The position numbers and the translations under genes are program-made. From Limnothrix sp. RL_2_0 (GTDB taxonomy: Bacteria > Cyanobacteriota > Cyanobacteriia > Cyanobacteriales > MRBY01), in assembly GCA_012033055.1 (NCBI GenBank), contig JAAUPR010000018.1:1-52451 (forward strand): a stretch of 52,451 bases of DNA. Reading direction: 5' to 3'. This document shows positions 1 through 52,451 of this stretch, one piece after another (within the stretch, counting starts at the first letter, position 1; every line of letters starts with the position of its first letter). The notes below the pieces were generated by a model. The model searched no databases and was not told the DNA's origin. It worked only from the letters and a program-made list of their open reading frames with translations.

Positions 1-738
1 TAGAAAATCTCGAACTGCAACTTTATCAGCTTCAGCAATTTGGTAAATACGTTGGTAAATCAAGGAGCTGGGTCACTGGAGTGTGCTGAGTATTTTCTGG
101 TGTTTGGGGCGGGATTGTTGACGAGCTTAACGCCTTGTACGCTCTCGATGTTGCCGATCACGATTGGTTATATCGGTGGGGCTGAGGAGAAGACTAGATT
201 AGAAACTATTTTTCAATCGATTTGGTTTGCGCTGGGGTTGGCGACAACGCTTGCGGGTTTGGGTATTGTGGCGGCGGGCTTCGGACAAATCTATGGGCAG
301 ATCGGGATTGGTTTACCGATTGTGGTGAGTGCGATCGCCATTTTGATGGGTTTAAATTTATTAGAAATTGTACAAATTCAGTTTCCTTCCATCGGCGCGA
401 CAGACTGGATTACCAACGATTTACCCCAGAGCGTACGGGCGTATTTAGTCGGTTTAACGTTTGGGTTGGTGGCTTCCCCCTGTAGTACCCCAGTTTTGGC
501 GACACTTTTGGCTTGGGTGAGTACGAGTCACGATTTAATTTTGGGCGCAGGGCTGTTGTTGGCCTACACGATTGGTTATGTGATGCCTGTTTTAATTGCT
601 GGTATTTTCACCGCATCCCTTAAAAAACTACTCTCGTTGCGGCAGTGGTCGGGCTGGATTAATCCGGTCAGTGGGGCGTTGTTGGTGAGCTTTGGCATTT
701 TTTCGCTACTCATCCGCTTGCCCATCGGTTTATCCTAG
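1..738 (+). CDS. ccdA: CcdA-type thiol-disulfide transporter (5' end outside window, frameshifted N-terminus)
   Basis: CcdA is a thylakoid/plasma-membrane protein that passes reducing equivalents across the membrane so that apocytochrome c haem-binding cysteines are reduced. The body is in frame from about position 100: about six hydrophobic segments, with the paired redox cysteines in SLTPC (codon at 136) and ASPCSTP (codon at 481). The start is not in the window. Bases 3-44 in a different frame read ENLELQLYQLQQF, which looks like a usual cyanobacterial CcdA N-terminus, so the TTG at position 40 is not a real start. An extra base near 44-46 links the two frames; bases 62-95 also read better one frame over (ELGHWSVLSIF), so further indels are possible. 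ccs1 follows 38 bp downstream, its partner in System II cytochrome c maturation. Confidence 0.85.
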
Positions 739-776
739 ATATTCGGACTTTTTGAGATTTTCCTAGGTCAAATACC

Positions 777-2134
777 ATGACGGCTTCTGATGCTTCGCTC
801 ACTCCCATTTGGATCAGCTTCCCGAAAAGAATTGGGCGGCTTAGTCTCCGGTGGCTCGCAAATCTCAAGGTGGCGATCGCCCTCCTCCTATTAATCGCCA
901 TTTTTAGCATCGGCGGAACCGTCATTGACCAAGGGGCAGCTATTCCTTTTTATCGAGCCAATTACCCGGAAGATCCGGCATTATTTGGCTTTTTATCTTG
1001 GAAAGTGTTGTTAGCCCTCGGTTTAGACCATGTGTATACAACATGGTGGTATTTGCTCTTACTTTTCACCTTCGGCCTTAGCCTGATTGCCTGCACCTTT
1101 CGCCGCCAAGTACCTGCCCTCAAAGCAGCTAAAAATTGGAATTATTACACCAAAGCCCGCCAATTTAAAAAGTTAGCCCTCAGCACCGAACTGAATCAAG
1201 GATCACTGCAAAGTTTGTCGCCCCATTTAGCAAAAAACGCTACAAAATTTTTCAGGAAGGGGAAACCCTCTACGCTCGCAAGGGCATCGCCGGACGCATT
1301 GGCCCCATCATCGTTCACATCGGCATGATCGTGATTTTGGTCGGTTCTGTGGTTGGTGCTTTTGGGGGATTTATTGCCCAGGAAATGATCCCCAGCGGCA
1401 CAAATTTTAAAGTGGATAATGTGTTTGAAGCGGGGTTATTTGCCAAAAGCGATCGCCCGTGGTCTGTGAATGTGAATCGATTTTGGATTGACTATACCCC
1501 CGGCGGCGACATTGACCAGTTCTATTCCGATTTGTCAGTGGTTGATGCAGATGGCTACGAATTAGACCGCCGCACGATCTCGGTAAATCACCCATTACGC
1601 TTCGACGGCATCACGTTTTATCAGACTAGTTGGTCAGTTGCTGGCGCACAGGTTCAGCTTAATAACAGTCCAATTTTTCAATTACCCGCCGCCCAATTGC
1701 CGACCGATAACGGCGCAAAAATTTGGGGCACATGGGTTCCCACCGCCACGGATATGAGTACTGGAGTATCATTTTTGGTGCAGGATTTGCAGGGTAGCGC
1801 CATCGTGTATAACGCCAAGGGTGAATTGGTCGGGGCTGTGCGGGAGGGCGATCGCCTTGAGGTGGATGGCATCAGCATAAAACTTGTGAAACTCATCGGC
1901 AGCACAGGTTTGCAGATTAAATCTGACCCCGGCGTACCCATCGTTTATACCGGCTTTGCATTATTAATGCTCGGTGTGGTGATGAGCTATGTCTCCTACT
2001 CCCAAGTGTGGGCGTTGCAGGACGGCGATCGCTTTTATTTCGGCGGCAAAACCAACCGTGCCCAAGTCACCTTTGAGCGGGAACTTTTAGAAATCATCGA
2101 CACCCTCGAAAAATCGCCCGTTCAGACTAGTTAA
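777..2134 (+). CDS. ccs1: Ccs1/ResB cytochrome c biogenesis protein (single-base frameshift)
   Basis: Ccs1 (CcsB, ResB family) works with CcsA in the System II haem lyase that attaches haem to c-type cytochromes on the lumenal side. ATG at 777 begins a protein with N-terminal membrane segments ([30 protein letters not shown]), then a large lumenal domain, and a last membrane segment near the C-terminus ([17 protein letters not shown]). The reading frame breaks in the A-run at 1232-1237: adding one A turns the junction into [18 protein letters not shown], as expected for the family, and joins the two halves into about 452 residues, the normal length. The second half opens with [16 protein letters not shown]. 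It lies directly downstream of ccdA and probably shares its transcript. I treat the break as a likely sequencing error; if real, the gene is inactive. Confidence 0.88.
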
Positions 2135-2383
2135 CATTTATTTATCTATTTTTCGTCAGGCGATCGCCGCAAATTTTTACGCCCCACATATTTCTAAGGG
2201 GTAATAGAAACTTGAATTTTTATACCAAATAACTATTCCTAGAGAGCGATTGAAAAGAGAGTTTATTTTAGTCAAAATGTAGCTCGGTAACTAACCACAA
2301 AATATTGCGGCGATCGCCAATTTTTCTTAATAAGAATTAAGCGATTTACCCGATATTTAACTTCCGCAGGAGGGAGTTTCAAT

Positions 2384-3858
2384 ATGTCTGAATTTAATGG
2401 CGTAATGATGCAGTATTTCCATTGGTACAACGAACCCGATGGCAGCCTGTGGAACGAATTAGCAGACAAAGCCCCGGCCTTAGCCGCCGCAGGAATTACC
2501 GCCGTCTGGTTGCCCCCGCCTACAAAGGCATCTCTGGTGGCTACGATGTCGGCTACGGCGTTTACGACATCTTCGACCTCGGCGAATTTGACCAAAAAGG
2601 CTCAGTGAGGACAAAGTACGGCACAAAAGACGAATACCTAAATGCCATCAAAACCGCCCAAAAAGCTGGGGTTCAAGTGTATGCCGATGTCGTCTTTAAC
2701 CACAAATTGGGTGCAGATCTCCCAGAAAAAGCCCAAGCCATCCCCATGGATCCCGGCGATCGCCACCGTCCCATCGGCGAGATGCAAGACGTAGAAGTCT
2801 ACACCCATTTCACCTTTCCCGGTCGCGCAGGCCAATACTCCACCATGGAATGGCATTGGTGGCACTTTGATTCGGTGGACTACAACATTTATGACACAGA
2901 TAGTAATGCCATCTATTTATTCAAAGACAAGCAATTTGATCAAGGCGTGGATTTAGAAAAAGGCTCATTTGACTATCTCATGGGCTGTGACCTAGACATG
3001 CAGCATCCAGAAGTACAGGGAGAATTGAAATATTGGGGTGAATGGTTTGCCGATATGACGAATATTGATGGGGTGCGTTTCGATGCAGTGAAACATGTGG
3101 AAGCGGGCTTTTTTCCCCAATGGCTAAACCACGTCCGAGAGCATACCGGTAAACCAATGTTTGCGGTGGGGGAATATTGGTCAGACCACATTGAGGCTTT
3201 ACACCATTTCATTAAGGTGACGGGTGGTAATGTGGCATTGTTTGACGCACCTCTGCATTACAACTTCACGGAAGCGGGTAAGTCTGGCAATAATTTTGAT
3301 ATGCGCCGGATTTTTGAGGGGACTTTAGTTAAGCAGCAACCTGCTTTGGCGGTCACGTTGGTGGAGAACCACGATTCTCAGCCTTTGCAATCCCTCGAAT
3401 CCGTTGTGGAAGGTTGGTTTAAGCCGTTGGCCTATGCGCTGATTTTGTTGAGACAAGAAGGCTATCCCTGCATTTTTTATGCGGATTATTATGGTGCTCA
3501 CTACAAAGATCGGGGGAAGGATGGGCAGGAATATGAAATCTGGATGGACTCCCACCAATGGATCATCGACAAATTTCTTGAGGCTCGCCGGGACTTTGGC
3601 TTTGGGGAACAACATGATTATTTTGACCATGCTAACTGTATTGGTTGGACGAGATTAGGCGATGAAGAGCATCCGGGGTCGATGGTGGTGGTTTTGAGTA
3701 ATGGTGATGCGGGCTTTAAGTCGATGGAGACGGGACAGCCAAACCGCAAGTTTGTGGACATCACTGAACATATTGAGGAGCCGATTGTCACGGATGATGA
3801 GGGTTGGGCGGAGTTCCCTTGTCAGGCGGGTTCGGTGTCGGTATGGGTGTCTCAGTAG
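2384..3858 (+). CDS. Cytoplasmic GH13 alpha-amylase (single-base frameshift)
   Basis: A glycoside hydrolase family 13 alpha-amylase of the liquefying, maltohexaose-type group, with no signal peptide, so probably acting on glycogen-derived glucans in the cytoplasm. ATG 2384 follows a strong ribosome site (AGGAGGGA). The N-terminus has the typical GVMMQYFHWY. After repairing one missing C in the C-run 2513-2517 the junction reads VWLPPAYKG and the protein is 491 residues, the usual size. Catalytic residues in restored numbering: nucleophile Asp about 234 (GVRFDAVKH), acid/base Glu about 264 (AVGEYWS), transition-state Asp about 331 (ENHDSQ). The protein ends in a beta-sandwich-like domain (PCQAGSVSVWV). 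Upstream is a 249 bp gap; the next gene is convergent. Unrepaired, the first 75 codons would be out of frame with the rest. Confidence 0.92.
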
Positions 3859-3925
3859 TTCACTGGGTTGAGGGGCGATCGCCTAATTAGCAATTCTTGT
3901 TGGTCGCTCAAATTAGACAAACTAT

Positions 3926-5641
3926 TTAATTTGTAAAATCAATCCGCCAAATTCCCGCTGCAATAGTAGCAAGTTGTTTTTGGCGGGCTTCTATTTTTGC
4001 TTCATCCCAAGTATCGTAATGTTGGGCGATCGCCTGAGTCATTTTAAAACCACTTGTTTCATAAATGGGACGTTTAATCAGATAAGGTTCATTTCCCAGA
4101 TCTTGATTCAACTTGCGCTCTAAAGGAGTGATATTGCCCAAACGATAGATTAGACGATCTTGCTTTTCCTCCACAATGTAATCCCAATCTTTAGATGGAT
4201 TTTCTGGCAAGATATGTTCTAAATTGTAGGTTGCACTCTCGAAATCAAAGTCACAATTATATTTCTGTTTTTCAATCTCAAAAAGAACATAGCGTACAAT
4301 TCTTTTATTTCGATTATTGCCCGTACGAAATTGTTTTTCAGTAAATGCAGCTTTAAAAGTTTGATCTTCAGGATAAATTTTACGCAGATCTACGAAGATA
4401 TTTCGATGGTTTTGATAACTGCCTTCAGAAACTTTCCATGCAATGTCATTATAGAGTTTTTCTTGTTCATTACTTGGCAAACTACAGATGATATTATATC
4501 GAAAAGAAATAATAGAGATCGCCTTCAAGATACGTTTAAAAGCTGGACGATCAGAGTCGAAGAAATTATCGTAACAAGCCATCAACATTGCCAAAGGTTG
4601 ACGGACATTAAACATTTGTAGTTGTTTTAATGCCTCTTTTTCTTCCATCTCCCAAGTCACATCTTGAGGATCTCTAAGGGCTGCATAAATTTCTGCAAAG
4701 CGATCTAAATCTCTGGCAAGACTAAAAGCCTGCTCGCGAGTTGTAATGTTACGACGAATTGTTTTAAAAAGGTCTGATTTTCGGACTAACTTATGACGAC
4801 TATTCCAAAATACACGAAGGAACTCAGGAAAACTTTCACTACCAAGTAAACTGACAATTCTTTCCCAACGATCTTCAAGGGCTTTTAGTTCTGTTTCATG
4901 GGTTTCCCCTGTACTGATGAGGGAAAATAAATAATTTTTGAGGAGATCCGTTGCTGATAATCTCACGCCACGGGCATTTAATGTTTCAAATACTTTAAAA
5001 GCGTTTAATTCATCTGTAACAGTAATCACCGTAAAAAAAAGTTTGTCTACTAGAGAATCAATCATCCCTGCAAATTGTTCGCCACTATTTATTTTTGTGC
5101 CACATTGGAGTTTAAAACGGCTTTTAAACCACTCAAATGCTTTTCTCAACAAATGTTCTGAGGCATTAAGTCCCCTTCTCGGCATTAGTGATAGAGGGAC
5201 AAGATAAGTCTGGTAAAAGCGATTATTATGGCGATTTAGTTCAAGTTTAGAGCGAGGAATAAGGCTTACTGGGTCAATATAACCAATGTAGCTGTTTTGT
5301 AATTGATCTTTACGGCGGCGATTTTTTTCGGCATCAAGATTTGCTTCAATTAAATCTTCTAAATAGGCTAAACCTGCAAGGATCATCACACTAATTGTCG
5401 TCATGCGTTGTTGACCGTCGATAATGTCAAAACGTTTATTATCGGAAGATTGCAGAACGAGATATCCCATATAGTGGGCGGGTTCTCCATCTTCTTCAAA
5501 TAAGCCTAAAATATCCTGCCAAACATCTTCCCACTCGTCTTCTGTCCATGAATAATCTCGCTGAAAAGGAGGCACACGATAGCTTAATCCATTACCTAGA
5601 AGTTGGCGAAAGGTGGAATTTGTAGTGTTGAAATTCATCAT
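3926..5641 (-). CDS. DUF262/DUF1524 protein (GmrSD-like)
   Basis: A 571-residue protein with the two-domain plan of GmrSD-type nucleases. The N-terminal DUF262 part has YRVPPFQRDYSW (21-32) and the DGQQR nucleotide-binding motif (75-79, in FDIIDGQQRMTT). The C-terminal DUF1524 part has the HNH-like EHILP motif (Glu475, His476). In the type IV restriction enzyme GmrSD these parts bind NTP and cleave glucosylated DNA; most family members are uncharacterised and many are assumed to be phage defence genes. The start is only 9 bp after the ubiD stop, so the two are probably co-transcribed, which is odd for a defence gene beside a quinone-pathway gene. Two tandem ATGs begin the ORF. It is more AT-rich than ubiD, with only one HIP1 site, near its 3' end, which suggests acquisition. 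Confidence 0.82.
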   Translation of the reverse strand: MMNFNTTNSTFRQLLGNGLSYRVPPFQRDYSWTEDEWEDVWQDILGLFEEDGEPAHYMGYLVLQSSDNKRFDIIDGQQRMTTISVMILAGLAYLEDLIEANLDAEKNRRRKDQLQNSYIGYIDPVSLIPRSKLELNRHNNRFYQTYLVPLSLMPRRGLNASEHLLRKAFEWFKSRFKLQCGTKINSGEQFAGMIDSLVDKLFFTVITVTDELNAFKVFETLNARGVRLSATDLLKNYLFSLISTGETHETELKALEDRWERIVSLLGSESFPEFLRVFWNSRHKLVRKSDLFKTIRRNITTREQAFSLARDLDRFAEIYAALRDPQDVTWEMEEKEALKQLQMFNVRQPLAMLMACYDNFFDSDRPAFKRILKAISIISFRYNIICSLPSNEQEKLYNDIAWKVSEGSYQNHRNIFVDLRKIYPEDQTFKAAFTEKQFRTGNNRNKRIVRYVLFEIEKQKYNCDFDFESATYNLEHILPENPSKDWDYIVEEKQDRLIYRLGNITPLERKLNQDLGNEPYLIKRPIYETSGFKMTQAIAQHYDTWDEAKIEARQKQLATIAAGIWRIDFTN

Positions 5642-5650
5642 GGTATTTTT

Positions 5651-7156
5651 CTACATTTCATAGCCAAATTTATTGGGATCTACTTCGGTTAAATCGATAT
5701 CCCCCAGACCAAATTCTTCCCAACGACGGGCAACTCGTTCGGCCACTCCCGGATCAGATTCCAGCACTTCACCCCACGGATGATCAGTTTCGGGCGGAAT
5801 TTTGGTGGTGGCATCAATGCCCATGCGTCCGCCCATGCCAATTCTTTCGCTCGCAAAATCTAGGGTATCAAACGGCGTATCCGGCAAAATAAACACATCG
5901 CGGGTGGGGTCAACCTTCGAGCTAATCGCCCACACCACCTGACGCGGATCGCGGATATTCACATCTTTATCGACGACGATCACAAATTTTGTATAGGTGA
6001 ACTGGGGTAAGGCTGTCCAAAATGCCAGCGCCGCCCGTTTTGCATGACCGGGATAGGCTTTATCGATGGAGATAATCGCAGCCTTGTAACTGAGGGCTTC
6101 CATCGGTAGGAAAAAATCGACAATCTCGGAAACTTGCTGTCTTAAAATCGGGGTGTAAATTCGGTTCAAGGCGATCGCCATCATCGCTTCTTCCTTGGGG
6201 GGACGACCGCTAAAGGTTGCCAAATAAATCGGATCTTTGCGGTGGGTCATGCAATGAAAGCGCACCAAGGGGGAATCCTCTACGCCACCGTAATAACCCA
6301 TGTGATCACCAAAAGGGCCATCGGGCAGCATTTCGCCGGGGGTAATCGTACCTTCGAGGATAATCTCCGCATCGGCAGGGACTTCTAGATCGACAGTTTT
6401 ACATTTCGTCAACGCTACGCCAGAACCGCCATACAAGCCAGCAAATAGCCATTCTGACAGGTCTACTGGGATAGGGGTTGCCGCCGCCATGATGATTAAT
6501 GGGTCTACACCGATGGCGATCGCAATCTCAAGTTTTTTGCCATTTTCAGCCGCTTTCCGCAGATGTCTCGCCCCACCCCGCACCGAAAGCCAATGGACAG
6601 TCATTGTTTTCTGGGACTGTTTTTGCAGACGATATACCCCGATATTGGGAGTACCCGTTTCACAATCTTTGGTGATCACCAAACCCAACGTAATATTTTT
6701 GCCCGCATCCTTCGGATAGGGACGCAACATTGGAATCAAATCAAGATCTAGCTCTTCCTCTTCGATCACCACCTGCTGACAAGGCGGAAACAAACTCCCA
6801 CCGGGCTTCGCTTTCACCACATCAAATAATACTTTGCCGAAATCAATGGCTTGGGAAATCTTTTTTGGAGGCTTTGGCTGTTGGAGCATCGCCAATTTTC
6901 GCCCCAAATCTTCTAATTCTTCGGGCTTGTCCATCTTCATCGCCCAGCAGATACGCTCGACGGTTCCCATCAAATTAATAACGACAGGCACAGAAGTGCC
7001 ACGCACATTTTCAAACAGCAACGCAGGGCCACCAACTTGCAGCATCCGGTTAGAAATTTCTGCAATCTCCAAATCCGAATCCACAAGGGCTTTAATCCGG
7101 CGGAGTTGTCCGCGCTCTTCGACAAGTTTGATGAATTCCCGTAAGTCCCGTGCCAT
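5651..7156 (-). CDS. ubiD: UbiD family decarboxylase
   Basis: A 501-residue UbiD decarboxylase, full length for the family. UbiD enzymes use prenylated FMN made by UbiX to decarboxylate aromatic acids; in cyanobacteria the expected job is 4-hydroxybenzoate-type decarboxylation on the route to plastoquinone. The N-terminus (MARDLREFIKLVEERGQLRRI) and the conserved core blocks GPFGDHMGYYG, FSGRPPKEEA and IDATTKIPPETDHPW are all present without breaks. ATG at 7156 fits the usual start. The DUF262/DUF1524 gene follows after 9 bp on the same strand. Upstream, on the other strand, is a flavoprotein remnant. Which aromatic acid is used cannot be told from the sequence. Confidence 0.92.
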   Translation of the reverse strand: MARDLREFIKLVEERGQLRRIKALVDSDLEIAEISNRMLQVGGPALLFENVRGTSVPVVINLMGTVERICWAMKMDKPEELEDLGRKLAMLQQPKPPKKISQAIDFGKVLFDVVKAKPGGSLFPPCQQVVIEEEELDLDLIPMLRPYPKDAGKNITLGLVITKDCETGTPNIGVYRLQKQSQKTMTVHWLSVRGGARHLRKAAENGKKLEIAIAIGVDPLIIMAAATPIPVDLSEWLFAGLYGGSGVALTKCKTVDLEVPADAEIILEGTITPGEMLPDGPFGDHMGYYGGVEDSPLVRFHCMTHRKDPIYLATFSGRPPKEEAMMAIALNRIYTPILRQQVSEIVDFFLPMEALSYKAAIISIDKAYPGHAKRAALAFWTALPQFTYTKFVIVVDKDVNIRDPRQVVWAISSKVDPTRDVFILPDTPFDTLDFASERIGMGGRMGIDATTKIPPETDHPWGEVLESDPGVAERVARRWEEFGLGDIDLTEVDPNKFGYEM

Positions 7157-7259
7157 GTGTGCTGTCTGTGTGATTCAAAAATATACGCTCTCTAGCTTAA
7201 CGGTTTTGGCTACTGTCAGTAGAGCAAGGGGCGATCGCCCATCAGTTGCTCGACAATAT

Positions 7260-7577
7260 TGTGCAGATTCACTCTGTGAATTACAAAACCAACCTGTTTG
7301 GGAACCGATGAATCATCCTCTCAGTATCGATGTGGATCAAATTGAGACAATTATTTGGTCAACGGGTTTCCGATTTAACTATAGTTGGGTCGATCTTCCT
7401 GTTTTTAATGAGATGGGTGAACCAGTCCATGATCGGGGTGTAAGTAGAGTTGACGGCATCTATTTCATTGGTTTGCCATGGCTCTATACATGGGGTTCTG
7501 GTTGTTTCTCTGGTGTTGCCCGCGATGCCGAATACCTAGCAGAGAAGATTATCGGGAAAGTTCTGGCGATCATCTAA
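7260..7577 (+). pseudogene. Remnant of MSMEG_0569-type flavin monooxygenase (C-terminal piece)
   Basis: About 105 codons look like the C-terminal end of a flavin-containing oxidoreductase of the CzcO/MSMEG_0569 type. IETIIWSTGFRFNYSW carries the ATGF-like motif, and GIYFIGLPWLYTWGS followed by SGVARDAEYLAEKI matches the family's terminal block. Intact members are roughly 400 residues and carry an FAD-binding GxGxxG at the N-terminus, which is absent here. The open frame continues upstream but there runs antisense to ubiD, so that part is not homologous. In many cyanobacteria this family belongs to the nitrilase (Nit1/Sll0783-type) cluster; none of its partners is in the window. I call it a truncated remnant. 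The family assignment is from memory of the motif. Confidence 0.6.
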
Positions 7578-7614
7578 CATTGACTGTCCAAAATAAAACT
7601 AACTAAGTTTTGGA

Positions 7615-7678
7615 TGGTTGAAAACTTGTACTACTGATTGGCTTTCTTTTAGGTTTGGAACAATTACGAACTCAACTT
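7615..7678 (+). repeat. Decayed copy of the CAP gene's signal-peptide region
   Basis: These 64 bases align without gaps to 7787-7850, inside the CAP gene just downstream, at about 46 of 64 positions (counted by eye). The shared blocks include GGCTTTCTTTT/AGCTTTCTTTT and TTTGGAACAATTACGAACTC/CATGGAACAACTACAAGCTC. In the coding register the copy contains stop codons, so it is not translated. A third short echo, GGATGGTTGGAAATTGAAAG, sits at 7719. This points to an old tandem duplication of the 5' part of the CAP gene. Confidence 0.6.
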
Positions 7679-7778
7679 AGTCTTTGATCGAAATACCATT
7701 CATAGCTTATTTATTGAGGATGGTTGGAAATTGAAAGTTATTCAGAACTGCACTTCTACTATGTTCAGGAAATTTTTT

Positions 7779-8384
7779 ATGAGACACGGTTGGAAATCTC
7801 TGCTATTTACTAGCTTTCTTTTGGGCATGGAACAACTACAAGCTCAACCATTACAAGACAAAGGTACGCAGCAGTCAGATTGTAATGGGCAACAGATTTT
7901 AATATCAAAGGTCTGTGCCGGGGATGGTTTAGAACCAGAAGAACAAAGATTATACAATCTAATTAATGAATATCGGGCTGACAATAGTTTGCCTCCTATT
8001 CCATTATCGCCCTCTCTAAATTTAGTGGCTAATCGTCATGTTTTGGATCTTGATAAAAATATAGGTGCTTTAACCCATGGTTGGAGTAATTGCCCTTATA
8101 GTTCCTCGAATCGCTCTACCTATTCATGTATGTGGAATGCACCCCAACGACTTGGTACTGCCTACGAAGGTTATGGGTATGAAAATGCTTACAGTGTCTC
8201 CAGTGGAAGGGTTACAGCTAAATCAGCGCTTCGCTCTTGGAAAGGCAGCAGTGCTCACAATGCAGTGATTCTTAATCAAGGCATTTGGCAGGATAATAAA
8301 TGGGGAGCTTTGGGTATTGGAATCTATCAAGGTTATGCCGTATTGTGGTTTGGCGAAGAAGCGGATCCTGCACTTATGCCTTAA
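7779..8384 (+). CDS. Secreted CAP/SCP (PR-1-like) domain protein
   Basis: A CAP superfamily protein with an N-terminal signal peptide. I choose ATG 7779 (MRHGWKSLLFTSFLLG, then a likely cleavage after QAQ) because AGGAAA lies 8 bp upstream; ATG 7761 and TTG 7731 are in frame but lack a ribosome site. The mature part shows the CAP pattern: EEQRLYNLINEYRADNSLPPIPLSPSLNLVANRHVLDL, continuing to LTHGWSNC, GYGYENAY, ALRSWKGSSAHNAVILN and GIGIYQGYAVLWFG. Bacterial CAP proteins are extracytoplasmic and mostly of unknown activity. Several cysteines (CNGQQ, CAGDG, NCPYS, YSCMW) suggest disulfides. The gene has no HIP1 site and sits among decayed fragments. A terminator follows at 8417. Confidence 0.8.
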   Translation: MRHGWKSLLFTSFLLGMEQLQAQPLQDKGTQQSDCNGQQILISKVCAGDGLEPEEQRLYNLINEYRADNSLPPIPLSPSLNLVANRHVLDLDKNIGALTHGWSNCPYSSSNRSTYSCMWNAPQRLGTAYEGYGYENAYSVSSGRVTAKSALRSWKGSSAHNAVILNQGIWQDNKWGALGIGIYQGYAVLWFGEEADPALMP

Positions 8385-8416
8385 TCGTTTCTATATTTTT
8401 ATGCAGCCTCTGTAGG

Positions 8417-8446
8417 GTGCGTTAATGAAATGTAACGCGCTTTTTT
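8417..8446 (+). terminator. Rho-independent terminator after the CAP gene
   Basis: GTGCGTTA (8417-8424), loop ATGAAATG, TAACGCGC (8433-8440), then six T. The stem is 8 bp with one G-U pair. It begins 33 bp after the CAP stop codon. The preceding GTAGGGTGCGTTA is also the start of a palindromic repeat common in cyanobacterial intergenic DNA, so it may be a captured repeat acting as terminator. Confidence 0.7.
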
Positions 8447-8491
8447 GATGATGTTTTGATTTGTACGTTACTGCGCTAACTCACGCCACTA

Positions 8492-8647
8492 CGTGATTGG
8501 AAAGATGTGGTGGTGGCGATCGCCTATTCCTTACAAACAGAACCTAGATTAGAGAAATCTATTTTATCAGAATATTTTCGTAATCGGGAAGACATATTTG
8601 GGCTGGCTAATAATGTAGAAATGTATCTCCACGTATTTCAAAAATAG
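8492..8647 (+). pseudogene. Orphan C-terminal gene fragment (51 codons)
   Basis: An open frame with no start codon begins right after repeat-like sequence (an in-frame TAA lies just upstream, at about 8480) and ends at TAG 8645-8647. The peptide has ordinary protein composition: DWKDVVVAIAYSLQTEPRL near the start and EYFRNREDIFGLANNVEMYL towards the end. It includes a HIP1 site in the register most often used in coding regions (AIA). It reads like the tail of a longer gene whose 5' part was lost. I do not recognise the family. Confidence 0.4.
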
Positions 8648-8668
8648 TCGAGTTGTGAGTTTTTAGTC

Positions 8669-9667
8669 ATGCTTTTTAGTGATATTGAAACTAATAGTCA
8701 GGGGTCAGATTTAGCGATGCAAACCGAGGCACAGGGCAAGAAAGCAGCTCGCATTCTATCGGCTCAAGAGTTAGGGATTTTAAACAAAAAGTCTAATGCT
8801 AAAGGCTTGTTGCAATTGGCGGGTCATTTGGCTGTGATGGCGGGGAGTGGATATTTATGGGCAATGAATCTCTCTCATCTGGGCGATCGCCTATACATTG
8901 CGCTACCTGCCTTGGTGATCTATGGCTTTAGTTTTGCAATCATGTTTGCGCCGTTGCACGAAAGCTCCCACCGGACGGCTTTTGCTAATAATCAAGTTAA
9001 TGACGCGGTGGCATGGTTTGCGGGACTTTTATCTTTTTATAACAGTACTTTTTATCGGCTTTATCATAAGTGGCATCACCGCTACACTCAACTTCCCGGT
9101 AAAGATCCTGAACTGGGCGATCGCAAACCCACAAACATCGGTGAATACCTACTGGAAATGAGCGGCATCAATTGGTGGATTGGGAAATTTAAGGGGCATT
9201 TTCGGGTAGCAATGGGCAATTTAACGGACTGTCCTTTTATTCCTGAAGGTTCCCGCGCTAAAGTGATTCGCTCGACTCGGTTACAGCTAGCGGTCTATGG
9301 GGTGGCGATCGCCGTTTCAGTTTATTTTCAGCAGCCATGGTTTTTGTTGTATTGGATGTTGCCCCTCGCCGTCGGTCAGCCTTTCTTGCGCCTGATTATG
9401 TTGGCAGAACACACCAATCGCCCCAATACGGACGATATGCTCACGAATACCCGCACAACCCTTACCCTTGCGCCATTACGCTTCATGGTTTGGAATATGT
9501 CTTTTCATGCCGAACATCATCTCTATGCCTCCATTCCGTTCCATCGGTTAGCGGCTGCCCATGAAAAATTGGGTTCCCACTTTGATTGTGTGGAGAACGG
9601 TTATCTCAAAGTTCATCGCAAAATCGTTGCAAATTTCGGTGCAAATTCTGAAAAGTCAGCGGCATGA
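8669..9667 (+). CDS. Membrane fatty acid desaturase family protein
   Basis: A 332-residue di-iron membrane desaturase. The three histidine boxes are HESSH (97-101), HKWHH (133-137) and HAEHH (280-284), with an extra EH at 247-248. Hydrophobic segments lie near residues 47-67, 76-94 and 205-240. The iron-binding boxes face the cytoplasm in this family. Substrate is uncertain: it does not look like the acyl-lipid DesA/B/C/D enzymes, nor clearly like the carotenoid hydroxylase CrtR. The start could be ATG 8669 or ATG 8717 (MQTEAQGKK); neither has a strong ribosome site. The stop overlaps the start of the next gene by 4 bp (ATGA), so the two are translationally coupled. Confidence 0.82.
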   Translation: MLFSDIETNSQGSDLAMQTEAQGKKAARILSAQELGILNKKSNAKGLLQLAGHLAVMAGSGYLWAMNLSHLGDRLYIALPALVIYGFSFAIMFAPLHESSHRTAFANNQVNDAVAWFAGLLSFYNSTFYRLYHKWHHRYTQLPGKDPELGDRKPTNIGEYLLEMSGINWWIGKFKGHFRVAMGNLTDCPFIPEGSRAKVIRSTRLQLAVYGVAIAVSVYFQQPWFLLYWMLPLAVGQPFLRLIMLAEHTNRPNTDDMLTNTRTTLTLAPLRFMVWNMSFHAEHHLYASIPFHRLAAAHEKLGSHFDCVENGYLKVHRKIVANFGANSEKSAA

Positions 9668-10668
9668 AGACCTTTACGATTCAAAATTTTGAACTGCAAT
9701 GTGGGTCTGTTTTACCGAAAGCGCAACTGGTTTATCAAACCTATGGGGAATTGAGAGGCGATCGCCGCAATGTGATTCTTTATCCCACCTCCTACGGCGC
9801 ACAGCATACCGATATTGAATGGTTAATTCGTGCAGACAGCATCCTCGATCCGAGTAAATGGTTCATCATTATTCCCAATATGTTCGGGAATGGGTTGTCG
9901 AGTTCACCGAGTAATTTTGAGGCTTGTGGTTTAGCAGAACAGGGATTTTGGTTTACCCATCTCGATAATGTCACCGCCCAAGAAAAACTACTGCGGGAAG
10001 TGTTTGGCATTGAGCAACTCGCCCTCGTTTATGGTTGGTCGATGGGGGCGCAACAGGCGTATCACTGGGGTGCAATTTATGGCGATCGCGTGGAGCGCAT
10101 TGCGGCGATTTGTGGCACAGCAAAAACCACCGAACATAATCGAATTTTTCTCGAAAGTTTGCGGTTTGCCCTCACCAGCGATCCCACTTGGAATGGTCAT
10201 GAATTTACAGACATACCGGATCGGGGCTTCCGTACTTTCGCCCGAATTTATGCCAGTTGGGCAGCCTCCCAAGCCTATTATCGCGAAGGTTTGTACTATC
10301 AATTTGGCTATGAATCGCTGGAAGATTATTTATTGCGCGGTTGGGAAGCGGGTTACCGGAAGCGCGATCCGCGTAATTTAATGGCAATGATTGATACTTG
10401 GTTGCGGTGCGACTTGAGCGATAATCCCATTTATCAAAAAGACTATGCCCTTGCAATGAAAGCCATTCAAGCCAAAACCTTGGTAATGCCCAGCACGACG
10501 GATCTTTATTTCACCCCCGATGATTGTGCGCGGGAGGCGGCTATGATTCCCGATGCTGAATATTGCCCAATTCCTTCTATTTGGGGACATCGTGCAGGTA
10601 ATCCCTACCAAAATCCTGAGGATGAACAATTCATTCGCCAAGCAATTAGCAAACTTTTGGCAAGATGA
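9664..10668 (+). CDS. MetX-like alpha/beta hydrolase (homoserine O-acetyltransferase family)
   Basis: A 334-residue alpha/beta-hydrolase of the MetX family. The nucleophile elbow is GWSMGAQQ (Ser126), the likely acid is in STTDLYFTPDD, and the likely base is His in IWGHRAGNP. True MetX enzymes acetylate homoserine and are usually 350-380 residues. This shorter form belongs to the looser group annotated as homoserine acetyltransferase-like hydrolases, so the acyl acceptor is unknown. It overlaps the upstream desaturase by 4 bp, arguing that they act on related substrates. A glutamine-synthetase-like ligase follows 136 bp downstream on the same strand. Confidence 0.78.
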   Translation: MKTFTIQNFELQCGSVLPKAQLVYQTYGELRGDRRNVILYPTSYGAQHTDIEWLIRADSILDPSKWFIIIPNMFGNGLSSSPSNFEACGLAEQGFWFTHLDNVTAQEKLLREVFGIEQLALVYGWSMGAQQAYHWGAIYGDRVERIAAICGTAKTTEHNRIFLESLRFALTSDPTWNGHEFTDIPDRGFRTFARIYASWAASQAYYREGLYYQFGYESLEDYLLRGWEAGYRKRDPRNLMAMIDTWLRCDLSDNPIYQKDYALAMKAIQAKTLVMPSTTDLYFTPDDCAREAAMIPDAEYCPIPSIWGHRAGNPYQNPEDEQFIRQAISKLLAR

Positions 10669-10765
10669 TCTTTTTCCCAAGATCCTCGATTTTTCGGCTA
10701 CGACAACAGATTTTTGTGATTAACCTGAGTAAAAGTCGGGGATCTAAATTCCACAATCCAATTTT

Positions 10766-10793
10766 CAACTAAGTTTAAACAACTAAGTTTAAA
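10766..10793 (+). repeat. 14-bp perfect tandem duplication upstream of the GS-like gene
   Basis: CAACTAAGTTTAAA occurs twice head to tail (10766-10779 and 10780-10793), ending 11 bp before the ATG of the next gene. It lies in the leader or promoter region. It may be slippage or a duplicated binding site. Confidence 0.85.
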
Positions 10794-10804
10794 TATTTAA
10801 AATT

Positions 10805-12112
10805 ATGACCAAGCTTCTATCTGAAATTGCTCGCGAAAAAAATCTCCGCTACTTTTTGATTTCGTTTACGGATTTGTTCGGTGTGCAACGGGCAAAATTA
10901 GTCCCCACTGCGGCGATCGATGGTATGGCAGCAGATGGCGCGGGATTTGCGGGGTTTGCGGCTTGGTTGGATATGACTCCGGCGGATCCGGATATTTTTG
11001 CGATTCCCGATGTGAATAGTCTGTTTCCCTTGCCTTGGCAACCGGAAATTGGTTGGCTGCCTGCCGATCTGTATATGAATGGGGAACCTGTCGCCCAAGC
11101 TCCCCGTTATGTGCTCAAACAGGCTCTCAGTCAAGCGGAAGCCCTTGGTTATCGGGTTAAGACGGGGGTGGAATGCGAATATTTTTTACTGTCGGCGGCG
11201 GGGGATAAGATTTCAGATTTAGGCGATCGCGCCAGTAAACCCTGTTACGACCAACAAGCCTTGATGCGCCGTTTCGATATCATTGCGGAAATTTGTGATG
11301 CGATGCTGGCAATGGGTTGGGGAGCCTATCAGAACGATCACGAAGATGCTAATGGTCAGTTTGAGATGAACTGGACTTATGCTGATGCGTTGGTTACTGC
11401 CGATCGCCATGCGTTTTTTAAATATATGGTGAAGGCGATCGCCGAGAAACATGGATTCCGCGCCACCTTTATGCCAAAACCTTTCCCCCATTTAACAGGA
11501 AACGGTTGCCATACCCATCTTTCGGTGTGGGATCTAGAGGGTAAGACGAATCTCTTTGCCGATCCCGTTGGAGAACTTGGTTTATCGAGCCTTGCCTATC
11601 AATTTATCGGGGGTGTTCTGCATTCTGCGGAGGCTCTTTGCGCTCTGACAAATCCGACGGTGAATTCCTATAAGCGAATCAATGCCCCAGTGACGAGTTC
11701 TGGAGCTACTTGGTCACCCAATACCATCAGCTATACAGGCAACAATCGCACCCATATGATCCGCATTCCGGAGGCGGGTCGGTTTGAATTTCGTCTGGCG
11801 GATGGCTCGGCAAATCCCTATCTTTTACCTGCGGCGTTGATTGCCAGTGGCTTGGATGGCATTACCCAGAAGCGCGATCCGGGACAACGTTATGACAATA
11901 ATGCTTACACTGATCCCTTGCCTTTAGATACGGTAAAACGCTTGCCGACAAATCTGTTAGATGCGCTGCGATGTTTGCAAGAAAATATGATTTTGTCCGC
12001 ATCTTTAGGGGATGAATTTGTGAAGTCCTATATCAAGTTAAAACAACAGCAATGGCATGATTATTCGGCGCATATTAGTGCTTGGGAAACTGACAATACT
12101 TTGGATTGTTAA
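10805..12112 (+). CDS. Type III glutamine synthetase-like (GlnT/GmaS) ligase
   Basis: A 435-residue member of the GlnA superfamily, in the GlnT group that also contains gamma-glutamylmethylamide synthetase (GmaS). It activates a carboxylate such as glutamate with ATP and joins it to ammonia or an amine. Visible sites: metal-binding GVECEYF (Glu123, Glu125), NDHEDANGQFEMNW (about 177-190), GNGCHTHLS (His236), and FEFRLADGSANPY. The N-terminal part has FTDLFGVQRAKLVP, typical of the superfamily. The adenylylation loop of GlnA type I is not evident. It is not the cell's main glutamine synthetase by family. I saw no NtcA-type GTA-N8-TAC site upstream. Whether the amine is ammonia or something else is open. 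Confidence 0.82.
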   Translation: MTKLLSEIAREKNLRYFLISFTDLFGVQRAKLVPTAAIDGMAADGAGFAGFAAWLDMTPADPDIFAIPDVNSLFPLPWQPEIGWLPADLYMNGEPVAQAPRYVLKQALSQAEALGYRVKTGVECEYFLLSAAGDKISDLGDRASKPCYDQQALMRRFDIIAEICDAMLAMGWGAYQNDHEDANGQFEMNWTYADALVTADRHAFFKYMVKAIAEKHGFRATFMPKPFPHLTGNGCHTHLSVWDLEGKTNLFADPVGELGLSSLAYQFIGGVLHSAEALCALTNPTVNSYKRINAPVTSSGATWSPNTISYTGNNRTHMIRIPEAGRFEFRLADGSANPYLLPAALIASGLDGITQKRDPGQRYDNNAYTDPLPLDTVKRLPTNLLDALRCLQENMILSASLGDEFVKSYIKLKQQQWHDYSAHISAWETDNTLDC

Positions 12113-12156
12113 AAGGAAGTGGGAAAGAAAGGGCGATCGCCCCCCACCTTCTCACT
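12113..12156. terminator. Probable terminator between convergent genes
   Basis: GAAGTGGG pairs imperfectly with CCCACCTTC around an inner HIP1-containing palindrome (GGGCGATCGCCC), flanked by A- and T-rich ends. It fills the 44 bp between the GS-like gene and the convergent Uma2 gene, so it could stop transcription both ways. Confidence 0.45.
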
Positions 12157-12723
12157 TTAAACAAAAATCTCTGCAACTTTTAGGCTGAATTCTGGGAAAA
12201 GGGGAGAACTTAGTTCATCTTCAACAAATAAGGTGCAAATGAGTTCTAAACGGGTTTGCGATCGCCGATAAATTTCAACTGTTTTTCGTTGCCAATCGAC
12301 AATCCAATATTCTTTGACCCCGACGCGAGAATAAAGCTTGAGTTTCACTTGGCGATCGCGGGAAATATCCCTAGCAGTTTGAGAAAGCACTTCAATTATT
12401 AATTCGGGAGCCGCAGTAAAATGTCCCGACTCATCAACACTGGTGGCTAACTTTTCATCACTAATCCACACCAAATCAGGGATAACGTTATCTTCTCCGG
12501 CAAAAATCAAACCCGGTGTTGATAAGACTTTCCCTTTTTGATGTGCTGAAGTCCAGTTAGCAAGCGCTTTACACAGGTTTGTAATTGCGTCCTGATGTTT
12601 CCAGTGAGGTGCGCGGGTCACGTAGAGATCTCCATCAATAATTTCGTAGCGATCGCCGTTATCAGGAAAAAATTCTAAATCTGCACTTGTCCAGCGGATT
12701 TTTGTGTCGATGTTGGCAACCAT
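12157..12723 (-). CDS. Uma2 family (DUF820) putative nuclease
   Basis: A 188-residue Uma2/DUF820 protein, a very common cyanobacterial family with a PD-(D/E)XK-like fold. Conserved parts seen: YEIIDGDLYV, VIPDLVWIS (the Asp), ELIIEVLS (the Glu) and the trailing LKLYSRVGVKEYWIVDW. Its role is unknown; genomes often carry dozens of copies, and a second one lies at 49667-50242. No partner gene is evident. Confidence 0.85.
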   Translation of the reverse strand: MVANIDTKIRWTSADLEFFPDNGDRYEIIDGDLYVTRAPHWKHQDAITNLCKALANWTSAHQKGKVLSTPGLIFAGEDNVIPDLVWISDEKLATSVDESGHFTAAPELIIEVLSQTARDISRDRQVKLKLYSRVGVKEYWIVDWQRKTVEIYRRSQTRLELICTLFVEDELSSPLFPEFSLKVAEIFV

Positions 12724-12880
12724 ATGATTTAGCCCTTGGTGAAATTCGGCGTAACTCCATTGTACTAATGCTTTTTGAAATAGAGAGGCGATCGCCCCTT
12801 TGATATCACCCCAAAAGATGAACCATCAATTGTTTATTTGAAATAACCCCAGACCAATAATTGTTCTACTTTTTCAAGCC

Positions 12881-13603
12881 TTAAGACCAAAGCGATCGCC
12901 AGACAAATTGCGGTAACGCTAACATCCGTCGCCAACGGGAAGGCTCTTGACAAAGACGATAAAGCCATTCGAGGTGAAGTTTTTGCCAAATTTTAGGCGC
13001 ACGATTTTTGAGGCCAGCCCAGACATCGAAGCTACCACCAAGGCCGACCCAAGTGCTATCAGGGCAAAGGTGACGGTGCTCTCGGATCCAGAATTCTTGT
13101 TTCGGTACACCTAGGCAACTAAAAATGAGTTGGGGCTGGAGATACGCCAATTTTTCTTCCCACTCTGCGGCAGTTTCTGGGGTGAGGTAGCCATGCTGCG
13201 TAAAGATTTGCAGGTTAGGAAAAGTATGGAGCCAACGTTCTCTGGCGCGATCTGCAACGCCCGGTGCTCCCCCAAAAAAGACCACTTGCCAATCGTGAAT
13301 TGCCGCCTGTTCCAACAAAGATTCAGCTAGCTCAATGCCCGGAAAACGCTTTTGATTTTTGCCTCTGAATTTTAGATAAAACACCACTCCTGCTCCGTCG
13401 GGAATGATCAGATCTGCTTGTTTGATGACTTCGGCGATCGCCGGATCTTTTTCCGTCATCATGGCAATCTCTGCATTGAGCGTCACCACATGGGAACCCT
13501 GCCGATGCTGAATTCGATCTGTCAACCACTGAGTATAGTTGGGATGCAGATGCACTGGAATTTGAAAAACGCGAATGCTGGGTAAAGGTTCAACGGTCAA
13601 CAT
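12881..13603 (-). CDS. WecG/TagA/CpsF family glycosyltransferase
   Basis: A 240-residue GT26 family glycosyltransferase, which transfers a sugar (N-acetylmannosamine type in TagA/WecG) to a lipid-linked acceptor during surface polysaccharide assembly. The signature blocks are present: VVTLNAEIAMM, DLIIPDGAGVVF, FFGGAPGVADRA, LIFSCLGVPKQEFWI (the LGxPKQE motif) and WVGLGGSFDVWAG, ending with the family's PSRWRRM and LPQFVWR. No other polysaccharide genes lie nearby, so it appears solitary. Confidence 0.88.
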   Translation of the reverse strand: MLTVEPLPSIRVFQIPVHLHPNYTQWLTDRIQHRQGSHVVTLNAEIAMMTEKDPAIAEVIKQADLIIPDGAGVVFYLKFRGKNQKRFPGIELAESLLEQAAIHDWQVVFFGGAPGVADRARERWLHTFPNLQIFTQHGYLTPETAAEWEEKLAYLQPQLIFSCLGVPKQEFWIREHRHLCPDSTWVGLGGSFDVWAGLKNRAPKIWQKLHLEWLYRLCQEPSRWRRMLALPQFVWRSLWS

Positions 13604-13760
13604 AGACTAGGGTCAAAAGCTCTACTGGATGGGCATATTGGCATTAACTATAGAACACGCTGTACCCAGTCTTTCCATAGGTTAGGTGAAATTTTTCGTG
13701 AATCTCCCATTGAATCCCACTTTACTCATTTTTTTGTTAACTGGTGGCGATCGCCGAAAT

Positions 13761-14360
13761 CTAATTCGGTAGGGGCTTTTTGTAGGGAAAATAACGATAA
13801 TATTTTGGGCGATTATCAAGGCGTATATGCAACCATGCCACCCCACCCCCAGCGGTATTGAGCCAAATTGGTTCAGTACTTAATCGCTTCTCCATAGCCG
13901 CGCCGACTCGACACCACAGTTCGTGGACTTGCTCCGTTGGTGCATGACGTAGAAATTTTGCTAAATGGGTATAGGCATCAGGCGCACCCGCTGAACAAGG
14001 CACAATCATGTAGGCATCATTGCGGAGGTTGGGAAATTCGGTGATGCCCCCCGGCACATTGGGATCAAAGTAATCTCGAAAGGTTCGTACGTCGGGTTCT
14101 CGGTCTAAATCGGGACTATTGATCAGCACAAATTCAAAGGGGCGATTCCTAAATTGTTGGTTTAAGGGCGGTGTTTCCCAACGAAATGCGGCGAACGGAG
14201 ATTTGGCTAATAGCTCAATAAAATAAGTGCGAAACTGGGAATCCTCTTGCCAAGCCCATAAAATTTCACTGTAGGCCACTGGCTGGGCATGTAAAAAAAT
14301 CTGATACTTTGTTTGGCGATCGCCGAGTTTTTTCGTTGTTACTGACCACATAAAATCCAA
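13761..14360 (-). CDS. Conserved protein (DUF6940-like)
   Basis: A 199-residue soluble protein with no signal peptide or membrane segment. I think it belongs to the DUF6940 family, based on the FRWETPPL, RTFRDYFDP, NLRNDAYMIVPC, HLAKFLRHAP and GGGVAWLHIRLDNRPKYYR blocks, but this is from memory. Function unknown. The start lies 4 bp after the stop of the YgjP-like metalloprotease gene, so the two are probably one transcript. Confidence 0.65.
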   Translation of the reverse strand: MDFMWSVTTKKLGDRQTKYQIFLHAQPVAYSEILWAWQEDSQFRTYFIELLAKSPFAAFRWETPPLNQQFRNRPFEFVLINSPDLDREPDVRTFRDYFDPNVPGGITEFPNLRNDAYMIVPCSAGAPDAYTHLAKFLRHAPTEQVHELWCRVGAAMEKRLSTEPIWLNTAGGGVAWLHIRLDNRPKYYRYFPYKKPLPN

Positions 14361-14364
14361 TTAT

Positions 14365-15114
14365 TTAACGACGTAATAATTCTGGTTCGAGCTGTCGTAA
14401 TATCTGTTTGCGATGCTGCCAATCCGGCAGACAATCCGTTACCAAGCGCCAAAATTTTTTGCTGTGGTTCATCTCCCGAAAATGGCACAGCTCATGGACA
14501 ATCACATAATCGATACAGACTAGGGGCGCGCGCATCAGGGCGAGGTTGAGATTAATATTACCCCGGCTACTACAACTCCCCCAACGGGTTTTCATTAAAC
14601 GAATGCGGATGGGAATCGGCTGGTGATCGAGCTGGAGAATCGGCTGGCTGTGGTTGACCCATTGTGCCAAACATTCCCGAAATAGTGCTTTGGCCCGCGT
14701 CCGATACCAACGGTGCATGAGGGTTTGCATCAACTCAATGTCTTGGGGATTCGGCACAGTAATCTGAAACTGTTCATTGTGGAGCTGGATATGGGGGCGA
14801 TCGCCGACAGTGATCATGAGGGGATAGGCATGACCGAGATAATAATGATTTTCCCCCGTGACCCAGCGATAGGGCGGTGGCGGTGAGGGTTGTTGCTGGA
14901 TTTCCGCGAGATTGGTCGTGATCCAGTCGTGGCGATCGCGGAGCAGGTCTTCAATATCTTTAATTTTGGCGCGTTTAGGGGCACGGACAATGATGCTCAA
15001 ATCTGGGCGTAGCTGAATCGCAAAAGTTCGGCGAGCACTCCGTTTCAGCACATAAGGTTGAGCCGTGCCATTCAACAAAAAACGACGGTGTTCTTCAGTA
15101 ATCTTGGGCATCAC
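14365..15114 (-). CDS. YgjP-like (DUF45) zinc metallopeptidase
   Basis: A 249-residue protein with the zinc motif HELCH (207-211) and a third histidine ligand in REMNHSKKFW (His217), typical of the YgjP/DUF45 (M48-like) family. The block MKTRWGSCSSRGNINLNLALM before it is also characteristic. No signal peptide, so cytoplasmic. Family members include the partner subunit of some type I restriction systems and many solitary proteins of unknown role. Nothing here suggests a restriction cluster. The DUF6940-like gene follows after 4 bp. Confidence 0.85.
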   Translation of the reverse strand: MMPKITEEHRRFLLNGTAQPYVLKRSARRTFAIQLRPDLSIIVRAPKRAKIKDIEDLLRDRHDWITTNLAEIQQQPSPPPPYRWVTGENHYYLGHAYPLMITVGDRPHIQLHNEQFQITVPNPQDIELMQTLMHRWYRTRAKALFRECLAQWVNHSQPILQLDHQPIPIRIRLMKTRWGSCSSRGNINLNLALMRAPLVCIDYVIVHELCHFREMNHSKKFWRLVTDCLPDWQHRKQILRQLEPELLRR

Positions 15115-15174
15115 ACCAACAACAAACAGGTCTTACGCATCACAATAGCGGCGATCGCCATCACCATTGCAATT

Positions 15175-16533
15175 TTATAAATGCAGCGGCAAATAAATAT
15201 GAAACTCAGTGCCCTCACCCGGCGTGGAAACACATTCCAACTTCCCCCGATGTTTTTCCACAATAATCTGGCGACTAATCGACAGCCCCAAACCAGTCCC
15301 CCGTCCTATCGATTTCATAGTAAAAAAAGGTTCAAATATTTGCTCCCGATCCGCAGGCGAAATCCCTAAAGCATTATCAGCAATAGTAATTTTTATCCAT
15401 CCCTCAGAAATTTGCTCAGTGATAATGACAATTTGATTAGCCAGATCCTGAACCTCCTGATAACTCTTCTGCTGATTATGTTCCTCTAAAGCATCAATGG
15501 CATTGTCCAAAATATTCATAAATACTTGGCATAGAGAACCTAAATGACAACGAAACCGAGGGATCTCACCATATTTTTTGACCAGTTCAATTTTTGGACG
15601 TTTCTCAGTCGGCCTCAGGCGATGTTTCAAAATTAAAACAGTACTGTCAATACCAACATGAATATTAATAGGTTGCTCCAGCTTTTCGTCAATATGCGAC
15701 AACTTGCCTAACGAAGAAACAATGGAACGGATACGACTACTGCCCGTATGCATCGATGCGACGATACTCAATAAATCCTCTTGGACAAAATCCAGATCAA
15801 TTTCTTGTTCTCGCGCTTTAATAATATCTTCGTGAGGGCCAAGATCCACCGCTTTGTACAGTTCAATCAAACCTAAAAGATCTTGGGTATAGCTTTCAAC
15901 ATGCTCTAAATTCCCAAAAATAAAATTAACGGGATTATTGATTTCATGGACTAATCCAGTCATCAATTGACCTAAGGCAGACATTTTTTCTTGCTGAACT
16001 AATTGTGTCTGAAATGCCTTTAGTTTTTCAAGGCTTTCTGAGAGTTGAACCGTTCTTTGATTAACTTGTATTTCTAATTCTTCGGTGTACTGGGTTAAAA
16101 GTTTATTTTTTGCTGCTAGGGTTTTAGTGAGGTCTTGAATCTGTAGGTGAACTTTAAGGCGGGCAAAAAGCTCGTCTTGTTGAATCGGCTTTGTGATGTA
16201 GTCAACGGCACCCATTTGAAACCCTTTGACTTTATCTTCAGGGTTATTGAGGGCGGTCATAAAAATGATCGGAATGTTCTGGGTGGCTTTATCTTGTTTG
16301 AGAAGTTGACAGGTTTCAAAGCCATCAATACCGGGCATCAAAACATCGAGCAAAATAATGTGGGGTTTTGCATATCGAGCACGGCGAATTGCACTTTCTC
16401 CGTCTTGGGCGACGAGCACAGTTTCATATTTGGTTTCCAAAAAATCCACGACTACGCCAAGGTTTCGTGGGTTGTCATCGACGACAAGGATGGTGAATTG
16501 TTCAAGGGGGGAGAGTGTCGCGCTCGGAAACAT
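15175..16533 (-). CDS. Response regulator-histidine kinase hybrid
   Basis: A 452-residue protein with an N-terminal receiver (VVDDNPRN; phospho-acceptor Asp63 in LLDVLMPG; Lys115 in ITKPIQ), a coiled coil (about 125-185), a phosphotransfer region with His196 in GLVHEINNPVNF, and an ATPase domain with N-box NILDNAIDAL and G-box GRGTGLGLSISRQI. It has no membrane segment, so it is a soluble kinase whose activity is probably set by phosphorylation of its own receiver. The larger hybrid kinase upstream (16649-19132) is the likely upstream partner; the gap is 115 bp. Confidence 0.9.
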   Translation of the reverse strand: MFPSATLSPLEQFTILVVDDNPRNLGVVVDFLETKYETVLVAQDGESAIRRARYAKPHIILLDVLMPGIDGFETCQLLKQDKATQNIPIIFMTALNNPEDKVKGFQMGAVDYITKPIQQDELFARLKVHLQIQDLTKTLAAKNKLLTQYTEELEIQVNQRTVQLSESLEKLKAFQTQLVQQEKMSALGQLMTGLVHEINNPVNFIFGNLEHVESYTQDLLGLIELYKAVDLGPHEDIIKAREQEIDLDFVQEDLLSIVASMHTGSSRIRSIVSSLGKLSHIDEKLEQPINIHVGIDSTVLILKHRLRPTEKRPKIELVKKYGEIPRFRCHLGSLCQVFMNILDNAIDALEEHNQQKSYQEVQDLANQIVIITEQISEGWIKITIADNALGISPADREQIFEPFFTMKSIGRGTGLGLSISRQIIVEKHRGKLECVSTPGEGTEFHIYLPLHL

Positions 16534-16648
16534 TTACAAAATATAGAATAAATAAACAGGGATTTCATACTAAAACTTAGGGGCGATCGCCGCCATTTCT
16601 TGTATTGGGGGTACTAATCATAATTTGGGCGATCACTCACTTTTCGGG

Positions 16649-19132
16649 TTAGAGAGCAAGGTGTTCTTCTAGTAGGGCGGCGATCGCCTTTTCTTGGAAA
16701 CCATAAGCAAATTCCCTTAACTTTTCGGCAAAAGGTTCATAGCATTCATTCTCGGCACAGAGCTGATCCGCATGTTCCCGAATTTTCCGCATACTCCCCA
16801 ACATTGCGTACTCGTAGAGGATTTCGAGATCGTGTTTGGGAGGAACCACAAGACTAATATTTTGATTAGCTACTGGCGCGGCGATCTCTTGTTCTGTGGC
16901 AAAAATCCACTCAAGGGCGAGATACTTTTCCAGAGATTGTAGGAGTTGTGTTTCACTCACGGGTTTCGGTAAAAAATCTTCGCAACCCATTTGGCGAATT
17001 TTCTGCGGATCCATATCCAAGACGCTCGCAGACACAGCGATGATTGGAATATCCTGAACAGCCGGAATGCTACGGATGTCTTGGGTCGCCTCAAAACCGG
17101 ATTTGACGGGCATCACTAAATCGGTCAATACCAAATCGGGGTGGTGTTCTAAAGTCAGATCCACGACTTCTTGACCATTGGCAGCAGTCACTATTGTAAA
17201 ACCAAGGGGTTCGAGGAGGTTTTGTAACACAAGGCGGTTTTCTACTTTGTCGTCAGCAACGAGCAGGATACGGCGATCGCCCTGATAACCAACCACCGAG
17301 GCAAGGGGTTCCATCGTGCCCTGATCTTCAGCAAAAACAATCGGTAATTCCACAGTGCAAGTGAACGTTGAACCTTGATTGACTTGGCTGGTAACGATCA
17401 GATCCCCACCCATCATTTCGATCAGTTGTTTACTAATGGTGAGACCAAGACCAGTACCACTAGCACGTTTCTGAATATCCCCGATCTGTTCAAAAGGCTG
17501 AAAAATCCCTGTTAGCTGATCAGCAGGCATCCCGACGCCGGTATCTGTAATCTCAAAGCGGATTTGAGCACTGTCTGTTGTTTGCTGAGGTACAAGCACC
17601 CGGAGGGTCACCTGACCATGATCCGTAAACTTGACGGCATTGCCGAGGAGATTAAGCAAGATTTGCCGTAATCGTTTTTCGTCCACCCAAATCCCTGTGG
17701 GTAAATCATCTGCGGTTTCTACTTTGAAGAGAATGTCTTTTTCGAGGGCGCGCATGTTGATGATGCCGCTGACGCTATTGATGAATCCTGGCAGAAAAAC
17801 GTCGGTAGGGAAAAGCTCCATTTTCCGGGCTTCGATTTTTGAGAGATCGAGAATGTCATTAATCAGGGTCAACAGATGATTGCCACTCTGTTCGATGATC
17901 TCAATGCCACCTTTTTGGCGATCGCCCAGACTCCGATCCCGCTTCAGAATTTGCGCATATCCCAGAATGCCGTTTAACGGTGTCCGCAACTCATGACTCA
18001 TATTGGCGAGAAATTCACTCTTCGCCCGGTTGGCACTGTCCGCTAATTCCTTCGCTTGGCGTAACTCCAACGTGCGTTCATCTACCAAGTTTTCAAGATT
18101 ATGATTGGTCGTTTGCAAGGCCTCCGCTACCCGACGATTTTCTGTGGCGATGCTCGCTAGGTGAGCTGCAGTTTTGAGAATCTCTAAGTGATGCTTAGTG
18201 GGTTGACAGGCGATGTTATGGGAAATAGCGAAGGTTCCTAACACTTCCCCTTTGGAGTCGGAAAAAGGCGTAGACCAACAGGCTCGAATGTTGTGACCGA
18301 TGGCAAAATCCTTAAATGCAGCCCAAAGGGGATCGTTAAGAATGTCGTTGACGAAAACAGGTTCTCCCCGGTGAACAGCAGTACCACAGGAGCCGGAACA
18401 AGAACCAATCATGAGACCATCTACCCCTGCCGCATAGGCTTCGGGCAAACTGGGAGCGGCTTCCCTTTTAAGGGAATGGGTTTTTTGATCGACAGTCATT
18501 ACTGAACAGTATGCACCGGGCAGTTCTTGTTCTAGTAATAGACAAAGGCTATTAAAAATATCTTGTAAATCGTTGCCAGCCGCCACCTGTTCTAGGACTT
18601 GGGTTTGGGCGTTACTCAAGGCTTCGGATCGATGGCGGGAGATCGCCGTGGACAGTACATTGGCGATCGCCTGGAGAAAATTCAGACTGCCCTCTCCGAT
18701 ATGTTCCTCTGAAACACCGTAAACTTCTAAAAAACCGACTGGCTTATCCTTACCCTGAATGGTGGCGATCGCCCCTTGGCTCATCCCCGATGGCAATGGC
18801 ACAACCACTTGGCTTCCATCCCCTTGTTTCACCGTCTGCACCGCCGGCCACCGATCAATATCCGCAATCACAATGGTGTGCAATCCCTCAACAACACCCT
18901 CTACATCAGCCGCCAACCGAAACGACAAACCATCCGATAACATTAACCAAACTCGGCTTTCTGGCAACCCTAAAACCTTTGTCATGAGCACTGTCGCCCT
19001 TTGAAAAAGCAACGGCAAAGCTCCCCCTGCCAGAGCCTCATTCCCCAACGCCACCACCGCTGACTGTTGCTTCGTATCGGTGATCTGTTGAGTTAAAGTA
19101 TTTTCTAAAACTGAGGTAATGGGCAAATTCAT
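16649..19132 (-). CDS. GAF-GAF hybrid histidine kinase with C-terminal receiver
   Basis: An 827-residue soluble hybrid kinase. Order: a GAF-like domain (about 30-170), a second GAF domain (about 180-340), a coiled coil (340-375), HisKA with His380 ([15 protein letters not shown]), an ATPase domain (about 480-595; [27 protein letters not shown]), then a receiver (620-745) with Asp671 in VLTDLVMP and Lys in DFLPKPVSE, and a short helical tail. The second GAF has [19 protein letters not shown], a pattern seen in GAF domains of oxygen- or light-sensing kinases, but I see no conserved cysteine context that would prove bilin binding. It probably passes phosphate to the receiver of the next gene. 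Divergent from a K+ channel gene. Confidence 0.88.
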
Positions 19133-19505
19133 TAATTTAAACAGAGAAGCAAGTATAGGGCTGTGGCTAAAAGCTCCACAAAAAACAACGATATTTACAA
19201 AATCCTCTTTACCAACTAACCCTAGATTTTGTCCCTATTAGTATAGCGGAGGAATCTTGTTTTTTGACTTTTTACTTATGTTTTCAAGTCAAGTTTATCT
19301 GTGACTAACAACACTTCACAAATCTAAATCATTACGCTTGTATTTTTCCGCATAAAGGCGGTTGCAACCTATTTAAACAATGGGCATCCCACATCAGACA
19401 TCGGCTCTAATCTGTCAATGACTATCTAGAGAAGCCGGTGGCGATCGCCACAGAGTAAGCCAATTCAACTATCCTCAAAACCACGACCCTCCCCCCGCAC
19501 AAACA
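19133..19505. other. Divergent intergenic region (373 bp)
   Basis: Holds the promoters for the hybrid kinase (minus) and the K+ channel (plus). I see one HIP1 site near 19440 and a short CCGC...GCGG hairpin near 19349. There is no recognisable operator, RNA gene or ORF. Confidence 0.5.
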
Positions 19506-20300
19506 ATGGATACCTCTAAACCTTGGCGATTTAAAATTGGCCATTACTTAGACGACTTTGAAAACCCAATTGGCCGCAACCTCAATATAGGACTATGTTT
19601 ACTGATTTTCATATCATCGGGGATTTTTGTCGCACAGACCTATGAATTGTCGCCAGATGTACTTAAAACACTGTCTTTTATCGACTACAGCATCTTAGTT
19701 TTGTTCGCTATCGAATACGCCATTCGACTGATCTGCGCTGAGGAACCCGTCAAATTTATCTTTAGCTTTTTTGCCCTGATCGATTTATTGGCGATCGCCC
19801 CATTGTTTTTCGGTTTTTTCGACGTGCGATTTTTTAGAATATTCCGCTGGTTTCGATTGTTGCGGCTCATTCGTTTCTTTCGCTTAGAAATTTCAATCTT
19901 TAATATCAAGGCCGAAGACACGATTATTTTAAGTCGCATTGCCTTGATTCTTTTTACAATAATCTTTATCTACTCAGGCTTAATTTACCAAGTTGAACAC
20001 ACTGTTAATCCCAACGTTTTTCACAATTTTCTTGATGCCTTATATTTTGCCGTTGTGACCATGACAACAGTGGGATTCGGTGACCAAATCCCCATTTCCT
20101 ACCCCGGCAAAATCGTGACCTTAATGATGATCCTGACTGGGATTGCTATCATTCCTTGGCAACTCGGCGACCTCGTCCGACAATTCATCAAAACCAGCAA
20201 CAAAAAAGAAATTGACTGCCCCCAGTGCGGTTTGGCCTTCCATGAGCAAGATGCCCAATTTTGCAAGCGCTGCGGCACATCGCTCCAGCCAAAATCCTAA
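19506..20300 (+). CDS. Voltage-gated-type potassium channel with C-terminal zinc ribbon
   Basis: A 264-residue six-helix cation channel. The selectivity filter TVGFGD is at 188-193, in the pore loop between the last two helices. Helix S4 (about 108-126, RFFRIFRWFRLLRLIRFFR) is rich in arginine at three-residue spacing, the voltage-sensor pattern. After the last helix comes a zinc ribbon with four cysteines (238, 241, 253, 256; CPQCG and CKRCG) where many bacterial channels carry an RCK/TrkA_N domain. It is expected in the plasma or thylakoid membrane. Cyanobacterial K+ channels such as SynK help balance the proton motive force, but this one is not clearly orthologous. Confidence 0.88.
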   Translation: MDTSKPWRFKIGHYLDDFENPIGRNLNIGLCLLIFISSGIFVAQTYELSPDVLKTLSFIDYSILVLFAIEYAIRLICAEEPVKFIFSFFALIDLLAIAPLFFGFFDVRFFRIFRWFRLLRLIRFFRLEISIFNIKAEDTIILSRIALILFTIIFIYSGLIYQVEHTVNPNVFHNFLDALYFAVVTMTTVGFGDQIPISYPGKIVTLMMILTGIAIIPWQLGDLVRQFIKTSNKKEIDCPQCGLAFHEQDAQFCKRCGTSLQPKS

Positions 20301-20405
20301 AGTTATTGTTCAGCCATATTCCTCAATAAAAGATCATCAAAAGATTGTTTAGATGCCCGCTAATTTCTATGATGAAATCGAAGTTTTGTTGACCAGCCCA
20401 TAAAC

Positions 20406-20750
20406 ATGTCCATTCCTCTCACTTTAAATCTCATTCAAGGAGCTGCGGCCTTTCGCTTTACCCCAGAAGCAGCCCAATCTCTCAAAGCTGAGATCAATGC
20501 TCTCATGGAAAGTATGAAGGCGATCGCCGGGAATGCCAGCAGTGGTAGTAGACCCCAAGCCCAAGAGACCATGGAATATCAACACACAGGCGACGTATTT
20601 CTCGAAATTTTCTGCAACCCAAATATTTATCCCAGTCCCTTCGCCGCCAAAGTACTCGTAACCCTAAGAGATGAACGCATTCGTATCACTAGCGAAGCCG
20701 AATTGCCAAGACTCATAGAAGACCTCGATAATTACCTTGCCCAGACATAA
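20406..20750 (+). CDS. Conserved hypothetical protein
   Basis: A 114-residue soluble protein with no signal peptide. An amphipathic N-terminal half (AFRFTPEAAQSLKAEINALMESMK) is followed by a beta-rich stretch (DVFLEIFCNP, AAKVLVTLRDERIRIT) and a helical end. I do not recognise a named family. Codon use, a HIP1 site inside the gene and a clean start (ATG 20406) support a real gene. It follows the K+ channel by 105 bp on the same strand. Confidence 0.7.
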   Translation: MSIPLTLNLIQGAAAFRFTPEAAQSLKAEINALMESMKAIAGNASSGSRPQAQETMEYQHTGDVFLEIFCNPNIYPSPFAAKVLVTLRDERIRITSEAELPRLIEDLDNYLAQT

Positions 20751-20864
20751 TTCATCCCTAAGGCAAAGGTGATTTTTTAGCAATGTGCGCTAGGCTAGCC
20801 GTAAAAGCGGAGATTAAACACATTAACGCCTGTATTTCCGCATGTCACCAAAGGGATTAATACC

Positions 20865-21248
20865 ATGAATACTTCTACAAACTTTTTTGATATTGTCCAA
20901 AAAGGATTTCGTGTGACGGTCGGTGCCGCTGCATCCCTCGTCGAAACAATCCAAGATCCCCTCAAAAGAGATATGACAATCTCAGAATTCCGCGCCGAAC
21001 TCCAAAATCGGGCAGCCGAATGGTCAGAAAAAGGTGAAATGACCGAGCAAGATGCCCGTAAATTCCTCGAAAATATCCTTCAGCAAAACAAAATATCAGA
21101 TCCCGGCAGCCAAGAAATTGTCACCACTGCCACCGAAGTAAAAGATCAAGATGTCGAAAATGAAATCAAAGTATTGACGCAACAAATTATTGTTCTCAAA
21201 ACAGAATTAGAAGCATTACGCCAAAACCGATCAGAAGATTCTAATTAA
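20865..21248 (+). CDS. Phasin-like/coiled-coil conserved protein
   Basis: A 127-residue protein. The first part (FFDIVQKGFRVTVGAAASLVETIQDP) resembles phasin-like helices of cyanobacteria, a middle part is acidic, and the end is a coiled coil (VENEIKVLTQQIIVLKTELEALRQ, heptad-like). Phasins coat polyhydroxyalkanoate granules, but without PHA genes nearby I would not assign that role. No signal peptide or membrane segment. The next gene is convergent, 53 bp away. Confidence 0.68.
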   Translation: MNTSTNFFDIVQKGFRVTVGAAASLVETIQDPLKRDMTISEFRAELQNRAAEWSEKGEMTEQDARKFLENILQQNKISDPGSQEIVTTATEVKDQDVENEIKVLTQQIIVLKTELEALRQNRSEDSN

Positions 21249-21301
21249 CTTTCAGCAAAGCTAAGAATTTTATATTCTCTACATAATTGGGAAGGTGATG
21301 G

Positions 21302-21544
21302 CTAATCATTTTCCCATTTTTCTGCGCTCAAAAGATCTCCAATACAATCACGCAGAAGAAAGCCACTTCTTTCTAGTTCAAATTCGATACAAACCCATTC
21401 ACGGGGTGGAATAAATTCACAAAGATTATACAGAGATTGATGCCGACTCACCTGATTTTTTTCGACTAATTGCTTAACTTCATCGCGAATCTGTCCCAGA
21501 GAGAAGAAAAAAGGTGATGGCAAGGAAAACGTTGATTGGGTCAT
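21302..21544 (-). CDS. DUF4327 family small protein, copy 1
   Basis: An 80-residue protein that I believe belongs to the cyanobacterial DUF4327 family. The conserved core is IRDEVKQLVEKNQVSRHQSL, then a YxLCEFIPPREWVC block and ELERSGFLLRDCIGDL, ending with an acidic WEND. It is paralogous to the next gene upstream (21971-22219). Function unknown; soluble. Confidence 0.75.
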   Translation of the reverse strand: MTQSTFSLPSPFFFSLGQIRDEVKQLVEKNQVSRHQSLYNLCEFIPPREWVCIEFELERSGFLLRDCIGDLLSAEKWEND

Positions 21545-21970
21545 AGTATTGAGCTGTCCATAATGGGTTGCTACAGCTTAGGCAGTGACCACGAATACAC
21601 TCACCTAAGAAGCTGTAACAAATCTAACAATTAACTTCTTCTTCTTGGCACTTCTTAAGAAAGAATTTGGTTACAAATGTTTATTTTGAGTTGATCCATA
21701 GATAGTTTTTGGCTATTTGGCATAGTAACCTTAAAAATAATAGTTAAGTATCTAGCCATTTTGAATAGACGTTCCGTTGATATTCCTAATAAAAAAAGAC
21801 TCAATATTATAGAAATATAAAGCCTTGGTTAAATGTCAAAAGCAATTGTATTTACTATCTAAGGAAGTTTAACTTAAATTCTTTTTGAGGAGAACTCAAC
21901 TTAGGTTGACTCTGCATTACTTTTTGTTGATCTGTTGTGCATCAGAGACTTTTTCTTCCGAGACTGTATA
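21545..21970. other. AT-rich intergenic region between DUF4327 paralogues (426 bp)
   Basis: No ORF with coding character, no HIP1 site and no clear hairpin with T-run. It presumably contains the promoter of the downstream DUF4327 copy. It is long enough for a small RNA, but I see no structure to support one. Confidence 0.4.
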
Positions 21971-22219
21971 TTAGTCGTCAGACCAAAATTGGGCTGGGTT
22001 TAGATCTGCGATATGATCGCGGAGAAGAAATCCATTACGCTCAAGCTCACATTCCACATCTACCCATTCACGTGCGGGAATAAATTGACAGAGCACATAA
22101 ATTGGTTGGTTGCAGTCAATTGTTCCGGACTCAATTAACTGGCGAGCTTCATCTCTTAGCATATCGATGGAAAACAGGCTTTGATGACTCAAAGCTTGAG
22201 GCACGGTGGTAGTAATCAT
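21971..22219 (-). CDS. DUF4327 family small protein, copy 2
   Basis: An 82-residue paralogue of 21302-21544. Shared positions include RDEARQLIE, a YVLCQFIPAREWV block, ECELERNGFLLRDHIADL and a C-terminal W-acidic end (FWSDD). The two copies are about half identical by eye, so the duplication is not recent. Function unknown. Confidence 0.76.
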   Translation of the reverse strand: MITTTVPQALSHQSLFSIDMLRDEARQLIESGTIDCNQPIYVLCQFIPAREWVDVECELERNGFLLRDHIADLNPAQFWSDD

Positions 22220-22293
22220 TATGTCGCTTACCTCGCAAATCGATGAAGGTTTATACCAAGATCATATTAGGGGAAAAATCGCAACATTACCAC

Positions 22294-22317
22294 AGTGAAA
22301 CTGCTGTATATTTCACT
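22294..22317. repeat. Inverted repeat between nagZ-like and DUF4327 genes
   Basis: AGTGAAA (22294-22300) and TTTCACT (22311-22317) form a perfect 7-bp dyad with a 10-base spacer. It lies about 75 bp upstream of the DUF4327 start and about 100 bp after the GH3 stop, with no following T-run on the minus strand. It is more likely a binding site or stray dyad than a terminator. Confidence 0.4.
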
Positions 22318-22417
22318 ACTTATTAGAAATTTTTTTTAGAAATATTTAAGTATTGTAATAAAGTCTCGACATATTTCTGGAAATTTAATGTCCGGATTGA
22401 TGGCTTGTCTCGCTGTA

Positions 22418-24013
22418 CTAAGTGAATTCACTAGCTTCTGGAGGCTGGTTTGGTTTTGTACTCCAGAGGGATTGACAAACTTGCTGTTGAGCAAGTGGCA
22501 TTTGACCATAGCTAAAATGACAGGGAACTCTGACATAAATCTTCATGAGTTCTTCAAAAAAGTACGGGGAACCGTAGAAGGCAAGGCCAACAAGATTGAT
22601 ATTACTAGCAATTTGCTCAAGTTGATCGAGGGGATTGGTTAAGACTCCGGCGAAGGGGTTTCCTCTGGTAAAAAATTGGGCTAGGGTTGGCTTGTTGTGG
22701 AGGTTTAGGGCTTTGATCTGATGGATGTCGATGATGATCGGTTGGTAGCCGTGGCTTTGGGGAATGGCGATCGCCGGGCTATTGAGTGTAAGGAAGTCGC
22801 TTTTGAGCAAAGAGTCAACCACGATCAGGTTTTGGGCTTGGGGTTCGCTGAAGGATGGCAGGAGTGGACGCTCAGGGCTTTGTTGTTGTGACTGGGTGAG
22901 AATTTGTTGGACTAGGGGGGCGGTTTGGGTGGGGGCGATCGCCGACGGAAAATTATAAGTAATGGAAGAGTTGAGTTTTTGTTTGGCTTGAAAAATGCGG
23001 GCGACGGATCTTCGCAAACGTTCTTCTTTTAATCGTCCGGTTTTAACGGCGGTTTCGATAGCGGCGATCGCCAACTCGACATCGGGGGGCATGAGCAAAA
23101 TATCGGCTCCGGCTTCAATGGCACGTACAGCGACTTCGGCAGGATCGGCAAAACTAGTCACACCACCCATCATCAGGGCATCGGTCACGATTAAGCCTTG
23201 AAAATTTAGCTTGTTTCGCAATTGTCCCGTCAAAATATTTGTCGATAAGGTGGCGGGTTGTTTGTCATCCCATGCAGGAATCATCAGATGGGCAGTCATC
23301 ACGGTATCTACACCAGCGGCGATCGCCCCTTGAAATGGCGGGATTTCGATCTGCTGCAAACGCTCAACTTTGTGGGGAATGATGGGCAAATTTATATGGG
23401 AATCGGCGGCGGTATCGCCATGACCGGGGAAATGTTTCGCAGTAGTAAGGGCGGGATGTTTTTGTGCTCCTCGCATAAACGCTGTCCCTAACTCGGTCAC
23501 TTGCTCAGGGGTCTCCCCAAAGGCGCGCACATTAATAACGGGATTTTCGGGATTGTTATTCACATCCATCACGGGGGCAAGTACCCAATTAATGCCAATG
23601 CCTAAGGCTTCCTGTGCGGTCACCGAACCCATTTCCTCGGCAAGGGCGATCGCCTGCTTTTTATCTTTACGCCAAATTTCCCCCAAAGCCATTGGTGGTG
23701 GAAACCAAGTTGCACCCGAAAATCTTTGACCTACCCCTTCTTCAATATCAGCAGCGATTAATAGAGGAATGTCAGTCCAACTTTGTAATTGCGCCGTTTT
23801 TAAAGACACCTCCGCAGCACTGCCCCCCAACAAAATCACGCCGCCAATGGCATAATCTTGCAGCCACCGTTGCAATGTCTGTTGATCCGTTTCCCACTGG
23901 GGATAGCTTCGTTCATGGTCAAATAAATGCCCAGAAGTGCGCACAACAATCATTTGACCGATCAGTTGCTGCAGAGATAGATCTGAAATTTCGGGCAGAG
24001 TACCGGTTGTCAA
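22418..24013 (-). CDS. Glycoside hydrolase family 3 protein (NagZ-like beta-N-acetylhexosaminidase)
   Basis: A 531-residue GH3 enzyme. The NagZ signature KHFPGHGDT (catalytic His/Asp dyad, near residue 195) and the nucleophile Asp in VTDALMMGGV (near 278) are present, as is the barrel core LLIAADIEEGVGQRF. NagZ trims N-acetylglucosamine from muropeptides during peptidoglycan recycling. This protein is longer than classical NagZ (about 340 residues) by a C-terminal extension (about residues 355-531) that looks like the second GH3 domain remnant seen in many cyanobacteria. No signal peptide. rbfA lies 3 bp upstream on the same strand, so the two are probably co-transcribed. Confidence 0.85.
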   Translation of the reverse strand: MTTGTLPEISDLSLQQLIGQMIVVRTSGHLFDHERSYPQWETDQQTLQRWLQDYAIGGVILLGGSAAEVSLKTAQLQSWTDIPLLIAADIEEGVGQRFSGATWFPPPMALGEIWRKDKKQAIALAEEMGSVTAQEALGIGINWVLAPVMDVNNNPENPVINVRAFGETPEQVTELGTAFMRGAQKHPALTTAKHFPGHGDTAADSHINLPIIPHKVERLQQIEIPPFQGAIAAGVDTVMTAHLMIPAWDDKQPATLSTNILTGQLRNKLNFQGLIVTDALMMGGVTSFADPAEVAVRAIEAGADILLMPPDVELAIAAIETAVKTGRLKEERLRRSVARIFQAKQKLNSSITYNFPSAIAPTQTAPLVQQILTQSQQQSPERPLLPSFSEPQAQNLIVVDSLLKSDFLTLNSPAIAIPQSHGYQPIIIDIHQIKALNLHNKPTLAQFFTRGNPFAGVLTNPLDQLEQIASNINLVGLAFYGSPYFFEELMKIYVRVPCHFSYGQMPLAQQQVCQSLWSTKPNQPPEASEFT

Positions 24014-24016
24014 GGC

Positions 24017-24403
24017 TTATACCACTTCCTCGGATTCCAATTCTTCAGGCTCTTTAATTTCGAGCTGGTTGATCAGGTTAATCATCCGATCACCTTCCTG
24101 TAGGGAACGATCTTCGATGAAAGAAATTTCTGGCGATCGCCGTAAACGCACCCGTTGCCCCAACATCCGCCGTACAAAACTACGGGTCGCTTTGAGACCT
24201 TCCATCGTTTCCGCGCGCGCTTCCTCGGAGCCATAAATACTCACAAAAATCTTGGCGTGCTGCAAATCCCCAGACACTTCTACATCTGTAATGCTGACCA
24301 TGCCCGCACCCACACGGTCGTCTTTAATATCTTGGATGAGCATCATGCTCACTTCCTTCTTAATCAGTGAAGAAACCTTAGAAACCCTTCGATCATTAGC
24401 CAT
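24017..24403 (-). CDS. rbfA: Ribosome-binding factor A
   Basis: RbfA binds the 30S subunit and helps mature the 5' end of 16S rRNA. I choose the start [19 protein letters not shown] (ATG at 24403, 128 residues), the usual N-terminus, rather than the upstream ATG, which adds 14 unmatched residues. KH-like core: [20 protein letters not shown] and [19 protein letters not shown], followed by [12 protein letters not shown]. The C-terminus is acidic. It lies 3 bp upstream of the GH3 gene. Confidence 0.93.
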
Positions 24404-24646
24404 AACGATTACTCTTTTCCCAAACCTAGCTCCCAATTCTCTCAATGGCCTTAGTGATAACTGCCTTTTGTTGCCCCCAAACTACAGGGCATACTTCAAA
24501 AAGATCAGGCGATCGCCCACCACGATGACAGACTAGGAATATAGAGACAATACAACCCCACCAGTCTATCTTGAAAAATCTGGCTCCTACAAGTTTCCCG
24601 GCGATCGCCCCCAGAATTTAGAACAAAATTGTCAGCCTCGGTAAAT

Positions 24647-24674
24647 ATTAAGCAAACATCATTAAGCAAACATC
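24647..24674 (+). repeat. 14-bp perfect tandem duplication upstream of eno
   Basis: ATTAAGCAAACATC occurs twice in tandem (24647-24660 and 24661-24674), about 40 bp before the small ORF and 127 bp before the enolase start. It could be a duplicated regulator site or slippage. Confidence 0.85.
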
Positions 24675-24712
24675 AAGATATATAAGTGAATCTTGACAAA
24701 GGAGATTAAGTC

Positions 24713-26092
<1,380 letters not shown>

Positions 26093-26115
26093 GTTCAAGC
26101 ATTAATTAAATAAGC

Positions 26116-26153
26116 AAAAAGATCATGGGGATTTATCCTTGTGATCTTTTTTT
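26116..26153 (+). terminator. Rho-independent terminator after eno
   Basis: AAAAAGATCATGGGGAT (26116-26132) pairs over its whole length with ATCCTTGTGATCTTTTT, allowing three G-U pairs. The loop is very short and a T-run ends at 26153. It begins 23 bp after the enolase stop. Confidence 0.85.
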
Positions 26154-26299
26154 ATTGAGGTAAAAGGCGATCGCCCAATCTGTCCAAAGATATTGCAAAT
26201 ATTTACCACCAACGCATAGATAGCCCTGGGGATTTGACCCATCGTTACCCCACCCATCCCAACGGAGTATGATGAATAACGCCCCATTCACCTAGACCC

Positions 26300-27142
26300 A
26301 TGCCCCAGCCGATCCAGTGGTATCCCGGACATATCGCCAAAGCCGAACGCCAACTAAAAGAACAATTGAATCGCGTTGATGTGGTCTTAGAAGTGTTGGA
26401 TGCCCGCATTCCCATCGCCTCCCACCACCCCCAATTTGAAGAATGGGTGCAGGACAAACCCAGAGTTGTCGTCGTCAATCGGCGCGATATGATTTCCAGC
26501 GAAGCCCTAACCCAATGGCGCGACTGGTATCAAGCCCAAAAAATCCAACCCGTTTTCACCGACGCAAAACAAGGTAAAGGCGTAAAAGGCGTGATCAAAG
26601 CTGCACAAATCGCAGGCAAAGCCATGAACGATCGCCGTATTTCTAGGGGGATGCGTCCTCGTCCTGTCAGAGCTGTGGTTATTGGTTTACCCAACGTAGG
26701 CAAATCCGCATTAATTAATCGCCTTGTCGGTAAAAAAGTAGTAGAAAGCGCCAGAAAAGCAGGCATTACCAAACAACTACGCTGGGTGAGAATTTCCGAC
26801 GAAATCGAAATGCTAGATGCCCCCGGTGTCATCCCATGGCGCTTAGAAAACCAAGATAACGCAGTGAAACTTGCCATTTGTGACGATATTGGTGCTGCAT
26901 CCTACGATAACCAATTAGTCGCTGCTGCCCTCGTTGAACTCTTAATCAAACTCGATTTTGGACAATATCTAATCGACCGCTACGAACTGTCCCCAGCCGA
27001 ACTATCCGGAGGTAACTATATTATTCGCCTCGGCGAAGATCGCTTCCAAGGAGACATCGAGAAAGGCGCAGTAAAATTACTCAATGATTTCCGCAAAGGT
27101 AGCCTCGGCAAAATTCCTCTGGAGCTGCCAGTCAGCGAGTAA
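26300..27142 (+). CDS. rbgA: Ribosome biogenesis GTPase YlqF/RbgA
   Basis: A 280-residue circularly permuted GTPase that acts late in 50S subunit assembly. The motif order is permuted as expected: G4-like NRRD (60-63, in place of NKxD), then G1 GLPNVGKS (129-136), then G3 DAPG (173-176). The N-terminus QWYPGHIAKAERQLKEQL and the block VLDARIPIASHHP are typical of YlqF. Downstream of the GTPase part lies the usual helical C-terminal region. A DUF2805 gene follows 47 bp later on the same strand. Confidence 0.92.
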   Translation: MPQPIQWYPGHIAKAERQLKEQLNRVDVVLEVLDARIPIASHHPQFEEWVQDKPRVVVVNRRDMISSEALTQWRDWYQAQKIQPVFTDAKQGKGVKGVIKAAQIAGKAMNDRRISRGMRPRPVRAVVIGLPNVGKSALINRLVGKKVVESARKAGITKQLRWVRISDEIEMLDAPGVIPWRLENQDNAVKLAICDDIGAASYDNQLVAAALVELLIKLDFGQYLIDRYELSPAELSGGNYIIRLGEDRFQGDIEKGAVKLLNDFRKGSLGKIPLELPVSE

Positions 27143-27189
27143 ATTCGTTAGATTATGATTACTCCGTAATGAATTAACGACAGTCGGCG

Positions 27190-27447
27190 ATGGACTTAAA
27201 GACATTAGATAATGCAACCATTGATCGTGTTTTAGAGATGGCGTGGGAAGACCGCACAACTTTTGATGCGATTGAAATGCAGTTTGGTTTCAAAGAACAA
27301 GAAGTGATTGAAATCATGCGGCGCTATATGAAAACATCGAGCTTCAAAATGTGGCGTAAACGGGTTACTGGCCGTACGACAAAACATGGCAAGAAAAGGG
27401 ATTTTGTGGCTGGTCGTTTTCGTTCCCAAAATCAAAAGGGTTCTTAA
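27190..27447 (+). CDS. DUF2805/TIGR03643 small basic protein
   Basis: An 85-residue protein recognisable as the TIGR03643/DUF2805 family: LDNATIDRVLEMAWEDRTTF then IEMQFGFKEQEVIEIMR, followed by KTSSFKMWRKRVTGR and a very basic tail. It may be a nucleic-acid-binding protein of helix-turn-helix type, but the role is unknown. It follows rbgA by 47 bp and may share its transcript. Confidence 0.85.
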   Translation: MDLKTLDNATIDRVLEMAWEDRTTFDAIEMQFGFKEQEVIEIMRRYMKTSSFKMWRKRVTGRTTKHGKKRDFVAGRFRSQNQKGS

Positions 27448-27766
27448 TTTATAGTCATTGATTAAATAGTCGTGGGACATTGCCTTGGCAAGGACTTAAG
27501 AGATGGTTTATCCGTGAGGCTCATCAACCGAGGGCAATTCCTTCCGCTCTTCGAGCACCTTCCCCAAGGAAAAATTAGGATCTCACACTTATTTTGAATT
27601 AACTATATTTTCGTCGCTGACCGCAATAACATCGGAATTCTCAATGGGTGGCGATCGCCGCGAGAGATGCATCTACAAGGCGAACCTCAAGCCAGATCGT
27701 CGGAAAGTTTACCTTTTGTAGTAATCTAAATTAGCCCGTGAGGACTGCTCTTTAGTTTCAGCTTCC
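27448..27766. other. Intergenic region before fabZ (319 bp) with repeat fragment
   Basis: Contains a dispersed-repeat fragment at 27540-27570 (listed separately), a small hairpin CCTT-GGC-AAGG near 27483, and a HIP1 site near 27653. It must carry the promoter of the fabZ-lpxA-lpxB operon. I see no ORF or tRNA. Confidence 0.4.
27540..27570 (+). repeat. Dispersed intergenic repeat, copy A
   Basis: CCTTCCGC, a variable middle, then GCACCTTCCCCAAGGA. The same outer blocks occur at 48759-48787 in the same orientation. The pattern resembles the proline-anticodon-looking CCTCCGCCTTCGGCACC repeats common in cyanobacterial intergenic DNA. Confidence 0.6.
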
Positions 27767-28234
27767 ATGACATCAGAAAAACTCGGAACTTTACCCCAGC
27801 CAATCCCTGTCGAAGACATACAGAAACTGTTACCGCACCGTTACCCCTTTTCTCTTGTCGATCGCATTCTTGAATATATACCCGGAGAAAAGGCTGTCGG
27901 TCTGAAAAATATCACCTTTAACGAACCCCATTTCCAAGGCCATATTCCTAATCATCCCATCATGCCTGGTGTGTTGATGGTGGAGGCGATGGCACAAGTG
28001 GGTGGTTTTATTTTGACCCAAATGCCCGGTATGGAAAATAGTTTTTTTGCCTTTGCTGGCATTGATAATGTCCGTTTCCGTCGCCCAGTGGTTCCGGGAG
28101 ATCAGCTCATTATGACCGTCGAATTGATCACCGTAAAACGGCAGCGCATCGCCAAGATGAAAGGTAATGGGTTGGTGGATGGCAAAATGGCTGTGGAAGG
28201 AGAAATGCTCTTTTCTCGTCTGGACTTTGAATAG
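27767..28234 (+). CDS. fabZ: 3-hydroxyacyl-ACP dehydratase FabZ
   Basis: A 155-residue hotdog-fold dehydratase of type II fatty acid synthesis. The catalytic His is in [14 protein letters not shown] and the Glu is in [12 protein letters not shown]. The length is normal. It heads the operon fabZ-lpxA-lpxB (48 and 9 bp gaps), which links fatty acid elongation to lipid A synthesis because both LpxA and FabZ draw on 3-hydroxyacyl-ACP. Confidence 0.96.
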
Positions 28235-28282
28235 GGAAGATAATCTCTCTTAAACTACTATGGAGCAAGCTGGAGAATTCTG

Positions 28283-29079
28283 TTGAGTACTCTGATTCAT
28301 CCGACAGCGGTGGTACATCCCAAAGCCGACATCCATCCAACGGTTCAAATTGGTCCCTACTCGGTGATCGGTGAACATGTGAGTATTGGTCAGGATTCGG
28401 TAATTGATGCCCACGTGGTGATCAATGGTTATACCCGCATCGGTCAAGGCAATCGTATTTATCCTGGCGCGGCGATCGGTCTGGAACCTCAGGATTTGAA
28501 ATATCAGGGGGCGGCTAGTTTGGTAGAGATCGGCGATCGCAATACAATTCGTGAGTACGTCACCATCAATCGAGCTACGGCTGCGGGGGAAAAGACAATC
28601 CTCGGCAACAATAATTTGTTAATGGCCTATGTCCATGTCGCGCACAATTGCGTCCTTGCGGACAATATCATCATTGCGAATAATGTGGCGATCGCGGACA
28701 TGTAGAAATTGAATCCCGCGCGGTAATCGGTGGTATGTTGGGTATCCATCAATTTGTCCATATCGGCAAAATGGCAATGTTGGGTGGCATGAGTCGCATT
28801 GACCGAGATGTCCCGCCTTTTATGTTGGTGGAAGGCAATCCCTCAAAGGTGCGATCGCTGAATTTGGTGGGACTAAAGCGCAGTGGTTTGTCCCCCGACG
28901 AAATGAAATTACTGAAACAAGCTTTTCGGACAATCTATCGCTCCGATCTTCGCACTGCGGATGCCGTGGCTAAACTGGCAACCCTTGGTGAGCACGAACA
29001 TTTAAAACATCTCTACGATTTTCTTGAGAAAGCCCTCGAACCACAGCGGCGGGGTTTAATTCCGGGGAAACGCAGTTAG
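28283..29079 (+). CDS. lpxA: UDP-GlcNAc acyltransferase LpxA (single-base frameshift)
   Basis: LpxA adds a 3-hydroxyacyl chain to UDP-GlcNAc, the first step of lipid A synthesis. The start is TTG 28283 with GGAG 8 bp upstream (MSTLIHPTAVVHPKADIHPT); no ATG is in frame. Hexapeptide repeats of the left-handed beta-helix run through the first two thirds, and the C-terminal helical domain includes GLKRSGLSPDEMK. The frame breaks at GG 28696-28697: adding one G gives VAIAGHVEIESRAVIGG and a 265-residue protein, the usual size. I read this as a base-calling error. Confidence 0.92.
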
Positions 29080-29088
29080 CAAAACCAT

Positions 29089-30276
29089 ATGCACATTTTT
29101 ATTAGTACCGGGGAAGTATCTGGGGATTTACAGGGGAGTCTCCTTGTGGAATCGTTATTTCGTCAGGCCAAAAGATTGGGGATTGATCTGACGATTTCTG
29201 CCCTAGGCGGCGATCGCATGGCCAATGCCGGAGCAACCATACTGGGTGACACAACACGCATCGGTTCTATCGGTCTGGTGGAAGCTTTGCCCTATCTGAT
29301 TCCGACCCTACTTTTACAGCGGCGAGCTAAACAATATCTCAAGAAAAATCCACCGGATTGCATTGTTCTCATCGATTATGTGGGGCCAAATTTGAGCATC
29401 GGTGCTTTTGCCAAATGCCATTTACCCCATGTACCGATCATTTACTACATTGCCCCCCAGGCATGGGTGTGGTCTTTTGCTGAGCGTAATACGACGGCGA
29501 TCGTCAAAGTAACCGACCGAATCCTCGCCATTTTCCCCGAAGAGGCCCGCTATTTTGAAAGTCACGGCATTGATGTGAAATATGTGGGCCATCCCCTCGT
29601 TGCCCGCATGGATAAGTTCCCCGAGAAACTCGAAGCACGGCGGCAATTAGGTTTAAACCTAGACCAGACCATCGTCACTCTGTTACCTGCTTCCCGTCAC
29701 CAAGAATTGAAATATCTACTCCCGGCGATCGCCCAAGCCGCCAAAAACATACAACAGCAAATTAAAGACATTAAATTTCTCATTCCTGTAGCGCTCCCCC
29801 AGTACCGAGCCACACTAGAAAAAACGGTTAACGAAGCCGGTTTAAATGCCATTTTGATCGACGACAAAGATCTCGTGCCCCTAACCATTGCCGCCGCAGA
29901 TTTAGCCATCACAAAATCAGGCACAGTCAACCTAGAAATAGCCCTTCTAAAAGTACCCCAAGTCGTAATCTATCGCGTCCATCCCTTCACTTATTGGGTA
30001 GCCATAAAGATTTTTAAATTCTCAATTCCTTTCATGTGCCCAGTAAATCTCATGCTCATGCGGAGTATCGTTCCAGAACTATTGCAGCATGAAGCCACCG
30101 CTGAACGCATTACAAAAGAATCATTCTCGCTATTGCAGGATGAAGTACGGCGAGAACAAATTATGCAAGATTACCAAGATGTCCGCGATGTAATGGGTGA
30201 TGGAGATGCCTGCGATTTGGCAGCCGTAGATATTCTGCAATATCCAGCCCCAGTTCCCGCTACTTTGTCGTCATAG
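29089..30276 (+). CDS. lpxB: Lipid-A-disaccharide synthase
   Basis: LpxB (GT19) condenses UDP-2,3-diacylglucosamine with lipid X to form the lipid A disaccharide. It has 395 residues, full length. Typical blocks: ISTGEVSGDLQGSLLVE, IDYVGPNLS, YYIAPQAWVWS, FPEEARYFESHGIDVKYVGHPL, LLPASRHQE, ITKSGTVNLEIAL. It starts 9 bp after lpxA. Its last 17 bp overlap the 3' end of the convergent adenylate cyclase gene. Confidence 0.95.
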   Translation: MHIFISTGEVSGDLQGSLLVESLFRQAKRLGIDLTISALGGDRMANAGATILGDTTRIGSIGLVEALPYLIPTLLLQRRAKQYLKKNPPDCIVLIDYVGPNLSIGAFAKCHLPHVPIIYYIAPQAWVWSFAERNTTAIVKVTDRILAIFPEEARYFESHGIDVKYVGHPLVARMDKFPEKLEARRQLGLNLDQTIVTLLPASRHQELKYLLPAIAQAAKNIQQQIKDIKFLIPVALPQYRATLEKTVNEAGLNAILIDDKDLVPLTIAAADLAITKSGTVNLEIALLKVPQVVIYRVHPFTYWVAIKIFKFSIPFMCPVNLMLMRSIVPELLQHEATAERITKESFSLLQDEVRREQIMQDYQDVRDVMGDGDACDLAAVDILQYPAPVPATLSS

Positions 30277-32788
30277 TGTAAATGCCATCCCAATTTTTGC
30301 CGGGGGGCGTATTAGAAAAACGTTGTGCCCGCTGTAAATGAATCAAAGTGGCTTGGTCGCTTTCGTTGAGGAGATGAGCTTTCTTAAAAGCGGCGATCGC
30401 CTTCGTGAAGTCCTTCTCCATATAAGCCCGACGACCCTGGTGGTAAATATCGAGAAATTCATGGTGGTGATCCGACAATGGATTTTCTTTCTCGCCAATC
30501 ACCTCATAAATCTTTGTCGCTTCGCTCTTACCCTTCACCCGAATTTTGTCTAGCTCCCGCACCCACAGGCGATCGTCACAAAGTGCCAACGTATTTTCAC
30601 TAATAATAATGTCGCAGAGATATTGCTTCGTTAAACCCTCCAAGCGCGCACTCACATTGACACCATCACCAATCACCGTATAATCCATACGCTTCTGAGA
30701 GCCAATATTCCCAGAAACCACTTCCCCCGAACTAATCCCAATCCCAAAGTTGATACGCGGTTGATTATCCACAATACGACAATGATTAAACTCATCCAAA
30801 CGACGACGCATATCTAGCGCAGACTTCACCGACATCCAGCCATGATCCTCCAAAGGCAACGGCGCACCAAATACCGCCATCAGCGCATCACCAATAAACT
30901 TATCCAGCGTCCCATGGTAGTCAAACACCGACTCCACCATCGTTTCAAAATACTGGTTCAACAGCGAAACCACTTCCGTCGCTTCCAGATTTTCCGTCAA
31001 CGTCGTATAGCCACGAATATCAGAAAACAGAATCGTCACATCCCGACGCTCACCCACCATCAAATTCTCATCACCCAGCGCCATCACCTGCTCCGCTACC
31101 CCCGGCGTCATATAGCGATATAGCGTAGACTTCATGCGTTTCTCTTGGCTGATATCCTCAATCACCACCAATCCCCCTCGCACCAGTCCCTCACCATTAG
31201 TTAAAGGATTCACACTGAGATTGATATTGCGCTCAATAAGCTGCAAATGCTCCGAAGCAACGATTTCTTCTTCACCCCAGATCAAATATTCCTCCGAGTT
31301 GAGCACTTGAGGCACAGCTAAAGCACAGCTACGTTCAGGGGGAAAATAAGTACCAAGATGTAAATCCTGTTCCGGTACATAGGATTTTGCCCCATACTGC
31401 AAACTATCCTCAAGACGAGCCTGCAAATTATCGATAGGAATCACTTCCCACACAGGACGATCAACCAATTTACATTCCCACAAACGCCTTAATATCGCAT
31501 TTTGATGTTCATCTTTCGGATAACCAATCAACTCCAAAGCCGCATCATTAATCGTGACAATTCGTCCTTGCAAATCCGTGGAAATAACTGCGTCAGAAAG
31601 ACTCTCTAAAATATCTTTTTGATATTGCTTCTCAGTTAAAACATTTTCAAACAATTTGGCATTCTCTAAGGCAATACCAGCTTGGATATTAAAAGCCTGC
31701 ATAAACTCTTCATCCGAGGCCGAAAAGCTACCTTGCTCTTTATTAATTAACTGAGTCACCGCAATCAATTCACTACTGGAATTGAAAACAGGCATGCACA
31801 GAATATTCCGCGTTTGATAGCCAGTACGACTATCTGTACCGGGATCAAATCGAGGATCTGAGTAGGCATCTGCAATATTTAACACCTGTCCTGTTGAGGC
31901 GACAAAACCGGCAATACCTCTGTTGGAAGGAATTCTAATTTCTAGCTTTTGATTGTGATCCCCACTATCAACTTTGCTCCACAGTTCCCCTGTTTCTTTA
32001 CTAAGCATGAACAGGGTACTGCGGTCAGCCTGCATGAGTTTACGAGCTTGTTCCATTACCGCTTGGAGTGTCGCCTCAAGGTCTAAACTTTGGCCGAGGC
32101 TGGAGGTTGCTTTAAGTAGGGCGGATGCACCTCGCTGGTTACGGGCAGCAACGTAAAAGGACTGGCAAGTTTCGAGGATGATGCCGATAGATGCAGCAAA
32201 TTCTTCAAATCGGTCTTCGTCTTGCTGGTCAAAACTGGAGTTATTTTTTTTGTTAACTAGTTGTACAACGGCAACAACTTTACCGGAGCTACTGCAAATG
32301 GGCATACAGAGCAGGGTTTTAGTTAACAGTCCGGGTCGCTCGTCGATGTCTTTTTTAAAAAGGGGATGTTCGTAGGCATTGTCAATATTGAGAACTTGCG
32401 CAGTGGCAGCAACATGGCCTGCTATGCCAATTTTGAGGGGAATGCGTAGGTTGCGGGGACCATTTTGGCGACCGCTATCAATTTTTGACCAGAGTTGCTG
32501 CTGATCTTCATCGACTAAAAAGATGGTGGTGCGTTCGGCTTGGAGGATCTGCCCAATTTTTAGGGTAAAAGCGTCCATGATCTGATCGAGCATTGTTTCT
32601 AATGCTTCGTTGTTGATCATGTCTAGGGCGCGCAGGAATTGCTGAAATTCGGCGGTTATAAAGTCCAGCAGGCAGATAAATTCGTTGATGGAGAGATCTT
32701 TAACCCGATTGGTCAGGTTATTGGAGCGGTTGAATTGGCTAAATTGGCTTAGGGTTGCCAATATGCTGCCTGTGTTGGAAAAAGTCAT
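30260..32788 (-). CDS. cyaB: Class III adenylate cyclase, GAF-GAF-PAS-cyclase (CyaB1 type)
   Basis: An 842-residue soluble adenylate cyclase with the domain order of Anabaena CyaB1/CyaB2: GAF-A (about 60-210), GAF-B (about 225-380), PAS (about 388-550), class III cyclase (about 580-770) and a short TPR-like tail. Both GAF domains keep the NKFDE motif of cyclic-nucleotide-binding GAFs: Asn179-Lys180, Phe186, Asp190-Glu191, and Asn349-Lys350, Phe355, Asp359-Glu360. Cyclase residues visible: metal Asp590 (FSDIRG) and Asp634 (IGDALM), adenine-specifying Lys630 and Asp702, and Asn711/Arg715 (NVSAR). In CyaB1 cAMP binding to a GAF activates the enzyme, a positive loop that probably applies here. 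Confidence 0.92.
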   Translation of the reverse strand: MTFSNTGSILATLSQFSQFNRSNNLTNRVKDLSINEFICLLDFITAEFQQFLRALDMINNEALETMLDQIMDAFTLKIGQILQAERTTIFLVDEDQQQLWSKIDSGRQNGPRNLRIPLKIGIAGHVAATAQVLNIDNAYEHPLFKKDIDERPGLLTKTLLCMPICSSSGKVVAVVQLVNKKNNSSFDQQDEDRFEEFAASIGIILETCQSFYVAARNQRGASALLKATSSLGQSLDLEATLQAVMEQARKLMQADRSTLFMLSKETGELWSKVDSGDHNQKLEIRIPSNRGIAGFVASTGQVLNIADAYSDPRFDPGTDSRTGYQTRNILCMPVFNSSSELIAVTQLINKEQGSFSASDEEFMQAFNIQAGIALENAKLFENVLTEKQYQKDILESLSDAVISTDLQGRIVTINDAALELIGYPKDEHQNAILRRLWECKLVDRPVWEVIPIDNLQARLEDSLQYGAKSYVPEQDLHLGTYFPPERSCALAVPQVLNSEEYLIWGEEEIVASEHLQLIERNINLSVNPLTNGEGLVRGGLVVIEDISQEKRMKSTLYRYMTPGVAEQVMALGDENLMVGERRDVTILFSDIRGYTTLTENLEATEVVSLLNQYFETMVESVFDYHGTLDKFIGDALMAVFGAPLPLEDHGWMSVKSALDMRRRLDEFNHCRIVDNQPRINFGIGISSGEVVSGNIGSQKRMDYTVIGDGVNVSARLEGLTKQYLCDIIISENTLALCDDRLWVRELDKIRVKGKSEATKIYEVIGEKENPLSDHHHEFLDIYHQGRRAYMEKDFTKAIAAFKKAHLLNESDQATLIHLQRAQRFSNTPPGKNWDGIYTMTTK

Positions 32789-33083
32789 AGCGGAAGGAGC
32801 ACTGGGGATAAACGCTAATGTGACTGGACAAGGTTATGTAAGGATTGTTCGACTTGCGGAGTGCTATTCGTGAGAGGTTTCCAGCGTGATTGTTGCTTCT
32901 TTATCCAGTCTATCCTTTTTCCCTAGGGGATGAGCAACTTCAGGAACTTTTACGACTTGTTGCTGATGTATTGATTTACCTTGGGAAATATTGGTTTTCT
33001 CTGCGTCTAAATTAGTGCTAGTTGTTTAACTACTGATGGAGGTGGCGATCGCCTTTATTACCCATTAAAAGCTGAATATTTAT

Positions 33084-33113
33084 GTAATTATGCCCAAAGT
33101 AATTATGCCCAAA
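33084..33113 (+). repeat. 15-bp perfect tandem duplication beside the gap2 terminator
   Basis: GTAATTATGCCCAAA occurs twice in tandem (33084-33098, 33099-33113). The second copy runs into the A-run that forms the T-tract of the gap2 terminator on the minus strand. Confidence 0.85.
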
Positions 33114-33135
33114 AAAAAGGTGGGACTAGCCCACC
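33111..33135 (-). terminator. Rho-independent terminator after gap2
   Basis: On the minus strand GGTGGG, loop CTAGT, CCCACC, then eight T. The hairpin spans 33119-33135 and the T-run 33111-33118, 53 bp after the gap2 stop. Confidence 0.85.
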
Positions 33136-33187
33136 CTCTCGGATAAATTCACGATTGAATTATGAAAAATACGGAAAAAAGTCTAAC

Positions 33188-34204
33188 TTAGGCTTTCCAA
33201 TTCTTCGCAACAATTTCTGCCAAATCCACAACACGCTGGGAATAGCCCCATTCGTTGTCATACCAAGCAATAACCTTAACCATGTCGCCATCCAAAGCAA
33301 GCGTTAAGCTGCCATCAATAGTGGACGAGACGTTCGTGCCACGGAAATCGCAAGAAACGAGAGGTTCTTCGGTATAACCGAGAATGCCTTTCATCGATGT
33401 TTCGGATGCTTCCTTAAGCACCTGATTTACTTCTTCCGCAATTGTACGCTTACCGACATTGACGACTAGGTCAACAACAGAAACGTTGGGAGTCGGAACG
33501 CGCATCGCAATACCAGTGAGCTTGCCGGCCATCTCAGGAATAACAAGGGCTACAGCCTTTGCTGCACCAGTAGAAGTGGGAACAATGTTCTCCGCTGCGG
33601 CACGGGCACGACGCATGTCACGGTGGCTATTATCGAGGATACGTTGGTCACCCGTATAACTGTGAACCGTGGTCATTGTACCTTTGAGAATTTCGAAACG
33701 GTCGTGAAGAACCTTCACAATCGGTGCGAGACAGTTGGTGGTACAACTCGCATTACTAACGACGTTTTGTTTGTCGTGCTCGTAGTCTTGATCGTTTACA
33801 CCAACAACATAGGTGCCGATGTTGCCGCCTTTACCGGGAGCTGTAATCAGCGCTTTTTTCGCTCCAGCTGCGAGGTGCTTGGATGCGCCTTCTTCTGTGT
33901 TGAAAACACCCGTAGATTCAATTACTAGATCGACTTCCCATTCCTTCCAAGGAAGATTTAGGGGATTTCTGTCAGAGCAGCATTTGATGACATTGCCATT
34001 CACTGTCAGGGAGTTGGCATCATATTCAATCTCGCCATCAAATCGACCCAACATTGTATCGTAACGAAGCATGTGAGCGTTACTCTTGGTGTCAGTCGTG
34101 GCGTTGATCCCAACGACTTGAATTGGGCTGTCTGTACGTCCTGCCCAGCATCTCAAGAAATTGCGTCCGATACGTCCGAATCCGTTGATCGCTACTCTAA
34201 TCAC
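33188..34204 (-). CDS. gap2: Glyceraldehyde-3-phosphate dehydrogenase, photosynthetic type
   Basis: A 338-residue GAPDH. The N-terminus [20 protein letters not shown] is that of cyanobacterial Gap2, the NADPH/NADH-dual enzyme of the Calvin cycle, rather than the glycolytic Gap1. The active-site Cys154 is in SNASCTTNC and His181 in [10 protein letters not shown]. The start codon is GTG at 34204, with GAGG about 9 bp upstream. Its minus-strand terminator lies just beyond the stop. It is divergent from murC. Confidence 0.94.
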
Positions 34205-34558
34205 CGCGTCTTGCCTCTATTTTTGACTAAATTGCAATAAAAATTTTCATTTTGATGCCCCCAATCATATCAAAGACTGCACAGTTCGATCCCCGAATTT
34301 TTAAAAACCAGTCAAATAGGATGATGATCTGGTGGGGATCTATTTTAATGTTTTAATCTTTGGGAATAATTCGGAAGCTTAGTCTTTCAGTCTATGCTGC
34401 TTAGTGTAGGTTTCTGAAGAATTCTTTAAGTCTTTACTCTTTTAATGTTGTTTGGGACGGCGATCGCCCTTCAGCATGATTGCGCTTGTAAAAGTTCGGG
34501 AATATTGCATACTTAATGGTGTTCTGTAAAATATCGCAGTAACTCTAAACAAAAGTTT
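34205..34558. other. Divergent promoter region gap2/murC (354 bp)
   Basis: A HIP1 site near 34460 is the only landmark. AT-rich stretches near 34340-34450 are likely promoter sequence for both genes. No dyad long enough to name as an operator, and no ORF. Confidence 0.45.
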
Positions 34559-35983
34559 GTGTGGGGAGAAAGGTCTTTGAAAACAGTAGATCTGGGCGGA
34601 AAACCGTTTCATTTCATTGGTATTGGGGGCATTGGTATGTCTGCTCTTGCTTATGTCTTAGCGCAGAGGAAGCTCCCAGTTTCCGGTTCGGATCGGCGTT
34701 CTAGTCACATTACTAAACGTTTGGCGGCGGTGGGCACACGCATTTTTGAGCAGCAGGTCAAGGAAAATTTACAGGGTCACGGGACGGCTGGGGCGATCGC
34801 CTCAAACGATTTACCTCAGGTCGTTTGTTCTACAGCCATTGGTAAAAAAAATCCCGAATTTCAAGCGGCACAATCCCTTGGTTGTCCTATTTTTCACCGT
34901 TCGGATATCCTTGCGGCGTTAGTGAGTGAGTACGACAGTATTGCGGTGGGGGGAACCCATGGTAAAACAACTACGAGTAGTTTGATTGGTTATGTGCTGT
35001 TAGTGGCGGGGGTAGACCCCACTATTATCGTGGGTGGTGAAGTGGATGCTTGGGATGGGAATGCTCGCTTGGGGCAAGGTTCCTATCTGGTGGCGGAAGC
35101 GGATGAGTCGGATGGCACTCTTGTCAAACTCAATCCGTTGTTGGGGGTGGTGACGAATATTGAACTCGATCACCCGGATCATTATGAATCTCTGGATGAG
35201 GTGATCGCGACGTTTCAAACTTTTGCTCAACGCTGTAAGCATTTGGTGGCTTGTGTGGATTGCCCAACTATCGCGGCGGGACACTTAGACTACACAGTAG
35301 GTTATGCCCTAGAGAATATCGATAAGGCGGATTTTTGGGCGACGGACGTTGAATATGGTTCCACTTCCACGAAGGCTACAATTTGGGAGCGGGGCGATCG
35401 CCTGGGGATCATCAACCTATCGCTATTGGGAACCCATAACCTCAGTAATGCTTTAGCGGCGATCGCCGTTGCCCGACACCTAGGCGTACCCTTTGCACCC
35501 ATTGCCGAAGCCCTATCCACATTTGGTGGTGCAAAAAGACGCTTTGAAGTCAAAGGAAAACGGCAGGGGATCACCTTTATTGACGACTATGCCCATCACC
35601 CCAGCGAACTCACCGTAACCCTTGCAGCAGCTAGGTTGCGTGCAGGGAAAGACGACAGAATCGTTGCTATTTTTCAACCCCATCGCTATAGCCGTACAGA
35701 AACCTTTTTTAACGACTTTGCCAAAGCCTTCGTTGATGCAGATATCACCATAATTACAGATATTTATGGTGCAGGAGAAGAAAACCCAGCTAACCTTACA
35801 GGTGAATCCCTCCAGAAGGCGATCGCCCAGCACCAAGACTCCGTTTACTACCAGCCAGAATTACAGGCATTACCCCAGTGGTTAGCCCCACAATTAAAAG
35901 ATGGCGATTTGGTCATATTCCTTGGCGCAGGGAACCTTAACCAGATAATTCCCGTTTTTCTGGATGATCTTTTTCCTGAATGA
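34559..35983 (+). CDS. murC: UDP-N-acetylmuramate--L-alanine ligase
   Basis: MurC adds L-alanine to UDP-MurNAc in peptidoglycan precursor synthesis. About 474 residues. Nucleotide-binding blocks: HFIGIGGIGMSALA, the P-loop VGGTHGKTTTSSL, VAEADESDGT, FIDDYAHHPSE. The start is ambiguous: GTG 34559 gives the longest form, but TTG 34577 is preceded by GGAGAAAGG at good spacing and may be the true start (468 residues). murB follows 105 bp downstream, a common cyanobacterial order. Confidence 0.94.
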   Translation: MWGERSLKTVDLGGKPFHFIGIGGIGMSALAYVLAQRKLPVSGSDRRSSHITKRLAAVGTRIFEQQVKENLQGHGTAGAIASNDLPQVVCSTAIGKKNPEFQAAQSLGCPIFHRSDILAALVSEYDSIAVGGTHGKTTTSSLIGYVLLVAGVDPTIIVGGEVDAWDGNARLGQGSYLVAEADESDGTLVKLNPLLGVVTNIELDHPDHYESLDEVIATFQTFAQRCKHLVACVDCPTIAAGHLDYTVGYALENIDKADFWATDVEYGSTSTKATIWERGDRLGIINLSLLGTHNLSNALAAIAVARHLGVPFAPIAEALSTFGGAKRRFEVKGKRQGITFIDDYAHHPSELTVTLAAARLRAGKDDRIVAIFQPHRYSRTETFFNDFAKAFVDADITIITDIYGAGEENPANLTGESLQKAIAQHQDSVYYQPELQALPQWLAPQLKDGDLVIFLGAGNLNQIIPVFLDDLFPE

Positions 35984-36088
35984 TTGAAATTTGCAATGGA
36001 TTAGCTAGATATCCGTTGACGAAATTTCGAATTTCAGATTATGGTGCGTGCATCACAAGTCCAAACTTAGCCCGAATCACTAAATCGC

Positions 36089-37048
36089 ATGGTCTGCTCT
36101 CCCTCCCGTTCTCAGACAACCAGACTGCCCCTAACGTTCCCAGAGAGTGTTAATCCAACTCTGGTAAAGTCCCATGTTTCCTTAGCCACTCATACCTCTT
36201 TCCGCGTCGGAGGAAGGGCAGAGTTTTACGCCGCCCCCACTACTTGGGAAGAAACCCAAGCTTGTTTTGAATGGTATGCAGACCATCAGCAAGAGGATTT
36301 ACCCCTAACTATCCTTGGAGCAGGCTCCAACCTATTGATTAGCGACGCAGGTCTTCCCGGACTGACTCTCAATACCCGCAAACTTTGCTATTACCGAGCA
36401 GAAGAAGAAGCTGGGATTCTCGTGGCGAGTGCAGGGGAACCCCTTGCTCGTCTGGCTTGGAATGCGGCTAAACGGGGTTGGAGTGGTTTGGAATGGGCTG
36501 TCGGCATCCCCGGCTCCGTGGGCGGTAGTGTCGTAATGAATGCGGGTGCACACAAAGGATGCATCGCTGATAATTTAGTCTGGGTCAAAGTACTAGAACC
36601 GAATGGCAGTATCACGTTGCTAAAGCCAGCCGAGTTGGAATACCGTTATCGCACCTCTAATCTTCAAGGTCAAAAACGCCTTGTCTTAGAAGCAGCTTTT
36701 CAATTGGAACCGGGCTTTGATAAGGCAGAGGTTAGAGCAGAAACGACCCGTAATCTACGGATGCGTAAATCGAGTCAGCCTTACCATTTACCAAGTTGTG
36801 GCAGTGTCTTTAGGAATCCCTACCCCCAAGCGGCTGGCCGTCTAATTGAGGAGTTGGGTTTAAAAGGCTATCAAATCGGTGGTGCTCAGGTGGCTGAACG
36901 CCATGCAAACTTTATCTTGAATTGTGGTGGTGCGAAGGCCATGGACATTTTTAGGTTGATTCACCATGTGCAGGCGCAAGTGGAAGAGAATTGGCAAATT
37001 TTGCTCAAGCCTGAGGTGAAAATCATTGGTGATTTTTCGGGAGCCTAG
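36089..37048 (+). CDS. murB: UDP-N-acetylenolpyruvoylglucosamine reductase
   Basis: MurB reduces UDP-GlcNAc-enolpyruvate to UDP-MurNAc with FAD and NADPH. 319 residues. FAD-binding blocks: SFRVGGRAEFY, LTILGAGSNLLISD, GLEWAVGIPGSVGGSVVMNAG; catalytic regions: PSCGSVFRNP (the Ser proton donor) and RHANFILNCGGA. It follows murC and the steps they catalyse are consecutive. ATG 36089 lacks a clear ribosome site, so the exact start is uncertain by a few codons. Confidence 0.94.
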   Translation: MVCSPSRSQTTRLPLTFPESVNPTLVKSHVSLATHTSFRVGGRAEFYAAPTTWEETQACFEWYADHQQEDLPLTILGAGSNLLISDAGLPGLTLNTRKLCYYRAEEEAGILVASAGEPLARLAWNAAKRGWSGLEWAVGIPGSVGGSVVMNAGAHKGCIADNLVWVKVLEPNGSITLLKPAELEYRYRTSNLQGQKRLVLEAAFQLEPGFDKAEVRAETTRNLRMRKSSQPYHLPSCGSVFRNPYPQAAGRLIEELGLKGYQIGGAQVAERHANFILNCGGAKAMDIFRLIHHVQAQVEENWQILLKPEVKIIGDFSGA

Positions 37049-37180
37049 GGATAAGTTTGGGGTGGAATTGTCCACAACAGCTCTGGGATACTAAGATAGT
37101 CTTCGGGCTGTTTGAATCCGTTAGACTGGGTTCTCATCGCAATATTTAACGTAAAAATTAGCTTTATTTCTGTAATTACT

Positions 37181-37525
37181 ATGGCTCAAGGAAAAGGATT
37201 TGGTCTCGGTCTCGGCAAGATGAAAGAGCTTGCTAATGCTTTTCAGCAAGCCCAAAAGGTGCAAGAAGGTGCAAAGCTGCTGCAAGAGGAATTGGAGCAG
37301 ATGAGTATTGAAGGGACTAATGCTGATGGTTCGGTGAAAGTCGTGCTGAGTGGTAACCAGGAGCCTCGCAGTGTGGAAATTTCTGATGCGGCGATCGCCA
37401 AAGGCTCTGCTGACTTATCCGCTGCGGTGACTGAAGCCCTAACAGATGCCTACAACAAATCAACTGAAACGATGCGTAGCCGCATGGAAGAATTGACCAG
37501 TGGTTTAAATCTTCCCGGTCTCTAA
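37181..37525 (+). CDS. YbaB/EbfC family nucleoid-associated protein
   Basis: A 114-residue YbaB/EbfC protein, a small dimeric DNA-binding protein. I choose ATG 37181 (MAQGKGFGLGLGKMKELANA) because it matches the family; the in-frame upstream start adds 23 hydrophobic residues with no match. Core: EELEQMSIEGTNADGSVKVVLSGNQEPRSVEIS. Third gene in the murC-murB direction, and followed by a terminator. Confidence 0.92.
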   Translation: MAQGKGFGLGLGKMKELANAFQQAQKVQEGAKLLQEELEQMSIEGTNADGSVKVVLSGNQEPRSVEISDAAIAKGSADLSAAVTEALTDAYNKSTETMRSRMEELTSGLNLPGL

Positions 37526-37568
37526 AATTCGCCTAAAAGCTTACCGAGTTTAATGTAATAAAAAAGAG

Positions 37569-37596
37569 CCTTCCTAATGACTAGGGAGGTTTTTTT
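37569..37596 (+). terminator. Rho-independent terminator after ybaB
   Basis: CCTTCCTA (37569-37576), loop ATGAC, TAGGGAGG (37582-37589), then seven T. The stem is 8 bp with one G-U pair. It lies 43 bp after the ybaB stop. Confidence 0.85.
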
Positions 37597-37621
37597 GTCG
37601 CGCAAAAATCAATCAACCCAA

Positions 37622-37648
37622 TAAAAAGAGCGCTCAACCGAACGCCCT
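37622..37648 (-). terminator. Rho-independent terminator after aspS
   Basis: On the minus strand AGGGCGTTC, loop GGTT, GAGCGCTCT (9 bp with two G-U pairs), followed by a T-run (37623-37627). It lies 32 bp after the aspS stop, back to back with the ybaB terminator. Confidence 0.75.
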
Positions 37649-37680
37649 TACGGAAAATTTAATTGATCACGACATGACAA

Positions 37681-39474
37681 TTACGCATCTTTTTCGGGAG
37701 CTGTGGACATAACGAAAAGCTCTTTAAGCTGTTTATCGCTCACTCCAGCAGGGGCAGAAGTTAGGACACAACTCGCTTGCTGGGTCTTGGGGAAGGCAAT
37801 TACATCACGAATAGAATCTTCCTTCGCCATCAGCATCACGAGGCGGTCTAAACCATAGGCGATACCACCATGGGGCGGTGTGCCATATTCAAAAGCTTCT
37901 AGGAGAAATCCAAATTTTTCCTTGGCTTCTTCGTCAGATAGGCCGATGGTTGCAAAGACTTTTTCCTGTACATCCCGCTGATAAATTCGCAAACTACCGC
38001 CACCTACTTCGATGCCGTTTAAAACAATGTCGTAGGCAAGGGCGCGGGCTGTCGAGAGATCATCAATGTCTTCGGGGTTTGGGGCGGTGAATGGGTGGTG
38101 TAAGGCTTCGAGGCGTTTTTCGTCGCTGTTGTACTCGAACATGGGGAACTCGGTCACCCAAACAAAATTAAGCTGGTCTTCATCAATTAAACCCATTTCT
38201 GCACCGACAAGCTGACGAACGCGATCAAGGGATTTATTAACGATATCTGTTTCGCCTGCCCCAAAGAGTAAAAGGGTTCCGGGTTCTGCGCCTGTGCGAG
38301 TTAAAAGTTCGGTTTTTTGTTCGTCGCTGAGGTTATCTTTGATTGCGCCGATGGTATCAATTTCGCCATCTTCACGCACGCGGATAAACGCTAATCCTTT
38401 TGCACCCATTTCACAAGCGGCGTTAAACAGGTCGCCTTTGGGCTTGATGCGGACGTTAGAAATGGCATCGTTACCGTTGGGGATCGGTAAAACTTTGACT
38501 TGACCACCGCTTTTTACTGCGCCAGAGAAGACTTTAAATCCCATATCTTTGACGATATCGGAGACGTTTACTAGCTCTAAACCGAACCGGGTATCGGGGC
38601 GATCGCAGCCATATTTCTCCATGGACTCGGCATAGGTAATCCGGGGAAAAGGACGGGGTAAGTCAATGCCTTTTGCTGCTTTAAAAATGGCACAGATTAA
38701 CCGCTCGTTTAAATCAAGAATCTCGTCAAGGGACATGAAGCTCATCTCCATATCCAACTGGGTAAATTCTGGTTGGCGATCGGCTCGCAAATCTTCATCG
38801 CGGAAACAGCGGGCAATCTGATAGTAGCGATCGCAGCCTGCCACCATGAGCAACTGTTTAAAGAGTTGGGGGGATTGGGGCAAAGCGTACCAGTCACCGG
38901 CATTCACTCGGGAAGGCACAAGATAATCTCGCGCACCTTCGGGAGTAGATTTTGTCAGGATGGGAGTTTCCACTTCCATGAAGTTCTCTTCATCTTCAAG
39001 GAAGCGACGCATGGCTTTTGTAACGGTGTGGCGTAGTTGCAGGTTTTTCGCCATGGCTTCCCGACGCAAATCGAGGTAGCGATATTTCAGCCGCAAATCT
39101 TCTTTAACGAGATCGCCATCGGCACTCGCAGACACCAAAATGGGGAGCTGTTTATTAACGCTGTTGAGAATTTCGATGGAGTCGGCGTAAATCTCGACTT
39201 CCCCCGTGGGCAGCTTCGGATTAATCGCGCCATCTTTACGGGGGCTGACTTTGCCGACAATTTTGACGACGTACTCACTGCGGCTAGCGTCGGCATTATT
39301 ATAGGAATCGGGGGTACGATCGGGATCGCTGACAATCTGGACAACGCCACGGCGATCGCGTAAATCGATAAAGATCACGCCACCATGATCACGGCGGCGA
39401 TCGACCCAACCACAAAGGGTTACAGTCTGGTCAATATGCTCGGAACGCAGTTCCCCACAATAATGAGTACGCAT
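37681..39474 (-). CDS. aspS: Aspartyl-tRNA synthetase
   Basis: A 597-residue class II synthetase of the bacterial type. It has an N-terminal OB-fold anticodon domain ([24 protein letters not shown]), motif 2 ([25 protein letters not shown]), the bacterial GAD insertion (about 300-420) and motif 3 near the end ([13 protein letters not shown]). Full length with no breaks. Ends with its own terminator. Confidence 0.96.
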
Positions 39475-39577
39475 AGGTTTAAATATATATAGTTAAGGCA
39501 TAGAACTTTAAAGCGACTCTAAGCCTACCAAAGATTAAGGGTCTTGCCTATAATCAGGATGTGACAATATTTGAGTC

Positions 39578-40933
39578 ATGGACATAAACAATATTTCTCT
39601 GTCTATTCCATCTGAATATTCTCAAAAACCTAATACTGATTTCGTCATTCATGAAGGTCAATTGATCATTCAAGCAGACAATGAAAAAGCAATACTCTCA
39701 GAAGGTAAAATAGTTTTTTCTTGGTTCCCTACTCCGAAATTGAGATTTTCTGCAAGATTAAAGGTTCAATATAGTGTGCCTTTTAATCAGGAAATATCAG
39801 TGAATTTTCAAAATAAGCGGACAAAAGCAAAGATTTTCAAAATAAAATCAGATGTCGAATTTAGTATAGTTCAGGGAAGTATTTTGAATTATGAGATAGA
39901 AAAAAATATTAAAATTAGTAGAGTTTATTGCCACATAACCAATTTCCCTGATTTTGATGGCCAAGAGCATATAAAAGATTCAGTAAGAGCATATTTTTTT
40001 GATCGTTTGATTCTAAACAATGGTGATTGGACAATCAAAATCGATCCGTTGAGACATAATAAAAATAAAATAACAAAGCTTCTTAAAGAATCATTTGGAT
40101 TTGCGATAACTCATGTTGCAACACTTGAAAAGGTTGATGAGGGTCAATTTCTATTAGATGAAATTAGTCAGCTTCTTGAAGGATTACATTACTTTTTGTC
40201 TTTTCTTGCTGGTAGATGGGTATCTCCCATACTATTGAATGCCCAAGAAGCTTCTGGAAAAACCATTCCATTACCTATTGTCCACTATAAAACCACATCA
40301 TTTAAGGTTGTTAAATCTTGGTTCCCATTTAGCGCAACAGAGCACATATCATCCATGTTTAAGGAATTCATGAGATTCTACTTGGATGAAGATTGGTTAG
40401 AACCACTTCAGCTTCTTATAAGTTTCTATATAGAAAGCAATATCAGTGGTGTTGAACAAGGCATCATGATGTCCCAGTCAACATTTGAGTTACTGGCTTG
40501 GCTAACTTTAACACAGCATAATTTTATTATTAGTGAGCAGACTTTAGATAAACTTCCAGCCCATGATCTTTTGAGGCTGCTTTTTTCTTGGCACAATATT
40601 CCGACTGATATGCCCCCGATAGACAATATGACTATGCTTCAGAGTCTACAAAAGCTGTCAGCCGCAAATAACTACTCAGATAGTCCTGAATGTATTACCC
40701 AGATTAGAAATAGAATTACTCATCCCAAGAGAAAAAACAAGTCAGAAAAAAAGAATAAAACATCTCTTTTAAAATACTCATTTGCTGAAAGAATAGAAAC
40801 ATGGGATTTATGCTTATGGTATTTGGAAATGTGTCTACTGAAGCTTTTTGATTACCAAGGTATTTATAGAAATCGCTTGAGATTTACTGGATCCAGTGAT
40901 TTTGATTTTCTTCCTTGGCTATCTAATACATAA
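39578..40933 (+). CDS. Putative HEPN-domain protein (ApeA/Abi-like)
   Basis: A 451-residue protein I do not recognise with certainty. The first half is beta-rich (LIIQADNEKAIL, PKLRFSARLKVQYSV); the second half is helical and ends in a domain with R-x4-H in IRNRITHP (Arg377, His382), the catalytic signature of HEPN ribonucleases. This layout resembles ApeA-type and other large abortive-infection HEPN proteins, but that is inference. The gene is more AT-rich than its neighbours and has no HIP1 site, both consistent with horizontal gain. The PD-(D/E)XK-like gene starts 25 bp later on the same strand, so they probably share a transcript. Confidence 0.55.
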   Translation: MDINNISLSIPSEYSQKPNTDFVIHEGQLIIQADNEKAILSEGKIVFSWFPTPKLRFSARLKVQYSVPFNQEISVNFQNKRTKAKIFKIKSDVEFSIVQGSILNYEIEKNIKISRVYCHITNFPDFDGQEHIKDSVRAYFFDRLILNNGDWTIKIDPLRHNKNKITKLLKESFGFAITHVATLEKVDEGQFLLDEISQLLEGLHYFLSFLAGRWVSPILLNAQEASGKTIPLPIVHYKTTSFKVVKSWFPFSATEHISSMFKEFMRFYLDEDWLEPLQLLISFYIESNISGVEQGIMMSQSTFELLAWLTLTQHNFIISEQTLDKLPAHDLLRLLFSWHNIPTDMPPIDNMTMLQSLQKLSAANNYSDSPECITQIRNRITHPKRKNKSEKKNKTSLLKYSFAERIETWDLCLWYLEMCLLKLFDYQGIYRNRLRFTGSSDFDFLPWLSNT

Positions 40934-40958
40934 ATCATAATCAGAGGTTTGAGTGTTT

Positions 40959-41579
40959 ATGTCTTTTAGTCAATACAAAAATATTGCTGAAGTTCAAAGA
41001 GAGTTTGAAGTTCGATATTTAGAAAATATTTTTATCGTTTCTACTGAATTAGAGCCTTCAAAAAGTTTTCTGGGAGACTTTGAATTTAGTAAACAAAATA
41101 TTGATGTTTTCTCTTCCGAAGCTGCCCGTAGTGAAGTGGTAATTTCGCCATTGCTCAGAGAAGTTTATAAACAGCATTACCAAGATTATGCATTTTGGAT
41201 TCAGAAAAGTATTCGTTATGATGATGAGCTTTCTGGAACACCTGATTATTTGTTCTCACGGCGATCGCCCCTCGGCAAAACTGTTTTAGAACCGCCTTTG
41301 GTTGTTGTTGTAGAAGCAAAGAAAAATGACTTTGAGCAGGGTTGGGGTCAATGTTTAGCGGAACTCGTTGCAGCACAAAAAATCAATGGCGATCGCCACC
41401 GAACAATTTACGGGATTGTGACCGATGGTAATCTGTGGCAGTTCGGAAAACTCTATGACGATGTTTTTACTCAACATCCCGAAAATTTTACGATTGATCG
41501 CATTGAGCGAGTGTATGGTGCTTTGGAAGCAATTATGCAACTCGTCGAACAGGAAGACCAAAAGAAAATGGAGAAATAA
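40959..41579 (+). CDS. PD-(D/E)XK nuclease-like protein
   Basis: A 206-residue protein from ATG 40959 (MSFSQYKNIAEV; a GTG two codons upstream is possible). The PD-(D/E)XK pattern is visible: Asp in SGTPDYL, then VVVVEAKK (Glu and Lys) and a following QGWGQCLAEL. This is a widespread cyanobacterial family normally found as solitary genes of unknown function. It contains HIP1 sites, unlike the gene before it, so the two may have different origins even though they are 25 bp apart. Confidence 0.7.
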   Translation: MSFSQYKNIAEVQREFEVRYLENIFIVSTELEPSKSFLGDFEFSKQNIDVFSSEAARSEVVISPLLREVYKQHYQDYAFWIQKSIRYDDELSGTPDYLFSRRSPLGKTVLEPPLVVVVEAKKNDFEQGWGQCLAELVAAQKINGDRHRTIYGIVTDGNLWQFGKLYDDVFTQHPENFTIDRIERVYGALEAIMQLVEQEDQKKMEK

Positions 41580-41623
41580 AGGCGATCGCCCCCAATAAAA
41601 CTCATCCCAACAGACTCTATTTT

Positions 41624-42139
41624 TTATTCACTTTCAACCAAATCTGGCTGCACACCGCGATCAATCACCTCAATATCCCATTGCCCCGTGCGATCGCCTT
41701 CAAATGCAATCCAACGACCATCACCGCTAATGGTAGGATTTCGTACCTGACCGATATAGGTTTTCGTTAAATTTCTACTTTGAAAAGTTTGGCGATCATA
41801 GAGAAACACATCGGTTTTGCCATCCTGCTCGGAAGTGTAGACCAAGTAACGACCATTGCGACTAATGTCGGGCTGATCGTAGAAAACCCTGGGCTGATTT
41901 AATCCGGGTAATGGTAATAGTTTGCGCTGGGATAAATCGTACAAAAAGATACGGCGTTGCTGACGGCGATCGCTACTAAAAACAAGGAAACGACCATCAT
42001 CGGACAAGCGAGGATTTTTTTCGCTATGGATGCTATTGAGATTATTACCGAGAGGATCTGGGGGCGGGGTGACAAAGTTCTGATTTTGACAGGCGCTAAT
42101 CAGGACAAAAAAGCCAATAATTCCCCAACGTCGCAACAT
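41624..42139 (-). CDS. TolB-like beta-propeller lipoprotein
   Basis: A 171-residue lipoprotein. The signal peptide MLRRWGIIGFFVLISAC ends with a lipobox (LISAC). Then come PD40/TolB-type repeats: RLSDDGRFLVFSSDR, DISRNGRYLVYTSEQDG and TISGDGRWIAFEGDR, each a WD-like blade with a DG or NG turn. Only three blades are present, so it would need to oligomerise to close a propeller, or is a short variant. Anchored in a periplasm-facing membrane. It follows the LuxR-type regulator gene by 3 bp. Confidence 0.82.
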   Translation of the reverse strand: MLRRWGIIGFFVLISACQNQNFVTPPPDPLGNNLNSIHSEKNPRLSDDGRFLVFSSDRRQQRRIFLYDLSQRKLLPLPGLNQPRVFYDQPDISRNGRYLVYTSEQDGKTDVFLYDRQTFQSRNLTKTYIGQVRNPTISGDGRWIAFEGDRTGQWDIEVIDRGVQPDLVESE

Positions 42140-42142
42140 TAG

Positions 42143-42439
42143 CTATTCAGAAATTGGCAGAGTACAGCAATTGACTTTATCAAGGCAAACCTTACCCCAT
42201 TGCAATGCCCAGCGCACCAGAGACACCCGATTGTCCGTTGCTGTTTTGGTCAAGATATTACTAATGTGATTGTCCACCGTGCGCTTACTGATCTCTAGCC
42301 GTTCCGCAATTTCATGATTGGTGAGTCCCGCTGCCACAAGATCGACAATTTGAATTTCTCGCTCTGATAAAGATGCTTCAGTTGCCGACTTTTCCGTTGC
42401 CATGCCTTTTTTCGCCTGTGTACTTGTGCTTAGTCTCAT
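42143..42439 (-). CDS. pedR: Small LuxR-type regulator, PedR-like
   Basis: A stand-alone LuxR/NarL DNA-binding protein of about 98 residues with no receiver domain. The helix-turn-helix is LSEREIQIVDLVAAGLTNHEIAERLEISKRTVDNHISNIL. The C-terminus CLDKVNCC has three cysteines. This is the layout of Synechocystis PedR (Ssl0564), whose activity is switched off by thioredoxin-dependent disulfide change when photosynthetic electron flow rises. The start is uncertain: ATG 42439 is chosen; TTG 42457 and ATG 42403 are in frame. It lies 3 bp upstream of the TolB-like lipoprotein gene. Confidence 0.68.
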   Translation of the reverse strand: MRLSTSTQAKKGMATEKSATEASLSEREIQIVDLVAAGLTNHEIAERLEISKRTVDNHISNILTKTATDNRVSLVRWALQWGKVCLDKVNCCTLPISE

Positions 42440-42505
42440 TGTAGGAGAGGTTTCCAATTTGGCTTGATTTTACACAATTCACTTAAGGTCTGGAGGAATT
42501 TGTAC

Positions 42506-43540
42506 CTAAAGGCTGAGACCGGGGAAATCGGCGATCGCCTGAGTCGATTGGACAATATGCATCCCTGCCTTAGCAAACCGTTCAAAGGCCTCATCAGCTT
42601 GGGGTGTGAAGTCCACAACACCGTGGATTACTACCGGAGAAGTGCAATCTTCTAGCAAATAAACTTTCTTCGCGAGGTTCGGATCTTGGGTCAAGATCTC
42701 CGCAAGTAAATCATCAATCGTCCACGCAACGCAGTGACTTTTCGCCTGTCCCGCAATAATCACCGCATCAAAATTGAGTAATTTCTGCAAAAAGCGCGTA
42801 TTTTTCTGGGCAATAGGACGACCCTGATTATCCTTAAGTACCTCTGGGCGCAACACAGAATAATTTTCCGTGAGGGGATTGCCGCCTTTAATTTCAAAAT
42901 TGGTTTGGCTATGGCGGGTCATATTGTGGAAAAACATCGCTTCCTCCACCGCCGACACAAGGGCGTGACCAATGCCGCCCACCATGGAATGATAGGGCCA
43001 AATGGTTAGAGGATATTTCCCGTCCTGACTCAATTTCTCGGTGTAGTGCAACGCAAATTGCTGAAGCCCGACATAGTTACCCTTGCTAATGCTATAGGCG
43101 ATCGCCGGATTAACTTTCCAAGTACCATCCTTCACTTCCTCAAAAGTAATCGTACTAGCCGGTTGGGGGTGTGCTCCCGCGTCGTTAACCCAGAATACGG
43201 GGTGAAAAATCTGCATCGCAGTGTGGGTATCCATCGTCGGCGCTAACTCAGTGAGTACATCCAGATTGCGATAAATAAATTCGCATAGACGCACATTATC
43301 TTCCACCGCTCCGGTACCGGATTGACCGCCCACAAATAGCTCAAAATTTGGAATACAAAAGGTATTTTGCACGTCGATCGCCATCAAACAAATCCGTTTT
43401 TTATCAGTGGCAGCAGGTTTGATATTGTGCTTTTTCGCCCAAGCCTCCGCCTCAGTCGCCCGCTCTAGATAAGGCACGCGCCAAACATCACCAACAGTCT
43501 GGGCATTAAAAAAAGTAGGAAGGGGTAAAGGGCTAGCCAT
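42506..43540 (-). CDS. Isochorismatase-like cysteine hydrolase (nicotinamidase-related)
   Basis: A 344-residue protein of the cysteine hydrolase superfamily from ATG 43540 (MASPLPLP; an in-frame ATG 43555 adds 5 residues). Catalytic Asp in LMAIDVQNTFC and Cys in AGQAKSHCVAW, as in nicotinamidases. At over 340 residues it is longer than a simple PncA (about 200) and matches the larger cyanobacterial nicotinamidase-related proteins. A set of dyads lies 34-68 bp upstream. Substrate is not certain; nicotinamide is the best guess. Confidence 0.78.
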   Translation of the reverse strand: MASPLPLPTFFNAQTVGDVWRVPYLERATEAEAWAKKHNIKPAATDKKRICLMAIDVQNTFCIPNFELFVGGQSGTGAVEDNVRLCEFIYRNLDVLTELAPTMDTHTAMQIFHPVFWVNDAGAHPQPASTITFEEVKDGTWKVNPAIAYSISKGNYVGLQQFALHYTEKLSQDGKYPLTIWPYHSMVGGIGHALVSAVEEAMFFHNMTRHSQTNFEIKGGNPLTENYSVLRPEVLKDNQGRPIAQKNTRFLQKLLNFDAVIIAGQAKSHCVAWTIDDLLAEILTQDPNLAKKVYLLEDCTSPVVIHGVVDFTPQADEAFERFAKAGMHIVQSTQAIADFPGLSL

Positions 43541-43555
43541 GATTTCAAGCTCCAA

Positions 43556-43870
43556 AGTTTTAATGTTTTAATTACACTATCTATTGTAGTGTTTATTCTA
43601 CATAGTGTCAAGTATGCGATAAGCTATCGACTTTCATATTGTGCCGAAAGGGAACCTAAAACAGGGTGCTCTTTTTGACCAAAGCATTTGTGCGAGGGTG
43701 AGTTTGCTAGGAAAATTTGTGGGGCGATCGCGCTTCATCTGTTGCGAATAGAGAAGTGTTTTTAATGGTGGGCATCAACTAAGTCATCATAAAAAGAAGA
43801 ATTAGGTTCAGCAAAAAAAGCAGCATCTCTACCGAAATATCAAAGCGAAAAATTACACGAGGTTTGCCCA
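43556..43870. other. Divergent intergenic region (315 bp)
   Basis: Contains the dyad cluster at 43574-43608 and a HIP1-like site near 43727. It is the promoter region for the cysteine hydrolase (minus) and the lipoprotein (plus). Confidence 0.45.
43574..43608. promoter_or_regulatory. Overlapping dyads upstream of the cysteine hydrolase gene (possible operator)
   Basis: ACACTA (43574-43579) with TAGTGT (43587-43592) is a perfect dyad with 7-base spacer. TGTAG (43585-43589) with CTACA (43598-43602) is a second dyad, and a further TAGTGT follows at 43603-43608. ACACTA...TAGTGT therefore pairs with either of two right halves, as expected for an operator with two registers. It lies 34 bp upstream of ATG 43540. 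A NAD-metabolism regulator is a natural guess, but I cannot match it to a known motif. Confidence 0.5.
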
Positions 43871-45066
43871 GTGAAACATCATCAAGTCATATTCCCGGTA
43901 GTCGCTCTGATGTACGGCGGTATTTTGTCCTGTTCCCCTGCCATCTCTGATTCATCGGATACCACCATAAACTCAGTCAGCTCACCCGTAATCATTGATC
44001 CAGAACTTGTCCCCCCAACAGATGCCATGGTCTCAACAGAGGATCAGGAGGATATTGCCCGGATTGTAGAAGGGGAGGAGAAGGTGAAAATTTTTAATGA
44101 AGTGATAGCCGTACAAGCAGACATCGGTCTTTGTGAAGGAGAGGATAATTTGAGCGAAATCTCGAAGGCTCCGAAGTGTATGCCCGTGACACGCAACATT
44201 CAACCACGGAATATTTAGTCAAGGTGCTTTGCTTCAATGCCGCATACCAAGGCAATTATGAGTTTGTGTACGCCAACACAGTTGAGGTCGTCTTCTACAC
44301 CATCGAAGAAAGGCCATTGTCATTCAGAAGGGCAAATATGTACTTGGCTGGCTATCCAACTTTTGATCCGGTGACGAGTACCATTTCTAATAGCTACAAA
44401 TTCATCGGCGCGGGAACATGTTTTGAGTCTACCCAGCATTATTGGGATGGTTATTTTCTCCAGCTTGTTTCTTCTAGTTTGGAAGATGGCATTGAGGGGG
44501 GGTGTGCGGAATTGGGAGTGCGATCGCCTGCGGAGGATCAGCTAATTACAGCGACGGGTGTAGGCATGGCAAAACTGGGGATGACCCTTGGTGAACTGAA
44601 GCAATTGTTGCCAGAAGATAGCAGCCTCTCTCCGACCGAATTAGGGGTTGATATGCCTGCCGCGATAGAAGTGAGTTTTTATGGTGCAGCGCAATTTGAT
44701 GTTGCTTTTAGCTATGAAGATGAACCGATTACAGATCAGTCCAAAATTGAGATGATCGTGGTGAGCAATCCGATGTATCGCACAGCCGAGGGAGTTGGCC
44801 CCGGAACTTTGGTGAAAGAGGCGATCGCCCAATATGGTGCAGCGACTTTAAGTTACAACATGGAAAACGAAAGTCGAGAATCGATCACTTTTGCCAAGAG
44901 CTTATTTCCTGAAACGACCGGTAGCAGTGTTTGGCTACGCTCAAATCAATGGACAGTGACTGATTTTGCAGGCATTTACCCTAATAGCATTGACTCATAC
45001 CAAGAAACCCAGAAATACCACGACCACGCGGCGATCGCCTCCATTTGGATTATGGGCAATCCTTAA
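43871..45066 (+). CDS. Lipoprotein of unknown function (single-base frameshift)
   Basis: GTG 43871 begins a signal peptide (VIFPVVALMYGGILSC) with a lipobox ending at Cys. The frame breaks at AAA 44157-44159: adding one A gives LSENLEGSEVYARDTQHSTTEY and a 398-residue protein. The mature part has an acidic linker, then a globular region with KVLCFNAAYQGNYEFVY, IGAGTCFES and GGCAELGV (possible disulfides), a GVGMAKLGMTLGELKQLLP segment resembling the start of a periplasmic ligand-binding repeat, and an ending IASIWIMG. I do not recognise the family. A near-identical copy of its last 26 bases recurs at 46812-46837, beyond the Fic gene. Confidence 0.72.
45031..45056 (+). repeat. Direct repeat flanking the Fic gene, left copy
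   Basis: This 26-base stretch at the 3' end of the lipoprotein gene starts with HIP1 (GCGATCGCCTCC) and ends ATTTGGATTATGGG. It matches 46812-46837 at 25 of 26 positions (C to G at the twelfth base). The Fic gene lies wholly between the two copies. Confidence 0.75.
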
Positions 45067-45314
45067 ACAGCGAATAAATGGCGGTTGGTCATGAGGATTT
45101 TGCCAAAGGTTTAGTTATAGAGTTGATCTCGTCGCCCTAGCCTTGGTCAAAAAAACAGGCTCTCACTTTAGCGCCCCAATTTGAGCTGAACAAAATTTTT
45201 CCAAAAAAGATGATCGCTTCTTTATTTCAAAAAACCAAAAAAATGAAATGAGAAAGCAGAAACTAAGTTAAAATTCATACTTTAGATGTCCAAGTAGTCC
45301 ACAAGACAAAGTTC

Positions 45315-46676
45315 ATGAAGATTACAAGGCCCCCCTCAAAAACAGAACAACAAAAATCATTACAAGAGCTTTCTCAATCACCAGCCAAATTGATGAAGTA
45401 TCTAGATCTCAATTCTCCGGTTGACTCTAAGGGAAGATACTTGTCTTTCGATGAGTTACAGTACAGAGTCGAAAAATCTGTGGATGTGACATTAGTATGG
45501 CCGATTGTTAAACAAGCTCGACAAAAGCAACTTAATCCAGTTGTTACCCTTGGAATCCCTCCCAAAAAGTGTAAGTTTTTTCTGACTTCCACTATCCAAA
45601 AGGCCATTTCCGAAGTTGATCGTCATACGACTGATGCAGCATTAGAGTGGATGTGCAACAAAATAAATGAAAGAAAATATTTTGATTATCTTATTGAAAA
45701 CTTGATTGAAGACGAATCAATCAGCAGTAGTCAACTAGAAGGTGCTGCAACAACAACAAAAGTCGCCAAAAATCTTTTGAAGATGACAAGAAAGCCGCGG
45801 ACACCCGATGAGAAAATGATTGTCGGCAATTTCAATATGATGAAACTTGCTTGGACATCGCGTAATGAAAATTTGTCTTTAGATTTAATCAAAGAACTTC
45901 ATATAGCCGGGGTTCAAGGTATTCATGATAACAAGTACTATCCCGGAATGATTCGTAATACAGATGATATTGAAATAGTTGATGAAATGGGGGAAACGGT
46001 TTATATTCCCCCTCCATCAGAAGGACTTACCAAAAGGCTAAAAGACTTAGTTAAGTGGTCAAATAGTCAGCACGATGACATAGAAAGCAGAAACTTTTTA
46101 CATCCTTTAGTCAAGGCAATTGCCTTACACTTCGCCATTGGTTATGAACATCCTTTCTATGATGGAAATGGTAGAGTGGCAAGATCTTTATTTTATTGGT
46201 ACTTGTTTAAAAATGAGTTTGCTGCTTTTCGGTACATTGCTATCAGTTCCTATTTAAAAAAAGCTCCGGCTAAGTATGCAAAAAGCTACTTGTATACGGA
46301 AACGGATGACATGGACTTAACTTATTTTTTAGATTATCAGTGTAGCGTCATTATTCGGGCAGTCAATACATTTAGAGATACTTATAAAAATCGTCTAAAA
46401 GATATCGAAAAATTTGACCAGTGGCTCTTTACATCTGGGCTGTATAAGCAACTTAATGAAAAAGAACGTATTGTTTTTCATGCAGCTAAAAATGAATATG
46501 TCACTTATTTGACTGTAAACGAATTAAAAGAGAGCCTGAATTGCTCTTATAATACAGCAGCTAAGATCCTAAATAAATTGGTTGACTTGAAATTATTTAA
46601 AAAAGAGAAGAAGGGACGTGAGTGGACTTTTTCTATGCTTGACAAAAAAGTGATCTTGAAGAACTGGAATATGTAA
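45315..46676 (+). CDS. Fic family protein (probable AMP-transferase), class II
   Basis: A 453-residue Fic protein. The catalytic motif HPFYDGNGRVAR (279-290) is complete, including His279, Asp283 and the arginine. An inhibitory helix motif SSQLEG (Ser138-Gly143, Glu142) lies N-terminal to the Fic domain, which defines class II. The C-terminal 60 residues look like a winged helix (TVNELKESLNCSYNTAAKILNKL). Fic enzymes transfer AMP or other nucleotidyl groups to target proteins; many stand-alone ones regulate or act in toxin-antitoxin or defence roles. No separate antitoxin (FicA) gene is next to it, as expected for class II. AT-rich with no HIP1 site, and flanked by direct repeats: likely acquired. 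Confidence 0.88.
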   Translation: MKITRPPSKTEQQKSLQELSQSPAKLMKYLDLNSPVDSKGRYLSFDELQYRVEKSVDVTLVWPIVKQARQKQLNPVVTLGIPPKKCKFFLTSTIQKAISEVDRHTTDAALEWMCNKINERKYFDYLIENLIEDESISSSQLEGAATTTKVAKNLLKMTRKPRTPDEKMIVGNFNMMKLAWTSRNENLSLDLIKELHIAGVQGIHDNKYYPGMIRNTDDIEIVDEMGETVYIPPPSEGLTKRLKDLVKWSNSQHDDIESRNFLHPLVKAIALHFAIGYEHPFYDGNGRVARSLFYWYLFKNEFAAFRYIAISSYLKKAPAKYAKSYLYTETDDMDLTYFLDYQCSVIIRAVNTFRDTYKNRLKDIEKFDQWLFTSGLYKQLNEKERIVFHAAKNEYVTYLTVNELKESLNCSYNTAAKILNKLVDLKLFKKEKKGREWTFSMLDKKVILKNWNM

Positions 46677-46811
46677 CATAGTATTTGTTATCTTCATCCA
46701 GTCTCTCTGTGAAAATCGATGTTGAGGTCGGAACTTTCGTTCTCTAGTAAAACTCGACCTGAAAATTATTGCTATTGAACCTTCTCCCCTTTAAACAATG
46801 ACAGAAGTTGC

Positions 46812-46837
46812 GCGATCGCCTCGATTTGGATTATGGG
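46812..46837 (+). repeat. Direct repeat flanking the Fic gene, right copy
   Basis: Near-identical copy of 45031-45056, in the same orientation, reading in the same register as IASIWIMG followed by DLEDCSH and a stop. It is 136 bp after the Fic stop and 91 bp before recN. It is the end of a second, lost copy of the lipoprotein gene, or a footprint of the insertion that brought the Fic gene. Confidence 0.75.
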
Positions 46838-46927
46838 AGATCTTGAGGATTGTAGCCACGATAGATGACCTCTTTTCAATAATTCAGGCATAATATTTCT
46901 CTATCGCTCAATTCCCCTACAGAATTT

Positions 46928-48672
46928 ATGTTGTGCTTGTTGCGAATTGAAAATTTTGCCCTGATTGATCGCCTTGAACTGGATTGGCGGTCTGGGTTGA
47001 TGGTGCTTACCGGGGAGACGGGCGCAGGTAAATCGATTATTCTCGATGCGCTGGATTTGGCGCTGGGTGGGAAGGCCAATGGGCGGATGATTCGCTCCGG
47101 CGGCGATCGCTCCCAAATAGAAGCCACTTTTTCTATCACTCCAGCAATTCAACAATGGCTGAATACCCAAGAAATTGACCTCCTTGATGATGACACCGTG
47201 GTCTGTAGCCGGGAATTAATTATGGGAAAAAATGCCGCCCTGCGATCGCGCTGCCGGGTGAATGGCGTGGTGATGAATCAACGATTAATGACAGAATTAC
47301 GGCAATATCTCGTCGAAATTACGGCGCAGGGTCAAACCGTGGAGCTGATGATTCCCGAACGGCAACGCACTTTACTCGATAGTTATGGCGGCACAAAATC
47401 CCAGAAACAATTAGCTCAAGTTACCGACAGTTACCGGATTTATCTCGATGCCAAGCGACTCGTTGATCAGCGGCGCACTTCGGAACAGGAACGATTACAA
47501 CGGCTTGATCTGATCAAATATCAATTGCAAGAACTCAGTGAAGCAGCCTTAATGGAACCCGACGAACTCGATCAGCTTAAAAATGATGGCGATCGCCTGT
47601 CCCATGTGGTGGAGTTGCAACAGCTCAGCTATCAAACAAATCAATTACTTTATCAAAACGATGGCGGCGAAAACCCAGCGGCGGCGGATTTATTGGGGGA
47701 TGCCGAAAATTTGCTGAAAGAGATGGTGGAATATGACCCCCAGCTCGATAGCCTTTTAGACATGGTGCGCAATGCCCTCACTGAAATTGTTGAGGCGGGA
47801 CATCAGCTCAGTACCTACGGCGACAATCTCGACACTGACCCAGAACACCTTGCTCAAATCGAAGAGCGCATCCGTCAACTCAAGCAAATTTGCCGTAAAT
47901 ATGGTTCTCCCCTAGCTGAGGCGATCGCCTACCGCGATAAATTGCAAGCAGAATTAGATGAGCTAACAGACGGTGGACAGTCCATCGAAGAGTTAGAACA
48001 AGATACCGAGCAAAAATATCAACTATTAGAAAATGAATGCGCAGAATTAAGCCAATTACGTCAAAAAGCCGCCATTAAGCTCGAAAAGCAACTGATCAAA
48101 GAATTGAAACCCCTCGCCATGGAAAAGGTGATTTTTGAATGTCGCCTTACCCCCGTGAAACCCACTGCGACCGGAGCGGATCTCGTCACTTTTTACTTTA
48201 GCCCGAACCCCGGTGAAGCCGTGCAACCCCTCGCAGAGATTGCCTCTGGTGGTGAAATGAGCCGTTTTCTCCTCGCCCTCAAAGCTTGTTTTACCCAGCA
48301 AAAAAGCACTGTTCAAACCTTGGTTTTGATGAAATTGATGCAGGAGTATCCGGTAAAGTCGCTCAGGCGATCGCCACCAAACTCCACCAACTTAGTCAAT
48401 TTCACCAAGTCCTCTGTGTCACCCACCAACCCCTCGTGGCAGCCATGGCCGATGCCCATTACCGGGTCGCCAAGCAAGTCATCAAACAAAAAGAAAAAAA
48501 CAAAGAACCCCGCACCATCGTTACCGTCGAGCAACTGCAAAAACACCAGACCCGTCGCGACGAATTAGCACAATTAACCGGAGGGCATTCCGCAGAAGAT
48601 GCCGTTTCCTTTGCAGAATCTCTGCTCACCCAAGCCCAAGAACAAAAAACGAAGGTTGCCCAAACAAAATAA
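46928..48672 (+). CDS. recN: DNA repair protein RecN (single-base frameshift)
   Basis: RecN is an SMC-like ATPase that acts on double-strand breaks. ATG 46928 starts MLCLLRIENFALIDRLEL; Walker A GETGAGKS is at 29-36. A coiled-coil arm occupies the middle. The signature ASGGEMSRFLLALKA precedes the break. The frame is lost in the T-run 48324-48327: one more T gives LVFDEIDAGVSGKVAQAIA (Walker B and D-loop) and a 581-residue protein of normal length. The end has VLCVTHQPLVAAMADAHY. I read the break as a base-calling error. Confidence 0.93.
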
Positions 48673-48758
48673 GCAATAGACCTCTTGCATAAGTCTAAAT
48701 TTTCCCCCTTGGGATGGGTTAGGGGTGGGTTCTTTCCCGTTGCACAATTGCTTGAACC

Positions 48759-48787
48759 CCTTCCGCCTCCGGCACCTTCCCCAAGGA
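48759..48787 (+). repeat. Dispersed intergenic repeat, copy B
   Basis: CCTTCCGCCTCCGGCACCTT followed by CCCCAAGGA. It shares both outer blocks with copy A (27540-27570). The wider region 48673-48894 (222 bp) also has GACCTCTTGCATAAGTC at its left end, a string common at ends of cyanobacterial mobile elements, and a G/C-rich ATGGGTTAGGGGTGGGTTC; no ORF of coding character is present. It looks like a small repeat or mobile-element remnant. Confidence 0.5.
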
Positions 48788-48894
48788 CGGATATGTGTCT
48801 CAAAACTATTTGGAACAACTATACCCAGTTATTGATACCCACTGTTTCACCCTTGCACGTCGGCTTTCAGAATCAGTTGCAACCCAAAAATGTT

Positions 48895-49552
48895 TTATTC
48901 TGGTGCGGTTTCGGGGGTTGCGGCAGGTGTTTCTGTTTCGGTAGCTGGCGGTGTTGCGAGTTGAAGATCTTCGGTAATCTTAGTCAAAATTGGCTTCTTT
49001 TCCTCCCATTCACTCGGGAAGGCGACTTGCAGCGTCACGGCTAAGACATCGGGATTTTCTGCAAATTCGACGATGGTAAATTTGTAGTTAAACCGGGAGG
49101 TATCTTTATCGCCTGCATAGACCGCCGTGGTGATGGTTTTGTCGGATAATTCGTTGGTGCTTTTGGCTTCCACGACTTCAAAGTTTTCGCGTTTAGACCC
49201 TAAATCTTCGATTTGAAATTCCAAGAGGCTTTCTGGAGTCATCTCCGCCGCAAAATCCTCCCGTCTATAGACAAAAATACCGGTATTGGTGCGCTGATCT
49301 GCGGAAAATATTGGAGGTCGTAGGGATGCTCGTTGGGGTTTTCGTACCAACCGAGGGGGAATGTTGCTTCGATTAGGCCTTCTTTGGTGATGGCGGTGAC
49401 AACTTCTTCTTGGGGGGCTGTTTCTTCTTGGGGGGCTGTTTCTTCTGGGGGGGTTGAGGAGGTGGTTTCGTCGGAGGTGGTTTGTTCGGCGGCTTGGTCG
49501 CATCCGGCGATCGCCAAGAAAGATAAAGTGGCGGCTAGGGCTAATTTTTCAT
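48895..49552 (-). CDS. Lipoprotein of unknown function (two single-base frameshifts)
   Basis: Reconstructed as one 219-residue lipoprotein. With one added A in the A-run (T-run on the plus strand, 49545-49549) the start reads MKKLALAATLSFLAIAGC, a perfect lipoprotein signal with lipobox; as given, ATG is followed two codons later by a stop. A second added base in the run 49305-49308 joins YDLQYFSADQRTNTGIFVYR. The mature part begins with a low-complexity acidic linker containing tandem EETAPQ repeats, then a PsbP-like or DUF-type beta domain (ATFPLGWYENPNEHPYDLQYF), and ends in a Thr/Ala/Pro-rich tail. Without the repairs it would not be made. Role unknown. Confidence 0.7.
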
Positions 49553-49666
49553 GGTGAATGTTTAAGTTTTAAAGTTAAAAGCTCGAATAAAAATCGATAG
49601 TCCCTTGTATCACGGGGAAATGACGACGGCAATATTCTACTGGGCGATCGCCTATATTCTTACTTA

Positions 49667-50242
49667 TTAAACCTTGAGCCAGTCGAAAATATCTTGCACG
49701 GAAAGCTGCCATTCTTCTAATCCTGTCATTATGGCGATCGCCCTTGTATCTTCTTGCTCGACGAGGTGAATTGTGGGTAAACCATCCTGAAATGTAGTGA
49801 CCGATTTCGCCTGAGGATCGATGAGCCAACCCAGTTCTGTGCCTTGCTGAAGACAGAAAATAATTTTTTCCATCACCAAAGTGACTGATTGCTCCGGGGA
49901 AAGAATTTCAATCACCCAGTCGGGATGACGGTCAAAGCGATCGCCGATCTCACCATCTTCATCTCTCGGTAAATTTTCCCAACGTACCACCGCAATGTCT
50001 GGCACAATCGAGCGTCCAGCCATCGTGCAGCGTAATTCTGTGAGTGCCAAGGCAAATTTTTTGGATTCGGTGATTTGGTCAATTTCTCTAGCGAGACGAC
50101 TTTGAATGCGGCTGTGTTTTCCTTTGGGCATCGGCTTTTGGGTGATCGCTCCATCAGCATATTCACTCGCCGGTTTTGTCTCTGGTAAAGCAAGAAAATC
50201 TTCGAGGGCAAGAGTTTTAGGTTTATCTGTCGTCGCAACCAT
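49667..50242 (-). CDS. Uma2 family (DUF820) putative nuclease
   Basis: A 191-residue Uma2 protein from ATG 50242 (MVATTDKPKTLALEDFLALP); an upstream in-frame start adds 22 residues without match. Core: SIVPDIAVVRW (Asp), DWVIEILSPEQS (Glu), LQQGTELGWLIDPQAKSV. Same superfamily as 12157-12723, but closer to the SEYADGAITQKPMPKGKHSR subgroup. Function unknown. Confidence 0.85.
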   Translation of the reverse strand: MVATTDKPKTLALEDFLALPETKPASEYADGAITQKPMPKGKHSRIQSRLAREIDQITESKKFALALTELRCTMAGRSIVPDIAVVRWENLPRDEDGEIGDRFDRHPDWVIEILSPEQSVTLVMEKIIFCLQQGTELGWLIDPQAKSVTTFQDGLPTIHLVEQEDTRAIAIMTGLEEWQLSVQDIFDWLKV

Positions 50243-50336
50243 GGGGATATCTCCGACACTGGGCTTTTCTATTTTAGTCAATGCTCCATAGGAAACCAAA
50301 ACGATCAACCGTTGTCCGTATTTATCCTTAGAATGA

Positions 50337-51473
<1,137 letters not shown>

Positions 51474-51567
51474 GACAAGATTTTGTAAATCCTTGATTTT
51501 TGAATGAGGCGGCGATCGCCAACTCTAATCAAGCAAATTACTATGATTTAGCCGGAGGAGAAGCCCT

Positions 51568-52416
51568 ATGAGCACACCCGTTTTACAAAAAGAAAGCCTC
51601 TGTTTCGGTGGCAAGGTCAAATATTATCGCCACAAGTCCAAGACCTGCAGCGCGGAGATGAATTTTTCCGTATTTGTGCCACCCCAAGCCACCTCTGAAC
51701 CAGTGCCCGCCCTCTACTATTTGTCCGGTTTAACCTGCACCGAAGAAAATTTCACTGTCAAAGCCGGAGCACAGAAATATGCCGCTGAACAAGGTTTGAT
51801 GCTTATTGCCCCAGACACCAGCCCCCGCGATACGGACATTCCCGACGCTGACAAAGATTGGGATTTAGGCAGTGGTGCAGGCTTCTATCTCAATGCCACC
51901 GAACAACCCTGGGCAAAACACTATCGCATGTATAGCTACATCACCAAGGAACTCCCGCAGCTCATTGAGACGAACTTTCCGGTGACGAATAAACGGGGGA
52001 TTTTTGGTCATTCCATGGGCGGCCACGGTGCTTTGATTTGTGCGCTACGCAATCCAGAGTTTTACCATTCTGTGTCAGCTTTTTCGCCAATCGTGGCACC
52101 GATGCAATGTGCTTGGGGTGAGAAAGCGTTTACTGCCTATTTGGGCGAGGACAAAAAAGCTTGGCGTAAATATGATGCGACGCAAATTATTACGAAGCGG
52201 CAATTTCCCAGCAAAATTCTGATCGATCAGGGGACAGCGGATACTTTCCTTGAGCATCAACTACTGACCGAAAAGTTGGCGATCGCCTGCGAAAAAGTAG
52301 GACAACCCCTAAGATTGCGCTACCACGAAGGCTATGACCATAGCTATTTTTTTATTGCGACATTTATGGCTGATCACATCGATCACCATGCCCAACTTCT
52401 GCGATCGCGTCCCTAG
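51568..52416 (+). CDS. frmB: S-formylglutathione hydrolase
   Basis: A 282-residue esterase D-type serine hydrolase. The nucleophile is Ser149 in GHSMGGHGA; the acid and base are in DQGTADTFLE and GYDHSYFF. The oxyanion region is YYLSGLTCTEENF. It releases formate and glutathione from the frmA product. A strong ribosome site (GGAGGAGA) precedes ATG 51568. The 35 bp beyond the stop to the window end hold nothing recognisable. Confidence 0.94.
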   Translation: MSTPVLQKESLCFGGKVKYYRHKSKTCSAEMNFSVFVPPQATSEPVPALYYLSGLTCTEENFTVKAGAQKYAAEQGLMLIAPDTSPRDTDIPDADKDWDLGSGAGFYLNATEQPWAKHYRMYSYITKELPQLIETNFPVTNKRGIFGHSMGGHGALICALRNPEFYHSVSAFSPIVAPMQCAWGEKAFTAYLGEDKKAWRKYDATQIITKRQFPSKILIDQGTADTFLEHQLLTEKLAIACEKVGQPLRLRYHEGYDHSYFFIATFMADHIDHHAQLLRSRP

Positions 52417-52451
52417 TGACTGGCGTTAAACCTTAATCTCATCATCGAAAA

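Follow-up and report, generated by a model that had tools for sequence, protein, structure and literature searches.

A probable stand-alone YopA-family HEPN effector gene at a variable site upstream of aspS in Limnothrix sp. RL_2_0

The window, i.e., the whole stretch of 52,451 nucleotides analysed from Limnothrix sp. RL_2_0, contains on its forward strand a YopA-family gene for a protein of 451 residues (39578..40933, +), which is the main object of this analysis and is supported by the list of open reading frames, family searches and an alignment. It is hereafter called the HEPN gene after the predicted fold of its product. On the same strand, 25 bp from its stop codon to the next ATG, it is followed by a gene for a PD-(D/E)XK protein of 206 residues (40959..41579, +), a neighbour and not a conserved partner. 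On the other side lies aspS (37681..39474, −), whose upstream side forms a variable site; beyond the pair, away from aspS, the genes are unrelated. The PD-(D/E)XK reading frame has an alternative GTG start (40953-41579). The ATG at 40959 appears the more likely start, since the congeneric homologue begins with the identical MSFSQYK. A first-pass annotation, made from the letters alone, had described a 451-residue frame with RNRITH followed 25 bp on by a protein with PDYL...VVVVEAKK; the frames, the motifs (the second reading GTPDYLF...VVVVEAKK) and the gap are confirmed. Scanning of the + strand revealed no terminator-like site between the two genes, and a scan with one consensus type found no promoter-like site on this strand between 39400 and 41700. 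The two genes may share one transcript. RNA families above threshold were absent from 36000-44000.

Base composition was ranked over the 43 non-overlapping open reading frames of the window with at least 120 residues each. The HEPN gene ranks lowest in GC content (33.1%, GC3 27%) and the PD-(D/E)XK gene fourth from the bottom (38.3%); both are thus AT-rich. The window contains 96 copies of HIP1 (GCGATCGC) versus 0.6 expected, a load that, together with its relatives, marks it as cyanobacterial; none of the copies is in the HEPN gene and two are in the nuclease gene. The absence of HIP1 from the HEPN gene alone is weak evidence (Poisson P ~0.08), and the earlier description of this gene as AT-rich and HIP1-free stands with that reservation. 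An 8-base direct repeat (ATAATCAG) flanking the HEPN gene was considered as an insertion footprint and rejected. A repeat of equal length was reached in 15 of 500 mononucleotide shuffles (96 of 2000 when judged by alignment score) and in 29 of 903 pairs of upstream regions of window reading frames; it is therefore no evidence of insertion.

Two further genes of the window match PADLOC profiles. A GmrSD-type protein of 571 residues (3926-5641, −) matches Pfam GmrSD_N (E 6.7e-37) and GmrSD_C (E 9.7e-30) as well as PADLOC HEC-06 (E 1e-239); its gene, third lowest in GC content of the 43 frames (37.2%), is a candidate for a separate defence gene. A Fic protein of 453 residues (45315-46676, +; Pfam Fic 2.4e-15, PADLOC SoFic 2.9e-43) is encoded 4.4 kb from the HEPN gene with the second lowest GC content (35.8%). 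The four frames lowest in GC content among the 43 are those of the HEPN, Fic, GmrSD and PD-(D/E)XK proteins.

The predicted model of the whole 451-aa protein (pLDDT 81.2, pTM 0.85, nine sequences) is beta-rich over residues 22-231 and helical from residue 257. The N-terminal beta-rich domain (approximately residues 22-231; 39641..40270, +) is a possible sensor. The predicted HEPN domain (approximately residues 257-423; 40346..40846, +) is supported by the whole and domain models and by structure comparison with VIA; modelled alone, the C-terminal domain reaches a pLDDT of 86.1 and a pTM of 0.86. The predicted active site, R377-N378-R-I-T-H382 (40706..40723, +), lies at the end of helix 369-381 and in the loop ahead of helix 402-423. 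The same placement is described for HEPN domains in sections of a HEPN survey, which also define the motif as Rx4-6H with a polar residue (N, D or H) behind the R (PMC3710099); R377-N378...H382 has this form. Residues R377, N378, H382, E304, F209 and G212 are invariant in all 36 aligned sequences. Judged from this alignment, the R-x4-H site is more than a chance occurrence, since none of its R, N and H varies in any of the 36 sequences, whose pairwise identities to the 451-aa protein go down to 22%. The model and the alignment place the invariant acidic residue E304 (40487..40489, +) ahead of the motif, in the long helix spanning 292-314. According to the same sections of the survey, the upstream acidic residue frequently has the Ex3[KR] form (PMC3710099); in the 451-aa protein E304 is followed by LLAW, so this form is not seen.

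Comparison of the C-terminal domain model with solved structures by VIA, which re-ranks only 468 chains preselected by Foldseek, returned HEPN proteins in PDB rows 1-19 (Z 7.4-5.1), the first row not recognised as HEPN having a Z of 4.9. These rows include AbiA (Z 7.4, rmsd 4.1, 127 aligned), AbiV (Z 7.1, rmsd 3.7, 119 aligned), Csm6 (Z 6.7, rmsd 3.9, 118 aligned) and several HEPN-MNT toxins. Ten of the 19 rows are labelled HEPN or AbiV in the table itself, and 8oz7, 1wty, 1jog, 7bxo, 1ufb and 2q00 are presumably HEPN proteins as well. Two Csm6 entries and 1wwp are placed as HEPN through parts of two papers (PMC3710099, PMC13405049). VIA itself notes that Z values of 5-7 for helical models possibly indicate only a common arrangement. 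Foldseek alone gave weak results: the C-terminal model had its best match in AbiV at an E of only 1.0, and unrelated helical proteins also appeared in the list; the whole model matched nothing in the PDB and viral libraries at E 0.001. As the Z values alone are middling, the assignment relies jointly on the uniform VIA list, the motif position and the conservation, and the 451-aa protein is very probably a HEPN ribonuclease. The HEPN fold with an R-x4-H site that the first-pass annotation had proposed is thus supported by the domain model, VIA rows 1-19 and the 36 of 36 invariance, and the structure check it had suggested gives a predicted C-terminal domain matching HEPN folds in VIA, Foldseek alone being weak. 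With the whole model, the N-terminal barrel dominates the VIA list (MotI, Z 9.5, rmsd 2.6, 81 aligned), and this barrel, residues 19-107, resembles PilZ and flavin-reductase-like barrels. Sensing of cyclic di-GMP is not proposed, since none of the c-di-GMP motifs of PilZ was seen by eye to be conserved.

The 451-aa protein has no Pfam family at cut-off (best GRDP_C, E 0.23), its best PHROG match has an E of only 0.1, and NCBIfam matches neither this protein nor any of 16 family members. A profile search with its family found no match among PDB sequences; the single-sequence PDB match, a designed coiled coil at E 0.85, was discarded as meaningless. A PADLOC Cas13a match (E 0.013) covers the motif region only. 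YopA of SPBc2 (NP_046623.1) shows 27.7% identity to the 451-aa protein at E 1e-25, and some E. coli members bear the RefSeq name 'YopA family protein'. By sequence similarity, the 451-aa protein is a member of a patchy, mobile family together with SPbeta YopA and the E. coli 'YopA family proteins'. The family was seen in cyanobacteria, proteobacteria, a Bacillus phage and two metagenome-assembled genomes (MAGs) of other phyla, one from Desulfomonile and one from Actinomycetes. Seven records of relatives are plasmids, from Methylophaga, Planktothrix, Nostoc, Oscillatoria, Crinalium and E. coli. The alignment of 36 rows, the 451-aa protein included, leaves out the fragments L030, L032 and L033 and the split L082, as well as weak profile matches with no long open frame or fewer than ~60 bits (G414, G506, G513, G600, G338 and the second places of G167 and G386).

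Single-sequence searching found relatives in 12 of 386 genomes of the phylum, the own genome included and one (G251) doubtful. Profile searching found them in 33 of 388 genomes and in 28 of 149 genera of the order, a few of these matches being weak. Within the genus, two of six genomes have a family member; that of the second (G386) is 31% identical and located elsewhere in the genome, and the other four of the five further genomes gave no match to the 451-aa protein. The nearest relative, with 40% identity, belongs to Pseudanabaena sp. lw0831, outside the order. The gene had been called acquired, and this holds for the HEPN gene: its composition, its absence from four of five congeners and the distance of its nearest relative argue for horizontal acquisition. 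Among viral contigs, the 451-aa protein and the family alignment as queries gave nothing, and SPBc2 YopA as query gave one phage contig; two viral matches (L084, L085) were short stretches in a long frame resembling a tape-measure gene and were dropped. One cyanobacterial genome, G308, carries two diverged, convergent YopA-family genes ~2.4 kb apart (L028, 8656-13837), with a 475-aa frame without recognised family between them. The literature search found no paper tying yopA to HEPN or SPbeta or naming 'YopA family protein', and no experimental demonstration of defence or RNase activity in a family member. In PMC6435635, yopA occurs together with Bacillus subtilis and prophage.

In the second protein, E119-A-K121 of the PD-(D/E)XK core is invariant in 13 of 13 rows, and D96 is present in 11 of 13, the other two having E. 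Its earlier recognition as a PD-(D/E)XK protein is borne out by this invariance and by a PADLOC match at E 7.1e-49. Of 386 genomes of the phylum, 91 contain a relative, and from these matches the protein is assigned to a common cyanobacterial PD-(D/E)XK family. The own genome has two paralogues (L035 and L036, on contigs C55 and C169) in loci read by eye as CRISPR-Cas, one of them apparently of type I-D.

The left boundary of the variable site is at 39550..39555, where the nucleotide sequence ceases to resemble that of the other five genomes of the genus. The genes upstream of aspS differ in all six genomes examined. In G386 (L098, 7266-9269), an AAA ATPase and a 239-aa protein form the PADLOC candidate PDC-M31A/PDC-M31B (E 1.4e-72 and 2.3e-13), the second also touching DUF4276 below the cut-off. 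In G387, G058 and G083, peroxiredoxin or surface-polysaccharide-type genes were read by eye. Nuclease- or defence-like cargo is therefore seen in three of the six genomes (the window, G211 and G386). Gene order differs on the other side of aspS too, so the variation may reflect general rearrangement and not a special hotspot.

The genome G211, from another species of the genus, bears directly on the question of whether the two genes form a module. There, aspS is followed by an HNH gene on the opposite strand (85 residues; Pfam HNH_5), which occupies the place of the HEPN gene, and then by a PD-(D/E)XK gene 89% identical to that of the window. Nucleotide similarity between the two genomes restarts 2 bases ahead of the nuclease ATG, and no remnant of the HEPN gene was found in G211 (best E 1.7). 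A relative of the nuclease was found in none of 37 other HEPN-family records (three queries, E 0.01), which include two near-identical SPbeta-type phages and fragments, and a HEPN-family relative at none of 29 nuclease loci (L037-L065, among the best-scoring of the 91 genomes; 1.5 kb flanks, E 0.001). The swap in G211 and these two counts speak against an obligate pair, which was rejected, and indicate that the HEPN and PD-(D/E)XK genes are no conserved module. The defence pair that the first-pass annotation had put forward is not supported, while its own caution that the linkage might be chance agrees with the co-occurrence check, which found no case in the other genomes examined. A system suggested by nothing more than gene order can dissolve once close relatives are compared.

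Three members of the YopA family have nuclease-like proteins of other families nearby. In L078 this is a NucS_C protein (Pfam 4.6e-07); in L068 and L147, a Uma2-like and a XisH-like protein, respectively, were recognised by eye only. Proteins of these three kinds are common in cyanobacteria. A type IIG methylase accompanies the YopA-family gene in L019, L020 and L029. In the first two a PLD-SNF2 helicase comes next; in L029, GmrSD adjoins and a related helicase is ~6 kb away. The E. coli YopA-family genes lie in a type I restriction-modification (R-M) island. A PD-T4-6-like kinase overlaps or adjoins the YopA-family gene in L026 and L021 and is ~5 kb off in L081; the PADLOC match to PD-T4-6 has an E of 7.7e-210 (L076, the same gene as in L026). 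The kinases of L021 (4836-7401) and L026 (1162-3919), one on a plasmid and one on a contig of two cyanobacteria, are 76% identical; YopA-family gene and kinase are possibly a travelling cassette. In L156, the YopA-family gene has an HsdS-like protein beside it and also, as read by eye, a methylase of the D12 type, and in L080 a ResIII helicase lies on the other strand 88 bp downstream.

In total, a defence gene of a known kind adjoins the YopA-family gene or is one small gene away in at least seven of the 37 records, a lower bound because only some neighbours were profile-searched and the rest were read by eye. Most other relatives read have no recognised defence gene adjoining; they look solitary or have an integrase or transposase next to them. 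Two records were dropped from the neighbour counts, L034 (E 1e-5 in a 1006-aa synthetase-like frame) and L024 (a near copy of L023). As a chance baseline, 167 N6_Mtase matches in 29 genomes (~190 Mb) lead to an expectation of ~0.26 HEPN-family genes within 5 kb versus at least two seen (G109, G167); the enrichment of methylases near YopA-family genes over random placement is modest. In E. coli AF43 (L073, 3724-19314), tandem tyrosine recombinases by ssb carry an island with the YopA-family gene, an HTH gene, HsdM, HsdS, two DUF262 proteins and HsdR. E. coli Z1323CEC0011 has a YopA-family gene on both chromosome and plasmid.

Taken together, the HEPN gene probably encodes a stand-alone, horizontally acquired YopA-family effector with a beta sensor and a HEPN RNase, acting through abortive infection from a variable site. 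Family membership, HEPN fold and motif, distant ApeA kinship, patchy distribution and the lack of co-inheritance with the nuclease are supported by computation. For the 451-aa protein itself we infer RNase activity, a dimer, sensing by the beta domain and phage defence. The N-terminal beta domain would sense a signal of phage infection; the activated HEPN domain, probably dimeric, would then cut RNA through R377, N378 and H382, and this cutting would stop the growth of the infected cell. On balance, we lean towards phage defence as such. This offers a testable function for YopA of SPbeta, a well-known laboratory prophage, and for its family. A more general and rather doubtful reading is that short products of DNA breakdown bind to the beta domain of the YopA family, prompting the HEPN domain to cleave RNA of the host, which would amount to a switch from DNA damage to RNA cleavage. 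ApeA is reportedly activated by deoxydinucleotides, according to the title of a preprint. If this extended to the YopA family, DNA-cutting neighbours could supply the trigger, and, since any such neighbour would do, the partner would be interchangeable. Such a switch would explain the type IIG and type I restriction operons and helicase-nucleases near the relatives and the PD-(D/E)XK gene here; if interchangeable DNA-cutting partners do feed one RNA-cutting effector, restriction and abortive infection would be generally linked.

Other functions deserve consideration. The common strand, the short gap free of terminator-like sites and the AT-richness of both genes could be taken to mean a two-gene defence system, with the PD-(D/E)XK protein as a nuclease against phage DNA, an antitoxin or a sensor, and the HEPN protein as the effector that cuts RNA; the DNA-cutting systems adjoining other HEPN-family members, the nuclease-like proteins near three of them and the two paralogues inside CRISPR-Cas-like loci of the own genome point the same way. 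Such a system is nevertheless quite unlikely given the nuclease of G211 without a HEPN gene and the counts of 0/37 and 0/29, to which the unequal number of HIP1 sites in the two genes (two versus none) adds weakly. A toxin of a toxin-antitoxin or addiction cassette, restrained by a regulator and lacking a specific phage sensor, is unlikely too: no small HTH gene was seen flanking the HEPN gene of the window, partner genes vary among relatives, and the large beta domain suggests a built-in sensor, although YopB, a small HTH gene, lies downstream of YopA in SPBc2, an HTH-like protein (Pfam HTH_73) is encoded downstream in E. coli, and an XRE-like 76-aa protein was read by eye upstream in L081. 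It is very improbable that the HEPN gene is a decayed or selfish islet gene with no present function in its host. Truncated or split relatives (L030, L032, L033, L082) and the empty promoter scan would fit decay, but the window copy is of full length and keeps all family-invariant residues, and the scan covered a single consensus type.

The second protein resembles PADLOC PD_DExK (PDLC01472), which is listed as CRISPR-associated, whereas no cas gene was seen by eye beside the window copy. The HEPN domains of AbiV and AbiA are the best solved-fold rows for the C-terminal domain in VIA, but the 451-aa protein has no sequence match among PDB chains. AbiV is a small HEPN protein without a beta domain of this kind. 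YopA of SPbeta is homologous over 95% of the query, belongs to the same length class with 438 residues and has FRNKIVHP (R-N-x3-H) as its motif; unlike the 451-aa protein, it is phage-borne, has an HTH gene next to it and is annotated as a hypothetical protein. The E. coli protein WP_001565355.1 has the same catalytic residues (~26% identity over 63% of the query, E 3e-15) and differs in its setting: in the regions seen, its gene is part of a type I R-M island that also has tandem tyrosine recombinases, and on chromosomes it lies by ssb. A near-identity search found it in 19 of 5426 E. coli genomes, nine with at least 80% of the gene.

The anti-phage protein ApeA (HEPN_Apea, PF18739, with ApeA-NTD1) shares with the 451-aa protein the combination of a beta-rich N-terminal part and a C-terminal HEPN domain. 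The N-terminal part of the 451-aa protein has ~250 residues versus the ~300 given for ApeA-NTD1 in sections of the HEPN survey, which also report a tight association between HEPN domains and many R-M systems and, for epsilonproteobacteria, R-M operons in which ApeA is embedded (PMC3710099). The Pfam model of HEPN_Apea does not match the 451-aa protein up to E 10, and no protein of the own genome exceeds its cut-off; six of 16 relatives match it at E up to 1, the best at 0.0003. In hhalign, the YopA-family profile scored 32.5-35.4 (E 0.0019-0.00023) with six HEPN_Apea proteins, all over the Pfam cut-off. None of 40 controls with shuffled columns exceeded 16.6, and an unrelated alignment gave 11.5-18.4. 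Shuffling of columns makes such scores look more significant than they are, and the probability reported by hhalign itself reaches only 14-45%. Each alignment with a HEPN_Apea protein falls in one of two collinear stretches, either FLSF before the HEPN domain or R-N-x3-H. From these profile comparisons, the YopA family appears to be a distant relative of ApeA.
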